A stretch of 64,000 nt of DNA from Hippea sp. KM1. Its GTDB lineage: Bacteria; Campylobacterota_A; Desulfurellia; Desulfurellales; Hippeaceae. Numbering within the stretch: position 1 is the first letter of the stretch; each line of letters opens with the position of its first letter. Shown here piece after piece: positions 1 to 64,000 of this stretch. The notes under the pieces were generated by a model. That model ran no database searches. It saw only the letters and a program-made list of their open reading frames with translations, and was not told the origin of the DNA. The stretch spans positions 1,622,001 through 1,686,000 of the forward strand of contig NZ_JAFP01000001.1 in the NCBI RefSeq assembly GCF_000526195.1. The letters are read 5' to 3'. The translations under genes were made by a program, and so were the position numbers.

Positions 1-1
1 T

Positions 2-211
2 GAGTTAGTAAGGCTAATACCTTATTCAAGCAATTACAAACACTTAGAGGGCAACGCCGATGCCCATATCCAGGCCTCATTAATCGGCAACAGCGTTAGT
101 GTAATAATCGAAAACGGCAAACTCGTCTTAGGCAGATGGCAGGGTATATTCTTTATGGAATTCGACGGACCAAGAAACAGGGAATTCTATATAAAAATCA
201 TAGAGGGGTGA
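2..211 (+). CDS. YjbQ/UPF0047 family protein, 3' end
   Basis: The window opens inside this gene; 69 codons and the TGA stop are visible. The peptide contains NADAHIQASLIG, then GRWQGIFFMEFDGPR, and ends YIKIIEG. This is the conserved C-terminal half of the UPF0047/YjbQ family, small beta proteins that have been linked to thiamine-phosphate synthase activity. The stop lies 4 bases before the phosphoglycerate mutase start, so the two are probably co-transcribed. The N-terminal half is outside the window, and the physiological function is uncertain even for the family. Confidence 0.85.
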   Translation, partial: ELVRLIPYSSNYKHLEGNADAHIQASLIGNSVSVIIENGKLVLGRWQGIFFMEFDGPRNREFYIKIIEG

Positions 212-215
212 TTGA

Positions 216-1373
216 ATGAAATACATGATACTGTTAGGCGACGGCATGGCTGATTGGCCTATTGAGGAGTTGGGCGGCAAAACACCGTTGGAGTATGCAA
301 ACACACCCAATATGGACATAATAGCATCGGGCATAAAGGGTAGGCTAAAGACCGTGCCTGAGGGGATGCATCCGGGCAGCGATGTGGCAAATATGAGCGT
401 GTTGGGTTATGACCCAAAGCTGTATTACACAGGAAGGGCTCCGCTTGAGGCCATCAGCAAGGATATAGAGATGGATAAAGACGATGTGGCATACAGATGC
501 AACTTTGTATTCATAGAAGACGGCATAATGAAGGATTTTTCAGCCGGCCATATACCGACGGATAAATCAAGTAAACTCATAGAACTCCTAAACGAGCAGC
601 TAAAGGAGGACGGCATAGAGTTCTATGCAGGTGTAAGCTACAGAAACCTCATGATCTGGCGAGGAGGAAAAACCGATATAACGACACCGCCTCATGATAT
701 ATCCGACCAAAACATAGACAAGCACCTACCCAAAGGAGAGGCAAAAGAAAAACTCATATCCATAATGGACAAAGCCAAAGAAATCCTAAAAAACAACACC
801 ATCCACCCAAAGGCCAATGCGATATGGCTGTGGGGTGAGGGTAAAAAACCGTCTATGCCGCTATTTAAGGATGAGTTTGGCAAGGACGGTTGCATGATCA
901 GCGCCGTCGATCTGATGGTGGGCATAGGCAAACTAACAGGCATGTTTATACCACAGATAGAGGGCCTGACCGGCTTTTTGGATACGAACTTTGAGGGCAA
1001 GATAGATGCAACCTTTGAGTTCTTGCAAAACGGGGGCGATTTTGTCTATCTCCATGTTGAGGCAACGGATGAGGCAGGGCACATGGGGGATGTTGAGAAA
1101 AAGATAGAAGCTATAGAGTTGTTCGACAAAAAGATAGTAGGTGAGGCTATAAAAAGATCGGACAGCTTGAACGATGAACTAAGAATAGCCGTTTTGCCGG
1201 ACCATCCAACACCCATAAAGATAAAAACACACTCGGCCGAGGCTGTCCCGTTTGCCGTATGGGATTCAAAAAACCCCAAAAGAGCCGATTCATATACAGA
1301 GGCGTCTTGTAAAAACGGGCTATTTATCGAAAACGGGCATGAGTTTATAAGGAGGATGTTGTTTAAGGAGTAA
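216..1373 (+). CDS. apgM: 2,3-bisphosphoglycerate-independent phosphoglycerate mutase, archaeal type
   Basis: Interconverts 3-phosphoglycerate and 2-phosphoglycerate in cytosolic glycolysis/gluconeogenesis. The 385-aa protein starts with the alkaline-phosphatase-superfamily metal motif (LLGDGMADWP). It continues with LGGKTPLEYANTPNMD and HPGSDVANMSVLGYDP, where Ser in GSDVANMS is the expected phosphoserine position. Metal ligands recur near the C-terminus in HVEATDEAGHMGD and LPDHPTP. This is the ApgM family common in archaea and some anaerobes, shorter than the roughly 510-aa bacterial GpmI. It starts 4 bases after the YjbQ-family stop and is followed 2 bases later by a small unknown gene. 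It complements the gapA-pgk-tpiA operon 2 kb downstream. Confidence 0.93.
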   Translation: MKYMILLGDGMADWPIEELGGKTPLEYANTPNMDIIASGIKGRLKTVPEGMHPGSDVANMSVLGYDPKLYYTGRAPLEAISKDIEMDKDDVAYRCNFVFIEDGIMKDFSAGHIPTDKSSKLIELLNEQLKEDGIEFYAGVSYRNLMIWRGGKTDITTPPHDISDQNIDKHLPKGEAKEKLISIMDKAKEILKNNTIHPKANAIWLWGEGKKPSMPLFKDEFGKDGCMISAVDLMVGIGKLTGMFIPQIEGLTGFLDTNFEGKIDATFEFLQNGGDFVYLHVEATDEAGHMGDVEKKIEAIELFDKKIVGEAIKRSDSLNDELRIAVLPDHPTPIKIKTHSAEAVPFAVWDSKNPKRADSYTEASCKNGLFIENGHEFIRRMLFKE

Positions 1374-1375
1374 TC

Positions 1376-1630
1376 ATGGTTGGACCAATTGACATTCAGA
1401 ATGTCATATTGAACGCAACTGCCCAGAGCCAGCTAAATCAAAACCCGCTCTCCCAGGCTGCGGCCGCCGAATCCTTCAAGGGCATCATAGAAACAAAGGA
1501 AAAAGAGGAAAAAACAACAAAAGTGGAAGAGACGGAAAACTCCACCTCCAACACCATCGAGAAAGATAAACACCAAGAAAAGAAGAGGGCGCAGCAGAAA
1601 AAGGAAGGGCACATAGACTTAAGGGCTTAG
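1376..1630 (+). CDS. Small charged protein of unknown function
   Basis: 84 aa, starting 2 bases after the apgM stop (TAATCATG), so translation is probably coupled. Residues 1-40 are Gln/Asn/Ala-rich with a hydrophobic pattern (PIDIQNVILNATAQSQ). Residues 40-78 are very rich in Lys and Glu and look disordered. The C-terminus is a compact GHIDLRA tail. I recall similar short proteins with a basic, charged middle and a G-x-x-(I/V)-D-(L/V) tail in deltaproteobacterial-type genomes, but I know no function. The stop overlaps that of the convergent glycosyltransferase gene by 4 bases. No signal peptide or membrane segment is visible. Confidence 0.7.
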   Translation: MVGPIDIQNVILNATAQSQLNQNPLSQAAAAESFKGIIETKEKEEKTTKVEETENSTSNTIEKDKHQEKKRAQQKKEGHIDLRA

Positions 1631-2913
1631 TGTATAGATTTTATCATCAAAGTATTGTTTCTAAGAATAAGGTCAAATCGGGGCTTAAGATACGGTTTAT
1701 CGATACAATAAAAATAGAAGTATGCCCTCTGGAGATCTCCTAAATTAACCATTCTTACATTACCTATACTTTTAACCTTCTTACAATAACTTTCATACAC
1801 CGAAGGAGAAAAGCCCTCTCTAAAGGGATGGTGAAAGGGTTTTTTGTAAACAATACCGCCAATAAGAAATAGGACACCCACCACCAAAAAGAACTCAACA
1901 GCGTATTTATCTATATTAAGTCTTTTTAGCCCTATAACGCAAAAAATCGCTGCTATAGGATACAGGTAATAAAGATACCTTGTAAATTTCTCATGCGGCA
2001 CATTTATCAGCACAAACACAAAAAAGATATAAACGCCAAACAAATACCAAAGTTCCTTTTTATAAACTCCATCTTTAAAATAATAAACCAAACCTAAAAT
2101 AAAAAACGGCAAACCGGGCCAAAACCGAGAAAGCAACCTTCCAAAATAAAACAGATAATCCCTTTTATCACCCTCAGATAGAGTCCCTGTGATTCTTGCC
2201 AATATCTGATTACCAACAAATTCCTTATAAAAAGCCTTATTCTCAAAAAATTGATAAGCATACCAGGGAAAAGCCATAACAAAAGCCAGGATTATTCCAA
2301 TAAAAAAGCGGATACTCAAAAACGAGAAATCCCTTTTTAAGAGTTTCCAGATAACAAAAACAGATATACCTATCAAGCCTATAGGCCCTTTGGTTAATAT
2401 ACCAAGACCCAATGGAACTCCCGACAATATATATCTGCCCTTTATCAACAAATAAAGATTTAGCAATATGAAAAAGGTAACAATACTTTCCATTCTAACA
2501 ATACTGCTAAGCCTTATTACATGAAAATTAACTATAAAAAACATTGATGCCAGAAATGCATCCCTATCATCATCAAAAACGGTTTTTGATAAATAAAAAA
2601 CCATTATACCATCAAAAATGGCAAACAATGCAGGGAAAAACCTGGCAGCAAAAGCCGAAATACCAAAGATTTTGTATGAAAAAGCTATGAGCCAAAAATA
2701 TAGAGGAGGTTTTTTTAGATAAGGTTCACCTGCAAGATACAGATTAAACCAATTATCGCCAAATAGAAGCCCCTTTGCCACTGCTGCATGTTTAAGCGAA
2801 TCGCCGCTCAAATACGGATCCCAGCTTCTCATAAAGAAAAAGATAGCTCCAATTACAACTATAACAGACACATAGAAATATCTCTCGTTTATGCTGAGCT
2901 TCTTTTCTATCAT
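1627..2913 (-). CDS. ArnT-like glycosyltransferase (GT39/PMT family), membrane protein
   Basis: A 428-aa polytopic membrane protein with about 10-12 hydrophobic segments. After the first membrane segment comes the periplasmic acidic motif SGDSLKHAAVAKGL. Then follow YLKKPPLYFWL and RFFPALFAI, the signature of dolichyl-phosphate-mannose mannosyltransferase/ArnT enzymes that move a sugar from a polyprenyl-phosphate carrier to lipid A or protein. The central part reads GLGILTKGPIG and FPWYAYQF, also typical of ArnT homologues. Two start codons stand together (TTG at 2916, ATG at 2913); I chose ATG. The gene is monocistronic and convergent with the small gene before it. The acceptor cannot be told from sequence. 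Confidence 0.85.
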   Translation of the reverse strand: MIEKKLSINERYFYVSVIVVIGAIFFFMRSWDPYLSGDSLKHAAVAKGLLFGDNWFNLYLAGEPYLKKPPLYFWLIAFSYKIFGISAFAARFFPALFAIFDGIMVFYLSKTVFDDDRDAFLASMFFIVNFHVIRLSSIVRMESIVTFFILLNLYLLIKGRYILSGVPLGLGILTKGPIGLIGISVFVIWKLLKRDFSFLSIRFFIGIILAFVMAFPWYAYQFFENKAFYKEFVGNQILARITGTLSEGDKRDYLFYFGRLLSRFWPGLPFFILGLVYYFKDGVYKKELWYLFGVYIFFVFVLINVPHEKFTRYLYYLYPIAAIFCVIGLKRLNIDKYAVEFFLVVGVLFLIGGIVYKKPFHHPFREGFSPSVYESYCKKVKSIGNVRMVNLGDLQRAYFYFYCIDKPYLKPRFDLILRNNTLMIKSIH

Positions 2914-2963
2914 CAAGAGGCCTTTTAATGAATTAAAAAAGACATGAAGTTCCCAGCAAAAAA

Positions 2964-3040
<77 letters not shown>

Positions 3041-3048
3041 GCAACCAA

Positions 3049-3126
3049 TGGTCGGGGTGAGTGGACTTGAACCACCGACCCCCTGCTCCCAAGGCAGGTG
3101 CGCTAACCAAACTGCGCTACACCCCG
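3049..3126 (-). tRNA. tRNA-Pro (anticodon TGG)
   Basis: Minus-strand cloverleaf with acceptor CGGGGTG/CACCCCG, D arm GCGC/GCGC, anticodon stem CCTGC/GCAGG with loop CTTGGGA, T arm GGTGG-TTCAAGT-CCACT, and an encoded CCA. It is the first gene of a Pro-Arg tRNA transcript from the promoter at 3137-3165. Confidence 0.97.
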
Positions 3127-3136
3127 ACTGCGCAAT

Positions 3137-3165
3137 TTATTATCACAAAAGCCGACAGAATTCAA
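3137..3165 (-). promoter_or_regulatory. sigma70-type promoter for tRNA-Pro/tRNA-Arg
   Basis: On the minus strand TTGAAT (3160-3165) and TAATAA (3137-3142) are separated by 17 bases. The predicted transcription start is a few bases before tRNA-Pro. It is divergent from the promoter of the Gln/Glu tRNA pair. Confidence 0.65.
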
Positions 3166-3198
3166 TAAAAAAATATGACAAAAGCCTGGATAAAAATC

Positions 3199-3226
3199 TT
3201 GACTTTTAACTTTAAAACTGTAAAAT
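3199..3226 (+). promoter_or_regulatory. sigma70-type promoter for tRNA-Gln/tRNA-Glu
   Basis: TTGACT (3199-3204), a 16-base spacer and TAAAAT (3221-3226). The predicted start is about 5 bases before the mature 5' end of tRNA-Gln. Confidence 0.7.
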
Positions 3227-3237
3227 CCCACCAGGTT

Positions 3238-3311
3238 TGGGATGTCGTCTAACGGTAGGACAGCGGACTCTGGATCCGCGAGTCGGGGTTCGAATCCCTG
3301 CATCCCAGCCA
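3238..3311 (+). tRNA. tRNA-Gln (anticodon CTG)
   Basis: Cloverleaf with acceptor TGGGATG/CATCCCA, anticodon stem GCGGA/TCCGC with loop CTCTGGA, T arm TCGGGG-TTCGAAT-CCCTG, and an encoded GCCA end. The weak U1-A72-type acceptor start (TGGG...) is typical of bacterial tRNA-Gln. It reads CAG codons; a TTG isoacceptor must lie elsewhere to read CAA. Confidence 0.95.
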
Positions 3312-3322
3312 TTATTGATTGT

Positions 3323-3397
<75 letters not shown>

Positions 3398-3434
3398 TTT
3401 TTTTATTTTCTTCTCTCCTGCAGGGTGCAAATGC

Positions 3435-3462
3435 TTGAAAAAATAGGATTTTTATGTATACT
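3435..3462 (+). promoter_or_regulatory. sigma70-type promoter of the gapA operon
   Basis: TTGAAA (3435-3440), a 16-base spacer and TATACT (3457-3462). The predicted start near 3470 leaves a short leader carrying a strong GGAGGT ribosome site before the gapA ATG. Confidence 0.7.
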
Positions 3463-3466
3463 GTAG

Positions 3467-4503
<1,037 letters not shown>

Positions 4504-4504
<1 letters not shown>

Positions 4505-5682
4505 TGAGGTTTATAAACGACATCGATATAAAGGGCAAAAGGGTCTTTATACGGTGTGATTTCAATGTCCCGATGGACGAGAACGGCAACATTACAGATG
4601 ACAACAGGATCAGGGCAGCCCTTCCCACGATACAGTACGCCATAGACAACAAGGCCAAGGTTATACTGGCAAGCCATCTTGGAAGGCCAAAGGGTAAGCC
4701 CAACCCGAAATACTCGCTAAAGGCTGTAGCCAAAAGGCTATCAACGCTGCTCGATAAGGATGTAGTATTCATCGAGGACTTTAAGCAGCAGAAGGATCTA
4801 ATAGAAAAGCTAAACAACGGTGATGTTGCCCTCCTTGAGAACTTAAGGTTCCATCCGGGTGAGGAGGAAAACTCAGAGGCATTCGCCAAAGAGCTCCTTG
4901 AGTTGTTTGATGTCTATGTAAACGACGCCTTTGGTGTATGCCACAGAAAACACGCCTCGGTTTATGCATTGCCTAAGCTTGCCCCAATAACCGTGGGCGG
5001 ATTCCTCCTAAAGAAGGAATTGGATTACTTCGACAAGATATTCACCATTAAGGATAAACCCTTTGTGGCCGTCATAGGTGGTGCAAAGGTCTCAGGCAAG
5101 CTTGACTGCCTAATCAACCTGATCGACAAAGCCGACAAGCTTATAATCGGCGGGGCTCAGGCGTTCACATTCCTAAAGGCGCTGGGCTATGAAACAGGCA
5201 AAAGCCTTGTGGAGGATGATCTGATAGACGAGGCTAAAAGGATCATGGAAAAGGCAAAAGAGAGGGGTGTTAGATTCTATTTACCGGTGGACTTTGTCTG
5301 CTCTTCATCAATCGAGGATAAAACCCCTAAAGGGGTCTTTACCTATCAGGAGATCCCGACTGATTTAATGGGGCTTGACATAGGCCCTGCTTCTGTAGAA
5401 CTATTCAAAGAGGCCCTGCAGGATGCCAGGGTTGTTGTCTGGAACGGCCCGATGGGCGTCTTTGAGGTCAATGCGTTTGCTAAAGGGACAAACGAGATAG
5501 CAAAGGCAATAGGCAAATTGAACGCACTAAGCGTGGTAGGGGGTGGAGATACGGCAGAGGCTGTGGAAAAGGCCGGCGAGAGCCATAACATGAGCTATAT
5601 CTCGACCGGCGGGGGTGCTTCACTAAAACTGTTAGAGGGCAAAACATTGCCCGCTATAGAGGTATTGGAGAGTAAATCATGA
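4504..5682 (+). CDS. pgk: Phosphoglycerate kinase
   Basis: Transfers phosphate between 1,3-bisphosphoglycerate and ADP. The 392-aa protein contains the substrate motif RCDFNVPMDENG, SHLGRPKG, LLENLRFHPGEE, the hinge VIGGAKVSGKL and the nucleotide motifs WNGPMGVFE and VVGGGDTAEAV. The ATG at 4504 overlaps the gapA stop in TGATGA; a GTG directly before it (4501) is a possible but less likely start. It is monofunctional in size, without the triosephosphate isomerase fusion seen in some thermophiles, since tpiA follows as a separate gene. Confidence 0.98.
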
Positions 5683-6413
5683 TGAGAAATATCATTGCAG
5701 CCAACTGGAAGATGCACTTCGATTTAGACACCGCTATTCAGACGGCCCTTCAGATGAAAGAGGAGTTAAACGGCTTTAACGATGTTGAGCTGATCGTATG
5801 CCCCAGCTTTGTGTTCCTTCATCCATTAAGCAGCATATTGAGAAGCAGCAACATAAAATTAGGAGGGCAAAACCTATACTTTGAGGATAAAGGCGCCTTT
5901 ACCGGTGAGGTATCGGCAGGTATGCTAAAAAGCGTGGGTTGTGAGTATGTGATAATAGGCCATTCGGAAAGAAGGCACATATTTTCAGAAAAAGACATAG
6001 ACATCCAGAAAAAGGTAAGGAAGGCCTTGGAATACAACCTAAAACCCATCCTGTGCATAGGAGAGACGCTTAAACAGAGAAAGGAGAACAAGGCCTTTGA
6101 TGTTGTCGAAAGGCAGATAGTATCGGCCTTAGACGGTGTGGATTTAAGCAAGGTAATAGTCGCATACGAGCCTGTCTGGGCCATAGGCACAGGCGTTGCA
6201 GCAGATAGGCAGACGGTGGAGGAGATGCACAACTTTGTATCCAATCTGCTGGACGATGTTCCGATACTATACGGGGGCAGTGTAAAACCAGAAAACTCTT
6301 ACGAATTAGCAACGATAAACAGCGTTAATGGATTTTTGGTTGGAACAGCCAGCTTAAAAACGGATAGCTTTAAAAAAATAATTGAGGAATTCAAGAAAGC
6401 CAAGGAGGATTAG
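5679..6413 (+). CDS. tpiA: Triosephosphate isomerase
   Basis: Interconverts dihydroxyacetone phosphate and glyceraldehyde 3-phosphate. The 244-aa TIM barrel shows AANWKMH (catalytic Lys), GHSERR (catalytic His), YEPVWAIGTG (catalytic Glu and the mobile loop) and LYGGSVKPEN near the C-terminus. The start overlaps the pgk stop (TCATGATG); the first of two adjacent ATGs is used because it lies 8 bases after GGAG. The stop is directly followed by the secG ATG. Third gene of the glycolytic operon. Confidence 0.98.
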   Translation: MMRNIIAANWKMHFDLDTAIQTALQMKEELNGFNDVELIVCPSFVFLHPLSSILRSSNIKLGGQNLYFEDKGAFTGEVSAGMLKSVGCEYVIIGHSERRHIFSEKDIDIQKKVRKALEYNLKPILCIGETLKQRKENKAFDVVERQIVSALDGVDLSKVIVAYEPVWAIGTGVAADRQTVEEMHNFVSNLLDDVPILYGGSVKPENSYELATINSVNGFLVGTASLKTDSFKKIIEEFKKAKED

Positions 6414-6734
6414 ATGCTAACATTGATGGTAATACTTCAGATAATTTTGGGAGTGTTGCTTGTAGGTCTCATACTGCTGCAAAAAGGAAAAGGAGCAGAG
6501 ATGGGCGTGGCCTTTGGAACGGGGGCTGCCGATACACTATTTGGCCCAACGGGTGCCATGAGCCTATTGGCCAAAATAACATGGGGTCTGGCATTTGTGT
6601 TTATGCTTAACTCCATAGGCATATCATACATCATCTATAAATCGAATACCTCGTCTATAACATCTAACATGCCAACGACACAGACAAGCCCTGCACCCAT
6701 TTCTAACCCGAAGACAAAACCCATAACAAAATAG
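6414..6734 (+). CDS. secG: Protein translocase subunit SecG
   Basis: Small accessory subunit of the SecYEG inner-membrane channel. The 106-aa protein has two membrane segments (about residues 2-22 and 52-75) joined by the conserved loop LLQKGKGAEMG...GAADTLFGPTG, the signature of SecG. A Ser/Thr/Pro-rich tail of about 30 residues follows. AGGAGG lies inside the end of tpiA, 4 bases before the ATG. Linkage of tpiA to secG is widespread in bacteria. Confidence 0.95.
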   Translation: MLTLMVILQIILGVLLVGLILLQKGKGAEMGVAFGTGAADTLFGPTGAMSLLAKITWGLAFVFMLNSIGISYIIYKSNTSSITSNMPTTQTSPAPISNPKTKPITK

Positions 6735-6737
6735 GCA

Positions 6738-8267
6738 ATGAAAAGGCTTCTGCTGCTCATACTCCCCTTTTTCATAGTCCATCTTGCGGAAGCCTCAACT
6801 GTCTATTTCTCTTTGGGGGCAAATCCCAAACGCTTTATACCGTTTCTTGCCATCGATTCATCCAGCGGTGAGATCTCCTCTTACATATTCAACGGATTGT
6901 TAAAACTCAACAAAGACATGGACATAGTGGGTGATTTAGCAAGGGATTTCAAGATAGAAGACAACGGCAAAAGGATAGTTTTTCACCTAAGAAGAAACAT
7001 CTATTGGCAGGACGGCAAAAAATTTACATCCAGGGATGTCATATTTACATACAAGCTCATCACAGACCCCAAAACACCGACACCGTATGCAGGCAAATAC
7101 AAGATAATAAAGAAAATATACGCCCCGGATAATTATACGGTCGTCGTTGAATACCCATACCCCTTTAAACCAGCTCTGTATTCATGGATGATGGGGATAG
7201 TGCCCGAACACATACTAAAACACACCAAAAACATAGCAACAGACCCGTTTAATAGAAAACCAATAGGCACAGGGCCTTATATATTGAGTCAATGGAAGAA
7301 TGCACAATTCGTAAAGCTAAAGGCGTTTGATAAATACTTCTTGCACAAGCCAAATATAGACAGGGTTATATACAAAATCATACCAGACCAAACAACGGCT
7401 CTGCTTGAGTTAAAAAACGGCAAATTGGATATGCTATCGCTAACCCCATTGCAATACAAATACGAATTCTCATCGGATCTGAAAAAGAGATACAAGATAT
7501 ACCTTGAGCCGTCTTCATCATACACATTCTTGGGATTCAACCTTAAGCTTGACATGTTTAAGGATATAAGGGTAAGAAAGGCCATATGCATGGCAATAGA
7601 CAGGCAACAGATAAGAAAAACAATACTGTTTGGATTTGGAAGGGTGGCAGACTCCATCTATCCTGCAAACTCGCCTTACTTCAACAACAAGCTCATCTGC
7701 AACTACAACCCCAAGATGGCAAAAAAGCTCCTAAAAGAGGCGGGGTATATCTTAAAAAGAGACGGCTTTTTATACAAAAACGGCCGCAAGTTCACATTTA
7801 CACTATACACAAACCAGGGCAATACACAAAGAAAGTATGCAGCCATCATGATACAGCAATACCTAAGAAAGATAGGCATAGACATGAAGATAAGGATAAT
7901 GGAGTGGCAGGCGTTTTTAAACATGGTAAACGAAAGGCATTTTGATGCCATAATACTCGGATGGCAACTGGGGGCAGACCCGGATCAATACTCACTCTGG
8001 CATTCAAAAAGCGACTTCAAAGGGGGGTTTAATTTTGTCGGCTTCCACAACAAAGAGGTTGATAAACTCATAGAAAAAGCAAGAACCACATTCGATAAAG
8101 ACAAAAGCAAAAGCATCTATAAAAAAATCAACGACCTCATAGTCAATCAATTCCCTTACATATTCCTTTACTATCCAACATCCATAACGGCCGTTAATCG
8201 CAATATCAAGGGGATAAAACCGGCCAAGGCAGGCATAATGTACAACTTTATAGATTGGAGCTATTAA
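6738..8267 (+). CDS. ABC transporter substrate-binding protein, family 5 (peptide/nickel type)
   Basis: A 509-aa periplasmic solute receptor. Residues 1-19 form a signal peptide (MKRLLLLILPFF..., likely cleaved after AEA). The mature part has family-5 features: LARDFKIEDNGKRIVFHLR, WQDGKKFTSRDVIFTYKLI, GTGPYIL, DIRVRKAICMAIDRQQI and a C-terminal FPYIFLYYP. Relatives bind oligopeptides, dipeptides, opines or nickel; the ligand cannot be told here. It starts 3 bases after secG, so it may be expressed with the glycolytic operon. No permease or ATPase genes lie next to it, making it an orphan receptor in this window. Its stop overlaps that of a convergent ferredoxin gene. Confidence 0.9.
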   Translation: MKRLLLLILPFFIVHLAEASTVYFSLGANPKRFIPFLAIDSSSGEISSYIFNGLLKLNKDMDIVGDLARDFKIEDNGKRIVFHLRRNIYWQDGKKFTSRDVIFTYKLITDPKTPTPYAGKYKIIKKIYAPDNYTVVVEYPYPFKPALYSWMMGIVPEHILKHTKNIATDPFNRKPIGTGPYILSQWKNAQFVKLKAFDKYFLHKPNIDRVIYKIIPDQTTALLELKNGKLDMLSLTPLQYKYEFSSDLKKRYKIYLEPSSSYTFLGFNLKLDMFKDIRVRKAICMAIDRQQIRKTILFGFGRVADSIYPANSPYFNNKLICNYNPKMAKKLLKEAGYILKRDGFLYKNGRKFTFTLYTNQGNTQRKYAAIMIQQYLRKIGIDMKIRIMEWQAFLNMVNERHFDAIILGWQLGADPDQYSLWHSKSDFKGGFNFVGFHNKEVDKLIEKARTTFDKDKSKSIYKKINDLIVNQFPYIFLYYPTSITAVNRNIKGIKPAKAGIMYNFIDWSY

Positions 8268-8680
8268 ATATCGCTATCCAGACTCATGGCCTTAACAGGG
8301 CAAACCTTCACGCAATAGCCGCATGCGATACATCTATCTTTATACAGCTCAACCCTCATAGTCTTTCTATCCTCAATGGTTAAAGCCTGGGTCGGACAGA
8401 CGGCAACACAGAATCCGCAGTGATAGCAGCTGTCTTCATCCCTCTTTATGCTCTCCTCAACAAATGTCAGCTCAACCCCGTTTTCCTTTAGATAATCTAT
8501 GCCCTTATAGAACGACTCATCGTTTCCGGAAATCTCCAGCGTCAAAACACCTTCCTTTCTGGGAAATATATTGGCCTTCATTATGTTAAAGGTCAGATCG
8601 TATTTTTTGCAAATATCAGAGATAAGCGGCTTATCCGCTATATCCTTAGGGAATCTCAAAACCACCTTCTTAGAAATCAT
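8264..8680 (-). CDS. NIL-domain 2[4Fe-4S] ferredoxin, homocysteine-synthesis partner
   Basis: 138 aa. Residues 1-75 match a NIL domain (VVLRFPKDIADKPLISDICKKYDL), a ligand-binding fold also found on methionine ABC ATPases. Residues 84-133 hold two [4Fe-4S] motifs, CYHCGFCVAVCP and CIACGYCVKVCP. In methanogens such a protein (MA1822 type) works with a DUF39/COG1900 protein in forming homocysteine from aspartate semialdehyde and a sulfur donor. That partner and UPF0280 are directly upstream here, so I infer the same role, with the ferredoxin supplying electrons. AAGGAGG precedes the ATG. Last gene of the triad. Confidence 0.88.
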   Translation of the reverse strand: MISKKVVLRFPKDIADKPLISDICKKYDLTFNIMKANIFPRKEGVLTLEISGNDESFYKGIDYLKENGVELTFVEESIKRDEDSCYHCGFCVAVCPTQALTIEDRKTMRVELYKDRCIACGYCVKVCPVKAMSLDSDI

Positions 8681-8692
8681 CCATTTACCTCC

Positions 8693-9400
8693 TTACAAAA
8701 GCTTGATGTTGCCCCATATACCCATCTTTTTACCCTTTATAAACAAACACCCTTTTGCATTCCTGCTCTTTACAAACTCCATCGCCTTCTCTATATCGCC
8801 CTCGCTTTTTACCATATTGGCAGAGGCTGTGGCTAAAGCATCGGCTATAGCACAGTCCCCATCTATAACCATCGCCAGATCGGCCCTTCCCAAACTCAAA
8901 GACGGCCCTATGGTTGCACTGGATGAGCAGACACCCAGCCCGTCTTTACAATCCTTAATACCGATAGCAAGCCTATCCTTAAAGTGGGGGTTGGATGTAT
9001 AGACGCCTATCCTGGCTTCACGATCGAGCTTCAAAAAGATATCACCGCCGTTTTCCACCACACACTCCCTGCAGCTTTTAAGAATAAACCTTCCGATCGC
9101 CTCCGCCACGGCACCGGCAACGGCAGCCATCGGACCAACACCGGCAACGGCTGCAGCCTGTATCATCCTTTTTGCAACATACGGGGCACTCTTATCTTCC
9201 CCTATGGGCTTCAGCGATGTCAAAAACTCCCCTCTTTTTTCTATATAGGCCTCAAGAGAGCTCACAACATCCTTAAGCTTCAAAAATACATCAAACCTAT
9301 TATTTGAGCACGATTTTATAAAGAGATCGCTCTTTTTGTATGACACCTCAAAGGATTCAAACCCCTCAAGGTCGAATAGCTCCCTATAGACCCTTCTCAT
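8693..9400 (-). CDS. UPF0280 family (ApbE-like fold) protein
   Basis: A 235-aa protein with the UPF0280 pattern: SLKPIGEDKSAPYVAKRMIQAAAVAGVGPMAAVAGAVAE, then VVENGGDIFLKL, and GVCSSSATIGPSLSLGRAD towards the C-terminus. The fold is related to the FMN transferase ApbE. In Methanosarcina a member (MA1715) has been tied to the sulfide-to-homocysteine route. Here it lies between the NIL-ferredoxin gene (12-base gap) and the DUF39 gene (17-base overlap), which strongly supports a shared process. The exact biochemical job, whether cofactor attachment or sulfur handling, is unknown. Confidence 0.88.
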   Translation of the reverse strand: MRRVYRELFDLEGFESFEVSYKKSDLFIKSCSNNRFDVFLKLKDVVSSLEAYIEKRGEFLTSLKPIGEDKSAPYVAKRMIQAAAVAGVGPMAAVAGAVAEAIGRFILKSCRECVVENGGDIFLKLDREARIGVYTSNPHFKDRLAIGIKDCKDGLGVCSSSATIGPSLSLGRADLAMVIDGDCAIADALATASANMVKSEGDIEKAMEFVKSRNAKGCLFIKGKKMGIWGNIKLL

Positions 9401-10595
9401 ACTGCCTTAGGTATTTCAGCGGCTCATAGTCCTTAGATGTGGGCAGATTCACCGACGGCTTTGTCAGATAGAACCGTTTATCCATTATCCACTGCTTCAG
9501 CGTCTCTGCCACCTTCATAGCACCCGAATAGCTCGACAGTGGCGATGCCGGCACCTTCTTTCCGTTAACCGTAATAAAACCGCTCTTGAGCTGTTTGTAG
9601 TTCGTTAAACCGTAATTGTTGTCTATCTTCAATGGATAATCGTGGCCGTAATCAAAGATATAGGCATCTATCTCCTCATCCCTAACCGATGTAAAGAAGG
9701 CCATCTCCTCATTCAGGATCGGTATGGGTATGCCTATGCCTATACTCAAAGAGACACCGTATCCCAAGATCGATGCCCCCCTGACAAATTCAGGACTCAT
9801 CCCCTTCATATCACCCATCACTGCTATCGCCCCAGCGCCGGTTTTTGGAACACCCCTTCTGTTTCTTTCCTCATCCGGGTTGTGCTGTGTGCCGTGATAG
9901 ATCACATACCCTATGCCACCACCAAGAAAAATCCTCGTGCCTATACCTATTGTCAGATAAAATGGATCATTCAAAAGCGGCGATAACTGACCCGCAGACG
10001 AATATGTGGCATTTGCAAAGTTGGGCTTCAACACACCCATATAGGTATAGACGGTTTTAGCCGTGGAGTTTACGGCAACCGAATAGTTCTGATAGGCGTT
10101 TCTTGGACTCATCAGCGTTGCCTGTCTCAAATCATCTATGGTTATCTCCATCTCTATATGCTTTGCCGGATAACAATCGGTGGTGTATCCCTCTGCCACA
10201 AGTTTTATCGGCCTTCTGGCTATCAAATCCTCTATCACATGCCCCCCGCCGTATTCAAACCTGCCCGGATGAACAGCATTTAATGGGTCTCCCTCCTTTA
10301 CAGCCGTTGCACCTAAATAACAATCCACCGCTGCAATTGCTCCATATGCCTCAACATCGTTTAGCCAAACCTTCGAGGCCTTTATCTTGGGCGATGTATG
10401 GCCGAAGTTTAAAAGCGCACCGCTTGAGCACATGGTTCCAAATGTGCCTGTGGTCACCACATCAACCTTCCTGGCGGCCCCAACAAAGCCCTCCCTTTCA
10501 ACTATATCTATCATCTCCTCGGCATTTACAACAACGGCCTCGCCCCTCTTTATCTTTTCGTTAATCTCCTCTATGGTCTTATTCACCTCAAACAC
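9384..10595 (-). CDS. DUF39/COG1900 homocysteine biosynthesis protein
   Basis: 403 aa from the chosen GTG start. This is the catalytic candidate of the pathway that converts aspartate semialdehyde to homocysteine without homoserine activation. It has VVTTGTFGTMCSSGALLNFGHTSP with a conserved Cys, DCYLGATA, GGGHVIEDLIA, and a glycine-rich RIFLGGGIGYVIYHGTQH. Unlike some archaeal homologues there is no CBS pair at the C-terminus; the ferredoxin partner is separate. The start is GTG at 10595 because GGAGG lies 7 bases upstream; an in-frame ATG at 10631 would add 12 poorly fitting residues. First gene of the operon, with a promoter at 10629-10657. Confidence 0.88.
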   Translation of the reverse strand: MFEVNKTIEEINEKIKRGEAVVVNAEEMIDIVEREGFVGAARKVDVVTTGTFGTMCSSGALLNFGHTSPKIKASKVWLNDVEAYGAIAAVDCYLGATAVKEGDPLNAVHPGRFEYGGGHVIEDLIARRPIKLVAEGYTTDCYPAKHIEMEITIDDLRQATLMSPRNAYQNYSVAVNSTAKTVYTYMGVLKPNFANATYSSAGQLSPLLNDPFYLTIGIGTRIFLGGGIGYVIYHGTQHNPDEERNRRGVPKTGAGAIAVMGDMKGMSPEFVRGASILGYGVSLSIGIGIPIPILNEEMAFFTSVRDEEIDAYIFDYGHDYPLKIDNNYGLTNYKQLKSGFITVNGKKVPASPLSSYSGAMKVAETLKQWIMDKRFYLTKPSVNLPTSKDYEPLKYLRQYEKGL

Positions 10596-10628
10596 GCCAG
10601 AACCTCCACACCAATTGATTGAACAAAA

Positions 10629-10657
10629 CAAATACCACTAAAATTATCCAAAGTCAA
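10629..10657 (-). promoter_or_regulatory. Promoter of the homocysteine triad
   Basis: On the minus strand TTGACT (10652-10657), 17 bases, then TATTTG (10629-10634). The predicted leader of about 27 nt carries GGAGG. Its -35 box is only 4 bases from the -35 box of the divergent lipoprotein promoter. Confidence 0.55.
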
Positions 10658-10661
10658 CCGC

Positions 10662-10690
10662 TTGCACCCGCCGCTTTGTGGGTGTAATAT
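10662..10690 (+). promoter_or_regulatory. Promoter of the lipoprotein gene
   Basis: TTGCAC (10662-10667), a 17-base spacer, TAATAT (10685-10690), then AAAGGAGG before the ATG at 10712. Confidence 0.55.
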
Positions 10691-10711
10691 TACCCAAAAA
10701 GGAGGCAAGAT

Positions 10712-11092
10712 ATGTGGGCCCTGCTCATGCTTCTAATCATAAGTGGGTGCAGTCCGAAAAACCTAACTAAACAGACAGACCACCCAATGGTCATATCGCC
10801 CAAAAGCGGGGCTGTCTGGATGGAAACCTATAGCTATAAGATCCGATGGAAAGGCATAGAACATGGCAATGTTTGCATTGCGATCCTGCTTGGGGGTAAG
10901 GATAAAGGCATAATAAATGACTGCAAAACCCCAGCACAAAGGGGTGTCTTTATCTGGAAGATACCCAGGGGCTTTGTCAGCTACTTCGGTATCAACAAAG
11001 AAGACAAGGCAAGGGTGGTGATATTCACCAAAACCAATCAAGATATAGAGATATTCAGCGATTACTTCACAATCTCAAAGCCATCCAATTGA
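10712..11092 (+). CDS. Small lipoprotein with a Kre9/KNH-like Ig fold
   Basis: 126 aa. The N-terminus is a lipoprotein signal (MWALLMLLIISGC) with lipobox ISGC and lipidated Cys at residue 13. The mature part reads PMVISPKSGAVWMETYSYKIRWKG. The spacing of P-x-x-G-x-x-W and Y-x-I-x-W resembles the Ig-like domain of Kre9/KNH proteins and other bacterial surface lipoproteins. It therefore probably sits on the periplasmic face of a membrane. Function unknown. It is monocistronic or read through into the next gene, whose promoter overlaps its stop codon. Confidence 0.72.
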   Translation: MWALLMLLIISGCSPKNLTKQTDHPMVISPKSGAVWMETYSYKIRWKGIEHGNVCIAILLGGKDKGIINDCKTPAQRGVFIWKIPRGFVSYFGINKEDKARVVIFTKTNQDIEIFSDYFTISKPSN

Positions 11093-11116
11093 AAAGTTGG
11101 GCTTTTGTGCTATACT
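11089..11116 (+). promoter_or_regulatory. Promoter of the YggS-family gene
   Basis: TTGAAA (11089-11094) overlaps the TGA of the lipoprotein gene. A 16-base spacer and TATACT (11111-11116) follow. Confidence 0.6.
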
Positions 11117-11137
11117 TAGCCAAAAAGAGGTGAACTT

Positions 11138-11809
11138 ATGTCCATTAAAGAGAAAACAGAGGCACTCCTTAAAGAAATACCGCAGGGCGTAATAGTGGAG
11201 GCTGCGGCTAAAACAAGAACGGCTGAGGAGATACTGCAAGCAATAGAGGGGGGCATAACGGTAATCGGCCAGAACTATATAAGGGATTTAAAAGCCGTAT
11301 ACGACAAAATCGGTGCAAGGGTTAAATGGCACTTTATAGGCTCTGTAAGAAACCAAAAGAACGAATTATTCAGGGCGAAATACCTAAAAATCATAGACAT
11401 GATCGAAACAATAGACAACCTCGACGATGCAGAGAAACTGAACAAAAGATGCAAGACCATATCGAAGGTCATGCCCGTTTTGATTGAGATAAACTCAGCC
11501 GAGGAGCCGCAGAAGAGCGGCGTTATGCCCGATGATGCCATAGAGCTAATAAAAAGCATAAGCAGTCTTGATTACATACGCATAGAAGGGCTTATGACCA
11601 TGGGAAAGGCCACCGAAACACCCGAGGATGCACGGATTTATTTTAGGCTAACCAGGCAGATCTTTGAGGAGGTTAAGCGATTGGGCATCGATAATGTAAA
11701 CATGAAATACCTATCTATGGGCATGACAGACACATACAAGATCGCAATAGAGGAAGGGGCAAATATCGTAAGGATAGGCACGGCTATATTCGGACCCCGC
11801 AAGGCTTGA
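11138..11809 (+). CDS. YggS/PLPBP-family pyridoxal-phosphate homeostasis protein
   Basis: A 223-aa single-domain PLP protein of the alanine-racemase N-terminal barrel type. It keeps free PLP in check and affects amino-acid pools; no catalytic activity is established for the family. Lys in VEAAAKTRTAEEI (near residue 26) is the expected Schiff-base residue. KWHFIGSVRNQKN matches the family W-H-F-I-G-x-x-Q-x-N-K motif, and GLMTMGKATE and LSMGMTDTYKIAIEEGANIVRIGTAIFG match the C-terminal phosphate-binding part. The usual G-E-N-x-x-(Q/E) segment reads GQNYIRD, a divergent variant. It has its own promoter and a ribosome site AGAGGTG. Confidence 0.87.
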   Translation: MSIKEKTEALLKEIPQGVIVEAAAKTRTAEEILQAIEGGITVIGQNYIRDLKAVYDKIGARVKWHFIGSVRNQKNELFRAKYLKIIDMIETIDNLDDAEKLNKRCKTISKVMPVLIEINSAEEPQKSGVMPDDAIELIKSISSLDYIRIEGLMTMGKATETPEDARIYFRLTRQIFEEVKRLGIDNVNMKYLSMGMTDTYKIAIEEGANIVRIGTAIFGPRKA

Positions 11810-11834
11810 TTTTGTTCATATTTGAGTGTATCTT
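11806..11834 (+). promoter_or_regulatory. Promoter of the NAD-salvage pair
   Basis: TTGATT (11806-11811), a 17-base spacer and TATCTT (11829-11834), followed by TTGGAGGTG before the ATG at 11857. Confidence 0.5.
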
Positions 11835-11856
11835 TGCCACTGATTGGAGGTGAATT

Positions 11857-12372
11857 ATGGAAGAGGCCGTATTGGTTGTGGATATGCTGAACGATTTTAC
11901 CCTTGATGGTGCCCCTTTAAAGGTCGAAGAGAATGCCAGGATAATTCCCAACATAAAAGAGTTATTGGACAAAAAAAGAAAAGACGGTGCAGCAGTGATT
12001 TATGTGTGCGATGCACACACAGAGGACGATAAGGAGTTCAACATATGGCCCAAACACTGCGTCAAAGGCACAGAAGGTGCTAAGGTGGTGGATGAACTAA
12101 AACCGCAAGAGGGCGATTTTGTGGTGGAGAAGACCACATACGACGGCTTTTACAACACAGAGCTGGACAGTCTTTTAAAGCAACTCGGCATCAAAAAGCT
12201 CACCATTACGGGCTGCGTTATAAACATCTGCATAATGTATACGGCATCCAGCGCCGTTTTAAGGGGATATGAGGTGGAAATACCACTAAATTGCGTCTCC
12301 GCATTGGACGATGCATCCAGGGAGTGTGCAATCGCACAGTTTAAAAATGTTCTCAATGTGAAATTAACATAG
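11857..12372 (+). CDS. pncA: Nicotinamidase-like cysteine hydrolase
   Basis: A 171-aa isochorismatase-superfamily hydrolase. The catalytic triad is visible: Asp9 in VVDMLNDF, Lys92 in VVEKTTYDGF and Cys120 in TGCVINICI. The metal-binding set Asp52, His54 and His67 (CDAH...KHC) marks the nicotinamidase branch, which deamidates nicotinamide to nicotinate. The next gene, 14 bases downstream, is nicotinate phosphoribosyltransferase, which would use that product, so the pair forms a two-step NAD salvage route. The ribosome site is GGAGGTG. The alternative, another amidohydrolase of the family, is less likely given the neighbour. Confidence 0.88.
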   Translation: MEEAVLVVDMLNDFTLDGAPLKVEENARIIPNIKELLDKKRKDGAAVIYVCDAHTEDDKEFNIWPKHCVKGTEGAKVVDELKPQEGDFVVEKTTYDGFYNTELDSLLKQLGIKKLTITGCVINICIMYTASSAVLRGYEVEIPLNCVSALDDASRECAIAQFKNVLNVKLT

Positions 12373-12385
12373 AAGGAGAAGCGGT

Positions 12386-13534
12386 ATGTATATAGCCGAT
12401 GAATCAACAATAAAATCCGGCAGGGTTACGGATGTCTATTTTGAAAGGGCGCTTGAGGTAATAGGCGCAAAGGGCCTTGATAAAACGGTAAAGGCCGAGA
12501 TAACGGTGAAAGGGTTGCCAGAGGGTTATGATTGGGCCGTATTTTGTGGCCTTGAAGAGGTGTTGGAGCTACTGGAGGGCAAACAGGTTAACCTCAGGGC
12601 TGTGCCCGAAGGCACCGTATTTAAGGAGAATCAACCGGTTATAGAGATAGAGGGTAAATATTCGGAATTTGCCGTTTATGAGACGGCTATTCTGGGTTTT
12701 TTGTGTGAGGAGTCGGGTGTTGCAACAAAGGCTGCAAGGATGAAGAAGGCTGCAGGCGGCAAAACCGTTCTATCCTTCGGGGCAAGGAGGATGCATCCAG
12801 CCGTTGCACCTGCCATAGAAAGAGCTGCATATATAGGCGGATGCGACGGTTTCTCAACTGTTGCGGCTGGAGACATACTCGGCATAAACCCATCCGGCAC
12901 CATGCCACACTCCTTGATGCTCCTTGTGGGTGATACACTCAAGGCAGCAGAGTATTTTGATGAGGTGGTAAGCAGTAATGTCCCCAGGGTTGTTTTGATA
13001 GACACATACGGCGATGAGAAGTTCGAATCGATCAGGGTGGCAGAAAGACTCAACAAGAGGCTCAACGGCATAAGACTGGATACCCCATCATCAAGAAGGG
13101 GCAATATGAGGAAGATATTGGAGGAGCTCAGGTGGGAGTTAAACCTGAGGGGCTTTAGCCATGTTCAACTGTTTGTTAGCGGCGGTCTGGATGAGGAAAA
13201 GATCAAAGAGATAGCCGATGTGGCCGACGGTTTCGGTGTGGGCACCAGTATAAGCAATGCGCCAACAATCGACTTTTCTATGGATATAGTCGAGATAGAG
13301 GGAAAACCCGTGGCAAAGAAGGGCAAGATGTCGGGCTCAAAAAGCTTTCTAAGGTGCAATAAATGCTTCTTAAGCAACATCACACCCTACACAACATCAC
13401 AAATTGAGTGCAGCTGCGGTGGGGTTATGGAGGACCTGCTCACCTATAGGATAAGAAACGGCAAGCTAATCTATGAGTTTGAGGATGTGAAAACCATAAA
13501 GGATAGATGCTTCAGGGAGCTAAGACATGTATAG
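12386..13534 (+). CDS. pncB: Nicotinate phosphoribosyltransferase, archaeal-type with zinc ribbon
   Basis: Makes nicotinate mononucleotide from nicotinate and PRPP. The 382-aa protein has AVYETAILGFLCEESGVATKA, the conserved SFGARRMHPA motif, GGCDGFSTVAAG with the PRPP-site SGTMPHSLML, LDTPSSRRGN, and the phosphate-binding segment VSGGLDEEKI...VGTSISNAP. A C-terminal extension carries a CxxC...CxC set (LRCNKC, IECSCGG), probably a zinc ribbon as in the short archaeal enzymes, unlike E. coli PncB. It follows the nicotinamidase gene with AGAAGGAG before its ATG, and its last 8 bases overlap the tatD-like gene. Confidence 0.92.
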   Translation: MYIADESTIKSGRVTDVYFERALEVIGAKGLDKTVKAEITVKGLPEGYDWAVFCGLEEVLELLEGKQVNLRAVPEGTVFKENQPVIEIEGKYSEFAVYETAILGFLCEESGVATKAARMKKAAGGKTVLSFGARRMHPAVAPAIERAAYIGGCDGFSTVAAGDILGINPSGTMPHSLMLLVGDTLKAAEYFDEVVSSNVPRVVLIDTYGDEKFESIRVAERLNKRLNGIRLDTPSSRRGNMRKILEELRWELNLRGFSHVQLFVSGGLDEEKIKEIADVADGFGVGTSISNAPTIDFSMDIVEIEGKPVAKKGKMSGSKSFLRCNKCFLSNITPYTTSQIECSCGGVMEDLLTYRIRNGKLIYEFEDVKTIKDRCFRELRHV

Positions 13535-14294
13535 AATCATCGACACGCACTGCCACATAGACATGGAGGAGTTTAACAAGGACAGGGATGAGCTAATAAA
13601 GCAGAGCAAAGCAGGTGGTGTGGATGCCATACTGGTTCCTGCTGTTGAGCCTGACGATTTTGAGAGGGAGTTTGAGCTAACCCAAGCATACGATATCGTC
13701 TATCAGATGGTGGGCATACATCCGCATGAGGCAAAAAAGGCCACGCAGGATGCGTTTGATAAGGCTATTGAATATCTGAGCAAAAATAAGTGTGTCGGTG
13801 TTGGCGAGATTGGACTCGATTATTACTATGAACACTCACCCAGAGAGATACAAAAGAGGGTATTTGACAGCTTTTTGGATATTGCAATAGAAAACGACAT
13901 GCCCGTCTCCATCCACTGCAGGGAGGCCGAAGAAGACCTAATCGATATAATAAAATCAAAGAGGGGTTTAAGGGGCGTTATACACTGCTTCAGCGGCAAC
14001 GACAAACTCCTAAAAGCAGGGCTCGATATGGGCCTGTATTTTGGCATAGGCGGCATCTTGACCTTTAAGAAATCCACTCTAAAGGATGTTGTTAAATATA
14101 TACCGCTTGAGTTTATTGTGTTTGAAACCGACGCACCCTATTTAGCGCCCGTTCCAAAAAGGGGCAAAAGAAACGAACCGCTATACATAAGGTTTGTAAT
14201 AGAAAAACTAAGCGAAATCCTAAAGAAAGACCAACAAGAGATAGCCGACATAGCATACAACAACGCCTTGTCGGTTTTTAGGTTAAACCTTTAG
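13527..14294 (+). CDS. tatD: TatD-family metal-dependent hydrolase/DNase
   Basis: A 255-aa TIM-barrel metallohydrolase. The N-terminal DTHCHIDMEEF supplies two metal-binding His residues, VGEIGLDYYYEHSP the bridging Glu, VSIHCREAEED and VIHCFSGN further His ligands, and FETDAPYLAP the catalytic Asp. Family members are 3'-5' DNases or tRNA-quality-control/repair nucleases. It overlaps the preceding gene by 8 bases and ends convergently, overlapping the PAP2 gene by 17 bases. It is translationally coupled to the NAD-salvage pair, but no functional link is known. Confidence 0.93.
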   Translation: MYRIIDTHCHIDMEEFNKDRDELIKQSKAGGVDAILVPAVEPDDFEREFELTQAYDIVYQMVGIHPHEAKKATQDAFDKAIEYLSKNKCVGVGEIGLDYYYEHSPREIQKRVFDSFLDIAIENDMPVSIHCREAEEDLIDIIKSKRGLRGVIHCFSGNDKLLKAGLDMGLYFGIGGILTFKKSTLKDVVKYIPLEFIVFETDAPYLAPVPKRGKRNEPLYIRFVIEKLSEILKKDQQEIADIAYNNALSVFRLNL

Positions 14295-15129
14295 GATAGA
14301 AGATGGCCTTTGACACAAAATAGACCACAAAGGCCACAACAACACCGCTTACCACATCTGCAAAATAGTGATACCTCAAAACCAATGTCGCCAATATCAG
14401 CGATAGGACCACAGGCAGAATAATAAGGGCCATCTTTCTGTTTTCATCCCAAAACAGAAGCACAACAAGGAGAGATATCTCGGTATGGCCACTGGGGAAG
14501 CAGTCCTGCTTTATGTGTTCAAGCGCATTGAGCAGAGGATGAACCACATTGAAGATAACACCACCGTTTAACGGCATATTGGCCAAATAATCCAACGAAT
14601 ATCGAGGGCCTATGGCCGGTAAGAATATGTATCCCAAATAAGACAGATAATAACCCAAAGACAGGGCAAACAGGCTATAACTCAACCGCTTTATCTTATT
14701 TTTTGAATAGAAATAATAGATAACAAAAAACGGCAAAACATAGTAAGACAGATACGAAAGCTGCAGGTAATCCACAATCCATTTAACATTAAATACATTG
14801 AATATCAAGGCTGCATCCTTACCCAAAATAAGCCTATCAAGCTCTATCAAGATGTAATCCTTGTTATGCGGGTTTATGTAAGGCACTATAAACCCCAAAG
14901 ACTCAAATACAAAGCCGATGAATATATATGGATAGAAATACCTCAACAGCCTTATAATGCGGTTGTGTGTTTCGTTATAGATGAGGAACACGCTAAAGGA
15001 TATGATACCCACATACATGGAAACTATAATCCACGGCTGGGGGATGCTGCTTGTGTTGATCACAACCAACACAAGCATAAATAGATAGAAACCCAAATTT
15101 ATATAATCGAATAGCCTGATATTCTTCAT
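14278..15129 (-). CDS. PAP2-superfamily membrane phosphatase
   Basis: A 283-aa polytopic membrane protein with about 6-8 segments. The type-2 phosphatidic acid phosphatase signature appears as GPRYSL, then FPSGHTEISL (catalytic His), then LRYHYFADVVSG (second His and Asp). The arrangement resembles the AUR1/inositol-phosphorylceramide-synthase-like branch. It probably dephosphorylates or transfers a lipid phosphate head group on the outer face of the cytoplasmic membrane. Its ATG overlaps the stop of the upstream diacylglycerol-kinase-like gene (4 bases), suggesting paired roles in lipid phosphate turnover. The substrate is unknown. Confidence 0.88.
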   Translation of the reverse strand: MKNIRLFDYINLGFYLFMLVLVVINTSSIPQPWIIVSMYVGIISFSVFLIYNETHNRIIRLLRYFYPYIFIGFVFESLGFIVPYINPHNKDYILIELDRLILGKDAALIFNVFNVKWIVDYLQLSYLSYYVLPFFVIYYFYSKNKIKRLSYSLFALSLGYYLSYLGYIFLPAIGPRYSLDYLANMPLNGGVIFNVVHPLLNALEHIKQDCFPSGHTEISLLVVLLFWDENRKMALIILPVVLSLILATLVLRYHYFADVVSGVVVAFVVYFVSKAIFYPKGLT

Positions 15130-15971
15130 ACTATAAGCTCGATCTCTTTTCCTGGACTAATCACAACGCTGTCTGAGAAGAACTCATCCCCGTCGATCTG
15201 GGCTTTAAAATCACCCCTAACCACTATAGGCCCCTTAGTTATAATGTGCCTAACAAACGGCGGCTCTATCCTATGCAGGCCGCTGAATATGGCAAGATTG
15301 TAATACGGCAGGGATACAGCCCTGTTTTTGCACTCACACACCACAACATCAAACAAGCAAACAAAGGGGCTAACCTTATCGGATATGGTGAAATTGCCTG
15401 CGTATTTTCTTATCTTACTGACGATTACCCACAGAGCCGATACCTTATGGCCTTCTAATTCAACCTCAAAACACCCCTTCTTCAATAGGCCCTTAAGATA
15501 GGCTGAAACGCCTGCGCTAAAATAGGCAAATTTACCCGAGATTCGCTTCAGTTTTGGGCTTACACTATGCACACTCTCGGCATCAAAACCCAGGCCTGCC
15601 ATAAGCATAAAATGTTGCTTGTTTATCATGCCTGTATACGCCTTTTTTGACCTGCCCCTCTTTAAGGCCCTAACACCCCTATCCATGGATGGGCTGCCAA
15701 ATAGCTCTATGGCCAGAACATTGGTGGTTCCGGCAGGCAAAACGGCCAATCTGGTTTTGCCCAGGTTGGCATTTATTATCTCATTGACAATACCATCCCC
15801 TCCGTATGCCGCAATTGTATCGTATCTTGATGCTATCCTATTTGCAATAGCCGTCCCGTCCTTTGCCCTCTGGGTGAAGAAAACATCCGCCCCACCGATT
15901 TCAGAGACGATCCTCTTTAGTTGAACGGATGAGAAGTTGTGCGCATTGGGATTCGCTATTATCGCTATCAT
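15126..15971 (-). CDS. Diacylglycerol-kinase-family lipid kinase (YegS/BmrU-like)
   Basis: A 281-aa soluble lipid kinase. The N-terminus AIIANPNA is the family start, YGGDGIVNEIINAN is the ATP-binding GGDG motif, and AVLPAGTTNVLAIELF follows as usual. The C-terminal part has VRGDFKAQIDGDEF, the typical PxxxQxDGE-like segment that closes the catalytic site. It phosphorylates diacylglycerol or a related lipid. It sits between a metallo-beta-lactamase-fold gene (stop/start overlap of 4 bases) and the PAP2 phosphatase. The specific lipid cannot be read from sequence. Confidence 0.88.
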   Translation of the reverse strand: MIAIIANPNAHNFSSVQLKRIVSEIGGADVFFTQRAKDGTAIANRIASRYDTIAAYGGDGIVNEIINANLGKTRLAVLPAGTTNVLAIELFGSPSMDRGVRALKRGRSKKAYTGMINKQHFMLMAGLGFDAESVHSVSPKLKRISGKFAYFSAGVSAYLKGLLKKGCFEVELEGHKVSALWVIVSKIRKYAGNFTISDKVSPFVCLFDVVVCECKNRAVSLPYYNLAIFSGLHRIEPPFVRHIITKGPIVVRGDFKAQIDGDEFFSDSVVISPGKEIELIV

Positions 15972-16738
15972 AGCTCAACCACCATACCGTCGTATGCTGC
16001 CACCACATCCACGCCGGTTTCTGATGCAATCCGTTTTGCCACCTCCCACGGCTTCTCTTTCAAAAACGCCAGTCCAAAGTGGGTCATAATGAGCTTCTTT
16101 GGCCTATACCTTTCCAAAAACCTATAAACATCATCGGATGATAGGTGTTTAAAACCTGGGCGCCTGTGGCAGAATACCGTATTCATAATCACAATATCCG
16201 ACCTGTAAAACTCAGCCAGTTCATCGAAGTAAAGCGTGTCGGGGATAAATGCAAAGCTATGGGATCCAAAGGAAAAGACAGCCCCATAGGTCTCGGTCGT
16301 ATGGAGATGTTTTGCCTTAACCTCAATCTTAACGCCGTCCACCTCATAAGAGGAAAACTCGCTCTGGTTGATCAGCTGAAAATTCTTCCTGTTATAGCGC
16401 AAGATCACAGGATCGATTTCTGTTGCCTCATAGGGAGCAAGCACAACCCCCCGTTTCTTATGCCCCCCTTCGGTCATCGACTCTATAACGGCGTTTATAT
16501 CGGCCGAATGGTCCAGATGCCTGTGGCTTAGAAACACACAACTCAACGAGCTGGGATGAAGCTTGTGTTTTATCGCCTCAATTAGGGCACCAGGACCTGG
16601 ATCTATTGCAAACAGCTTACCGTTTAGCTTAAACCAGATGCCCCCAGATTTCCTTATCTGATTAAAGACGGTGAACCTGCCCCCGCCGGTGCCTAAGAAT
16701 ATCAACTGGTTGTTCGAGATCGTATTTATTCTGCCCAT
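15968..16738 (-). CDS. MBL-fold metallohydrolase
   Basis: A 256-aa metallo-beta-lactamase-fold protein. The zinc motif reads LSHRHLDHSADI (HxHxDH), an early segment reads FAIDPGPGALIEAI, and C-terminal ligands occur in VIMNTVFCHRRPGFKHLSSDD and KLIMTHFG. The layout is closest to the tRNase Z/beta-CASP-lacking phosphodiesterase-like group rather than glyoxalase II. The substrate is unknown. It overlaps mtaB by 13 bases and the lipid-kinase gene by 4 bases inside a long minus-strand operon. Confidence 0.85.
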   Translation of the reverse strand: MGRINTISNNQLIFLGTGGGRFTVFNQIRKSGGIWFKLNGKLFAIDPGPGALIEAIKHKLHPSSLSCVFLSHRHLDHSADINAVIESMTEGGHKKRGVVLAPYEATEIDPVILRYNRKNFQLINQSEFSSYEVDGVKIEVKAKHLHTTETYGAVFSFGSHSFAFIPDTLYFDELAEFYRSDIVIMNTVFCHRRPGFKHLSSDDVYRFLERYRPKKLIMTHFGLAFLKEKPWEVAKRIASETGVDVVAAYDGMVVEL

Positions 16739-17958
16739 TCCACATATCCAAATCTGCCGTCGAATTTCTTTAGTATACCCTTTTTGAGTCCATCCCTGTA
16801 TTTATCCACAAGCACAGGGAAATACTGGCTCGTTATTCCCTTGTAAAACTCGCCGTGTTGCGTCTTTACCCTTGTGGTCTCTATAACAAACTCAACCGTT
16901 TTGCCTATCATCTGCTCTATAGAGTCCTTCTTTTTCTTCTCAAATAGCTCCCTGAGCCTTCTGTTCCTTTCCCTAACAACGGGCCCTCTGGGCAGTTCAA
17001 GCCTTAGGTTGTATGCAGGTGTATTGGGCCTTTTTGAATAGCTAAACACATGGGCATAGCTTAAGGGGAGATCCTTAACAAACCCATAGGTCTCCTCAAA
17101 CAGCTCATCGGTCTCACCAAAAAATCCAACAATGATATCACATCCCAAAAAAATACCCATTCTATGGCACTGGTTGGCTATCTTTTCATACTGTTGCTTT
17201 TTATAATCCCTCCCCATGAGCCTTAAGATGGCATCACTCCCCGACTGCAAAGGTATATGCAAATGCTTTGCAAACCTCCCATTCGAAACTATACCTACAA
17301 CCTCCTCATCCACATACATCGGCTCTATGGAGCTTATCCTGACCCTAAAATCCCCCTCAAGTGCATCTATATCCCTAAGAAGCCCCTTAAAATCCCTGTA
17401 TGAACCTATATTTGTCCCTGTTAAGACTATCTCAGAAAAACCAGCCCTTACAAGCCCCTTTATCTCAGATAGAACCGCATCCCTATCCTTATCCCTCTGC
17501 CTGCCCCTCAAAAACGGGATTATGCAATAGGTGCAGTGGTTATCACACCCCTCCTGAATCTTAACAAACGCCCTGCTCTTTTGTGTATATTGAGAGAGGG
17601 TTCTATTAATCGGATAGGTCTTGGTTGCATCGGATATATCGCTTGAAGGGTTTTTGATAAACTCTGCCATCCTGTATTTATGGGAGTTGCCGGCAAGAAT
17701 AAATCTATCCTTTAACTTTTCCTCCAAATAGCTGTCACAGCCGGTATAGACCACCCTGCCCCTTTTGGCTGCCGATTTAGCTAAAAGCCTCGATTCCTTT
17801 GAGGCCTTGGCCGTAACGGCGCATGAGTTCACTATGTAAAGATGGGCAGACTCATCAAAATCAACGATTTGATGACCTTCCTTTGTCAAATCCTCTATCA
17901 TCAGTTGTGTTTCGTATTGGTTGAGCTTACAGCCCAATGTCTTTATGGCTATTCTCAT
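16726..17958 (-). CDS. mtaB: tRNA t6A37 methylthiotransferase MtaB
   Basis: A radical-SAM methylthiotransferase that converts N6-threonylcarbamoyladenosine at tRNA position 37 to the 2-methylthio form. The N-terminal UPF0004 domain has the three cluster Cys residues (TLGCKLNQYE, NSCAVT, YTGC; about 10, 46 and 74). The radical SAM motif is EGCDNHCTYC (about 138-145). A C-terminal TRAM domain (VEFVIETT...HGEFYKGITSQYFPV) completes the 410 aa. The GCKLNQYE start distinguishes MtaB from MiaB (GCQMN) and RimO. Translation is coupled to hisB upstream and the MBL gene downstream. Confidence 0.95.
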   Translation of the reverse strand: MRIAIKTLGCKLNQYETQLMIEDLTKEGHQIVDFDESAHLYIVNSCAVTAKASKESRLLAKSAAKRGRVVYTGCDSYLEEKLKDRFILAGNSHKYRMAEFIKNPSSDISDATKTYPINRTLSQYTQKSRAFVKIQEGCDNHCTYCIIPFLRGRQRDKDRDAVLSEIKGLVRAGFSEIVLTGTNIGSYRDFKGLLRDIDALEGDFRVRISSIEPMYVDEEVVGIVSNGRFAKHLHIPLQSGSDAILRLMGRDYKKQQYEKIANQCHRMGIFLGCDIIVGFFGETDELFEETYGFVKDLPLSYAHVFSYSKRPNTPAYNLRLELPRGPVVRERNRRLRELFEKKKKDSIEQMIGKTVEFVIETTRVKTQHGEFYKGITSQYFPVLVDKYRDGLKKGILKKFDGRFGYVEWAE

Positions 17959-18518
17959 AGGGTTCCTTTTGTGGACGGTGTCTGATCCGTTCTCCTTATG
18001 GCGGCTTTTAAGCTGTGGGCAACGGATTTAAATACGGCCTCTGCTATATGGTGCTTATTCATGCCGCTTAGCTGTTTTATATGCAGAACCATACCACCGT
18101 TAAAGGCAAAGGCCCTGAAAAACTCCTCAATGAGTTCGGAGTCAAAATTGCCTATATTACCCCTCAATCCGACATCAAAATTCAAGTAAAACCTGTTGCA
18201 GATATCGATACTGGATAAAACCAGGGCATCATCCATGGGTATTATGGCCCATCCAAACCTCGCAAAACCCCTACCTTCTAAGGATTTCTTTATAGCTTGT
18301 CCTAAAACGATACCCACATCCTCAACGGTGTGGTGGAAATCGACCTCAAGGTCCCCTTTTGCCTTTACCATCAAGTCGATTCCGGAATGCTTCGATAAGG
18401 CAGAAAGCATATGGTCAAAAAAACCTATACCTGTGTCTATATCAAAATTGCCCTTGCCGTCTATATCAATTCCGACAACAATGTCGGTCTCCTTTGTTTT
18501 GCGTTTTAACTCTATCAT
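17955..18518 (-). CDS. hisB: Imidazoleglycerol-phosphate dehydratase
   Basis: The sixth step of histidine biosynthesis, imidazole-glycerol phosphate to imidazole-acetol phosphate. The 187-aa monofunctional form has the metal motifs GIGFFDHMLS, VDFHHTVEDVGI and MNKHHIAEAVFKS, and ends RRTDQTPSTKGTL, the canonical C-terminal tail. It lacks the HisN phosphatase domain of E. coli HisB. It is the only his gene visible here, embedded between ispA and mtaB with 4-base overlaps, so the his pathway is dispersed in this genome. Confidence 0.97.
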   Translation of the reverse strand: MIELKRKTKETDIVVGIDIDGKGNFDIDTGIGFFDHMLSALSKHSGIDLMVKAKGDLEVDFHHTVEDVGIVLGQAIKKSLEGRGFARFGWAIIPMDDALVLSSIDICNRFYLNFDVGLRGNIGNFDSELIEEFFRAFAFNGGMVLHIKQLSGMNKHHIAEAVFKSVAHSLKAAIRRTDQTPSTKGTL

Positions 18519-19387
18519 CTATCCCTCTCAACAATTAATCTGGCTATGTCTATTAGATCCTTACTCCCCTCAATGCCCTCAATCTGAGAAATAGCCATCT
18601 CCTTAAGCCTTTGGGCCATATCATAAGACCTTTCCAGCCCATAAACCCTTGGATAGGTTAGGGTGTTGTTGATCTCGTCCACCTTCTTCTTGCCCAACTT
18701 CTTCTCATCCCCCACAACATCCAGGTAATCGTCTATTATCTGGAAGGCAACGCCCGCATAGAGCCCGTATTTTGCAAGCCTATTTAGCTGCTTTTCATCG
18801 GGATTGCCGCATATTGCACCGCATACAACGCTGGCCTGTATGAGCTTGGCGGTCTTATGCTTGTGGATAAAATTAACAAGCCGCTTTGGAGAATACCCCT
18901 CAAGCCTCTGCCTGGAGCTTAACACATCCACCACCTGACCCACAACCATACCACCAATACCGGCATTATTGGAAAGCCACTGGATTATCTTGACCTTTCT
19001 TGTATCGTCTATAGGGGCATCGGCTATAACACTGAAGGTATAGGTGTTGAGGCCATCACCGACAAGGAGGGCCAAATCCTCACCGTAAACCTTGTGGTTG
19101 GCTGGCTTGCCCCGCCTGAAATCATCATTATCCATAACGGGCAAATCATCATGTATCAAGGAATACGCATGCAGAAGCTCAATAGCCGCTGCTATATGGA
19201 GGCTTTCTGCATCATCTGCACCAAACATGGAGGCAGCGCACATAACAAGCATAGCTCTTATTCTCTTCCCTCCGCTCTTTGGCGTGTAGAATAAAGCCTC
19301 CTGGAATACCTTAGGGAATCTCTTAACCTCTGCAAGCTCATCTATGAAGCTATCGACCAGCTCTTTGTAATGGCTCAGCTTACTCAT
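18515..19387 (-). CDS. ispA: Short-chain polyprenyl (farnesyl/geranylgeranyl) diphosphate synthase
   Basis: A 290-aa trans-isoprenyl diphosphate synthase that condenses isopentenyl diphosphate with allylic primers. The first Asp-rich motif is HDDLPVMDNDDFRRGKPANHK, and the second is FQIIDDYLDVVGDEKKLGKK. YTPKSGGKRIRAML matches the substrate-binding G-G-K-R-I-R motif. Product length (C15 or C20) is not certain. It overlaps xseB by 8 bases and hisB by 4 bases; xseB-ispA linkage is common in bacteria. Confidence 0.95.
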   Translation of the reverse strand: MSKLSHYKELVDSFIDELAEVKRFPKVFQEALFYTPKSGGKRIRAMLVMCAASMFGADDAESLHIAAAIELLHAYSLIHDDLPVMDNDDFRRGKPANHKVYGEDLALLVGDGLNTYTFSVIADAPIDDTRKVKIIQWLSNNAGIGGMVVGQVVDVLSSRQRLEGYSPKRLVNFIHKHKTAKLIQASVVCGAICGNPDEKQLNRLAKYGLYAGVAFQIIDDYLDVVGDEKKLGKKKVDEINNTLTYPRVYGLERSYDMAQRLKEMAISQIEGIEGSKDLIDIARLIVERDR

Positions 19388-19598
19388 CGTTAAAGTCCTC
19401 TGTCTTGAGTTTGCCGTTTTCTATAGACCTTATGGTCTTTATCCTGTTTTCTGCCTCCTCAAGCTTCTTTGAGCAAAACTCAACAAGCTTCATCCCCTCC
19501 TCATATAGACCTATGGCCTCCTCAAGCATAATGTTCTCGTTCTCAAGCCTCTTTGCAATCTCTTCAAGCCTATTCAATGCCTCCTCAAAGCTCTCCAT
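19380..19598 (-). CDS. xseB: Exodeoxyribonuclease VII small subunit
   Basis: A 72-aa helical protein (MESFEEALNRLEEIAKRLENE...LEEAIGLYEEGMKLVEFCSKKLEEAENRI) that forms coiled coils around the XseA nuclease in single-strand DNA degradation. The ATG at 19598 is chosen because GGAG lies 7 bases upstream and it overlaps the preceding stop as TGATG; an in-frame TTG at 19610 lacks a ribosome site. The large-subunit gene xseA is 21 kb away at 40554-42020, so the two subunits are unlinked. Confidence 0.93.
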   Translation of the reverse strand: MESFEEALNRLEEIAKRLENENIMLEEAIGLYEEGMKLVEFCSKKLEEAENRIKTIRSIENGKLKTEDFNDE

Positions 19599-20896
19599 CA
19601 CAAACTCCAATAGATAGCGTTTTTAACCCTATTTTTATCAACAACCCCCTTTATGTCAACAAAAACGCCACCCCTATCCACAAAGCCTATCCATTCGTCT
19701 ATCCCATCCAGCAACACCTTATGCTTAACGGCCAGAACCACAAGGTCATAGCTGCTTTTGAGCCGATTCTTCCGGCTTAATTCTATACCGTATTCCTCCT
19801 TTACTTCGTCTTCATCTGCAAGCGGGTCAAATACATCGACCACAACGCCAAACTCCTCCAACTCCCTAATAATGTCTATAACCCTGCTGTTTCTTATATC
19901 AGGCACATTCTCCTTAAATGTAATACCCAACACAAGTGCCCTGCTTGATAGAACCGTTCTGCCGCTTTTTATGAGCTTCTTAACCGCCTCTTTTGCCACA
20001 TATTCACCCATCGAATCGTTTATACGCCTGCCCGATAGTATAACCTCGGGGTGATAGCCTATCTCCTGGGCCTTGTATGTCAGATAATACGGGTCAACGC
20101 CTATGCAGTGCCCGCCGACAAGTCCAGGCTCAAAGGGCAAGAAGTTCCACTTGGTCTTAGCAGCCTCCAATACAGCATATGTGTTTATACCCATCATGTT
20201 GAAGATCTTGGAAAGCTCATTCATCAGGGCTATGTTTATATCCCTCTGCGTATTCTCTATGACCTTTGCAGCCTCTGCAACCTCTATGGACTCGGCGATA
20301 AAGATATTGTCGTTGTTCATCCTTCCATACACCTTAGCCAAAAGCTCGGCCGTCTCCTTATTGCATCCACTGACTATCTTGGTTATCTTATCGGGTGTAT
20401 GCACCTTATCGCCAGGGTTTATCCTCTCAGGAGAATACCCAACAAAGAAGTCCTGGCAATACTTCAAGCCCGAAACCTCCTCAAGAATCGGCACGCACTC
20501 CTCCTGCGTGGCAAACGGATAAACCGTCGATTCGTAAACCACTATACTGCCCTTTTTGATGTGTCTGGCCACGGTATTCGTTGCACCCTTTAGTGGTCTT
20601 AAATCAGGAAGCTTATGGCTATCGATCGGTGTCGGCACAGCAACTATGAACAGGTCGGCCTTATCCAGAACACCCTCATCACAGCTAAACTCTATACCGT
20701 TTTTTAAAAAGTCCACACCCTTAAGCTCTCCGGTTGAATCTATACCCCTTTTTAGCTCCTCAATCCTCTCCCTTTTTACATCAAATCCGATCGTCTTAAA
20801 ATACTTCGATAGGTGATACAAAAGGGGCATACCCACATAACCAAGACCAATAACGGCTATGGTTTTCTCCTTGTCTAAAAACTCCTCAAACCTCAT
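19598..20896 (-). CDS. UDP-sugar 6-dehydrogenase (WecC/TviB-like)
   Basis: A 432-aa NAD-dependent UDP-hexose/HexNAc dehydrogenase that oxidises C6 to a uronate for surface polysaccharide. It has the Rossmann motif VIGLGYVGMPLLYHL, VPTPID, YESTVYPFATQEE, YSPERINPGDK and the catalytic Cys in LVGGHCIGVDPYYLTYKAQ, plus the C-terminal VLGITFKENVPDIRNS. These features match the UDP-N-acetyl-mannosaminuronate/galactosaminuronate group (WecC, TviB, WbpA/O) better than UDP-glucose dehydrogenase. No polysaccharide cluster surrounds it; it is upstream of xseB with a 1-base overlap. The ribosome site is GGAGG. Confidence 0.9.
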   Translation of the reverse strand: MRFEEFLDKEKTIAVIGLGYVGMPLLYHLSKYFKTIGFDVKRERIEELKRGIDSTGELKGVDFLKNGIEFSCDEGVLDKADLFIVAVPTPIDSHKLPDLRPLKGATNTVARHIKKGSIVVYESTVYPFATQEECVPILEEVSGLKYCQDFFVGYSPERINPGDKVHTPDKITKIVSGCNKETAELLAKVYGRMNNDNIFIAESIEVAEAAKVIENTQRDINIALMNELSKIFNMMGINTYAVLEAAKTKWNFLPFEPGLVGGHCIGVDPYYLTYKAQEIGYHPEVILSGRRINDSMGEYVAKEAVKKLIKSGRTVLSSRALVLGITFKENVPDIRNSRVIDIIRELEEFGVVVDVFDPLADEDEVKEEYGIELSRKNRLKSSYDLVVLAVKHKVLLDGIDEWIGFVDRGGVFVDIKGVVDKNRVKNAIYWSL

Positions 20897-20908
20897 ACAT
20901 TCCTCCTG

Positions 20909-21670
20909 CTAAACGATTAAGAAAAATAAAACAGCAATTATCATCCTATATACACCAAAGCTTATAAGTGTATACCTGCTAACAAACCCTATAAACCCCT
21001 TGACGGCTATTAAGGCAGAAAAGAATGAAACCACAAATCCTATGGCAATCAGGTGCCATTCAGAGGGTGTTATGTGTAAACCGCTTTTGTATATGTCATA
21101 ACCGGTGGCTGCAAACATCGTCGGTATGGCGAGCAAGAAGGAAAACTCCACCGCCTCCTTCCTTGAAAGCCCTGCAAACATACCGCCGATAATACTTGAG
21201 GCTGAGCGTGATGTGCCCGGTATAGAGGCCAACGATTGAAACAGCCCCACAACAATCGCACCCTTATAGCCCATCTGGTCTATTCTGCCCGATGGTTTTT
21301 TCCTTTTGAAGTAAACCTCAAGCGCTATAATCAAAACACCGCCCACAAAGAGCGAATAGATAACCAGATGGGGATTAAAGAAGTAATGCTTTATGATTTT
21401 ATACAACACAAAACCCACAATTCCCGTTGGTATAAAGGCAAAGATCACCCTCTTCCACATCTCAAAATCCTTCTTTAGCCTTTCAAAATACAAAAACACC
21501 ACGCTTAGGATGGCCCCAAGCTGTATAACAATCTCAAATGTCTTAACAAAATCGGTCTGCTTTATGCCAAGCAGGGTGCTTGCAAGGATCAAATGCCCCG
21601 TTGAGGATATGGGCAAAAACTCCGTCAAACCCTCAACAATTCCCAATATTATCGCATCAACTATACTCAT
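20909..21670 (-). CDS. uppP: Undecaprenyl-diphosphatase
   Basis: A 253-aa polytopic membrane enzyme (BacA/UppP type) that recycles undecaprenyl diphosphate to the monophosphate carrier for peptidoglycan and O-antigen synthesis. The two signature motifs are present: EGLTEFLPISSTGHLIL near the N-terminus and PGTSRSASSIIGGMFAGLSR in the middle, with about 7-8 membrane segments. It overlaps the EamA transporter gene by 14 bases upstream and lies 12 bases before the UDP-sugar dehydrogenase gene. Confidence 0.96.
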   Translation of the reverse strand: MSIVDAIILGIVEGLTEFLPISSTGHLILASTLLGIKQTDFVKTFEIVIQLGAILSVVFLYFERLKKDFEMWKRVIFAFIPTGIVGFVLYKIIKHYFFNPHLVIYSLFVGGVLIIALEVYFKRKKPSGRIDQMGYKGAIVVGLFQSLASIPGTSRSASSIIGGMFAGLSRKEAVEFSFLLAIPTMFAATGYDIYKSGLHITPSEWHLIAIGFVVSFFSALIAVKGFIGFVSRYTLISFGVYRMIIAVLFFLIV

Positions 21671-22526
21671 CGGCCACCCCTTTGGTTAGTTGTGATTTGA
21701 GCGTCTGCAAGATACCGCTTGCAACTATCATCAAACCGCCCGCTATTTTATAAAAGTTCAAATCCTCTTTAAAGAACAAAAATCCAAACATTACGGCAAA
21801 GAATATCTCTAAATACGACAATATACCGTACTCTATAGCCCTCAGGTGGCCTATGGCGTTTATCATAAGCGTTATGGCAAAAAGGCCGCAAACCAGGGAC
21901 ATAGCCAAAACCAAAGCCAAATCCCTAATAGATAAATCAAAGGAGGGTTTCAGGATAACAAGAAACGGTATAAGCGTTAAAAAACCAAAGACAAATTGAA
22001 AAAAGCTCACACTGAGCAGGCTTTCTCTATCCCTTATAGCCCTATTTGAAACTATCAGAAGCCCGTATGAAAGACCAGATAACAGGCCATAGACAAAAGA
22101 AGAGAGGCGGTTAAATGAAAATCTAAACTCAAGTGTCATAACAAGGCCGGCCATTGCAAGCCCTAAGCACAATATATCAAAACCAGAAAGCCTCTCCTTT
22201 AAAAAGAAAACACCCGCAACAGCTGCTATCTGTGGGCCTAAATATAAAAGCAAAACGGATAGCGACATAGAGGTTGTTTTTATCGATTGAATATAGAATA
22301 CAATCGTGAGGCTCAAAAAGACGCCGCTTGCTATTGTCGCCTTTGATGGTAAGCCTGGCTTGACCCCTTTAAATACCAAAATAAAAAAGAGCACAACAAC
22401 GGGTATGCCAAGCCTGAAAGCCGTCAATACCAGGGCATTGACATCGACGGTCTTTACAAACAGACCCAGGCTCCCCATAAACAGGGCAGCCAAAACCGCC
22501 GATAGATAACCGATTTTTTTATCCAT
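21657..22526 (-). CDS. EamA/DMT-family transporter
   Basis: A 289-aa protein with ten hydrophobic segments in two five-helix repeats, the drug/metabolite transporter layout. The first repeat has SLGLFVKTVDVNALVLTAFRLGIP; the second ends EYGILSYLEIFFAVMFGFLFFKEDL, the family's P/S-LE-P-like motif near the C-terminus. The DMT family exports amino acids, metabolites or lipid-linked sugars. The substrate is unknown. First gene of a minus-strand run with uppP. Confidence 0.87.
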   Translation of the reverse strand: MDKKIGYLSAVLAALFMGSLGLFVKTVDVNALVLTAFRLGIPVVVLFFILVFKGVKPGLPSKATIASGVFLSLTIVFYIQSIKTTSMSLSVLLLYLGPQIAAVAGVFFLKERLSGFDILCLGLAMAGLVMTLEFRFSFNRLSSFVYGLLSGLSYGLLIVSNRAIRDRESLLSVSFFQFVFGFLTLIPFLVILKPSFDLSIRDLALVLAMSLVCGLFAITLMINAIGHLRAIEYGILSYLEIFFAVMFGFLFFKEDLNFYKIAGGLMIVASGILQTLKSQLTKGVADEYS

Positions 22527-22552
22527 GGAGCGATTATATAAAAAAGTTTGAT

Positions 22553-23566
22553 TTAATCAAATGCCTCTTCTATGAATCCGGCCAAAACCACAACACCATC
22601 AAGATAAACACAGGCAACCTGGCCGGGTGTGGGTGCAAAGACAGAAGAATTAAACTTTAAAAGGAAATATGTTTCATTCAACTCAACTATGCAGGGCACC
22701 TCTTCCATCTTTGAGCGGAGCTTGGCTGTGGCCTTGAATCTCCTATCCGGTGCATACAGCAGATTCTCAACCGAGGCTTTAACTGTTCTTTTGTAAAGCT
22801 CCTTCTTTGTCGATAGCTGTATATCGCCTGTTTGGGGGTCTATTCTTTTGACATACAAAGGCTCCTTATAGGCAATCCCTAAACCCCTTCTCTGGCCAAC
22901 CGTATAGCCAAATATGCCCTGATGCCTCTTAATCTTTTTGCCATTTAGCACAAAGTATCCAGCCTTATCCTTAAGTTTGTTTTTTAACAAATCCCTGTAA
23001 TCCCCTTCTATGAAACAGACATCAAAACTATCCTTTTTTTGGGCCAATCCCAGGCCAAGCCTTTTTGCTATCTGTCTGGTTGTATCCTTTGAACCTATCT
23101 CGGATAGGGGAAAGATAAGCCTTTCTATCTGTTTCTCTTTTAAAAAACACAAAAAATAGGATTGATCCTTCGTTGAGTCCGATTTTGCAATAAGGGGCCT
23201 GTTGAATCTATAGCTAACCCTTGCATAATGGCCGGTTGCAAGCCTTTGGCAGCCCAACCTCTCTGATGCCTCTATAAGATAATTAAACTTAACATCCCTG
23301 TTGCAAACCACGCAGGGGTTTGGTGTTTTGCCCTCAGAATAGGTCTTAAAAAAATAGTCAATCACCCTCTTTCTAAATTCAGAGGAGTAATCAAAGCAGT
23401 GCCACTCTATACCCAAAAACTCAGCTATTCTTTCGGCCTGTTTTATGTCCGACTCATCATCGTATAGCTTAAGCGTAATGCCAACCACATCATATCCTTC
23501 CTCTTTTAGCAAAAACGCAGCTATGGATGAATCCACCCCGCCCGAAAGGGCAACAGCCACCCTCAT
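22553..23566 (-). CDS. mnmA: tRNA-specific 2-thiouridylase MnmA
   Basis: Thiolates U34 of tRNA-Lys, Glu and Gln. 337 aa from the chosen ATG. It has the PP-loop VALSGGVDSSIAAFLLK, the first catalytic Cys in TPNPCVVCNRDVKF, the ATP-linked ATGHYARV, KDQSYFL, and the second catalytic Cys in SFDVCFIEG. The C-terminal half contains GYTVGQRRGLGIA and PLYVKRIDPQTG. The ATG at 23566 is preferred because MRVAVALSGG is the usual N-terminus; an upstream in-frame ATG (23587) would add seven residues. It is divergent from the phospholipase-like gene. Confidence 0.95.
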   Translation of the reverse strand: MRVAVALSGGVDSSIAAFLLKEEGYDVVGITLKLYDDESDIKQAERIAEFLGIEWHCFDYSSEFRKRVIDYFFKTYSEGKTPNPCVVCNRDVKFNYLIEASERLGCQRLATGHYARVSYRFNRPLIAKSDSTKDQSYFLCFLKEKQIERLIFPLSEIGSKDTTRQIAKRLGLGLAQKKDSFDVCFIEGDYRDLLKNKLKDKAGYFVLNGKKIKRHQGIFGYTVGQRRGLGIAYKEPLYVKRIDPQTGDIQLSTKKELYKRTVKASVENLLYAPDRRFKATAKLRSKMEEVPCIVELNETYFLLKFNSSVFAPTPGQVACVYLDGVVVLAGFIEEAFD

Positions 23567-23631
23567 TGCATAAACCACTATACACATTTAACACCCAAAA
23601 TCCAGAATATTGGCAATGCGTATTAAAAAAT

Positions 23632-23659
23632 TTGACTTTTGGTTTTTTTGCTGTATTAT
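23632..23659 (+). promoter_or_regulatory. Promoter of the phospholipase-like gene, apparently leaderless
   Basis: TTGACT (23632-23637), 16 bases and TATTAT (23654-23659). The -10 box ends only 7 bases before the ATG at 23667, so transcription should begin at or next to the start codon. Confidence 0.65.
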
Positions 23660-23666
23660 GAGGGTG

Positions 23667-24404
23667 ATGTCAAGGTTCTTCCTGATCTTATTTACAACCG
23701 TTGTCGCCATACTGACAGCACCAAAAATCAGCTTCGCATGGGGACCTTCGGTGCATATAGGCATATCGTTGGCAAGCATGGAAAGCCTGCCGAATTACCT
23801 AAAGCTGTTGCTTGCAAGCCACCTCAATGAATATCTATACGGTTGCCTGGCTCCGGATTTCATCGTGGGAAAGAGTTTCAGCCACAAGGACAAACACTCG
23901 CACAACTGGAAGATAGGCTTCTCCATCCTGAACAGCTCAGATACAGATAAACAGAAGGCCTTTGCACTGGGCTATCTAAGCCACCTTGCAGCAGATAGCG
24001 TGGCACACGGCATAATGGCAAAGAACCTCTCGAATATAAAACACCTTTATCTGGAGAGTTTAGCCGACGCTATGTGCGAAAACTCATACAAAAAACTTGC
24101 AAAGCGCATAATGAGCAGATATAATTCGCCCTTAGACACTCACTTTAAAGAGAAGGTCGACACGGTTCTTTTCAGTTTTGGTGTAAGCAAGCTTATTTTT
24201 AAAGGTATCGTTAGGGCAACCTCATTCCGTGTGGGGGAGAAGGGGTTTCAAAGGATACTTCTGAATAAGAGGTTAGCTGAGGTTTTCTCTGTGGATTACT
24301 CTCAACTGAAGAATTATATCGAGCTTTCAAAAGAGTTTACCATAGATGTTCTTACCAACGGGGAATCCTCCTCGGTTGTAAATATAAGTGCCATAAGTGA
24401 ATAA
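23667..24404 (+). CDS. Zinc-dependent phospholipase C-like exported protein
   Basis: 245 aa. Residues 1-25 form a signal peptide ([15 protein letters not shown]...KISFA). Mature [10 protein letters not shown] gives the N-terminal Trp and a His ligand; [26 protein letters not shown] and [17 protein letters not shown] give further His and Asp zinc ligands. This is the pattern of the zinc-dependent PLC/S1-P1 nuclease-like domain (PF00882). The substrate is unknown; such proteins are usually periplasmic. The start is ATG 23667: a second ATG at 23658 lies inside the -10 box. There is no usable Shine-Dalgarno at normal spacing, so the mRNA is probably leaderless. Confidence 0.82.
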
Positions 24405-24442
24405 TCTTTAAAAAAATAAAAACGGATGATAGAGGGGTTTTT

Positions 24443-25753
24443 ATGTATTCAAGGGAAGAGTTAAATAAAAGGAAATTAGTGGAGCTGGTCGAGATCGGAA
24501 AGAGCCTGGGTATACCCACAACAATCAAAAGGAAAAACGACCTAATAGAGGAGATACTAAAAAGAACAACAGCCAAAGAAGAGAAAGATACCACAAAGGA
24601 GCAACAAAAGAGACAGGAAAAAGAGGAGTCCCAACCCCAAAGCCTTATGAAGGGTGAGGGCGTTTTGGAGATACTGCCGGATAACTTTGGATTTCTTCGC
24701 TCATCCAAAAACAACTATTTGGCAGGGCCAAACGACATATATGTATCACCTTCCCAGATCAAGAAGTTTGGTCTAAAAACGGGTGATTACATATACGGCC
24801 AGGTCAGGGCGCCAAAGGAGAATGAGAAGTACTATGCACTACTAAAGATAGAGCAGATCAATTACAAAGACCCCAATGAGGCCCTAAAGCGAAAGCACTT
24901 CGACGATTTGACGCCCCTATACCCAATGGAGAGGATCAAGCTTGAAACCACACCAGACAACATGTCATCGAGGGTCATGGATCTAATAACACCTATAGGT
25001 AAAGGCCAGAGGGGTCTAATCGTTGCACCACCAAGAACGGGAAAGACAATGCTCTTGCAGAATATAGCAAACAGCATAACACAGAACCACCCGGAGATAA
25101 AGATCATAGTGCTTCTGATAGATGAAAGACCTGAAGAGGTCACCGATATGAAGCGCTCTGTCAAGGCTGAGGTTATAAGCTCCACCTTTGACGAATCACC
25201 CGAAAGGCATATACAGGTGGCAGAGATCGTTTTAGAAAGGGCAAAGAGGCTGGTTGAGCACGGATACGATGTATTGATCCTGCTTGACTCCATAACGAGG
25301 CTGGCAAGGGCTTACAACTCCGTTATACCGCCAAGCGGCAAGGTTCTATCCGGTGGTCTTGATTCAAACGCGCTCCAGAAACCGAAAAGGTTTTTTGGTG
25401 CAGCAAGGAATGTCGAAGACGGTGGCAGCCTGACAATCATAGCAACAGCCCTCATAGATACAGGCTCAAGGATGGACGATGTTATATTTGAGGAGTTCAA
25501 GGGCACAGGCAACATGGAGCTGCACTTAGACAGGGGATTATCAGACAGAAGGATATTCCCGGCAATAGACATAACCCGCTCAGGCACAAGGAAAGAGGAA
25601 CTTTTGGTTCCAAGGGATCAGCTCAATAGAATTTGGATCCTAAGAAAGATACTCATAGAGATGAACGACATAGACGCCATGCTGTTCCTCTTAGACAAGC
25701 TCTCAAAGACAAAATCAAACAGGGAATTCTTAGAATCAATGAACCGTGGATAG
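24443..25753 (+). CDS. rho: Transcription termination factor Rho
   Basis: A 436-aa hexameric RNA helicase ending transcription at Rho-dependent sites. Residues 1-45 are the Rho-N helical domain ([28 protein letters not shown]). A charged Lys/Glu/Gln linker follows (45-70). Then comes the RNA-binding cold-shock-like domain ([21 protein letters not shown]...[18 protein letters not shown]). The ATPase core has Walker A ([11 protein letters not shown]), Walker B ([16 protein letters not shown]) and the R-loop region. GAGGGG precedes the ATG. It overlaps the dus-family gene by 8 bases. Confidence 0.98.
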
Positions 25754-26675
25754 CTTCCCTTTAGATATAAAATCAAACTACTTTTTGGCCCCCATGGCGG
25801 GCTACACCGATAAGCCGTTTAGGAAGCTATGCAGGGAGTTCGGGTGTGGTTTAACATTCAGCGAGCTTATATCCGTCAACGCCATCTATTACAAAAACAA
25901 AAAAACCCTAAAACTCATAGAGAGGGATATAATCGATAGGCCTTACTGCATCCAGTTGTTTGGCGCAGATGAAAAGATATTCCTCTATGCTGCTGAGTTT
26001 GTTGAACCGTTTTGCGACTGTATAGACATAAATGCAGGATGCCCCGCACCCAAGGTCATACGGGCAAAGGCAGGCTCTTATCTTTTAAAAGAGCCAAAAC
26101 AGCTCATAAAGATAGCCCAAACCCTAAAAAAACACATAAAGAAACCCATAAGCATAAAGATGCGTATGGGTTATGAAAAAACAAATCCAATTGAACTTTA
26201 CAAGGAGCTTGAGCAGATAGGCATAGATTTCATCACCATACACGGTAGGCTAAAGAGCCAATACTTCAAGGGTGGGGTGGATTACAACCATATAGGTCAG
26301 ATAAACAGCATCTTATCCATACCCGTTGTGGCTAACGGCGGCATCGATTCATTCAAAAAGGCCCAGGAGGTTAAAAGAATTACAGGATGCGACTATTTAA
26401 TGATAGGCCAGGCGGCCATAGGAAGGCCGTTTATCTTTGAGGATCTAAACAAGGGCATAGATTCAAAAAGGGATTTAGGTTTTGTAAAAACAGTGATGAA
26501 AAAACACCTACAATACATGATAGATTTTTGGGGCGATACGGCCATAAGGCAATTTAGAAAATTCTTTCACGCCTATTTAAAGGGTTATCCCAATATAAAA
26601 CGCTTCAATAACATGATAAACAACTGCTCAACCAATCAAGAGGCCCTGGCAATAATAGACCTGATAGAAAGTTGA
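25746..26675 (+). CDS. dus: tRNA-dihydrouridine synthase
   Basis: A 309-aa FMN-dependent TIM-barrel enzyme reducing uridines in the D-loop of tRNA. It shows [20 protein letters not shown], the catalytic Cys in [50 protein letters not shown] and [12 protein letters not shown], the DusB-like pattern. The start is GTG at 25746, overlapping the end of rho by 8 bases, so it is probably translated from the rho mRNA. Which uridine is modified cannot be told. Confidence 0.95.
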
Positions 26676-26676
26676 C

Positions 26677-26704
26677 TTGTTATATAGATAAAAATTGATA
26701 GAAT
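26677..26704 (+). promoter_or_regulatory. Possible promoter of the DsbC-like gene, leaderless arrangement
   Basis: TTGTTA (26677-26682), 16 bases, TAGAAT (26699-26704). A better -35 match, TTGACT (26672-26677), is 21 bases away. The -10 box ends 7 bases before ATG 26712. Confidence 0.45.
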
Positions 26705-26711
26705 GGTGCCT

Positions 26712-27461
26712 ATGAAGAGAGTTGGTCTGGCTTGTTTGTTGTTCTTGTTTATTTTGCCCTTAAGGCTTAATGCCTCAAATGTCTGTGATAATATCAGCCT
26801 AAGCAGAATCATGCCTTATATGCCACCGGATTACAGAATCATAAGCAAAAAACTCCTTAGGGATGCAAACCTATGCGATATGCTTATATCGGTAAATGGC
26901 AAAATCATACCCGTATACGCCAACAGCAAAATAGCCATCATAGGCTCACTCTTCAAAGATGGTAAATCCATAAGCGACAAAGAGGTAAACGCATACCTGT
27001 CCAACCAATTCAAAAAGAGGTTTGATACATACGGCAAGCACCTAAATAGCCTCGTGGCCGCAGACTATTTTCCTCAACCATCAAAAAGAAACAGGTTCTT
27101 CTATCTTGTGGTTGACCCGCAATGCCCATATTCAAACAACATAAAAAACGACATCAAAAAGATATGCAATAGGCTCAAAATCGGGGCAAAACTCATCTTT
27201 ATAAGCAAATACAAAGGCTCTGAGGATCAAATATCCTCCTTTGTCTGCAACAAAAAGGGATTCAGCGACTATCTAAAAGACAACTTCGGCAACACCAACA
27301 GATGCAAAAGGGGCTCAGATTACATAAAAAGGAGCAATGACCTGATAATGGACGATTTAAGGATAACAGACACACCCACCATAATCCTGCCATCGGGCAA
27401 GAAATACTCAGGTATTAATACACATCTTATTGAACAATTCATAAAAAACAACACAAAATAA
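26712..27461 (+). CDS. DsbC-like periplasmic thioredoxin-fold protein with a CPYS active site
   Basis: 249 aa from ATG 26712. Residues 1-21 form a signal peptide (MKRVGLACLLFLFILPL...). Residues 50-90 resemble the DsbC/G dimerisation domain (DMLISVNGKIIPVYANSKIAIIGSLFKDGKSIS). The thioredoxin domain holds FYLVVDPQCPYSNNI, with Cys138-Pro-Tyr-Ser141 where DsbC has CxxC. The cis-Pro loop is TDTPTIILPSG, and a second Cys pair lies at about 179 and 198. The missing resolving Cys suggests a monothiol isomerase or glutathionylated-substrate role, not a dithiol oxidant. An upstream ATG (26703) lies inside the -10 box, so I use 26712. Confidence 0.78.
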   Translation: MKRVGLACLLFLFILPLRLNASNVCDNISLSRIMPYMPPDYRIISKKLLRDANLCDMLISVNGKIIPVYANSKIAIIGSLFKDGKSISDKEVNAYLSNQFKKRFDTYGKHLNSLVAADYFPQPSKRNRFFYLVVDPQCPYSNNIKNDIKKICNRLKIGAKLIFISKYKGSEDQISSFVCNKKGFSDYLKDNFGNTNRCKRGSDYIKRSNDLIMDDLRITDTPTIILPSGKKYSGINTHLIEQFIKNNTK

Positions 27462-27495
27462 CACAATTGTTAAAACAATAAAACAGACTTACAGA

Positions 27496-27524
27496 TTGAC
27501 TGGGAAGGAAACTTAGCCTATATT
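27496..27524 (+). promoter_or_regulatory. Promoter of the TRAP transporter operon
   Basis: TTGACT (27496-27501), a 17-base spacer and TATATT (27519-27524). A leader with GGGAGG precedes the ATG at 27551. Confidence 0.7.
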
Positions 27525-27550
27525 TTCCAAAACTCTTTAGGGAGGTCTGT

Positions 27551-28534
27551 ATGAGAAGATCGTTATTGTTGGTATTGCTGTTTTTGGTTATTGCATTCCC
27601 AAAAGCCTTTGGAAAAACCTATACGATAAACTTAGGAATCGTCACAACACCAAAGACATTCCATTACAAGGCGGCTCTGAAGTTTAAACAGATTGTCGAA
27701 AGAGAGAGCAACGGACAGATCAAGGTAATCATACACCACTCAGGCTCTGTCGGCAACGAGACCGACATCCTGCAGCAACTCCAGATGGGCGCCCTCCAGA
27801 TGGGCGTTATAACGGCAGGCCCCATTGACAAATTCGTTCCTGCAATCAAGGCCATAGAGTTTCCCTTTATATTCAACAGCTATAAACAGGCAGACGAGAT
27901 ATTGGACGGCAAAATAGGCAGGGCTATACTCGATGAGTTCCCAAAGGCCAATTTAGTGGGCTATCACTTCTTAGAAAACGGCTTTAGAAACCTGACAAAC
28001 TCCGTAATAAGGGTGCATTCTGCAAAGGACCTTAAGGGGTTAAAAATAAGGGTAATGAACAGCCAGTTCCATGTTAAGATCTGGAGGGCATTGGGCGCCA
28101 ATCCAACCCCAATGCCGTGGCCCATATACACACAGCTTGCCCAGCATGTAATAGATGGACAGGAAAACCCACTGGCCGTTATCTATCAATACAAGCTCTA
28201 TGAGGTTCAGAAGTATCTAACGCTCACAAGACATGTCTATTCCGCCTTGGTGTTTGTGGGAAGCAAGAAGTTTTACGACAGCCTGCCTGAAAACTACAAA
28301 AAACTCCTCTTCAAAGCAACCAAAGAGGCCTCGATATACGAGAGAAACCTCAACAGGCAAAAGGTGGCGTTCTTTTTGAAAGAGCTAAAAAAACACGGGA
28401 TGGTAATTGACGAACACCCGGATATAGAATCATTCAAGGTGAGGGTTGAGCCCCTCAAAGAGCAATTTCACGGGAAGGCAAGAAGGTATTTGGAGCAAAT
28501 CTTAAACTATGAGAAAGATAGCCAAAATCAGTAA
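27551..28534 (+). CDS. dctP: TRAP transporter solute receptor, DctP family
   Basis: A 327-aa periplasmic receptor with a signal peptide (MRRSLLLVLLFLVIAFPKAFG). The mature part follows the DctP pattern: AALKFKQIVERESNGQIKV, GNETDILQQLQMGALQMG, GLKIRVMNSQFHVKIWRALGANPTPMPWPIYTQLAQHVIDGQENPL. The Arg in KIRVMNS normally pairs with the substrate carboxylate, so an organic acid is likely. It is first in a DctP-DctQ-DctM operon with a clear promoter, and the dctQ start overlaps its end by 26 bases. The specific acid (C4-dicarboxylate, 2-oxoacid or other) is not determinable. Confidence 0.93.
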   Translation: MRRSLLLVLLFLVIAFPKAFGKTYTINLGIVTTPKTFHYKAALKFKQIVERESNGQIKVIIHHSGSVGNETDILQQLQMGALQMGVITAGPIDKFVPAIKAIEFPFIFNSYKQADEILDGKIGRAILDEFPKANLVGYHFLENGFRNLTNSVIRVHSAKDLKGLKIRVMNSQFHVKIWRALGANPTPMPWPIYTQLAQHVIDGQENPLAVIYQYKLYEVQKYLTLTRHVYSALVFVGSKKFYDSLPENYKKLLFKATKEASIYERNLNRQKVAFFLKELKKHGMVIDEHPDIESFKVRVEPLKEQFHGKARRYLEQILNYEKDSQNQ

Positions 28535-29000
28535 TCTTATAAGCAACACCATCAACAGATTAACAGAGGCGTTGGTGGTGCTGCTCCTTGTCGTTTTATC
28601 GTTCTTCATGGTGCTTTCCGTATTTTACAGGTATGTATTGAACAACTCCATCTATTACTCTTCGGAGCTTTGCAGGTTTTTGCTTGTCTATATCACATTC
28701 TTCGGTTCAACGGTGGCCTATAAACACAAAGCCCACATAGGAGTGGATGTTTTTGTTGAACACCTGCCGCATAAGGCCAAAAAGTCCGTTGAGCTATTTA
28801 TAGAGCTATCTTTTCTTTTGTTTATAGTCCTTCTATTTGCTGTAAGCCTAAAGTTTATGCCTATGATGTGGCTTCAAAAAACAGCAACCCTGCAGATACC
28901 CTATGCCTATGTGTTTTTAGTCATACCCATAAGCAGCTCTATCTTTAGCATCCACATTATAAACCGCATAATGGAAATAATAGCCCAATGGTCTGGCTGA
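28509..29000 (+). CDS. dctQ: TRAP transporter small permease subunit
   Basis: A 163-aa four-helix membrane protein of the DctQ family (TEALVVLLLVVLSFFMVLSVFYRYVLNNSIYYSSELCRFLLVYITFFGSTVAYKHKAHIGVDVFVE). The ELxRFLxVxxxFxGSxxAxxxxxHIxVD pattern is diagnostic. It partners the large permease to energise uptake with the sodium or proton gradient. It overlaps dctP by 26 bases and dctM by 13 bases. Confidence 0.93.
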   Translation: MRKIAKISNLISNTINRLTEALVVLLLVVLSFFMVLSVFYRYVLNNSIYYSSELCRFLLVYITFFGSTVAYKHKAHIGVDVFVEHLPHKAKKSVELFIELSFLLFIVLLFAVSLKFMPMMWLQKTATLQIPYAYVFLVIPISSSIFSIHIINRIMEIIAQWSG

Positions 29001-30247
29001 TAGTAATACTATTTATATTGATAGCCCTGTCGTTTCCCATATCTTTAGCCATTGGTCTGTCCACCGTTATAGCCTTTATTAGCTCACACCTGCCGCTTTA
29101 TATGATAGCCCAGAGGATGTTTTCAGGAGTCAACTCATACATGCTCCTTGCTGTGCCGCTATTTATGTTTGCTGGAGCCCTTATGGACAGCGGGGGCCTA
29201 TCCAGAAGGATAGTCAGGCTTGCAGAATCCATGGTGGGGCACCTACGGGGAGGCCTAGCCATATCGGCCATACTATCGAGCATGCTGTTTGCCGGTGTCA
29301 GCGGCTCTGCTGCGGCAGATACAGCGGCCATAGGCTCCATCCTTATACCATCGATGAAAAGGCAGGGGTATGATGAAGACTTTGCGGCAAGTATTGTGGC
29401 AAGTGGCGGCTCCATTGGCGTTATCATACCACCATCGATACCCATGATTATTTACGGATTCATAACGAGCGTCTCTATCGGAAAACTCTTTATTGCGGGC
29501 ATACTGCCCGGCATACTTATAGGCATCTCGCTTTCTGTCTTAGCATATATATTCTCAAAGGATAGCTATAGAACAAGGGAAAGATTCGATAAAAAAGAGT
29601 TTATAGAGGCCCTTCGAGGCTCCATATGGGCCTTAGGCACCCCGATTATAGTCATAGGCGGCATATTGGGGGGCATATTCACAGCCACTGAGTCGGCAGC
29701 CTGCGCCGTTATATACTCTCTGATTGTGGGATTTTTTATCTATAGGGAGATGAACATAAAAAAGCTATACAAGGCGGCCTTAAACAGCATAATAACAAGC
29801 TCCGTAATACTGTTCATTATTGCCGTTGCCAGCGTATTCTCCTGGTATCTCTCTATGAACAATGTGCAGGAGGCATTAAAAGCCCTATTAAGCTCTTTCT
29901 CTCATGATAGGGTTGTATTGATATTGGTTGTCAACCTGTTTTTGCTCATCATGGGAACATTTGTTGAAACAACGGCCTCGCTAATACTGTTTGTGCCTGT
30001 GGTTGCGCCCATATTAAACCAGGCAGGCCTCCACCCCATAACGGCCGGTGTCATGATCGTTACAAACTTAGCCATAGGCATGCTCACACCCCCTTTGGGT
30101 ATCTGTCTAATTGTCTCATCATCCATAGCCCAGAGCAGGATACTCAGCGTCTCCAAAGCGGTTTTACCGTTCCTTGCAGTAATGATACTAAATCTGCTTA
30201 TTATAGCCTTCTTTCCGCCGCTAACGACGCTATTAATCTCTTTTTAA
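28988..30247 (+). CDS. dctM: TRAP transporter large permease subunit
   Basis: A 419-aa polytopic protein with about 11-12 helices. It has the DctM motifs AVPLFMFAGALMDSGGLSRRIVRLAESMVGHLRGGLA, AGVSGSAAADTAAIGSILIPSMKRQGYDEDFAASIVASGGSIGVIIPPSIPMIIYG, ESAACAVIYSLIVG and LGICLIVSS. It forms the transport channel of the tripartite ATP-independent periplasmic system. Last gene of the operon; 65 bases separate it from the truncated EAL gene. Confidence 0.95.
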   Translation: MVWLIVILFILIALSFPISLAIGLSTVIAFISSHLPLYMIAQRMFSGVNSYMLLAVPLFMFAGALMDSGGLSRRIVRLAESMVGHLRGGLAISAILSSMLFAGVSGSAAADTAAIGSILIPSMKRQGYDEDFAASIVASGGSIGVIIPPSIPMIIYGFITSVSIGKLFIAGILPGILIGISLSVLAYIFSKDSYRTRERFDKKEFIEALRGSIWALGTPIIVIGGILGGIFTATESAACAVIYSLIVGFFIYREMNIKKLYKAALNSIITSSVILFIIAVASVFSWYLSMNNVQEALKALLSSFSHDRVVLILVVNLFLLIMGTFVETTASLILFVPVVAPILNQAGLHPITAGVMIVTNLAIGMLTPPLGICLIVSSSIAQSRILSVSKAVLPFLAVMILNLLIIAFFPPLTTLLISF

Positions 30248-30312
30248 CAGCAGCTTTAAAGAAGCTTAACACTCCAGCCATACAAACATAAAAAAACTAT
30301 GGAGGTGAATGC

Positions 30313-30795
30313 ATGCAAACTGCTTCTGCCGATATAAACAGGCTTACAACAAACGCCCCAACATCGAAGCACTCAAACAGTATAGGTTTATGGAAAAACA
30401 TCGTTGAAATACTTGATTTTGCGTTCCAACCCATTGTCAGTATAGAAAATGGTGAACTCCTGGCTTTAGAGGCGCTCCTCAGGAATTATCAAAAAGCTGG
30501 ATTTTGTTCTATACCCAGTGTATTCGACGAAGCTTACAAGGAAGGCGTGCTGTATAAGCTGGACCTTCTTTTAAGGAGAAAAGCCCTTTCTAAATTCAAA
30601 AAGCTAAACCTCAACGGCGTTCAATTGTTCTACAACCTCGATTACAGAATACTCGATATGCCCGACTTCAGCTACGGAAACACCAAAAAAATCTTAAAAG
30701 ATGCAGGCTTTAACAAAAATCACATATGTTTTGAATTAAGTGAAGTGGGCGGTAAACATGCATGGGTCAATTACCTAAGGGTTGGGCGTTTCTGA
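30313..30795 (+). pseudogene. Truncated EAL-domain (c-di-GMP phosphodiesterase) gene
   Basis: 160 aa with a strong ribosome site (GGAGGTG). Residues 32-145 match the first half of an EAL domain: FAFQPIVSIENGELLALEALLR (EAL motif at 53-55), LFYNLD (substrate Asn near 108) and ICFELSE (Glu near 141). The homology stops there and is replaced by VGGKHAWVNYLRVGRF and a stop. The DDFG loop, catalytic Lys and final Glu/Gln motifs are missing, so it cannot hydrolyse c-di-GMP. The break coincides with the left edge of the T-rich ABC cassette, pointing to disruption by insertion or deletion. Confidence 0.8.
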
Positions 30796-30817
30796 AGTCA
30801 TGAAATTATTTTCAAAA

Positions 30818-30846
30818 TTGACTTTGATCTTTTGGAGTAGTAATAT
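30818..30846 (+). promoter_or_regulatory. Promoter of the ABC cassette, leaderless arrangement
   Basis: TTGACT (30818-30823), a 17-base spacer and TAATAT (30841-30846), nearly consensus. The -10 box ends 6 bases before the GTG start at 30853. Confidence 0.7.
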
Positions 30847-30852
30847 TCAAAT

Positions 30853-32523
30853 GTGAATGAGGTTAACAAGGGAAAATTAACTATATACGATGTAATTGTT
30901 GTTGGGTTATTAATTTTTGTTGTTTTGTCCATTGAAATGATGGCCAAAAGATGGGAAGCTCCTTTTGTTCCTAACGCCCACATTTCCCTCAACCCCATAA
31001 ATCTTGTTAAATATACGCTTTATTCAGCGACAAGGGGTTTTATGGCTTACTTTTTATCACTAATTTTTACCCTTGTTGTGGGTTATGCTGCAGCAAAGAA
31101 CAGGTATTTGGAGAAGCTCATCATACCTACACTTGATATACTTCAATCGGTTCCTGTTTTGGGTTTTCTCCCTGGTTTAATGTTAGCATTGATATCCCTT
31201 TTTCCCCACTCCGAGATCGGGCTTGAATTTGTTTCTATAATTATGATTTTTACGGGGCAGGTGTGGAATATGACCTTTAGCTTCTATCAATCCCTAAAGT
31301 CAATTCCAAGGGAACTTATCGAAGCGGCTCGCGTTTATAAACTGTCCAAATGGGCTGTTTTTTGGAATGTTGAAGTACCGTATGCAATGCCTGGTCTTGT
31401 TTGGAATAGTATGATGTCAATGGCTGGCGGCTGGTTTTTCCTAACGGTCTGTGAGGCCTTTACATTGGGCAACAAATCTTACTCAGTTCCTGGTATAGGG
31501 TCTTATATGGCTTTAGCTATAGATAAAGGTTATCTTCCAGGGGAAATTCTGGGTATAGCGGCAATGGTTGTAATGATTGTAGCAATAGATGTATTTTTCT
31601 GGAGGCCAATAAATGTTTGGGCGAGGAAATTTTCAGAAAAAGAAGATGATACAACAAAGGGCTCTATTGTTTTAGACATCCTTGTAAATTCACATGTAAC
31701 GAGATTTTTTAGGGAATATTTGCTGTATAGGATGAGAGGCATTATTTTAACCAGAGCGAAGAAATCCCAAAGTTTGCATGATACAAAAAAGAGGGGTTTT
31801 CAGGATACCATCTTTACTGTTTTTATCTACGCACTTTTAGTGCTTGTTGTTTATGAGGTTTATGTGTTTGTTAGGCATGTGAGGTTGGAAGACTTTTACA
31901 AAATACTATTGGGCGATGCTGTTACTGGTCTAAGGGTTTATTTAAGTGTTGCGTTGTCTATTGCTTGGGCGGTTCCTGTTGGCATTCTGATAGGCAAAAG
32001 TTCCAAGCTTTCATCAAAACTTCAGCCTGTTGTTCAAGTTCTGGCTTCGTTTCCAGCCCCTTTAGTGTACCCTTGGTTTGTTATGCTTTTTCCAAATTTA
32101 AATTATTCGTCTGTTCTTTTAATGATGCTTGGGACACAGTGGTATATCTTGTTCAATGTAATAGCTGGTGCATCTACTGTTCCAAGGCAGTTGGAAGAGG
32201 CTACGAGAGTTTTTGGTGTCAGAGGACTGAAGAAGCTATTCACTCTTTATGTTCCCGTTATTTTTCCTTACTTGATAACAGGTATTATAACGGCTGCAGG
32301 CGGAGCATGGAATGCGAGTATTGTGGCTGAGTATATGAATATAAAGGGTAGAATTATAGAGGCTTTTGGTTTAGGTGCTATGATTAACAATTTTGCAGAT
32401 TTGGGCAAGTTGCACCTTTTATCTGTGAGCGTTATTATTATGTCCTTGAGCGTTGTATTGATAAATAGACTTGTGTGGAGACCCCTTCAAAGGTTTGCGG
32501 CAGAAAGATTTTCTTTGGAGTAG
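30853..32523 (+). CDS. Two-domain ABC permease (NitT/TauT-like), foreign-looking
   Basis: 556 aa with two binding-protein-dependent permease halves, each ending in the EAA loop that contacts the ATPase. These are [30 protein letters not shown] (about 155-185) and [31 protein letters not shown] (about 440-470). Family resemblance is to nitrate/taurine/bicarbonate permeases, but both halves are fused on one chain and no binding protein is nearby. Codons are T-rich, unlike the A/C-rich flanks, which suggests horizontal transfer. GTG 30853 is the start; the nearest GGAG is 15 bases upstream, so the mRNA is probably leaderless. The ATPase gene follows at 32529. Confidence 0.87.
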
Positions 32524-32528
32524 ATGTT

Positions 32529-33800
32529 ATGGCTTTGATTGATGTTAAGAATGTCAGTATGGTTTTCTCTATGTCAAAAGCTGAGGAACTGAAGGTCTTG
32601 GAGGATATAAATTTATCTGTCGATGAGGGCGAGATAGTGTCAATTTTGGGCCCATCGGGATGTGGTAAATCAACCCTTTTAAGAATTATTGCGGGGCTGT
32701 TGAAGCCTACTGAAGGAGAGATTTACTATAAGGGCAAAAAGCAAGTGGGTGTAAACGATAACATGGCTATGGTTTTCCAAAATTTTGCTTTGTTCCCTTG
32801 GAAAACAGTATGGGAAAATATTGAAATAGGTGTAAAAAATCCAGACTCAAATATTGAAGAGAGAATAAAGCATGTAATTGATATGGTAGGCTTGGAAGGT
32901 TTTGAAGAGGTTTATCCTAAGAATCTGTCGGGCGGGATGAAACAGAGAGTTGGTATTGCGAGGGCGTTGGTTTCTGACCCAGAGGTATTGTGTATGGATG
33001 AACCCTTTAGTGCGTTGGATGTTTTGACTGCAGAGAACCTAAGGGAAGAGGTAATGGATCTTTGGTTCTCTGGCGACACCACCTTGAAAAATATCATCAT
33101 CATTACACATAATGTTACGGAAGCTGTTTATATGGCCGACAAAATCGTTATAATGTCAACCAAACCGGGCAAAATAGAGCTTGTTTACGATAACAACCTA
33201 CCCCATCCGAGAATTCAAAATAGTCCACAGTTTTTAAAGGTGGTTGAGACCATAAGGGGTTATTTGACAAGGCACATAGTTCCCGATGAACCGCAGAAGA
33301 AAATATTCAAACAGATTTTGCCCTTACCACCAACCACTGTTAGCGAGGTTATAGGTTTGCTTGAAATATTGGATGATAATGATGGTAGAATGGATATGTT
33401 TGAACTTTCAGAAAGGATCCATAGGAGATTTACCTCCGTAATGCTCATATCTACAGCGGCAGAGTTTTTGGGATTTGTCGAGACCCCTCTTAAGTGGGTT
33501 GTACTCACAAAGATGGGGAGGAAATTCTTAGATGCTGATGTCAATTTGAGAAAAGAGATATTTAGAGCTCAGTTACTGAAATTGCCTATTGTAAAAGAGT
33601 TCGTGAGGTTTACACAAGATAACGATAGTGTGGTTAGTTTTGGTGAAGCAAGGGCATTTTTGAAAGGGCTTTTACCCGAAGAGAAAGCGTTGACGGTTTT
33701 GAGGACTATTTTGAACTTTTGTATGTATGCCGAGATCTTGGATTATGATTCAAGGGAGAATGAAATTTCATTGAATCCTGACATTGATATTAAGGTATAA
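32529..33800 (+). CDS. ABC ATPase with C-terminal AAA-associated domain
   Basis: 423 aa. Residues 1-250 are a NitT/TauT-type ABC ATPase: Walker [15 protein letters not shown]-loop [12 protein letters not shown], signature [16 protein letters not shown] and Walker [13 protein letters not shown]. Residues 275-420 match the AAA-associated C-terminal domain ([31 protein letters not shown]...), a winged-helix-like regulatory module found on a subset of such ATPases. ATG 32529 has GGAG 9 bases upstream; a longer in-frame start at 32475 would lie inside the permease gene. Same T-rich codon use as the permease. The substrate is unknown. Confidence 0.88.
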
Positions 33801-33811
33801 CTTACTAAGGC

Positions 33812-34006
33812 TATACCGCCCCGCTTGTCAAGTCAATTCTTCTCATTTCCCTTCTCCCTATCTCCTTAACCCTCAGTTAATAGGATTACCACACATACTT
33901 CTGAGGTAACTATGTTTTTCTTTGTTTCTGATATATACCCGTATACCTCAAAAAGCGCCTTATACCCAATAGCAGAGTGTAATCTTTTGCTATTCTTATC
34001 CGCCAT
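33812..34006 (-). mobile_element. IS3-type element remnant (3' end)
   Basis: On the minus strand, codons 34006 to 33866 encode MADKNSKRLHSAIGYKALFEVYGYI... and stop. RLHSAIGYKxxFE is the C-terminal end of an IS3-family integrase-core transposase. Beyond the stop, 33812-33836 holds a G/C-block next to TTGTCAAGTCAATT that looks like a terminal inverted repeat. The catalytic DDE region is absent, so the element is dead. It is fused to an IS256 fragment. Confidence 0.6.
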
Positions 34007-34176
34007 GTTCTTTAACAAACACATCTCTTTCGGCTAACATAATAGACGATAGGGTCTGTGTTATCAGCTCTTTTATGAGGTCTGGCAGGATACTTTTCAG
34101 TTTTATCATTTAAAACCTCATCCTTAAGGATTGGGTGTTGGATTGCACAAGATATTGTACGCTATCGTGTAAGCTC
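33996..34176 (-). mobile_element. IS256-type element remnant (5' end)
   Basis: On the minus strand an ATG at 34109 opens MIKLKSILPDLIKELITQTL...LAERDVFVKEHGG, then a stop at 33996-33998. This matches the start of Mutator/IS256-family transposases. Upstream, 34151-34176 reads on the minus strand as GAGCTTACACGATAGCG..., close to IS256-type terminal inverted repeats (G-x-x-CTTACAC). Only the first 37 codons remain. Confidence 0.6.
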
Positions 34177-34299
34177 ATTTATTATGGAGAAAAAGGCTCT
34201 ATATCCAAGGAGTTTTTTGATGCAACATTGGGGCTTTTAAAAAAATCATCCAAGTCTTATGGGTATCCATTGTGCGTATGCCTGATACAGGCTAAATAA
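34177..34299 (+). pseudogene. Short host-gene remnant, weakly GGDEF-like
   Basis: Directly outside the IS256 inverted repeat, an open stretch encodes GSISKEFFDATLGLLKKSSK followed by SYGYPLCVCLIQAK and a stop. The spacing of FF, L-x-x-L-L, YGYPL and LI resembles the start of a GGDEF domain. It could be the 3' remainder of the signalling gene whose EAL half begins at 30313, but it is short and the match is by eye. It overlaps the helicase gene end by 8 bases. Confidence 0.25.
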
Positions 34300-36214
34300 G
34301 ATCCGGGGTAATCTCTCTAAAATCGCCTTCTTGTGCAATATAGTCAATTAGTTTAGCATAGATCCGCTGGGATGTGAGCGTTCTTGCATCGCCGACTATT
34401 ATAAGCTTCCTCTTTGCTCTGGTTATGGCCACATTGAGCCTTCTTTTATCCCTCAAAAAACCTATCTCCTCGTTGTCATTTGCCCTAACCAGGCTTAAAA
34501 TAATCACCTCTTTCTCCCTGCCCTGAAAGCCGTCTATAGATTTTATCTCTATAGAGTCGATCATCCTTTTCATGTATTCCTCATGATCCTTATACGGCGT
34601 AATAACGCCTATATCCTCATGTTTGACACCCAAAGATAAAAGCTCATCAACAAGCCTCTTTACAAACTCAGCCTCCAGCGGGTTGTATTTGGAATAGCTC
34701 CCCTTCTTATTGGCCTCTAAAAACCTGCCCCGCGTATCGAAGAAAACTATAGGCGTATCATAACCCACAAACCCGTTTATATCGGCTATATCGGATAGCT
34801 TTATATCCTTTACGCTTTCGTGGGACCTGACAAGGCAGTCGTAGAATTCACAGCTTGAGAACTTACATATCTTATCGTTCATGCGATATTGAATGCGCAG
34901 GGTGTAGCTTGCATTAAACAGGTTTTCAAATCTCTCAAAAAGCGTGTAAGAGAGCCTTTTTGCATCGGATAGTATGGTTGGGGGAAGCTGTTTGTGATCC
35001 CCGGCCATAACAACACGCCTTGATTTAACCATCGGTATCAAGGCAGAGGGCTCAATACATTGAGCCGCCTCATCCAAAAACAACATATCAAACTTAAAAT
35101 CCTCTAAAAACTCGCTGCCGGCACCGGAGTTTGTTGTAAAGATAACCTCGGCATCCTTAAGTTTCTCATAGACGATTTTTTTCAATATGGCCTCTTTCTG
35201 CTCATGGAGCATAACTATCTTGTTGTTTAGCTCAATCCAGCCGGCCATCTTTTTGATTTTGGAGCTTTTAAGCCCCCGTTTACCCCTATCCTGGGCTGCA
35301 AGCGTCAATATCTCATCGTTGGTAAGCCCCCTTCTCTGCGACGGTGTCGGTTTTTGATAGTTCTTATCCCTGACCCTCTTGAATTCATCAATCCTATCTA
35401 TCATGCGTTGAACCTCTAAGTATCGGGGGTCCTCACGAATCAGCGTATCTATAGAAAAGCCCAATAATTCATCATCTATCTTTGCAGGGTGGCCTATTCT
35501 TACAACCCTTCTATCCTTCAACTTCTCAAGCATATTGTCTATGGCAACATTGCTGTCTGCACTAACCAGAATCCTGCCCTTACCTATGTTCTTCCTTACA
35601 ACTTCAGCAAGCGTCGTTGTCTTTCCCGTGCCGGGCGGCCCATGGATCAAGAAAAGCTCAGAATTTAGGGCAAACCTCAAGGCCTCATTCTGGCTCTCAT
35701 TGAGTTTATCAGATTCCTCATTGCTGTGGACAACCTCGGGTTGCCTTTTGCCCAAAATAATCTCAGGGTCAAACTCCGAATTCTCTATGTTCTCTATCGC
35801 CTGCTTCATACGCTTGAAAGTTATATCGCTAACAAACAGGTCTATCCTGTAGAGTTTGGACTTAAACAACCTCTCCTTTGTCATAACCTCGATATAGTGC
35901 CTGCTTGTTGCACTAACCGTGGCCTCCAAAGCTGCCTTAAGCGGTTCACCCTTTGACACCAACACTATATCGCCCACCTTTATCTGGTGATCCTTGGCCT
36001 CGGCAAAAGAGAACCTGTAAACAAGAAAATCCAAAAACCTGCCCAAGAGCTTACCCTTGCAGTTAAGCAGTGCCCTGCCCCTTGACTGTCTCTGTTTGCC
36101 CGTAAGATGCCTTATCTCGTTTAGGTGAAACTCCTTTTCGGCCTTTCTTTCTCTCTCTATGAGGGATAGGAAGTAGTGTTTGTAATCATCGAAACTCTCA
36201 AAAGCGCTGCTCAC
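34292..36214 (-). CDS. SF1 DNA/RNA helicase, IGHMBP2/UPF1-like
   Basis: A 640-aa superfamily-1 helicase. Residues 60-150 form a beta-barrel of the IGHMBP2 type. Motif I is IHGPPGTGKTTTLAE, motif Ia VSADSNVAIDNML, motif II MLFLDEAAQCIEPS, motif III AGDHKQLPPT, motif V SIDGFQGREKEVIILSLVRAN and motif VI RRLNVAITRAKRKLIIVGD. It unwinds nucleic acid; prokaryotic roles are poorly defined. The start is GTG 36214 with no Shine-Dalgarno; a -10 box (TATCCT) ends 6 bases before it, so the mRNA looks leaderless. It is divergent from the ACT-domain gene. Confidence 0.92.
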   Translation of the reverse strand: MSSAFESFDDYKHYFLSLIERERKAEKEFHLNEIRHLTGKQRQSRGRALLNCKGKLLGRFLDFLVYRFSFAEAKDHQIKVGDIVLVSKGEPLKAALEATVSATSRHYIEVMTKERLFKSKLYRIDLFVSDITFKRMKQAIENIENSEFDPEIILGKRQPEVVHSNEESDKLNESQNEALRFALNSELFLIHGPPGTGKTTTLAEVVRKNIGKGRILVSADSNVAIDNMLEKLKDRRVVRIGHPAKIDDELLGFSIDTLIREDPRYLEVQRMIDRIDEFKRVRDKNYQKPTPSQRRGLTNDEILTLAAQDRGKRGLKSSKIKKMAGWIELNNKIVMLHEQKEAILKKIVYEKLKDAEVIFTTNSGAGSEFLEDFKFDMLFLDEAAQCIEPSALIPMVKSRRVVMAGDHKQLPPTILSDAKRLSYTLFERFENLFNASYTLRIQYRMNDKICKFSSCEFYDCLVRSHESVKDIKLSDIADINGFVGYDTPIVFFDTRGRFLEANKKGSYSKYNPLEAEFVKRLVDELLSLGVKHEDIGVITPYKDHEEYMKRMIDSIEIKSIDGFQGREKEVIILSLVRANDNEEIGFLRDKRRLNVAITRAKRKLIIVGDARTLTSQRIYAKLIDYIAQEGDFREITPDLI

Positions 36215-36220
36215 GGCAGA

Positions 36221-36248
36221 AGGATACCAAAAATTACATTTTATACAA
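36221..36248 (-). promoter_or_regulatory. Promoter of the helicase gene, leaderless arrangement
   Basis: Minus strand TTGTAT (36243-36248), 16 bases, TATCCT (36221-36226). The box ends 6 bases before GTG 36214. Confidence 0.45.
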
Positions 36249-36258
36249 GCTTTTTTCG

Positions 36259-36287
36259 TTGAATAGATAAAGGTTAATGGTTATACT
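36259..36287 (+). promoter_or_regulatory. Promoter of the ACT-paaK operon
   Basis: TTGAAT (36259-36264), a 17-base spacer and TATACT (36282-36287). A leader with GAGGGGG precedes the ATG at 36317. It is back-to-back with the helicase promoter. Confidence 0.65.
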
Positions 36288-36316
36288 TAATTGAAGTTAA
36301 CTATGAGGGGGATGAG

Positions 36317-36763
36317 ATGGACACAGCCAAATACAAGATTCCTCAGATAAGCGTCTTTATAGAAAACAAAAAAGGCAGGTTTTATAGCGTAACACGAGTC
36401 CTAAAGGAGGCAGGTGTAAACATAAGGGCCATGAGCTTGGCCGATACAATGGATTTTGGTATCTTGAGGTTTGTTGTTGACAAACCCGATAAAGCCTATG
36501 ATGCTCTGGTTGATGCAAACTTTATAGTAAAGAAAAACGATGTTATGGCCATAGCCATAAAGGACGAATGCGGAGGGTTAAGCGAATTGTTAAAAACCAT
36601 AAGCGATTTAGACCTAAATGTTGAATACATGTACACATTCGTAAACGCTTTGGAGAACAAGGCTGTAATGCTGTTTAGATTCGAGGATATAGATGAGGCC
36701 ATAGAAAGCCTGCACAAGGCGGGCGCTGAACTCTTAAGCGAGCAATTCTTTAAGGAGATTTAG
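36317..36763 (+). CDS. Tandem ACT-domain protein (PaaK partner)
   Basis: 148 aa comprising two ACT domains, about residues 8-75 ([34 protein letters not shown]) and 80-145 ([30 protein letters not shown]). ACT domains bind amino acids. This small protein is typically encoded beside phenylacetate-CoA ligase in anaerobes, as here (8-base gap), often with indolepyruvate ferredoxin oxidoreductase. It probably senses an aromatic amino acid and tunes the ligase or pathway, which is inference from linkage. Confidence 0.9.
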
Positions 36764-36771
36764 GGGGAGTG

Positions 36772-38073
36772 ATGTTCTGGGAAAAGGATAGGGAAACCCT
36801 GGATAGAGACAAGCTAAAACAACTCCAAATAGAGCTATTAAGGGAAAAAATAGACTATGCATACAAAAACTCGCCGTTCTATCGCAAGAAATTCGACGAA
36901 TTCGGCATAACAAAGGAATCTATACAGAGCATTGAAGATATCCAGAAACTGCCATTTACAACAAAAACGGACTTTAGAGACAACTATCCCTTTGGCCTGC
37001 TGGCAAGGCCCATGAAGGAGATCATAAGAATCCACTCATCAAGCGGCACAACAGGCAAACCCACCGTCGTGGCATATACAAAAAAGGACTTAGAGACCTG
37101 GAGCAATCTGGTTGCAAGGATAGCAACCGCAGCGGGCGTAAACGATGAGGATGTGGTTCAAATAGCCTTTGGTTACGGTCTTTTTACCGGTGGATTCGGG
37201 CTTCATTATGGACTTGAGAAGGTGGGCGCTGCAATAATACCTGCCTCAAGCGGAAACACCAAGCGCCAGGTAATGATAATGAAGGATTTTGAGGCCACGG
37301 TGCTTGTCTGCACACCGAGTTATGCACTATACATAGGAGAGGTAGCAAGAAAACTGGGGCTTGACCCAAAGGAGGATCTAAAGCTAAGAATCGGCATGTT
37401 CGGTGCAGAGCCGTGGAGTGAAAAGATGCGCAGCAAGATAGAGGAATCCCTAAACCTAAAGGCCTATGATAATTACGGACTCAGTGAGATAATAGGCCCA
37501 GGTGTGGCGGGTGAGTGCGAGGCTCAGGACGGTATGCACATAGCAGAAGACCATTTTATCGTTGAGATCATCAATCCAGAAACCAATGAACCGGCAAAGG
37601 AGGGGGAATACGGTGAGCTTGTCATAACAACACTAACAAAAGAAGCCCTCCCGGTTTTTAGATACAGGACAAGGGACATAACAAAGGTAAAAACCGACAC
37701 CTGCTCCTGCGGCAGGAGCTTTGCAAGAATGGAAAAACCCATAGGCAGAACGGACGACATGCTCATAATAAGGGGCGTCAATGTCTTCCCCAGCCAGATA
37801 GAAGAGGTATTGTTCAACATAGACGGCATATCACCGCACTATCAAATCATAGTGGATAGGGTTGGGGCTCTGGATAGGGTAACCGTCATGGTCGAGGCCA
37901 ATGCAAACCTGTTCTTCGATGAGATGAAGAAGCAGAAACAGCTATTGGATAGGATAAATGCGGAATTAAAAACCACGCTCGGCCTCGATGTTGAGGTAAA
38001 ATTAGTTGAGCCAAACTCCATCCAAAGGAGTGAGGGTAAGGCCAAAAGGGTCATAGACAAAAGGACATTTTAG
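36772..38073 (+). CDS. paaK: Phenylacetate-CoA ligase
   Basis: A 433-aa AMP-forming acyl-CoA ligase. It has the adenylation P-loop [31 protein letters not shown], the A5 motif [25 protein letters not shown] and [23 protein letters not shown], all characteristic of PaaK. It activates phenylacetate or related aryl acids to CoA thioesters, with ATP regained in reverse when amino acids are fermented. The ATG at 36772 follows a GTG at 36769, and GGGGGAG lies upstream. It is coupled to the ACT-domain gene. Confidence 0.94.
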
Positions 38074-38084
38074 GGTGTAATGCG

Positions 38085-38564
38085 ATGGAAAGATTGTGGG
38101 CTCCGTGGAGGATTGGGTATATCCTCTCCGATAAGAAGGAAGATGGGTGTGTATTCTGCAACGCCTTAAAGGCCAATAACGATGAGGAGAGGCTGGTTCT
38201 TTACAGGGCAGAGTTCTCCTTCATCATTATGAACCTCTATCCATACAACGCAGGCCATCTAATGGTTGTGCCAAACAGGCACATAGACAGTCCACTCAAG
38301 CTAACAAAACAGGAACAGGCTGAGATGTTTGAGCTTGTAAACAAGGGCATCGAGGCTATAAACAGGATAATGAACCCCGATGGATTCAACCTGGGCATGA
38401 ACCTGGGCAAATCAGCCGGTGCAGGAATAGATGATCATATACACATACACATAGTCCCAAGATGGAACGGCGACACAAACTTCATGTCAACCGTATCGGA
38501 CACAAAGGTAATTTCCGAGGCATTGAGGGAAACATACAAGAAACTGAAAGAGGTTATAAGATGA
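38085..38564 (+). CDS. HIT-family hydrolase (Ap4A phosphorylase-like)
   Basis: A 159-aa histidine-triad protein. The triad is DDHIHIHIVPRW, and the N-terminal LWAPWRIGYILSD with CVFCNAL (a probable Cys-based metal site) places it with the Ap4A-phosphorylase/HIT branch found in many bacteria. It hydrolyses or phosphorolyses dinucleotide polyphosphates or nucleotide-phosphoramidates. Its TGA overlaps the lapA-like ATG. It follows paaK by 11 bases, so it may share the transcript. Confidence 0.93.
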   Translation: MERLWAPWRIGYILSDKKEDGCVFCNALKANNDEERLVLYRAEFSFIIMNLYPYNAGHLMVVPNRHIDSPLKLTKQEQAEMFELVNKGIEAINRIMNPDGFNLGMNLGKSAGAGIDDHIHIHIVPRWNGDTNFMSTVSDTKVISEALRETYKKLKEVIR

Positions 38565-38851
38565 ATATACTGCGCATAATCCTGACGGTGCTGATTCTCG
38601 TTGTTTTAGGTCTATTTGTGGTTTACAATACACAAAGCGTGAATGTCAGCTATTTAGGTATAAAATTCGAGAACATGCCACTCTGGCTGGTTGTGTTTAT
38701 CTCTGTATTTACAGGCATACTCATAGGGTGGTTTTTTATGTTTGTCGATGAGCTATCCATAAAAAGGGAGCTCAAAAGAAGGGAGAAGGAGATAAAATCG
38801 CTCAAGGAAGAGATAGCCCAACTAAGACAGCTAACCATAACAAAAGAGTAA
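38561..38851 (+). CDS. lapA: LapA-domain inner-membrane protein
   Basis: A 96-aa protein with two membrane helices (about 4-24 and 42-64), connected by NTQSVNVSYLGIKFENMPLWLVV, then a cytoplasmic coiled coil of about 25 residues (IKRELKRREKEIKSLKEEIAQLRQL). This is the LapA/DUF1049 pattern. In E. coli LapA partners LapB in control of lipopolysaccharide synthesis. The ATG overlaps the HIT stop (ATGA). The next gene is LapB-like, 4 bases on, which supports the call. Confidence 0.88.
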   Translation: MNILRIILTVLILVVLGLFVVYNTQSVNVSYLGIKFENMPLWLVVFISVFTGILIGWFFMFVDELSIKRELKRREKEIKSLKEEIAQLRQLTITKE

Positions 38852-38855
38852 AACC

Positions 38856-39995
38856 ATGAATGCAAGCAACCTGCTTTCCAATATAACGGGTCAGGATATA
38901 GCCATACTGTTTATAGTATTTCTGCTTGGCATATTGGTTTCCTATCTATGGATGTTAGGCAAACAGAAAAAGGAAAACATAGACAAGAAGAAGTTGGAAA
39001 GCTATATGAAGGGAATCAATTACATCATAGAAGACGAAACAGACAAGGCCATAAAGGAGCTTACAGACACGGCCAAGTTAGACCCCGATATGATAGACAT
39101 CTATCTCAGCATAGGAAACCTATTTAGGAAAAAGGGCGAGATAAACAGGGCTTTGATAATACACAAAAGCCTCCTTGCCAGGGCCAACTTAGAGAAGGAC
39201 AAGAAGATGGATATATACCTGAACATAGGCATAGATTACAAAAAGGCCGGCCTGTATGATAGGGCTAAAAAATACTTCAAGGACGCACTCTCCATAGATC
39301 CCAAAAACAACCAGGCCAAGAGGCTGCTCTATGAGGTATACGAGGATTCAAAGGACTGGGAAAACGCCCTGATATGGCACAAGAGGTTTGATGGCGTTGA
39401 CAAACACACCGTCGCCCACTTATACACCGAATTGGGCAAGGACAACCTGAAGGAGGGCAAGACCGAGGAAGCAAAGAAGAACTTTGAAAGGGCGTTGAAG
39501 GAGTATAAAAACTGCATAGATGCCCTGTTGCATTTAGGCGATATATACTTCCAATACGGCAAGATCGAGAAGGCCTATCAGTTATGGGAAAGGGTCTGTC
39601 TAATACAACCGCAGTTCTGCAATCTGGCCCTAAACAGGATACAGGACGATTCCGTTTTAACAGAAAAGCTGATAAATCTTTTGATGCACTACCCCGACAA
39701 TCCCTACATACTCTTCTTTGCAGCAGAATCCTTCCTAAAGCTTCAGCAAAAGAAGAAGGCGTCGTCTTTGTATAAAGCGCTTCTCAAGAAGGGAATAAAA
39801 AGCCCGTTCATACTAAAGAGGCTTTCGGAGATAGAAACAGAAAAAACACCCGGTTTTTTAAAGATATTTACAACCCAAAACATAACATACCCCATCAGAT
39901 ACACCTGCACAAACTGCGGGCATTCTGCCGGCAAGTTGTTTTTCAGGTGTCCAAAGTGCAAAAGCTGGGATAAGATCAGGGTGGACATTGTCTGA
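38856..39995 (+). CDS. lapB: LapB-like TPR protein with rubredoxin-type metal site
   Basis: 379 aa: one N-terminal membrane helix (about 14-33), then eight to nine TPR-like repeats (for example AIKELTDTAKLDPDMIDIYLSIGNLFRKKG and RAKKYFKDALSIDPKNNQAKRLLYEVY). The C-terminal CxxC...CxxC rubredoxin-like domain reads YTCTNCGHSAG and RCPKCKSW. This is the architecture of LapB/YciM, the membrane adaptor that links FtsH-mediated LpxC turnover to LPS assembly in Gram-negatives. Its TGA overlaps the ruvA ATG. Confidence 0.9.
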   Translation: MNASNLLSNITGQDIAILFIVFLLGILVSYLWMLGKQKKENIDKKKLESYMKGINYIIEDETDKAIKELTDTAKLDPDMIDIYLSIGNLFRKKGEINRALIIHKSLLARANLEKDKKMDIYLNIGIDYKKAGLYDRAKKYFKDALSIDPKNNQAKRLLYEVYEDSKDWENALIWHKRFDGVDKHTVAHLYTELGKDNLKEGKTEEAKKNFERALKEYKNCIDALLHLGDIYFQYGKIEKAYQLWERVCLIQPQFCNLALNRIQDDSVLTEKLINLLMHYPDNPYILFFAAESFLKLQQKKKASSLYKALLKKGIKSPFILKRLSEIETEKTPGFLKIFTTQNITYPIRYTCTNCGHSAGKLFFRCPKCKSWDKIRVDIV

Positions 39996-40564
39996 TGCTT
40001 GAGGCGGTTAGAGGAACCTTAATCGACAAGGCCAACCTAAAGGCCGTGGTCGATGTAGGCGGGCTGATGCTGGATATATCCATACCGCTTTCCACCTTCA
40101 ATAAATTGCCCGAGGTTGGCAGGGAATGCATGCTGTTCTGTGAAGTTGTAATAGGAGAAAAGAACATCAAGCTATACGGTTTTGCAACAAAAGAGGAGAA
40201 GGAACTGTTCAACAGCCTCCGCAAAATCTCAAAGATAGGTGCTCAAACGGCCATATCCATCCTATCCAACATCTCCATTGACCAATTCTACAAGGCCATC
40301 GAGGAACAAAACAAGGAACTCCTTACAAAGATACCAGGTGTTGGTAAGAAAACGGCTCTATCCATCATCGTTGAGCTATCATCAAAGATACCCCAAACAC
40401 AAAACCCGCCCATTGTTGAGGATGCCATAGCAACCCTGCAGGGTCTGGGTTTTTCTTACTCCGAGGCATCAAAAACCGTAAACGAGATATACAAAAGCAA
40501 TGCAAACATGACCATAGAAGAACTCATAAAGGAGTCGCTAAAGCACATAAAGCATGTCGGCTAA
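39995..40564 (+). CDS. ruvA: Holliday junction branch-migration protein RuvA
   Basis: A 189-aa protein that tetramerises on four-way junctions and recruits RuvB. The N-terminal OB fold reads MLEAVRGTLIDKANLKAVVDVGGLMLDISIP. Tandem helix-hairpin-helix motifs appear as LRKISKIGAQTAISILSN and LTKIPGVGKKTALSIIVEL, and a flexible C-terminal domain III (EDAIATLQGLGFSYSEASKTV) follows. The start overlaps lapB as TGATG, and the end overlaps xseA by 11 bases. ruvB and ruvC are not in the window. Confidence 0.96.
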   Translation: MLEAVRGTLIDKANLKAVVDVGGLMLDISIPLSTFNKLPEVGRECMLFCEVVIGEKNIKLYGFATKEEKELFNSLRKISKIGAQTAISILSNISIDQFYKAIEEQNKELLTKIPGVGKKTALSIIVELSSKIPQTQNPPIVEDAIATLQGLGFSYSEASKTVNEIYKSNANMTIEELIKESLKHIKHVG

Positions 40565-42020
40565 AAAATACACGGTAAGCCAAATCACCAATCTCATAAA
40601 GGAGATCGTTGAGGGTAACTTTTACAATATATGGGTGATAGGCGAGGTTGACTCGGCGCGGCTTTCCAGCACCGGACATCTATATTTCAACCTCAAGGAA
40701 GGGGATAAGGCCTCCATAAAATGCCTTCTATTTAAAGGCACACTAAGAAAGCTCAACACCATACCCAAAGACGGCACAAAGATTCAGGCCTTCGGCTCAC
40801 TGAGCATATATCCCCCAAGCGGTGAGTACAGACTAATCGTGGAATACTTCCAGGATGCCGGCATTGGCGATAAATACGCAGAATTTCAGAAGGCAAAAGA
40901 AGAGCTAAAGGCCAAGGGTTATTTCTCAAGGAAAAGACCCATACCATACAACCCCAAAAGGGTGGTTCTTCTGACAAGCACAACGGGTGCTGCGGTAAGA
41001 GACATCATAAACATCATAAAGCGGAGGGGCTTTGATATAGAGCTTCTAATATACCCCATAACCGTTCAGGGTGAGTCTGCAAAAAGTAGCATTCTCTCGG
41101 CAATAAAGCAGATAAACGCCATAGAAGAAAACATTGATGTCGTTGTTATCTCAAGGGGCGGTGGCTCCTCAGAAGACCTGTGGGTATTCAACGATAAAGA
41201 GATAGCAGAAAACCTGTTTCATACGAAGTTTCCAACAATAAGCGCCATAGGACATCAGATAGACATAACCCTATGCGATATGGTCGCAGACTTGAGGGTC
41301 GAAACCCCCTCGGCTGCAGCCGAGGTCTTAACAAACTGGCAGTTTAAGGCCAAAGAAAACCTCCGCAACCTAACACAGATGCTCAATGCATCAATTCACC
41401 ATACCATCAAGACAAAGAGGGAAAAGCTAAAGACCTTCTCCACGAGGGGCTTCTATCTAAGGGTTAACGGACTCATCGCCAACCACACCATGCACATAGA
41501 CAGGATTGCAGAGAGGATATCCTCGGATCTAACCCGTCTTTTAAAAACCAAAGAAAAAAGGCTTTTGCTCTTTAAAGAAACAATCAAAGAAAACAGCCCC
41601 TCTGAAAAGGTAAAGCTTGCAAAACAGAACCTAAAACACCTAAAGGCGGTTCTTCCACAAAGGCTAAGCGCATTGATTCAAAAAAAGACAAACCTCTTAA
41701 ATAGCTATTCAAAACTCATAGCCCAGCGCAACCCACAAGAAAGGGTTAACCTCTTAAACCAAAGGGTCAATTTCCTTTATCAGATAACCAACAACCACTA
41801 TAAACAGCTGCTAAACCGCAAAAGAAACTCCGTTGAGTTCTATGAATCAAAATTAAAAAACCTAAGCCCCCTGAATATATTGAAAAGGGGGTATTCTACA
41901 ACGCTTGATCAAAACAACAAACCCATAGTATCAATCAAGGATATAAAAAAGGGGCAGCAGATTACAACCCTGCTTGGCAAGGGAAGGATAGTATCAACTA
42001 TCGATAGGCTTTTTGAATAA
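40554..42020 (+). CDS. xseA: Exodeoxyribonuclease VII large subunit
   Basis: A 488-aa nuclease subunit. The N-terminal OB fold reads YTVSQITNLIKEIVEGNFYNIWVIGEVDSARLSSTGHLYFNLKEG. The catalytic core has PKRVVLLTSTTGAAVRDIINIIKRR, VVISRGGGSSEDLWVFNDKEIAE, SAIGHQIDITLCDMVADLRVETPSAAAE. A long coiled-coil region (about 270-440) that carries XseB follows, ending NILKRGYSTT. Last gene of the plus-strand run starting at the ACT gene. The XseB gene is far away at 19380-19598. Confidence 0.96.
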   Translation: MSAKKYTVSQITNLIKEIVEGNFYNIWVIGEVDSARLSSTGHLYFNLKEGDKASIKCLLFKGTLRKLNTIPKDGTKIQAFGSLSIYPPSGEYRLIVEYFQDAGIGDKYAEFQKAKEELKAKGYFSRKRPIPYNPKRVVLLTSTTGAAVRDIINIIKRRGFDIELLIYPITVQGESAKSSILSAIKQINAIEENIDVVVISRGGGSSEDLWVFNDKEIAENLFHTKFPTISAIGHQIDITLCDMVADLRVETPSAAAEVLTNWQFKAKENLRNLTQMLNASIHHTIKTKREKLKTFSTRGFYLRVNGLIANHTMHIDRIAERISSDLTRLLKTKEKRLLLFKETIKENSPSEKVKLAKQNLKHLKAVLPQRLSALIQKKTNLLNSYSKLIAQRNPQERVNLLNQRVNFLYQITNNHYKQLLNRKRNSVEFYESKLKNLSPLNILKRGYSTTLDQNNKPIVSIKDIKKGQQITTLLGKGRIVSTIDRLFE

Positions 42021-42043
42021 AAAAGGAGGGGACAACCCCTCCC
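42021..42043 (-). terminator. Intrinsic terminator of the sdh operon
   Basis: On the minus strand a 7-bp stem (GGAGGGG at 42025-42031 paired with CCCCTCC at 42036-42042) with a 4-base loop is followed by a run of six T. It lies between the convergent ends of sdhB and xseA. Confidence 0.8.
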
Positions 42044-42054
42044 GATTAAAGCTA

Positions 42055-42777
42055 TTAGTATTTCCTCTTGAGGATCTCTTTCTGCAATGCTGCAATGGCC
42101 TTTGTTGGGTTGAGCTCCTTCGGACAGGCGTGGATACAGTTCAAGATTGTATGACATCTCCAAACGCCGTGGATGTTGTTTACGATATCCAATCTCTCGT
42201 CGGAGCCGTCATCCCTGCTGTCCAAAACGAACCTTGCAGCATTAAGCAATGCAGAAGGTCCTAAATAGTCTGGATCTGCCCAGTAGGACGGACAGGAGCT
42301 TGAACAACAACCGCACAAAATACACTCATAGAGCCCATCCAGCTTAGCCCTATCCTCGGGGCTCTGCAGCCTCTCCCTTCCTGGAGGTGGAACCTTCTCA
42401 ATCAGGTAAGGCTTCACAGCGTAATACTTATTGAAGAAGTCATCGAAGTCGCAAACAAGATCCTTAACAACAGGAAAACCGGGCAACGGTTTTATAACCA
42501 AAACATCGGAATTATAATCCTCTATATGGGCCATACAGGATACGGTGTTCATACCGTTTATGTTCATACCGTCGGATCCGCAGACACCCTCACGGCAGCT
42601 CCTTCTATAGCTCAAGGTAGGATCCTGCTCCCACTTGATCTGGTTCAAGCCATCCAGCACCATCATACCCTTTCTGGTGATGGTAACCTCGAAATCCTGA
42701 TAGTAAGGAGCTTTATCCTTCTCGGGGTCATATCTAAAAATCTTGAAAATTACTTTATCTCCAACATTTAATGCCAT
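42055..42777 (-). CDS. sdhB: Succinate dehydrogenase/fumarate reductase iron-sulfur subunit
   Basis: 240 aa carrying the three Fe-S clusters between flavin and quinone site. The [2Fe-2S] motif is SCREGVCGSDGMNINGMNTVSC, the [4Fe-4S] motif CILCGCCSSSCP and the [3Fe-4S] motif CHTILNCIHACPKELNP. Last gene of sdhC-sdhD-sdhA-sdhB, 18 bases after sdhA, with AAGGAGGG before its ATG. The direction of the complex (succinate oxidation or fumarate reduction) cannot be told from sequence. Confidence 0.96.
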   Translation of the reverse strand: MALNVGDKVIFKIFRYDPEKDKAPYYQDFEVTITRKGMMVLDGLNQIKWEQDPTLSYRRSCREGVCGSDGMNINGMNTVSCMAHIEDYNSDVLVIKPLPGFPVVKDLVCDFDDFFNKYYAVKPYLIEKVPPPGRERLQSPEDRAKLDGLYECILCGCCSSSCPSYWADPDYLGPSALLNAARFVLDSRDDGSDERLDIVNNIHGVWRCHTILNCIHACPKELNPTKAIAALQKEILKRKY

Positions 42778-42795
42778 TATTTACCCTCCTTACCT

Positions 42796-44610
42796 TTAGT
42801 AAACCCTCTTCTTGGGTTCGAATGTCGGTGCTGTCCTTCCCTTCAATCTAACCGGTTTATAATCGAATCTGACTTCGCCGTTCTCATCCAGGTAGGCAAG
42901 TGTATGTTTCAACCAGTTCTTATCATCCCTCTCAGGATAATCCTCTCTGTAATGTCCGCCCCTACTCTCTGTCCTGTTCAATGCTGCCATTGTCTCGATC
43001 TTAGAGAGTGTCAACAGGGAGCGCAACTCGAAGTATTCGATCAGCTCACTGTTGAAGTGGAGGCTCTTATCCTTTACACCCATCCTCTGGAACTTCTCCT
43101 GCAGCTCATCAAGTATCTTCAACTCTTCCTTCATGCCCTCTTCAATCCTGAAGACCGACATGTTGTGCTGCATCGAATCCCTCAATGGATATAATATATC
43201 CTTATACTTCAGATCGCCACCGTCTTTATCGAAGAGCTCTTTTATCTTCTCGACCGTCTCTTTACCGAACTTCTCTGCCCAGAAGTCCTCTGCTGGCAAT
43301 GGAGCAGGTGCATTCTCCTCAATTATATACCTTGCAGCTGACTGACCTGCCTGTTTTCCTGTAACAACAAGGTCAATCAACGAGTTTGTTCCAAGCCTGT
43401 TTGCACCGTGCAACGACTGGCAAGCGCACTCACCAGCTGCATAGAAGCCAGGTACAGGAACATCCTTCTCACCATCCCAGATAACAACCTCACCGTTGAT
43501 ATTCGTTGGTATTCCTGCCATCTGATAGTGAGCAGTAGGCTCAACAGGGATGGGCTCTTTTGTACAATCAACACCGACGAATTTATATGCAAGCTCCCAG
43601 ATTCCCGGCAATTTCTGCATAATAAAGTCTTTACCCAGATGGTCAAGCTTAAGCAGTATGTGATCCTTCTTCGGACCTACGCCCCTGCCTTCTCTAACCT
43701 CCATAGCCATAGCCCTGGAAACGACATCGCGGGATGCCAGATCCAGAACATGTGGGGCGTATTTCTTCATGAACCTTTCACCGTTTGAGTTGAGCAGGTA
43801 TCCACCCTCACCCCTAACACCTTCTGTAATCAGGTTTCCAACGCCATAGATGCCTGTTGGGTGGAACTGTATAAACTCAGGATCCTCAAGCGGAATACCG
43901 GCCTTAAGCGCCATATATAGACCATCACCGGTATTGATGTGAGCGTTTGTGTTGGTCCTGAAGTTCCTCAAGCTTCCGCCTGTGGCAAATATAACGGCCT
44001 TTGCGAAGAACGCATAGAGATGGCCGTTAACCATATCCCATGCCAGAACACCAAAAACCTTACCCGTCTCTGGGTTTCTAAACAGCTCAAGTGCAAGATA
44101 CTCAGAGTAATAGCTCACATACGGAGCGATATCGGGCCTCAATGTCCTCTCAAAGAGGGCATGCAACATAGCATGTCCGGACCTATCTGCAATGGCGCAG
44201 CTTCTGTGGGCTATCGACTCACCGAAGTTCCTTGTCTGACCACCAAAGGCCCTCTGGTAAATCGTTCCGTCTTCGTTCCTTGAGAAGGGAACACCCCAAT
44301 GCTCAAGCTCGTATATTGCCAAAGGAGCGTTCTTAACGAACTCCTCTATAGCGTCCTGATCGCCCAAATAGTCAGAACCCTTAACCGTATCATACATGTG
44401 CCAGATCCAGTAATCCTCATCCATGTTGGCAATAGCGGCAGCAATTCCACCCTGGGCTGAAACCGTGTGCGACCTTGTTGGGAAGACCTCGGATATTACA
44501 GCGGTTTTAAGTTTAGCCAGACCTGTCTGAACAGCTGCAGCCAAACCGGCACCACCAGCACCAACAACGACAACATCAAAGACTTCGTATCTATACTTAA
44601 TATCAGCCAT
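42796..44610 (-). CDS. sdhA: Succinate dehydrogenase/fumarate reductase flavoprotein subunit
   Basis: 604 aa. The FAD motif is [20 protein letters not shown] and the covalent flavin His lies in [17 protein letters not shown]. Dicarboxylate-site residues are in [28 protein letters not shown] and [13 protein letters not shown]; the C-terminal [18 protein letters not shown] is typical. SdhA-type GxxxQHPTG-like spacing and co-transcription with two membrane anchors fit a menaquinone-linked complex II. AGGAGG precedes the ATG. Confidence 0.97.
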
Positions 44611-44630
44611 TACCCAAAACCTCCTTATTT

Positions 44631-45002
44631 TTATCCTTTAAACGGCAAAATCGTTATGGCAGCTAAAACTAAATAGAGTATGCCAACTACCCAGAAGAAG
44701 CCCTTCCAGAATACCCTCCAACCGGAGTGAACATAATCCTCAATATTCATGAAGATTCCGTTGATTCCGTGATAAAGGGCAAATACAACGAATGTCAAAT
44801 CAAACACCTTCCACAAAGGAGAGGCAAGTCTTGCAGCAACATGCTGATAATCTATGGGACCGCCAACAAAGTGCTCTATGAAGAAGTGTCCCAACAAAAG
44901 AACCAACAAAGCGACACCAGATACCCTCTGAAGCAACCAGCTTAGATCGCCACCCTTACCGCTTCCTTGATACCTATCTATGAAACCTCTCATGTACTCC
45001 AT
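44631..45002 (-). CDS. sdhD: Succinate dehydrogenase membrane anchor subunit (SdhD-like)
   Basis: 123 aa with three predicted helices (about 27-47, 62-85 and 95-118). [23 protein letters not shown] gives a haem-ligand-type His, and [16 protein letters not shown] gives a second His motif. It anchors the SdhAB head to the cytoplasmic membrane and helps form the quinone and haem sites. The ATG has GGAGG 8 bases upstream. It lies between sdhC and sdhA. Confidence 0.88.
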
Positions 45003-45019
45003 TTATCAAACCTCCTTAA

Positions 45020-45397
45020 TTACAGCTTCATAAGCATAGGAATAGCGCCAGCTACAAACACGATGGCAAAGATTACCCAGAAAATCCATACATTACCCTG
45101 GTAATTCTCCCTCTCGGCAGCTCCAGCAAAGTTAACCAACACAACCCTTAAACCGTTAATAGCATGATACGAAGCAACAAGCCACAAACCAACCTCTAAC
45201 AGTTTGAATACAGGATTCTCCAAAGCTGCCATAGCCTTAGTGAAACCCTGAGGATTCTGAAGCGTTGAGATTACCCATTCATGCAAGAACAGATAAAGGA
45301 TCAACAAAAGACCGGTAATCCTGTGGAAAATCCAGGCCACAAAACCCTCATGCCACTTATAAGAAATATGATGTGGACGACCTCTATACCAATCCAT
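45020..45397 (-). CDS. sdhC: Succinate dehydrogenase cytochrome b subunit (SdhC-like)
   Basis: 125 aa from the chosen ATG. Three helices; FHRITGLLLILYLFLHEW and LLEVGLWLVASYHAINGLRVVLV carry the conserved His haem ligands and the S-x-H-x-x-N-G-x-R motif. The start is uncertain. ATG 45397 has AGGAGG only 3 bases upstream, while a TTG at 45445 would add 16 residues with no ribosome site before it; another AGGAGG at about 45439 matches no start at normal spacing. First gene of the sdh operon. Confidence 0.85.
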   Translation of the reverse strand: MDWYRGRPHHISYKWHEGFVAWIFHRITGLLLILYLFLHEWVISTLQNPQGFTKAMAALENPVFKLLEVGLWLVASYHAINGLRVVLVNFAGAAERENYQGNVWIFWVIFAIVFVAGAIPMLMKL

Positions 45398-45457
45398 AGC
45401 CCTCCTCGGCTGCACTCTTAGTGCAACCTCTGACCTCCTTTCCAAAAATTTTTTCTC

Positions 45458-45486
45458 TAAATATCACAAGCCTAACTATTTGTCAA
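45458..45486 (-). promoter_or_regulatory. Promoter of the sdhCDAB operon
   Basis: Minus strand TTGACA (45481-45486), a 17-base spacer and TATTTA (45458-45463). The predicted start is near 45451. Confidence 0.7.
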
Positions 45487-45495
45487 GACTTAGTA

Positions 45496-45538
45496 AAATT
45501 AAGGGACAGCTGCTAAAAATTAACACCAGCTGCCCCTT
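45496..45538 (-). terminator. Terminator after the mdh-fumarase genes
   Basis: A 12-bp stem with one mismatch (45501-45512 with 45527-45538, core CAGCTG) and a 14-base loop is followed on the minus strand by AATTTTA. It lies just before the sdh promoter. Confidence 0.65.
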
Positions 45539-45552
45539 TATGGCTTAATTAA

Positions 45553-46119
45553 TTAACCCACACTATATTTATTTGCCCACTCCTTCTTGGCCATCTCATA
45601 CAGGTCGTTGCCGTGTGCATCATAGCAGACAAACAGCGGCATATCCTCGACAACGAGCTTCCTTACAGCCTCAGGTCCAAGCTCAGGATATGCGATAATC
45701 TCTGCCTCCTTAACAGCGCTTCCAACAACAGCTGCCGCACCACCTATAGAGACAAAATAACAAGCCTTATACTGGATGCAGGCCTGCTTAACCTCATCGC
45801 TCATCTTACCCTTGCCGATCATGCCCTTCTGACCCAAGGAGATGAGCCTTGGTGCAAATGGATTCATCCTATAGCTGGTCGTTGGGCCGGCAGAACCTAT
45901 GGGTTTACCCGGTCTTGCAGGAGAAGGCCCAACATAGTAAATCACCTGGCCCTTTATATCAAAAGGCAGCTCTTTACCCTCATCCAAAGCCTTAACCATC
46001 CTCATGTGGGCGGCATCCCTTGCCGTATACAAAACACCAGATAGGTATACCTTATCACCGGCCTTTAACTGGATTATATCCTCATCGGTTAAAGGTGTCT
46101 TTAATCTATACTCTGCCAT
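45553..46119 (-). CDS. Class I fumarate hydratase, beta subunit (C-terminal type)
   Basis: 188 aa, the smaller subunit of the two-subunit [4Fe-4S] fumarase. Diagnostic stretches are LKAGDKVYLSGVLYTARDAAHMRM, YYVGPSPARPGKPIGSAGPTTSYRM and GGAAAVVGSAVKEAEI. With the alpha subunit upstream it hydrates fumarate to malate reversibly; oxygen sensitivity is expected for the class. 11 bases separate it from the alpha gene. It could in principle be an L(+)-tartrate dehydratase, but mdh and sdh neighbours favour fumarase. Confidence 0.92.
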   Translation of the reverse strand: MAEYRLKTPLTDEDIIQLKAGDKVYLSGVLYTARDAAHMRMVKALDEGKELPFDIKGQVIYYVGPSPARPGKPIGSAGPTTSYRMNPFAPRLISLGQKGMIGKGKMSDEVKQACIQYKACYFVSIGGAAAVVGSAVKEAEIIAYPELGPEAVRKLVVEDMPLFVCYDAHGNDLYEMAKKEWANKYSVG

Positions 46120-46130
46120 ACCTGACTCCT

Positions 46131-46979
46131 TTAAAGCTCTATTTCTTTGTGCCTGTTAACATGGCAAGCTATGTTGATACCCAAAGGCAGCGTGGCTATG
46201 TGGCAAGGCTCCATTTCGATATGAACACCTAAACAGGTGGTCAAACCGCCAAGACCGGCAGGACCTATACCGGAGTTGTTGACCTTCTCCAAGATCTCCT
46301 GCTCCATCTCGGCCAATACAGGATCATCGCTGGGCTTGCCCACCTTTCTCAATGTGGCATGCTTAGCCATTACTGCAGCCCTTTCAAAATCACCGCCTAT
46401 ACCCACACCCACTATAACCGGTGGGCATGGATTGGGCCCTGCCTGTATAACCCAATCGACAACGGTCTGGATTATTCCATCCCTTCCGTCGGCCGGTTTT
46501 AGCATCTGAACCTTACTCATAGACTCACTGCCGCCACCCTTGGCATCGAAGATGATCTTCACCTTGTTGCCAGGCACAACAAATGTGTGGATAACAGCCG
46601 GCAGGTTATTGCCGTAATTCTCCCTGGTGAGCGGATGGCAGGTGGACTTCCTCAAATATCCATCCTTATAAGCCCTTTCAACACCCTTGTTTATGGCATC
46701 AACAACATAGCCGTCTGTAAAATGGACATCCTGACCAACCTCTAAGAATATAACAGCCAAGCCTGTATCCTGACAGAGCGGAAACTCCTCCTTCGAGGAG
46801 ACCTCTATGTTCTGAAAGATCGTCTCAAGCACCTGTTTTGCCACAGGGGACTTTTCCTTCTCGTAAGCCTTCTTCTCAGCCTCCAAAACATCCTCAGGTA
46901 TATGATAGGCCGCCTCTAAGGCGAGCTTATAGACGGCCTCTTCAACATCCTTTACGCTTACATTTCTTACTTCAGCCAT
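46131..46979 (-). CDS. Class I fumarate hydratase, alpha subunit (N-terminal type)
   Basis: 282 aa carrying the [4Fe-4S] cluster. Cys ligands are in SKEEFPLCQDTGLAVIFLEVG, GPNPCPPVIVGVGIGGDFERA and LTTCLGVHIE; KGGGSESMSKV and LRKSTCHPLTRENYGNN are typical. It acts with the beta subunit. It is the second gene of mdh-fumA-fumB, 23 bases after mdh. Confidence 0.93.
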   Translation of the reverse strand: MAEVRNVSVKDVEEAVYKLALEAAYHIPEDVLEAEKKAYEKEKSPVAKQVLETIFQNIEVSSKEEFPLCQDTGLAVIFLEVGQDVHFTDGYVVDAINKGVERAYKDGYLRKSTCHPLTRENYGNNLPAVIHTFVVPGNKVKIIFDAKGGGSESMSKVQMLKPADGRDGIIQTVVDWVIQAGPNPCPPVIVGVGIGGDFERAAVMAKHATLRKVGKPSDDPVLAEMEQEILEKVNNSGIGPAGLGGLTTCLGVHIEMEPCHIATLPLGINIACHVNRHKEIEL

Positions 46980-47002
46980 TTTGGCTCCCTTTCGGTTTTA
47001 TT

Positions 47003-47953
47003 TTATAAGAGTTTGAGCTCTTCGATCCTGTTGCAGAGCTCTTTTACATGGTCAGCCGATGCCTTGAGTGCTGCAAGCTCCTCATCGTTGAGTTTAAGCT
47101 CAACGATCTCCTCAACACCGTTCTGACCCAATCTTGCTGGCAAGCCAACAAACAGATCAGGATCAAGACCGTATTTACCCTGGGTCTTTACAGCGCATGG
47201 CAATACATCCTTTGTATCCTTTACGATGGCCTCAACCATCTGAACAACTGCAGAAGCCGTTGCATAGAATGCAGAACCGGTCTTTAGGAGTGATACGATC
47301 TCGCCACCACCCTTTCTTGTTCTCTCAACAAGCCTGTCGATTGTCTCCTTATCAAAGATCTCAGTTATAGGCACACCCCTTACTGTGGAGTACCTTGTCA
47401 GAGGAACCATATCGTCGCCATGTCCGCCCAATGTCATAGCCTGAACAGCCTTCACGGAGCATTTGGCCTCCCAAGCGATGAACCTTGCAAACCTTGTTGA
47501 ATCCAGACAACCTGCCTGACCCATCAACTTATCGTCTGCAAATCCGCCGACCTTCTTAGCAGCATAAACCATAGCATCAAGAGGATTGGCAACAACGATA
47601 ACGATGGCATCTGGAGAGTACTTTGCAACATTAGCTGCAACCTCTTTCATTATCTTAACATTTGTCGTAAGAAGGTCATCCCTGCTCATGCCGGGCTTTC
47701 TTGGCATACCGGATGTAATGATAACGATGTCTGAGTTCTCTGTATCCTTGTAATCATTTGTTCCTATGATCTCTGTATCGAAACCCTCAATTGGTGCTGC
47801 TTCCATCTCATCCAATGCCTTACCCTGGGGCAAACCCTCAACGATGTCCAACAATACAACTGTTTTTGCAAGCTCCTTCTCAGCAATCCTCAGCATCGTG
47901 GTACCACCAACCTGGCCTGCACCTATAATACTAATCTTGGCGTTAGCTAACAT
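47003..47953 (-). CDS. mdh: Malate dehydrogenase (LDH-like)
   Basis: 316 aa. The Rossmann motif is SIIGAGQVGGTTMLRIAEKE with VVLLDIVEGLPQGKALDE. The substrate-specificity loop reads GMPRKPGMSRDDLL, with Arg at the malate-selective position. Catalytic elements are LDSTRFARFIAWE and MTLGGHGDDMVP (His). It belongs to the lactate-dehydrogenase-like MDH branch common in anaerobes. AGGAGG lies upstream, and a promoter is at 48008-48035. First gene of the mdh-fumarase operon. Confidence 0.96.
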   Translation of the reverse strand: MLANAKISIIGAGQVGGTTMLRIAEKELAKTVVLLDIVEGLPQGKALDEMEAAPIEGFDTEIIGTNDYKDTENSDIVIITSGMPRKPGMSRDDLLTTNVKIMKEVAANVAKYSPDAIVIVVANPLDAMVYAAKKVGGFADDKLMGQAGCLDSTRFARFIAWEAKCSVKAVQAMTLGGHGDDMVPLTRYSTVRGVPITEIFDKETIDRLVERTRKGGGEIVSLLKTGSAFYATASAVVQMVEAIVKDTKDVLPCAVKTQGKYGLDPDLFVGLPARLGQNGVEEIVELKLNDEELAALKASADHVKELCNRIEELKLL

Positions 47954-48007
47954 AACTCTACCTCCTAAAAGTTAATTTGTTTCTTGGTTCAATTTCAGCC
48001 GTCTAAT

Positions 48008-48035
48008 TGTATACTCAAACATATCTAAGTGTCAA
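48008..48035 (-). promoter_or_regulatory. Promoter of mdh-fumarase
   Basis: Minus strand TTGACA (48030-48035), 16 bases, TATACA (48008-48013). A leader of about 45 nt with AGGAGG follows. Confidence 0.65.
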
Positions 48036-48063
48036 TATTAAATCTTTATATAAACTTGGATAG

Positions 48064-49032
48064 TTAATTTAGAAAAATTACATTTAAAGAATCTTCAGGA
48101 AAACACAAAAAAGCTCTTCCCGACGCTATTGAGTTCAGATTGACATTTCTTAGGTTCAACTCAATACTCTTATCCCCCTTTTTAAAATCCAACAACACCA
48201 TAGCACCGCCATCGACAAATTCAAGCCTCCGTATTGTGCACTCAAAGCAATTCCTGTTCGACTTTGGCGAAAGTATAAGCTTAGATACATCAACAACAAC
48301 CCTTACACTGCCTGAATTGTTATAACCGTCAAGCCTAAGGTTTAGGCCCCAGATATTGAGAAAAACATCGCCCCCCTGCCTTTGGATATTGCCCGACAAC
48401 TCAATCCTGTCGCTATCCTTAACCCATTTTAAGACGCCCCTGTCTAAAAAACCGATCCTATCTGCCAAAAGCGCCGCCTCACTGCGGTTGTGGCTAACAA
48501 AGACGGTGGTTATACCGATCTCTTTCTGCAACCTCTTAAGCTCAAGCCTCATATCCTCTGCGGTCTTTCTATCCAGCTTACTAAACGGCTCATCCATCAA
48601 AAGCAGTCGTGGCCGAATGAGCAACACCCTCGCAAGGGCAATTCTTTGGGCCTCCCCACCGCTTAGCTGTCCTGGCTTTTTTTTCAATAGATGGCCTATC
48701 TTGAGCACCTCTATTATCTCATCAAGCCTCTGCCTATCAAAAACCCCCTTTAGTTTGGCTCCAAAAACGATATTCTCATAACAACTCATGTGCGGAAAAA
48801 GCAGAAGATCCTGAAACACATACCCGATATTGCGCATCTCTGGAGGGTGTTTTGTTATATCACATCCATCTAAAAGGATCCTGCCGCTATAGGGGACAAT
48901 ACCCGCAATGGCGTTTAAGAGAGTGGTCTTACCCGCCCCATTTGCCCCCATTAAAACAAACAACTCACCCCTTTTGACGGTCAGGTTTATACCGTTAAGG
49001 ATAAAATTGGAAACATTTACAAGCTCAAGCAT
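48064..49032 (-). CDS. Orphan ABC ATPase, molybdate/tungstate- or sulfate-type
   Basis: 322 aa. The nucleotide-binding domain has Walker A MGANGAGKTTLLNAI, Q-loop VFQDLLLFPHMSC, signature QLSGGEAQRIALARVL and Walker B LLLMDEPFSKLD. The C-terminal 100 residues (SNRNCFECTIRRLEFVDGGAMVLLDFKKGD) look like the TOBE regulatory domain of ModC/CysA/PotA ATPases. No permease or binding protein is next to it. Its start overlaps the end of the P3A ATPase gene by 8 bases. The substrate is uncertain; tungstate/molybdate is a guess from domain layout. Confidence 0.82.
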   Translation of the reverse strand: MLELVNVSNFILNGINLTVKRGELFVLMGANGAGKTTLLNAIAGIVPYSGRILLDGCDITKHPPEMRNIGYVFQDLLLFPHMSCYENIVFGAKLKGVFDRQRLDEIIEVLKIGHLLKKKPGQLSGGEAQRIALARVLLIRPRLLLMDEPFSKLDRKTAEDMRLELKRLQKEIGITTVFVSHNRSEAALLADRIGFLDRGVLKWVKDSDRIELSGNIQRQGGDVFLNIWGLNLRLDGYNNSGSVRVVVDVSKLILSPKSNRNCFECTIRRLEFVDGGAMVLLDFKKGDKSIELNLRNVNLNSIASGRAFLCFPEDSLNVIFLN

Positions 49033-51613
49033 AGCTGCTTTTCAGATGCCTTTTGTAATAGTTAAGAACGGCCATCTTGACAGCGTCGTTAAAAACAAAC
49101 CACACAAGGGCATAAACCCACATGGCTATGGCCCACCTCCACCCTATAGGCTCCATAAGACCAAACCCGTAAACGGCTATAATCGTGCCTGCAACCCTGC
49201 TTGAGAATGTTGCCAAAAACAGGGTCAAAGAGGGATAGGGTTTCTTGAAAAACCAATCGTTTATGCGTGTATTATAGATCGTGCCGTGGCCCGCTATGAC
49301 AAGCTTGGCAAAAAACAAGGATTGCACAAATCCTATCGACATGTGCATATACTTCATCAGAAAAACAAACAAGGCAAAGGAGGAAAGGACGCCCGCAAGG
49401 CCGAGCCAGCTTGATAAAACCAAAACCTCCCTCATATCCCACCTAACCGGCGTCTGGCTTATCTTTGTATTATCGTAAGCTATCGTCAGTATAGGTATGT
49501 CGTTAAGCAGGGCCAGGACAACTATCATTATGGCCGTAATCGGATAGAAGTTAAAAACCACGATAGAGAGGGTCATAAAGATGATAATCCTTATGGTCTC
49601 TGCAATCCTGAATGTGGCATAGCTCTTCATACGCTCAAAGATCACCCTTGCCTGGTTGATTGCATCCACAATAACCCTTATGCCGCTTGTCAAAAGCACT
49701 ATATCGGCAGCAGCCCTTGCCGCATCGGTGGCCCTGCTAACTGCGATGCCCACATCGGCCTTTTTAAGCGCCGGGGCGTCGTTCACACCATCCCCTGTCA
49801 TACCTACAATATGGTCGGCCTTCTGAAGCTCGTCTATCACAAAGTATTTATCCTCAGGATACACCTCGGCAAAGCCGTTTGCCTGCTCGATTATCCTTAT
49901 AATCTCAGACTCATGCCTTTTGACCACACCCCTGGCAAGCTCGCTATTTAGAAGCTCCTCCTTGACCTTTGAAACTATATCCTCAGCTATAGCGTTTATC
50001 TTAGACTCATCAATATCCGGCTTGAGTTTCTTTGTAAGTGTCTTTGTTATGATTTCGGCAAGCAGCAGATACTCCTCAATACCCTCACCCTTAAGCTCCC
50101 TTATATCCTCAATCCTATCGCCTATACCCAAAATAGAAGCTATGTATTTGGCTATAGCCCTATTATCACCGGTTATCATCTTGACATCAACACCCCTTGA
50201 TTTGGCCTCCTCTATAGCCTGCTTTGCATCCTCTTTGGGTGGATCATACAACGGTATAATACCAACAAGCCTAAATCTATCATCATTCTCGTTTTTGTAT
50301 GCAACACCCAAGCTTCTGAAGCCCTTGGATGCAAAATCCGCCACAACCCCCTCTATCCTTGCCAACTCGCTCTTTGAGAGATTGGAGAGTGATACAATAA
50401 CCTGCGGGGCACCCTTGGATACCACAACAACACCCCTTTTGGTCTTAAGCACGGCCTCTGTGCGCTTACTCACCGGGTCAAACGGCTTAAAGCCAACACA
50501 AGCAAACCCTTTAAGTCTATCCGTCAAACCATGGCTTTCTATGTACTCAAATATGGGGATCTCTATCGGGTCGTTATTCTCCTTCTTGCTTGCAAGTGCG
50601 GCATAAACCATCAAATCGTCAACAGAATAACCATCAACGACAAACGGATCGGCTATGGTCATCCTGTTTTTGGTAAGCGTCCCCGTCTTGTCCACGCATA
50701 GAACATCCATACCGGCAAGTTCCTCAATGGCCGCAAGCCTGCTTACAACGGCCTGTCTTTTTGCCAGGCTGACAGCCCCTATGGCCATCGTTACGGTAAG
50801 CACAGCCGGCATGGCAACCGGTATGGCCGATATGGTCAGAATCAAAGAGAAGGTCAAAAGATCCACAAACGACTCATGCCTCAAAACACCAACGGCCAGA
50901 ATGAAAATTATCATAACCACGGTAAGGGCTATCAAGAAATCGCCAACCCTTATAACCATCCTCTGGAAATGGCTCTTCTCCTCCTTCTGCGCCTTTGCAA
51001 CCAATCTGACCGTATTACCAAAATAGGTATCCTTGGCCGTGGCTATAACGACTCCCACCATCTCGCCCTGTTTTATAATGGAATTAGAATAGACAACATC
51101 ACCTGCCGACTTTTCAACGGGCAACGACTCACCCGTCAAAGCCGATTGATCCACAACAACAAAATCGCCACCGCCTGTAAGCTTTACATCGGCAGGCACA
51201 ATATCGCCTATCTTTAGCTTCACAACATCGCCTATCACTATATATTTGGCATCCAGGCTCATCCACTCACCATTCCTTAAAACCAACGCCTTCTTTGCAA
51301 GCTTCTGTTTTAGCACCTTTATGGCATTTAAGGCCTTGGATTCCTGATAGAAGTCAACAAAGGCATTAACAAGCAGCATGGTCATGATGATAAAAAAATC
51401 GCTCATCCTGCCAACAGACAAAGACAGGGCAGCCGCAGCCTCTATCATAAACGGTATAGGGCCAACAAACCGCTTTGTTATCCTCTTTATGGCAGACTCT
51501 TCTTTCTCCTCTATCTCGTTTGGGCCGTATTGTTTTAGTCTCTTTTCGGCCTCCTGCTGGCTCAAGCCATATTCTAAATCAAATTCTAACCTATCAGGAT
51601 CAACCTTAGCCAT
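49025..51613 (-). CDS. Plasma-membrane H+-exporting P-type ATPase (P3A)
   Basis: 862 aa. Actuator motif LTGES (160-163), helix-4 signature PVAMPAVL (265-272), phosphorylated Asp308 in CVDKTGTLT, KGAPQ in the nucleotide domain and GMTGDGVNDAPALKKADVGIAVS (from about 604) define a P-type ATPase. The PVAMPAVL motif and lack of metal-binding N-domains fit the P3A proton pumps of archaea, plants and fungi. A charged insert at about 510-575 (KTLTKKLKPDIDESKINAIA...) lies between the P-domain's GDR and ANGFAEVYPEDK segments, longer than I expect for the family. It would export H+ for pH or membrane-potential control. Confidence 0.92.
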   Translation of the reverse strand: MAKVDPDRLEFDLEYGLSQQEAEKRLKQYGPNEIEEKEESAIKRITKRFVGPIPFMIEAAAALSLSVGRMSDFFIIMTMLLVNAFVDFYQESKALNAIKVLKQKLAKKALVLRNGEWMSLDAKYIVIGDVVKLKIGDIVPADVKLTGGGDFVVVDQSALTGESLPVEKSAGDVVYSNSIIKQGEMVGVVIATAKDTYFGNTVRLVAKAQKEEKSHFQRMVIRVGDFLIALTVVMIIFILAVGVLRHESFVDLLTFSLILTISAIPVAMPAVLTVTMAIGAVSLAKRQAVVSRLAAIEELAGMDVLCVDKTGTLTKNRMTIADPFVVDGYSVDDLMVYAALASKKENNDPIEIPIFEYIESHGLTDRLKGFACVGFKPFDPVSKRTEAVLKTKRGVVVVSKGAPQVIVSLSNLSKSELARIEGVVADFASKGFRSLGVAYKNENDDRFRLVGIIPLYDPPKEDAKQAIEEAKSRGVDVKMITGDNRAIAKYIASILGIGDRIEDIRELKGEGIEEYLLLAEIITKTLTKKLKPDIDESKINAIAEDIVSKVKEELLNSELARGVVKRHESEIIRIIEQANGFAEVYPEDKYFVIDELQKADHIVGMTGDGVNDAPALKKADVGIAVSRATDAARAAADIVLLTSGIRVIVDAINQARVIFERMKSYATFRIAETIRIIIFMTLSIVVFNFYPITAIMIVVLALLNDIPILTIAYDNTKISQTPVRWDMREVLVLSSWLGLAGVLSSFALFVFLMKYMHMSIGFVQSLFFAKLVIAGHGTIYNTRINDWFFKKPYPSLTLFLATFSSRVAGTIIAVYGFGLMEPIGWRWAIAMWVYALVWFVFNDAVKMAVLNYYKRHLKSSYA

Positions 51614-51685
51614 AACCGCCTTCTTAGATTTCTAAAATATACTTAATTATAGCTCTGTTAGGGGGAAAATTCAATTGAATAGATA

Positions 51686-51707
51686 GGGGGCTAAGCCCCC
51701 CTTTTTT
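51686..51707 (+). terminator. G/C hairpin with T-run, plus-strand orientation
   Basis: GGGGGC (51686-51691), loop TAA and GCCCCC (51695-51700) are followed by CTTTTTT on the plus strand, overlapping the pyc stop. No plus-strand gene ends here. On the minus strand it sits just after pyc but is followed only by ATCTATT, so it may act as a weak or bidirectional terminator. Confidence 0.5.
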
Positions 51708-54700
51708 ATTTCAGTCTAACAATCAGATCGCCTGCCTCTATGGTGTCGCCCTCTGATAGATAGACCTTCTCGACAACACCATCGGTGGCGGCCTTTATCT
51801 TTGTCTCCATCTTCATGGCCTCTGTAATAACCACCACATCGTCCTTTTTAACCTTATTGTTCTCCTTGAAGTTTATCTTTACTATCTTGCCTGGCATCAT
51901 GGCGCATATATCCTTGGGATCGTCCAGATTGCCCTTTACATTGCTCTTTATAGCAGCAGCGATCTTGTTATCCTTGATCTTTACACTCCTGGCCTGCCCG
52001 TTAAGCTCAAAGAGCACCTTTCTGTATCCCCTCTTATCCGGCTCGGTCATACTGACATATTTAACAAACAGCGTCTTTCCCTCTTCAATCTCCACCTCGA
52101 TCTCTTCCTGCTTGTTAAGGGGATAGAAAAACGCCTTGGTGTCAAATATAGATGCATCGCCGTATTCGTTGACAAACTCCACATAATCGGTGAATACCTT
52201 GGGATAAAGGGCATAACTTAGAAGCTCCTCTTTTGTAAACTCCCTCTTGAATTTGGATTTTAGCTCCTCATGGGCCTTATCAAAATCGTAATCCCCAAGC
52301 AGCTTACCTGGCCTTTCCTTAATCGGCTTTTCACCCTTCAAAACGATCTTTGCGAGTTTCTCCGGGAATCCACCATAGGGTTGACCCAGCATACCCTTAA
52401 AGAAGCTGACCACCGAATCGGGGAACGATAGATTGTCTCCCTTTTTGTAAAGGTCCTCAGGCTCTAAGTTATTCTGAACCATAAACAGAGCCAGATCACC
52501 GACAACCTTAGACGATGGCGTAACCTTAATCAAATCACCCAGCATGTCGTTAACCTTCTTATACATCCTCTTTATGTCTTCCCATTTGTCTATAAGACCC
52601 AGGCTTTCAACCTGAACAATGAGGTTTGAGTATTGTCCACCCGGTATCTCATGCTCATAGATCTCAGCCGTTGGTGCCTTTAGGCCACTTTCAAAGGGGA
52701 AGTAATACTTTCTTACCTTCTCAAAGTAATTGGCAACCTTCTGGGCCGTATCCTTATCGATATCGGGCGCCTTATCTGTGGCCTCTAAGGCGGCAAGGAT
52801 GGAGTTTAGGCTGGGCTGGCTGGTTAGGCTGGCCATAGAACTCATAGCCAAATCAACTATGTCAGCACCGGCCTCTATAGCCATCAAGACGGCCGCTTCT
52901 CCGTTTCCACTGGTATCGTGCGTATGGAAATGCACAGGCAGGCCCGTTTCGGACTTTATAGCTTCAACCAAAACCTTTGCAGCGTAAGGCTTCACAAGTC
53001 CAGCCATATCCTTTATGGCTATAATGTCGGCGCCTGCATCCTTTAGCTGCCTGGCAAGGTCTATATAGTAATCAAGCGTATATTTCTTCCTGTTTTTGTC
53101 CAGTATGTCGCCTGTATAGCTGATGGCCGCCTCGCAGATCTTGCCGCATTTTTTGACCTCTTCCATAGCGGGCTTAAGCTGCTCAACCCAGTTGAAGCAG
53201 TCAAAGATCCTGAACACATCCATACCGTTTTCTGAGGCCACCCTGATAAACTCCCTGACCACATTGTCCGGATAATTGGTATAGCCCACGGCGTTTGATG
53301 CCCTCAAAAGCATTTGAAACAGTATGTTGGGTATCCTCTCCCTTAGCTTTCTCAACCTATCCCAGGGCGATTCCTTCAAAAATCTGTAAGCCACATCAAA
53401 GGTTGCACCACCCCACATCTCCAAAGAGAATAGGCCGTTTAGATGATAGGCATACAAATCGGCCACATTCAGCATGTCTATGGTTCTGACCCTGGTGGCC
53501 AACAAAGACTGATGGGCATCCCTGAAAGTGGTGTCGGTAATAAGCACCCTGTTTGTATCCCTTATGGCCTTCAAGATGCCCTCAACGCCTTCCTCTTCTA
53601 ATATATCCTTCCAGCCTTTAGGGATTGTTGCACCAAACCTCTCTCTATAGACGGGTATGGCAGGCAATACAACCTTATCGTCCACAACGGCATTGGATGG
53701 GTTATTTACTATGTTGTTTGCCAAAAACTTCAAAACCTTGGTGGCTCTATCTTTGCGTTTGGGGAACCTGTATAGCTCATCTGTCTTATCGACAAAGTTC
53801 ACATCGAAATCGCCGCTTAAGAAGTGTTTGTGTGTAATGACATTCTCCAAAAACTGTATATTGGTCTTTACGCCCCTTACCCTAAACTCCTTTAGCACCC
53901 TGTGCATCTTCTTGGCCGCATGCTCAAAGGTCAATGCCCATGTGGAAACCTTAACCAGCAAGGAATCGTAGTGAGGTGAGATCTTTGCGCCCGCATAGGC
54001 GCTTCCTGCATCCAGCCTCACGCCAAAACCGGCGGGGCTTCTGTAAACCTGAATCTCACCTGTATCGGGTGAGAAATTGTTTTGCGGGTCTTCTGTGGTT
54101 ATCCTGCACTGAATCGCATACCCCAACTTCTTTATGCTGCTTTGGGAATAGATCCCTATCTCCTTATCGCTCAACTTCCTCCCTTCAGCAATCAATATCT
54201 GGCTTTGAACCAGATCCACGCCCGTTATAAGCTCTGTAATCGTATGCTCCACCTGGATGCGCGGATTGACCTCCAAAAAGTAAAAATCCTTATCCTGAAC
54301 CAGAAACTCCACCGTGGCTGCGCTGGTTATGCCGGTCTCTGTTGCTATCTTGAGCGCTGCATCGTAAAGGTTCTCAAGCACATTGGTCGGAACAGAGGGT
54401 GAGGGCGCTATCTCGATCATCTTCTGGTGTCTTCTTTGAATGGAGCAGTTCCTCTCATATAAATGAACAACATTACCGTGGTTGTCGGCAAGTATCTGAA
54501 CCTCTATGTGCTTGGGAGTGGGCAGGTATTTCTCCATTATAACATCGTCCCTGCCGAAGGAGTTTAACGCCTCCCTCCTCAAGCTATCAAAGTTGTCCTC
54601 TATGTCCTTATCGTTAAAGGCTATCCTTATGCCCCTTCCACCGCCGCCTGCTGTGGCTTTAAGCATAACGGGATAGCCTATGGCCTTTGCAAGCTCCTTG

Positions 54701-55137
54701 GCCTCATCTATAGAGGCTATATTCCTATCGCTACCTTCTATAACAGGGACACCGCATCGTTTGGCCACCTGTTTGGATATGAGTTTATCACCAAATAGCT
54801 CAACCACCTCAGGCTTTGGGCCTATGAAGATTATACCCGCCTGCTGACATTTCCTTGCAAACTCAGCAGATTCGGATAAAAAGCCATAGCCCGGATGTAT
54901 CGCATCAACGCCCTTCCTCAAAGCCAGATCTATAATCTCATCGATGTTTAGATAGGCCGCAACAGGATCCAAGCCCTTACCCACCAAATAAGCCTCATCG
55001 GCCTTATAGCGGTGCAAAGAGTACTTATCCTCCTCCGAATAGATCGCCACGGTTTTAATACCCAGCTCGGTTGCAGCCCTGAAGACCCTTATGGCTATCT
55101 CCCCCCTGTTAGCGCACAAAAGCTTTTTAATCCTCAT
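51706..55137 (-). CDS. pyc: Pyruvate carboxylase, single-chain
   Basis: A 1143-aa biotin enzyme making oxaloacetate from pyruvate, bicarbonate and ATP. Residues 1-450 are biotin carboxylase (LLCANRGEIAIRVFRAA, MLKATAGGGGRGIR, EVNPRIQVEHTITE). Residues 530-800 are the carboxyltransferase TIM barrel (ITDTTFRDAHQSLLATRVRT, FRIFDCFNWVEQL, HFHTHDTSGN). Then come the allosteric/PYC_OADA region and a C-terminal biotin domain with Lys in TEAMKMET. It feeds the C4 branch with mdh, fumarase and sdh. It has its own promoter and GGGGGAG upstream of the ATG. Confidence 0.97.
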   Translation of the reverse strand: MRIKKLLCANRGEIAIRVFRAATELGIKTVAIYSEEDKYSLHRYKADEAYLVGKGLDPVAAYLNIDEIIDLALRKGVDAIHPGYGFLSESAEFARKCQQAGIIFIGPKPEVVELFGDKLISKQVAKRCGVPVIEGSDRNIASIDEAKELAKAIGYPVMLKATAGGGGRGIRIAFNDKDIEDNFDSLRREALNSFGRDDVIMEKYLPTPKHIEVQILADNHGNVVHLYERNCSIQRRHQKMIEIAPSPSVPTNVLENLYDAALKIATETGITSAATVEFLVQDKDFYFLEVNPRIQVEHTITELITGVDLVQSQILIAEGRKLSDKEIGIYSQSSIKKLGYAIQCRITTEDPQNNFSPDTGEIQVYRSPAGFGVRLDAGSAYAGAKISPHYDSLLVKVSTWALTFEHAAKKMHRVLKEFRVRGVKTNIQFLENVITHKHFLSGDFDVNFVDKTDELYRFPKRKDRATKVLKFLANNIVNNPSNAVVDDKVVLPAIPVYRERFGATIPKGWKDILEEEGVEGILKAIRDTNRVLITDTTFRDAHQSLLATRVRTIDMLNVADLYAYHLNGLFSLEMWGGATFDVAYRFLKESPWDRLRKLRERIPNILFQMLLRASNAVGYTNYPDNVVREFIRVASENGMDVFRIFDCFNWVEQLKPAMEEVKKCGKICEAAISYTGDILDKNRKKYTLDYYIDLARQLKDAGADIIAIKDMAGLVKPYAAKVLVEAIKSETGLPVHFHTHDTSGNGEAAVLMAIEAGADIVDLAMSSMASLTSQPSLNSILAALEATDKAPDIDKDTAQKVANYFEKVRKYYFPFESGLKAPTAEIYEHEIPGGQYSNLIVQVESLGLIDKWEDIKRMYKKVNDMLGDLIKVTPSSKVVGDLALFMVQNNLEPEDLYKKGDNLSFPDSVVSFFKGMLGQPYGGFPEKLAKIVLKGEKPIKERPGKLLGDYDFDKAHEELKSKFKREFTKEELLSYALYPKVFTDYVEFVNEYGDASIFDTKAFFYPLNKQEEIEVEIEEGKTLFVKYVSMTEPDKRGYRKVLFELNGQARSVKIKDNKIAAAIKSNVKGNLDDPKDICAMMPGKIVKINFKENNKVKKDDVVVITEAMKMETKIKAATDGVVEKVYLSEGDTIEAGDLIVRLK

Positions 55138-55167
55138 ATACTCCCCCTTGTATATGGATTTTTTAAC

Positions 55168-55196
55168 AGTATACCTAATTATTGAATCTTTGTCAA
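55168..55196 (-). promoter_or_regulatory. Promoter of pyc
   Basis: Minus strand TTGACA (55191-55196), 17 bases, TATACT (55168-55173), a near-consensus pair. Confidence 0.75.
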
Positions 55197-55389
55197 AGGA
55201 TAGGTATTTTAAATAATAGGTAATTAAATAACTAATATTTTATTTCTAAGTTCATTTAAGATTCAAAAAATAAACGGCGATATTAAATAATCCCCGCTAT
55301 AATCGCAATTGCAAATTTAGTAATTTTTCATTTATTAAACACTACAGGCCCTGTTCATTTTTTAAAAACCAAAAACAAAGTTTATTATC

Positions 55390-55418
55390 TTGACAACATT
55401 TTCTTTATACATTATAAG
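55390..55418 (+). promoter_or_regulatory. Promoter of the liv operon
   Basis: TTGACA (55390-55395), 17 bases, TATAAG (55413-55418). A leader with GGGAGGTG leads to the livJ ATG. Confidence 0.72.
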
Positions 55419-55450
55419 GAGCATAGCAATAAATTTTTGGGAGGTGGGCT

Positions 55451-56584
55451 ATGAAGCGATTGTTAAGCTCGCTTGTAGCAGTCTTGGTTGGTTTGGTCTT
55501 TTTGGCAAACGCAAGTTTCGCCAAGGAGATCAAGGTCGGCGTTGTATGGCCGATGACAGGTTTAATTGCGGCATTTGGTCAGAGTGCCTGGAAGGGTTTG
55601 AAGTTGGCTGAGTCATTGCAGCCCAAAACAAAAGACGGATGCGTTATCCACCCTATTCTCCTTGACAACAAGGGAGATAAGGTGGAGACGGCAAACGCTG
55701 TAAGTAAGCTCATCACGGACAACCATGTGGTTGCCATCATCGGTGCAATCGCAAGCAGCAACACACTGGCAGGTGCTCCAATTGCTGAGAAGAACAAGAT
55801 CCCCATGCTTACATCCTCAGCCACAAACCCATTGGTAACCAAGGGCAAGAAGTATATCTCAAGGGTCTGCTTCATCGATCCGTTCCAGGGAACAGTTGGT
55901 GCAAAGTATGCATACAACAACCTCCACGCAAGAACAGCCGTTGTTATGATTGAAAAGGATCAGGATTACTCAGTTGGTCTTGCACACTCCTTTATGAAGG
56001 CATTTAAGGAGTTGGGCGGCAAGATATTGGGTGTTGAGTTCTTCCAGTCAACGGATCAGGATTACTCTGCACAGATCGCAGACATAAAATCCAAAAACCC
56101 AGATATCATCTATATGCCATCTTACTATCAGGAGATCTCCCTCTTTGCACGCCAGGCAAGGCAGTACGGCCTAAAACAGACAATAATGGCCGGTGATGGT
56201 GCTGAGGCCGATGCCCTCCTTAAGATCGGCGGCAAGGCCGTTGAGGGCGTTACATTCACAACACATTACGATCCACACGCTGCAGCAACACCGCTTTCAA
56301 AGAAGTTCCTCAAACTCTTCAAAGAGAAGTATAAAGAGGATCCGGATGCTATGGCAGCATTGGGCGCCGATGCATACTTCGTGCTTGTTAATGCTATAGA
56401 CAATGCAGGCGGCTGCAAGGCCACACCAGAAAAGATCAACTATCAGATCAGGCACACAAAGAACTTTAAGGGCGTAACGGGCGTTATAACAATAAATCCA
56501 GAGACAGGAAACGCCATCAAGAGCGCAGTGGTCAGGAAGGTTGAAAACGGTAAGTTCGTATATGTAACAACGGTCAATCCTTAA
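55451..56584 (+). CDS. livJ: Branched-chain amino-acid ABC transporter binding protein
   Basis: A 377-aa periplasmic receptor (Peripla_BP_6). Residues 1-24 are a signal peptide (LLSSLVAVLVGLVFLANASFA). The mature protein begins KEIKVGVVWPMTGLIAAFGQSAWKGLKLAE and has AIIGAIASSNTLAGAPIAEKNKIPMLTSSATNPLV, the ligand-binding Ser/Thr loop. An intrinsic terminator-like hairpin follows the gene, so the receptor is probably made in excess over the membrane parts. The ligand is likely Leu/Ile/Val or another hydrophobic amino acid. Confidence 0.94.
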   Translation: MKRLLSSLVAVLVGLVFLANASFAKEIKVGVVWPMTGLIAAFGQSAWKGLKLAESLQPKTKDGCVIHPILLDNKGDKVETANAVSKLITDNHVVAIIGAIASSNTLAGAPIAEKNKIPMLTSSATNPLVTKGKKYISRVCFIDPFQGTVGAKYAYNNLHARTAVVMIEKDQDYSVGLAHSFMKAFKELGGKILGVEFFQSTDQDYSAQIADIKSKNPDIIYMPSYYQEISLFARQARQYGLKQTIMAGDGAEADALLKIGGKAVEGVTFTTHYDPHAAATPLSKKFLKLFKEKYKEDPDAMAALGADAYFVLVNAIDNAGGCKATPEKINYQIRHTKNFKGVTGVITINPETGNAIKSAVVRKVENGKFVYVTTVNP

Positions 56585-56594
56585 AAAACAAGCG

Positions 56595-56622
56595 GGCGGG
56601 AGCAATCCCGCCTTAATTTTTT
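56595..56622 (+). terminator. Attenuating hairpin between livJ and livH
   Basis: A 7-bp G/C stem (GGCGGGA 56595-56601 with TCCCGCC 56606-56612), tetraloop GCAA, then TTAATTTTTT. Within an operon it probably gives partial termination. Confidence 0.8.
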
Positions 56623-56639
56623 AAAGAGAGAGTGGAGAA

Positions 56640-57536
56640 ATGAATTCAACAATCATCCTTCAGCAGTTGGTAAACGGCATATCGCTGGGTAGTTTGTATG
56701 GCCTTGTTGCAATCGGCTATACAATGGTTTACGGCGTTATAAGGCTCATCAACTTTGCCCACGGCGATGTCATGATGGTAGGAATGTATTTCGCCTTTGT
56801 GGGTGTCGCCATGATGTTTTTACCGTGGTGGGCTGCATTCCTGCTATCAATGTTCGCAACGGCAATAGTCGGTGTATTAATCGACAGGATTGCCTATAAA
56901 CCCCTAAGAAACGCAAGCAGAATATCCGCCCTTATTACGGCGATAGGCGTTTCATTCTTCTTAGAAAACCTCTTTTTGGTTGTATTCGGCGGTGTACCAA
57001 AGGCATTCCCCGTGCCTTCTATCTTTGCAGGCGCAATGAACATAAACGGCGTCATATTTCCCAACATAGCCATAATTACACCCATTGTTGCCATTGTATT
57101 CCTTCTGATGCTTCTGTTTGTTTTGTATAAAACAAAATACGGCATGGCGATGAGAGCGCTTTCCTTGGATATGGAAACAGTAAGGATAATGGGCATCAAT
57201 GTGGATCTGATAATATCGATGGTATTCGCCATAGGTTCGTTCCTGGCCGCTTTAGGCGGTGTTTTCTGGGCTATGAGGTATCCTGCAATCAACCCGCTAA
57301 TCGGCATCATGCCGGGCCTTAAGGCGTTTGCTGCCGCCGTTTTGGGCGGTATAGGCTCGGTAACGGGCGCTGCAGTGGGGGGATTCATCATCGGCATATC
57401 GGAGATACTGGTGGTCGCTTTCTTCCCTTCTTTGGCAGGCTACAAAGACGCCTTTGCCTTTCTGTTTTTGATCTTTGTCCTTCTGTTTAAACCCACAGGC
57501 ATTATGGGAGAAGACTTAGAGAGGGGGCGCTTCTAA
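56640..57536 (+). CDS. livH: Branched-chain amino-acid ABC permease LivH
   Basis: A 298-aa polytopic permease. It has LVNGISLGSLYGLVAIGYTMVYGVIRLINFAHGDVMMVG, the LivH hallmark, LRNASRISALITAIGVSFFLEN, and GAAVGGFIIGISEIL near the C-terminus. It pairs with LivM to form the channel. It follows livJ by 55 bases, past the hairpin, with GAGTGGAG before the ATG. Confidence 0.96.
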   Translation: MNSTIILQQLVNGISLGSLYGLVAIGYTMVYGVIRLINFAHGDVMMVGMYFAFVGVAMMFLPWWAAFLLSMFATAIVGVLIDRIAYKPLRNASRISALITAIGVSFFLENLFLVVFGGVPKAFPVPSIFAGAMNINGVIFPNIAIITPIVAIVFLLMLLFVLYKTKYGMAMRALSLDMETVRIMGINVDLIISMVFAIGSFLAALGGVFWAMRYPAINPLIGIMPGLKAFAAAVLGGIGSVTGAAVGGFIIGISEILVVAFFPSLAGYKDAFAFLFLIFVLLFKPTGIMGEDLERGRF

Positions 57537-57538
57537 TA

Positions 57539-58582
57539 ATGAGTCTAAGCAGAAATTCTATATTGACGATTATATCCATACTCCTGTTGTTTACATTTGT
57601 CTGGTATGCAAACAACAACTTCACACCCTATGCTGTAAGGATATGGGAAAACACAGCCATATTCTTGATGCTTGCTGCAAGTTATAACCTAATAAACGGT
57701 GTCACGGGTCAGTTCTCGTTGGAGCCAAACGGCTTTGTGGCTATCGGCGCCTATGTCGCAGCCATCCTAACGCTCACGCCGGACCAGAAAGAGGCTATGT
57801 TCATCATAGAGCCGATGGTTCCCTGGCTTAAAAGCATCCACATGTCGTTTTTACCATCGCTTATAATAGCCGGTGTCGTGACGGCTTTTGTTGGATTCTT
57901 GCTGGGCTTTCCCGTATTTAGGGTCAGGGGGGACTATCTGGCCATCGTCACACTGGGTTTTGGTCTAACCATCAGGGTTATCTCAAACAACACGATAACA
58001 ATAACAAACGGAGCATTGGGCCTAAAAGGCATTGCAAGCTATACAAATATCTGGTGGTGTTTCGGCTGGGCTGTGCTCTCGATGATAATAATAATGAGGA
58101 TAGTGTATTCAGCCTTCGGCAGAGCAATGAAGGCCATCAGAGACGATGAGGATGCAGCCATAGCCATGGGCATTAACACATTCTGGATAAAGATGGCTGC
58201 ATTCGTAATAGCCGCGTTCTTTGAGGGCGTCGGTGGAGGGCTATTGGCTCATTTGATAACCACCATATCACCAACGATGTTTACATTCTTCTTAACATTC
58301 CAGCTGCTTATCATCATAGTCGTTGGCGGCCTGGGCAGCATGACGGGAACGGTTCTTGCCACCATACTGGTGATCTGGGGAAGCGAGATATTGAGGTTTG
58401 TTGAACAGCCCATGAACATCGCAGGTCTGCATATCCCCGGTATCCCCGGCATGAGGATGGTGATATTCTCCATACTCCTGATCGTGATAATGATATTTGC
58501 ACGAGAAGGAATAATGGGTCAGAGGGAATTTTCCTGGAACTGGCTGTTTAACCTATTCAAAAAAGGAAAAAGTGAAGCTTAA
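57539..58582 (+). CDS. livM: Branched-chain amino-acid ABC permease LivM
   Basis: A 347-aa polytopic permease. Markers are LMLAASYNLINGVTGQFSLEPNGFVAIGAYVAAILT, GFPVFRVRGDYLAIVTLGFGLTIRVISNN and GRAMKAIRDDEDAAIAMGIN, the ATPase-contact loop of LivM. It starts 2 bases after livH and ends 2 bases before livG. Confidence 0.96.
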   Translation: MSLSRNSILTIISILLLFTFVWYANNNFTPYAVRIWENTAIFLMLAASYNLINGVTGQFSLEPNGFVAIGAYVAAILTLTPDQKEAMFIIEPMVPWLKSIHMSFLPSLIIAGVVTAFVGFLLGFPVFRVRGDYLAIVTLGFGLTIRVISNNTITITNGALGLKGIASYTNIWWCFGWAVLSMIIIMRIVYSAFGRAMKAIRDDEDAAIAMGINTFWIKMAAFVIAAFFEGVGGGLLAHLITTISPTMFTFFLTFQLLIIIVVGGLGSMTGTVLATILVIWGSEILRFVEQPMNIAGLHIPGIPGMRMVIFSILLIVIMIFAREGIMGQREFSWNWLFNLFKKGKSEA

Positions 58583-58584
58583 CC

Positions 58585-59358
58585 ATGGATAATATAGCCC
58601 TTAAATGCGATAGGATAACAATGAGATTTGGCGGTCTAACGGCCGTAAACGGGTTTTCCGTTGAGATAAAGGAGCACATGATATTCGGCCTTATCGGGCC
58701 AAACGGCGCAGGCAAAACCACGGCCTTTAACATGATAACGGGCAACCTAAAGCCCACAAGCGGCGAGATATTCTTCTATGGCAAAAACATAACGGGCATG
58801 AAGCCGTTTAAGATCGTCTCATTGGGTATGGCAAGGACATTTCAGAACATCAGGCTATTCTCCAATCTGTCGGTTATAGAGAATGTATTAACCGGCTTTC
58901 ACCACAAACTCAAATACAACCTCATCGATGCCATACTGAGAACGCCGAGGTTTTACAGATATGAAAGGCAAATGAGAGAAGAGGCAATGGAGCTTCTAAG
59001 AAGCGTCGGTTTAGAAGAAAAGGCCGATTTTAAGGCCAGCAAGTTGCCATACGGTGAAAGGAGAAAGGTGGAGATAGCAAGGGCCCTGGCAACGGGTCCG
59101 AAGATGCTGCTTTTAGATGAGCCTGCAGCGGGTATGAACCCACAGGAGACGATGGGTTTGATGTATTTTATCCAGGAGATAAAGGAGAAGTTCAACCTGA
59201 CGGTGCTATTGATTGAACATGACATGAAGTTTGTTATGAATCTATGCGAGCGAATAGCCGTGTTGGATCACGGCGTAAAGATAGCCGAGGGCAAACCGGA
59301 AGAAATCCAGAAAAACCCCGATGTCATAAAGGCATACTTAGGAGACATCAATGCTTAA
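58585..59358 (+). CDS. livG: Branched-chain amino-acid ABC ATPase LivG
   Basis: 257 aa. Walker A GPNGAGKTTAFNMITG, signature KLPYGERRKVEIARAL, Walker B MLLLDEPAAGMNPQET. The QNIRLF Q-loop and long insertion before the signature are typical of LivG, which has a longer middle than LivF. It overlaps livF by 8 bases. Confidence 0.96.
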   Translation: MDNIALKCDRITMRFGGLTAVNGFSVEIKEHMIFGLIGPNGAGKTTAFNMITGNLKPTSGEIFFYGKNITGMKPFKIVSLGMARTFQNIRLFSNLSVIENVLTGFHHKLKYNLIDAILRTPRFYRYERQMREEAMELLRSVGLEEKADFKASKLPYGERRKVEIARALATGPKMLLLDEPAAGMNPQETMGLMYFIQEIKEKFNLTVLLIEHDMKFVMNLCERIAVLDHGVKIAEGKPEEIQKNPDVIKAYLGDINA

Positions 59359-60052
59359 GGTAAAGGATTTAAATGTCTATTACGGCGTAATACACGCCGT
59401 CAAAGGGATAACCTTTAATGTTCCAGAAAACAAGATAATAACCCTAATTGGCGCAAACGGTGCAGGCAAATCCAGCACCCTAAAGGCCATTGCGGGTCTT
59501 GTGCGCCCCAGGGGAAGCATAAAGTTTTTGGGTGATGAGATCTCAAAAAAACCGGCCTATAAAATTGCACAGAAGGGCATATCGCTTGTGCCTGAGGGCA
59601 GAAGGGTCTTTGCCAATTTGACCATCCTGGAAAACCTAAGAATGGGTGGGTTTAACAAAAACCCGGCAGAGCTTGAGCCGCTATATGAGAAGATGTTTGA
59701 ACTCTTCCCTATCCTAAAGGAAAGGGCGCACCAAAAGGCAGGCACGCTCTCAGGTGGTGAGCAGCAGATGCTGGCCATAGCAAGGGCCCTGATGAGTGAA
59801 CCTTCGCTGTTAATGCTGGATGAGCCAAGCTTGGGTTTGGCACCAAAGGTCGTCTCGGAGGTGTTTGAGATCCTAAAGGAACTAAACAGAAACGGCAAAA
59901 CCATACTATTGGTTGAGCAAAACGCCGCTCAGGCCTTAAAGCTTGCCCATTACGCCTATGTTTTAGAAAATGGAAGCATAACATTAGAGGGGGATGCAAA
60001 CGAGCTATTGGAAAACGAAGAGGTAAGGAAGAGTTATCTGGGTGAAATCTAA
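59351..60052 (+). CDS. livF: Branched-chain amino-acid ABC ATPase LivF
   Basis: 233 aa. Walker A IGANGAGKSSTLKAIAG, VPEGRRVFANLTILENLRMG, signature TLSGGEQQMLAIARALMSEP, Walker B LLMLDEPSLGLAPKVV and the C-terminal LVEQNAAQALKLAHYAYVLENG. It completes the Liv importer. Its stop lies 41 bases before the XRE-cupin gene, whose promoter begins only 6 bases after livF. Confidence 0.96.
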   Translation: MLKVKDLNVYYGVIHAVKGITFNVPENKIITLIGANGAGKSSTLKAIAGLVRPRGSIKFLGDEISKKPAYKIAQKGISLVPEGRRVFANLTILENLRMGGFNKNPAELEPLYEKMFELFPILKERAHQKAGTLSGGEQQMLAIARALMSEPSLLMLDEPSLGLAPKVVSEVFEILKELNRNGKTILLVEQNAAQALKLAHYAYVLENGSITLEGDANELLENEEVRKSYLGEI

Positions 60053-60057
60053 TTTTC

Positions 60058-60086
60058 TTGATTTTTTAACAATCGTGTTTTATATT
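60058..60086 (+). promoter_or_regulatory. Promoter of the XRE-cupin gene, leaderless arrangement
   Basis: TTGATT (60058-60063), a 17-base spacer, TATATT (60081-60086). The box ends 7 bases before ATG 60094, with no Shine-Dalgarno between. Confidence 0.7.
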
Positions 60087-60093
60087 TGAAACT

Positions 60094-60642
60094 ATGAGAG
60101 TCGGAAGCAAGATTCGAGAGATCAGAACCAAAAAGAATATGACCTTACGGGATTTGAGCAAGAAGTCGGGCTGCTCGCTGGGTTTTCTCTCTCAGGTTGA
60201 GCGTGACCTTGTCTCACCCACCATCTCATCCCTAAGGAGAATAGCCGATGCCTTGGGCATAAACATAATATCCCTGTTTGAGGAGAGGGAGCCGCCGGTT
60301 GATTCGATAGTCGTCAGGAAGGCAAACAGGGGAAAGTTTGAAAACAAGCGCTCGCGTGTTAAATACGAGCTTTTGCGTCCGCAGTTTTCAGATACAACAA
60401 TCGAGGCGCTTTATATGTATTTGGAACCCGGGGCATTAAGCGGCACAACCCCCCACTCCCACAACGGCGAAGAGCTGGTCATCGTTCTAAAGGGCAAGCT
60501 GGAGATAGAGGTGGGAGGAAAAACATATACGCTTGAGGAGGGGGATTCTGCCGTCTATAACTCCAACATACCGCACAGATGGAGAAATCCCAACGACCAG
60601 ACAACAGAGGTAATCTGGGTTAACCATCCTCCGACCTTCTGA
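60094..60642 (+). CDS. XRE-family regulator with C-terminal cupin domain
   Basis: 182 aa. Residues 5-60 are an XRE helix-turn-helix (KIREIRTKKNMTLRDLSKKSGCSLGFLSQVERDLVSPTISSLRRIADAL). Residues 105-178 are a cupin (GTTPHSHNGEELVIVLKGKLEIEVGGKTYTLEEGDSAVYNSNIPHRWRN) that probably binds a small metabolite or metal. Relatives such as PuuR control amine, amino-acid or sulfur metabolism. It could regulate the liv operon upstream or the redox cassette downstream, whose first ATG overlaps its stop (TGATG). The predicted mRNA is leaderless. Confidence 0.9.
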   Translation: MRVGSKIREIRTKKNMTLRDLSKKSGCSLGFLSQVERDLVSPTISSLRRIADALGINIISLFEEREPPVDSIVVRKANRGKFENKRSRVKYELLRPQFSDTTIEALYMYLEPGALSGTTPHSHNGEELVIVLKGKLEIEVGGKTYTLEEGDSAVYNSNIPHRWRNPNDQTTEVIWVNHPPTF

Positions 60643-61631
60643 TGATAGACTTCTCTTTGGCTGGCAACATACAGATAAATCTAAACAGGTGCAACAGATA
60701 CATATTTGCAAAAAGCTCTTGCGACAGTTGCACAAACATCTGTCCAACGGATGCAATAAAACTAACACCCTATCCATCGATAAACGAAGATAGCTGCATC
60801 AAATGCGGCCTATGCTATGCTGCATGCCCATCAACGGCCATCAGCATAAGAAACGACAACTATAGACTCCTAAACGAAACCTCAAGCTTAGAAAGGATCG
60901 AGATAGGTTGCATATTCTCAAAAGCCGCCAACAAGGTATCATGCATCTATAGGCTTGACCATTCCATACTAACAGCATGGCTTTTGATGGGAAAACCCGT
61001 AAGGATAAAAAGGGGCGACTGCAAAAGCTGCAAGTTTAAGAATCAGGCAAGGCTGTTTTTTGAGGAGCTAAGGATAGCCGTAAGGCTTGCAAAAGCAGCC
61101 GACATAGAACCAGACATAAAGATAAACAAATCAACAGCCGAAAAGGTGCATATACCCAAAGAGGGGTTATCCAGAAGGGAGCTTCTATCTGCATTAAAAA
61201 AACCCTCATCAAAACCCAAACGCATACTCTTTTTGAAACACCTAAACCCTATAGAGAGGATAGAATGCAGGATAACGGCAAAGATCACCATAACAGACTC
61301 ATGCGACCTCTGCGGTATTTGTGAGGTTGTATGTCCAACCGATGCCATACTCATACAAAAGGAACAAAGGGGCGAGGTGTGGTTTAATCCAGCAGCCTGC
61401 ATAAACTGCCAAAACTGTCTTATAGGGTGCCTAAGGGGTGCAATCGAGATTGAGAGCGGGTATACAGACCTTCTAAAGGCCGAGCCAGAAGTGATTTTCG
61501 AGGCTAAAAAGAGGATATGCACCAAATGCAAGACGCCGTTTTATTCAAACTCAGAAGAAGAAGTCTGCCCGGCATGCAAATCCAGGGATGCAAAAAAGCA
61601 AAGCATCATAGATATGTTCAAAAATATTTAG
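60642..61631 (+). CDS. Polyferredoxin with four [4Fe-4S]-type motifs and a zinc ribbon
   Basis: 329 aa. N-terminal pair: CDSCTNICP (preceded by C17) and CIKCGLCYAACP (about 17-62). The middle has IGCIFSKAANKVSCI...LTAWLLMGKPVRIKRGDCKSCKF, resembling accessory 4Fe-4S proteins found with molybdopterin or TorD-type oxidoreductases. C-terminal pair: CDLCGICEVVCP and CINCQNCLIGC. The last part holds CTKC...CPAC, a zinc-ribbon pattern. It is probably a cytosolic electron carrier or maturation factor; the exact function is unknown. Its start overlaps the regulator gene's stop, and a thioredoxin-like and a DUF364 gene follow. Confidence 0.8.
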   Translation: MIDFSLAGNIQINLNRCNRYIFAKSSCDSCTNICPTDAIKLTPYPSINEDSCIKCGLCYAACPSTAISIRNDNYRLLNETSSLERIEIGCIFSKAANKVSCIYRLDHSILTAWLLMGKPVRIKRGDCKSCKFKNQARLFFEELRIAVRLAKAADIEPDIKINKSTAEKVHIPKEGLSRRELLSALKKPSSKPKRILFLKHLNPIERIECRITAKITITDSCDLCGICEVVCPTDAILIQKEQRGEVWFNPAACINCQNCLIGCLRGAIEIESGYTDLLKAEPEVIFEAKKRICTKCKTPFYSNSEEEVCPACKSRDAKKQSIIDMFKNI

Positions 61632-61665
61632 AAAATCTCAAAATTTTGTGATAAACTCCAAAACC

Positions 61666-61977
61666 ATGAAAGAGTTAAGCTCAAAAGAGGAGTTTGAAGA
61701 CTTTATACAGAACGGCAGGCCGACCATAGTCGTGTTTTCAACCCACGATTGTGCCACATGCAGGCCTGTTAAAGAAAAGATAGCCTCACGGTTTAAGGAT
61801 GTCGATACGGCCAATATCTATTTAGACGATGTAAGGGAGTTAAGCGGTGAGCTTTCCATATTCAATGTGCCCGTTGTCTGCATATTCTTAGAAGGCAAGG
61901 AGCTTTACAGGTTTATACGGGTATTCTCGATGGATGAGATAGAAGAAAAACTCAACAGGGTATTGGAGTTTATTTAG
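61666..61977 (+). CDS. Thioredoxin-like protein (CATC motif)
   Basis: 103 aa. Thioredoxin fold: RPTIVVFSTHDCATCRPVKEKI (CxxC motif CATC), VDTANIYLDDVRELSGELSIFNVPVVCIFLEGKELYRFIR with the cis-Pro in VPVV. It lacks a signal peptide, so it is cytosolic. The start is ATG 61666; an in-frame GTG at 61648 lies in the promoter. There is no Shine-Dalgarno, and an extended -10 (TGATAAACT, 61649-61657) ends 8 bases before the ATG, so it may also be leaderless. It is directly followed by the DUF364 gene. Confidence 0.8.
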   Translation: MKELSSKEEFEDFIQNGRPTIVVFSTHDCATCRPVKEKIASRFKDVDTANIYLDDVRELSGELSIFNVPVVCIFLEGKELYRFIRVFSMDEIEEKLNRVLEFI

Positions 61978-62706
61978 ATGTTTGTCCACCAATTGATCCA
62001 CCAAAAGGCAAAAGAAAAGGCCGAAGGCCTTGAGGTTGTCGATGTGAGGATAGGGCTTGGCTATACGCTGGTTCAGCTAAGCGATAACTCTGCAGGCCTA
62101 TCATACAGCTTTACAAAGGAGCTTTCACCAAAAGACTGCACGGTAATGAAGGAGGCCGGCAATATAACAGGCAAAAAGGCAGAAGAGATACTGGATAAGA
62201 TACTATCGTATAACCTAACAGACTCAAGCTTGGCTTTGGCATGCGCAAACGCAATAATAAACAAAGGCATAGAGCAAAACGGAGTTGATATAGTTGACCT
62301 CATACATCCAGACGACAAGGTCGTTATGGTTGGCTATTTTGCCCCATTGATAGAGCCGATAAGGAGTAAGACAGATAGGTTTGTGGTCTGTGAGCGCAAC
62401 CCCAAGGGCTCATCGTTGCCCGATTATGCCGAATACTTTGAGCTATACGACTGCGATGTGGCCATACTAACGGCAACATCAATCATAAACAAGACCATCG
62501 ATAGCCTGCTTGATATGGTAAAAAGGGCAAGGATTGTGGCCGTAATGGGGCCTTCCACGCCTATGGATAGAAGCATCTTCAAAAACAGGATAACGCATGC
62601 ATGCGGCAGTATCGTAAAGGATATAGAATTGGCAAAAAGGATAATCAGCGAGGGCGGCGGCACAAAAAGACTAAAGCCGGCTATAGAAAAAAGGTGTGTC
62701 TATTAA
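61978..62706 (+). CDS. DUF364/DUF4213-type protein
   Basis: 242 aa. The N-terminal 80 residues match the DUF4213 part (VRIGLGYTLVQLSDNSAGLSYSF). The rest matches the DUF364 Rossmann-like domain: DKVVMVGYFAPLIEPI, VVCERNPKG, DCDVAILTATSIINKTIDSLLDM, VAVMGPSTPMDRSIFKNRITHACGSIV. The family is found in anaerobes, where it has been guessed to bind metals or corrinoid/siderophore-like ligands; no activity is proven to my knowledge. The ATG follows the thioredoxin gene's stop directly. The argF gene follows after 12 bases. Confidence 0.85.
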   Translation: MFVHQLIHQKAKEKAEGLEVVDVRIGLGYTLVQLSDNSAGLSYSFTKELSPKDCTVMKEAGNITGKKAEEILDKILSYNLTDSSLALACANAIINKGIEQNGVDIVDLIHPDDKVVMVGYFAPLIEPIRSKTDRFVVCERNPKGSSLPDYAEYFELYDCDVAILTATSIINKTIDSLLDMVKRARIVAVMGPSTPMDRSIFKNRITHACGSIVKDIELAKRIISEGGGTKRLKPAIEKRCVY

Positions 62707-62718
62707 AGGAGAATGGCT

Positions 62719-63648
62719 ATGGTTAAACACTGTTTGAGCCTAAAGGACCTAACAAAAGAAGAGATTGTAAATCTTCTAAAGCTCTCCCAACAGATAAAGC
62801 AAAAAATCAAAAACGGGGAAAACTATGAACCGCTAAAGGGCGTAATACTCGGCATGATATTTGAGAAGCCCTCAACCAGAACAAGGCTCTCATTCGAAAC
62901 CGGCATGAAAAGGCTTGGAGGGGATGCGGTCTTTCTATCACCGAGGGATATTCAGCTTGGAAGGGGTGAGTCAATAGAGGATACGGCAAGGGTCATCTCC
63001 CGTTATGTCGATATTATCATGATAAGGACATTTGAGCATTCGAGGATAGAGAGGTTTGCACAATACTCCACCGTTCCTGTAATCAATGCATTAACGGATC
63101 TGCTCCATCCGTGTCAGGTATTGGCAGACCTTCTGACGATTAAGGAGAAGTTGGGCGACATCGAGGGCATAAAGGTGGCCTTCTTCGGGGATGGCAACAA
63201 CATGGCCAACTCATGGATATACGCTGCAGCCGTTGTTGGATTTGAGCTGAGGGTGGCAACGCCTGTGGATTGTGCTCCAAACGGCGTTGTAATCAACAAC
63301 GCATTGAAACTCGCACAAAAAAGCGGTGCAAAAATCATCCTGACGGATGATCCAAAAGAGGCTGCAGAGGGTGCAGATGTTTTGTATACCGATGTCTGGG
63401 CATCCATGGGTCAGGAGGATCAAAAAGAGAAGAAACACGCCCTCATGAGGCCGTATCAGGTAAACAGGGAGCTTGTAAAATACGCAAATAAGGACTATAT
63501 ATTCATGCACTGCCTGCCTGCCCACAGGGGCGAGGAGGTGGAGGCTGAGATCATCGACGATGAAAAACACTCCGTTGTGTTTGACGAGGCGGAAAACAGA
63601 ACCTATGCTCAACTTGCGACGATAATGAATCTAATCGGGAGGTTTTAA
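62719..63648 (+). CDS. argF: Ornithine carbamoyltransferase
   Basis: Makes citrulline from ornithine and carbamoyl phosphate. 309 aa. Carbamoyl-phosphate motif [55 protein letters not shown], and the ornithine-site [19 protein letters not shown] 62719 is chosen: GGAG lies 7 bases upstream, whereas ATG 62713 has it only 1 base away. argG starts 1 base after its stop. Confidence 0.97.
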
Positions 63649-63649
63649 T

Positions 63650-64000
63650 ATGGGTGAGATTAAAAAGGTTGTGCTTGCCTATTCCGGAGGTCTTGATACA
63701 TCGGTAATCGTAAAGTGGTTGCAGGATAAATACGGATGCGAGGTAATCACATACACAGCCGATTTAGGCCAGAACGAGGATTTAGAGCCCATAAAGGAAA
63801 AGGCGCTAAAGGTTGGTGCAAGCAAGGCCTATGTTGAGGATGTCAGGGAGGAGTTCTTAAACGACTATGTAATGAAGGCCTTTAAGTTTGGCGCCCTCTA
63901 TGAGGGCAAATACCCGCTTGCAACAGCACTTGGAAGGCCACTAATCACAAAGAAGATGATAGAGATAACCCAGAAAGAGGGCGCAGATGCCATAGCCCAC
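63650..64000 (+). CDS. argG: Argininosuccinate synthase, 5' end
   Basis: The first 117 codons are in the window. The start reads [19 protein letters not shown] (PP-loop ATP site), then [21 protein letters not shown] and [21 protein letters not shown], the canonical ArgG N-terminus. It joins citrulline and aspartate using ATP. GGGAGG lies 6 bases before the ATG, and argF ends 1 base upstream, so argF-argG are one operon. The rest of the gene is beyond the window. Confidence 0.97.

Follow-up and report, generated by a model that had tools for sequence, protein, structure and literature searches.

Four genes lying on the forward strand near the end of a 64,000-nucleotide stretch of the Hippea sp. 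KM1 genome (henceforth the window) raise the question of whether close packing in a bacterial genome identifies a functional system. The initial annotation had read them as an XRE-cupin regulator, a polyferredoxin, a thioredoxin and a DUF364/DUF4213 protein, and had put them together in one undescribed redox or metal cassette. The four open reading frames and their families were borne out by ORF calling and Pfam, with matches to HTH_3 (2e-11) and Cupin_2 (4e-21) in the regulator, to Fer4 families in the polyferredoxin, to Thioredoxin (1.5e-7) in the third protein and to DUF4213 (7e-21) plus DUF364 (1e-36) in the fourth. The packing is equally real: the regulator and polyferredoxin genes overlap by 1 base (TGATG), there is a 0-base gap between the thioredoxin-like gene and DUF364, and argF follows DUF364 after 6 bases.

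Features of the window around the four-gene junction (positions in the window)
Feature	Position	Strand	Remarks	Evidence
Branched-chain amino-acid ABC transporter livJHMGF	55451..60052	+	transporter part of unit A	ORFs; conserved order
livJ	55451-56584	+		NCBIfam best match
livH	56640-57536	+		synteny cluster and sequence reading only
livM	57539-58582	+		NCBIfam best match
livG	58585-59358	+		synteny cluster and sequence reading only
livF	59351-60052	+		NCBIfam best match
XRE-family HTH + cupin regulator (182 aa)	60094..60642	+	last gene of unit A	Pfam; orthologues
Polyferredoxin gene, probably relocated (329 aa)	60642..61631	+	four [4Fe-4S] motifs; middle Cys4 region weakly FlpD/MvhD-like; C-terminal zinc ribbon	alignment; Pfam; AF2; scattered location; old site empty
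Conserved promoter-like element TTTAGAAAAT-N7-TTTTGTGATAAACT	61627..61657	+	upstream of trx	junction sequences; DNA alignment of seven genomes
Thioredoxin-like protein (trx), atypical, CATC active site (103 aa)	61666..61977	+	first gene of unit B; ORF open from GTG 61648	Pfam Thioredoxin; alignment; PDB relatives
DUF4213-DUF364 protein (242 aa)	61978..62706	+	unit B; lineage-specific cysteines C209, C240	Pfam; model vs 3L5O; cysteine census
argF, ornithine carbamoyltransferase	62713..63648	+	unit B	NCBIfam TIGR00658 above cut-off
argG, argininosuccinate synthase	63650..64000	+	unit B; runs off the window	NCBIfam TIGR00032 above cut-off on locus L104

With each of the four proteins we searched 25 genomes of the phylum, and about 40 loci of 3–19 kb were extracted, ORF-called and clustered, which also served to gauge the background of conserved synteny. 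Among these 25 genomes the four-gene arrangement was found only in the genome of the window (G000) and in its nearest sister, G007, so the recurrent linkage expected of a cassette is missing for the set as a whole. It does exist for one pair: the thioredoxin gene lies directly before DUF364 in all 14 genomes that have this thioredoxin, spread over genera g1, g3 and g4 of one family (f1) and g6 of a second (f2). Outside the genus, the genes common to loci with DUF364 are trx, argF, argG and trmB alone; those with the XRE-cupin gene share the liv genes only, and those with the polyferredoxin have no other consistent gene in common. Since nothing beyond trx-DUF364-argF-argG-trmB is common to the loci outside the genus, this block does not reflect general synteny. 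We are therefore highly confident that three independent pieces adjoin in the apparent cassette, namely unit A (liv transporter and regulator), unit B (beginning with trx and DUF364) and a polyferredoxin gene between them. Units A and B are separate, long-conserved and unrelated gene blocks, and the thioredoxin-like gene and DUF364 form the sole lasting partnership within the four-gene set.

The regulator belongs with the transporter. Its orthologues (77–93% identical) lie directly 3′ of livF, behind livJHMGF, in the genus and also beyond it, in G010, G013 and G014; in these three genomes of other genera the liv-XRE block (loci L100, L101 and L102) and DUF364 are on different contigs. We rejected the XRE-cupin protein as a regulator of DUF364 because its gene tracks the liv operon even when DUF364 is on another contig; most likely it controls the amino-acid transporter. 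The layout of HTH plus cupin is that of PuuR, but the protein described here is linked to a liv transporter rather than to putrescine genes and falls short of the PuuR equivalog cut-off (NF007408; 84.3 bits vs 211).

An alignment of 20 orthologues of the polyferredoxin revealed 24 invariant cysteines, which include those for four [4Fe-4S] clusters arranged as two ferredoxin-type pairs and those of a middle Cys4 site (C90, C101, C127 and C130), with a zinc ribbon at the C-terminus. The four cluster motifs and the zinc ribbon had been recognized initially, but the middle site had been missed. This middle region weakly resembles FlpD/MvhD (PF02662) in two of the 20 homologues (best E 0.0016), the window protein itself being unmatched. 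A structural search of the PDB with the AF2 model (pLDDT 89) gave no global match (TM about 0.2) and only local matches to ferredoxins, and a search of the genome contigs added two remote partial matches and nothing more. Chains of [4Fe-4S] motifs are also found in MvhB and FwdF, but here there are only four ferredoxin motifs plus the zinc ribbon, and no hydrogenase or Fwd genes were found near the polyferredoxin gene. As an observation apart, the gene of G017 is split into two overlapping ORFs (L118, 5777–6746), by a frameshift or an assembly error.

Three families of the class have this gene, as a single copy, and its location varies from genus to genus. Six genomes of the genus (G001, G002, G004, G005, G006 and G008) have it next to tatA/argS; in g4 and part of g3 its neighbours are nadB- and cysK-like genes, and in a third family it is found beside purine genes, with purC among its neighbours elsewhere (the names of neighbours at these sites were read from the sequence). 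Only in G000 and G007 is it placed between units A and B, and in both the tatA/argS site has no polyferredoxin; what is found near that site, recognized by eye in each case, is either an element resembling IstB or a diguanylate-cyclase-like gene. Presence at tatA/argS in six sisters together with absence there in G000 and G007 argues that the gene moved and was not duplicated, and the simplest account of the gene orders would be that it moved in behind the liv-XRE operon as its last gene. In the polyferredoxin tree G000 groups with G007 inside the family and the remainder is poorly resolved, so that a related copy may have replaced the gene instead. At the position held by the polyferredoxin in the sisters, upstream of tatA-argS, G007 carries an IstB-like ATPase gene (by eye; L187, 1–941), so that a mobile element may have been involved in the move.

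These locations bear directly on the idea that all four genes serve one redox or metal system, in which the regulator would sense a signal and DUF364 would receive electrons from the polyferredoxin and the thioredoxin. The 1-base overlap and 0-base gap are what such a system might look like, and the arrangement is kept in both genomes that have the polyferredoxin here (L104 and L090); yet in every other relative the polyferredoxin is elsewhere, the XRE-cupin gene is bound to the liv genes, and trx-DUF364 occurs with neither of them in G010, G013, G014 and G016–G018. We consider a single system highly improbable. The polyferredoxin as electron donor to DUF364, a step of the initial annotation, was rejected for want of any conserved or recurrent linkage between the two among the relatives.

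In five sister genomes the XRE-cupin gene adjoins trx directly, at a distance of roughly 40–65 bases, and the region upstream of trx contains a common element, TTTAGAAAAT followed by TGTGATAAACT or variants. A DNA alignment of seven genomes shows this element to be the same with or without the polyferredoxin insert; in G000 and G007 the stop codon of the polyferredoxin (61629–61631 in the window) sits within its first half. Sequence conservation supports the promoter region originally placed before the thioredoxin gene, but a sigma-70 consensus scan did not report it, and we call the element promoter-like solely for its conservation. Its retention before trx implies that trx-DUF364 is probably transcribed separately: unit B would have its own promoter, with the polyferredoxin read out together with the liv-XRE operon and trx-DUF364 transcribed with the arginine genes, although read-through from unit A may co-transcribe unit B. 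The thioredoxin-like protein probably starts at ATG 61666 and not at GTG 61648, as its relatives start there and the GTG falls inside the conserved element.

Unit B has the order trx–DUF364–[divergent DUF364 paralogue]–argF–argG–trmB in two families whose flanks differ, the gene that follows argG in the genome being a TrmB-like methyltransferase (PF02390). Wherever the assembly extends far enough, every genus of the family has the trx-DUF364-argF-argG-trmB block, and so does a second family of the order (G016–G018); alignment places the divergent paralogue behind DUF364 in that second family and in genera other than that of the window. In that second family the paralogue (cluster c12; L096, L097 and L098, from G016–G018) has lost some of the Rossmann loop as well as the conserved Asn/Thr motif; it is probably degenerate. 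The two DUF364 genes found without a thioredoxin are at contig edges. That DUF364 is absent from G004, G011 and G012 was rejected as a sign of its co-loss with trx, because argF is at a contig end there or, in the case of G012, follows a truncated DUF364 paralogue.

The first protein of unit B is a genuine member of the thioredoxin fold family with the CATC site originally proposed (PF00085, 31.8 bits vs a cut-off of 23.5), and both CxxC cysteines are kept in 14 of 14 relatives. It is not a canonical TrxA, given 32.5 bits against the 96.8 of the TIGR01068 equivalog cut-off. With its nearest PDB relatives, 4EUY (the nearest solved structure) and 3TCO, it shares the fold family, the CxxC site and a VP motif at the cis-proline position, but it has CATC in place of the WCGPC of canonical thioredoxin.

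The DUF364 protein scores well above the cut-offs for PF04016 (126.2 bits vs 23) and PF13938 (DUF4213; 74.7 bits vs 23.5). Its AF2 model (pLDDT 90) has an Enolase-N-like plus a Rossmann-like fold and superposes by Foldseek on the solved structures of the family, 3L5O (Dhaf4260) and 3NPG (PH1506), with TM 0.82–0.85 (0.85 to 3L5O). The pocket residues named for those structures (PMC2954201) are kept, the equivalents by alignment being N91, G119, E139, T165, N171 and T173. What sets the protein apart from the two solved ones is the position of its gene, which follows that of a thioredoxin-like protein in an arginine operon, and two extra cysteines, C209 and C240, found in 15 of the 16 lineage sequences but in hardly any of 34 distant homologues. 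They are located on predicted strands (207–213 and 236–241) that would be neighbours in the published strand order. Both are replaced in a single genome, G008 (by M and S), as would fit a pair; a cysteine three residues further remains there. In the papers that we searched there was no published biochemical activity for DUF364, on which only the structure of 2010 and a Serratia study bear, and nothing on DUF4213.

Are trx and DUF364 then partners, or passengers in a stable argF/argG/trmB housekeeping operon whose order reflects slow rearrangement and nothing biochemical? We put the chance that they are functionally paired at about one half. The passenger account, to which we would give somewhat less than even odds, draws on the fact that argF-argG is class-wide and, in families that have no DUF364, present without trx or DUF364. 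It also draws on the rarity of the pair outside the order, where a thioredoxin adjoins DUF364 in one lineage only (f48; L177 and L180), in reverse order, among 52 DUF364-bearing loci; with one further lineage, from a phylum represented by two genomes, the support for the pair from outside the order is weak. No argF was seen within a few genes of a distant DUF364. Two facts are harder to reconcile with mere passengers: trx and DUF364 abut without a gap or overlap in both families, while the operon flanks turned over completely, and the extra DUF364 cysteines are specific to the lineage with a dedicated thioredoxin. In a functional pair the thioredoxin might reduce C209 and C240 of DUF364, a reasonable thiol mechanism that we nonetheless regard as unlikely, since G008 keeps its thioredoxin, CATC included, without these cysteines and both are absent in the other thioredoxin-linked lineage (L177 and L180).

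The proposal of metal handling stands only indirectly, at the level of the family. Published genome-context analysis of DUF364 points to metals (PMC2954201), and elsewhere in the genome a divergent DUF364 paralogue (contig C1 of G000, near 723,000; L160, 7701–8459) overlaps by 4 bases the gene of a ModC/WtpC-like ATPase, with a ModB-like permease gene next (about 722701–725281; L160, 7701–10281). Together these support a putative metal-related role for the DUF364 family, not for the genes of the window in particular, unit B itself having no metal gene. We hold it to be possible but rather doubtful that the DUF364 protein described here and the divergent paralogue serve molybdate/tungstate or another metal and cooperate, with one of them working at uptake and the other within the arg operon. 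The occurrence of the two DUF364 types in tandem in other genera and other phyla (L127 and L172) would agree with this reading, but distant DUF364 genes have highly varied neighbours: ABC transporters, xanthine-dehydrogenase-type subunits, MinD-ferredoxin ATPases, cysteine/methionine metabolism and Rho (mostly identified by eye, three confirmed by Pfam). A module in which the thioredoxin-like protein, DUF364 and the divergent paralogue would make or load a metal-binding small molecule, with the thioredoxin cycling a DUF364 disulfide and expression tied to arginine synthesis, would be undescribed, and we rate it as decidedly improbable.

Some further arrangements of the family were seen. The order paralogue-ModC-ModB recurs, judged by size, in G007 (L161) and G001 (L163). 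The tandem divergent and canonical genes of unrelated genomes (L127, 7046–8571; L172, 7207–8834) suggest, from their arrangement, a two-subunit DUF364. In two separate families DUF364 lies near genes for a NifX-like small protein and for two MinD-type ATPases into which ferredoxin domains are inserted (L174, 7688–11446; L183, 2947–6083).

A tempting but false system can thus be struck from the candidates, and gene packing alone misleads here. What is left for the DUF364 family are two leads: a dedicated thioredoxin partner where DUF364 has extra cysteines of its own, and a paralogue whose gene overlaps an operon for a molybdate/tungstate-type transporter.
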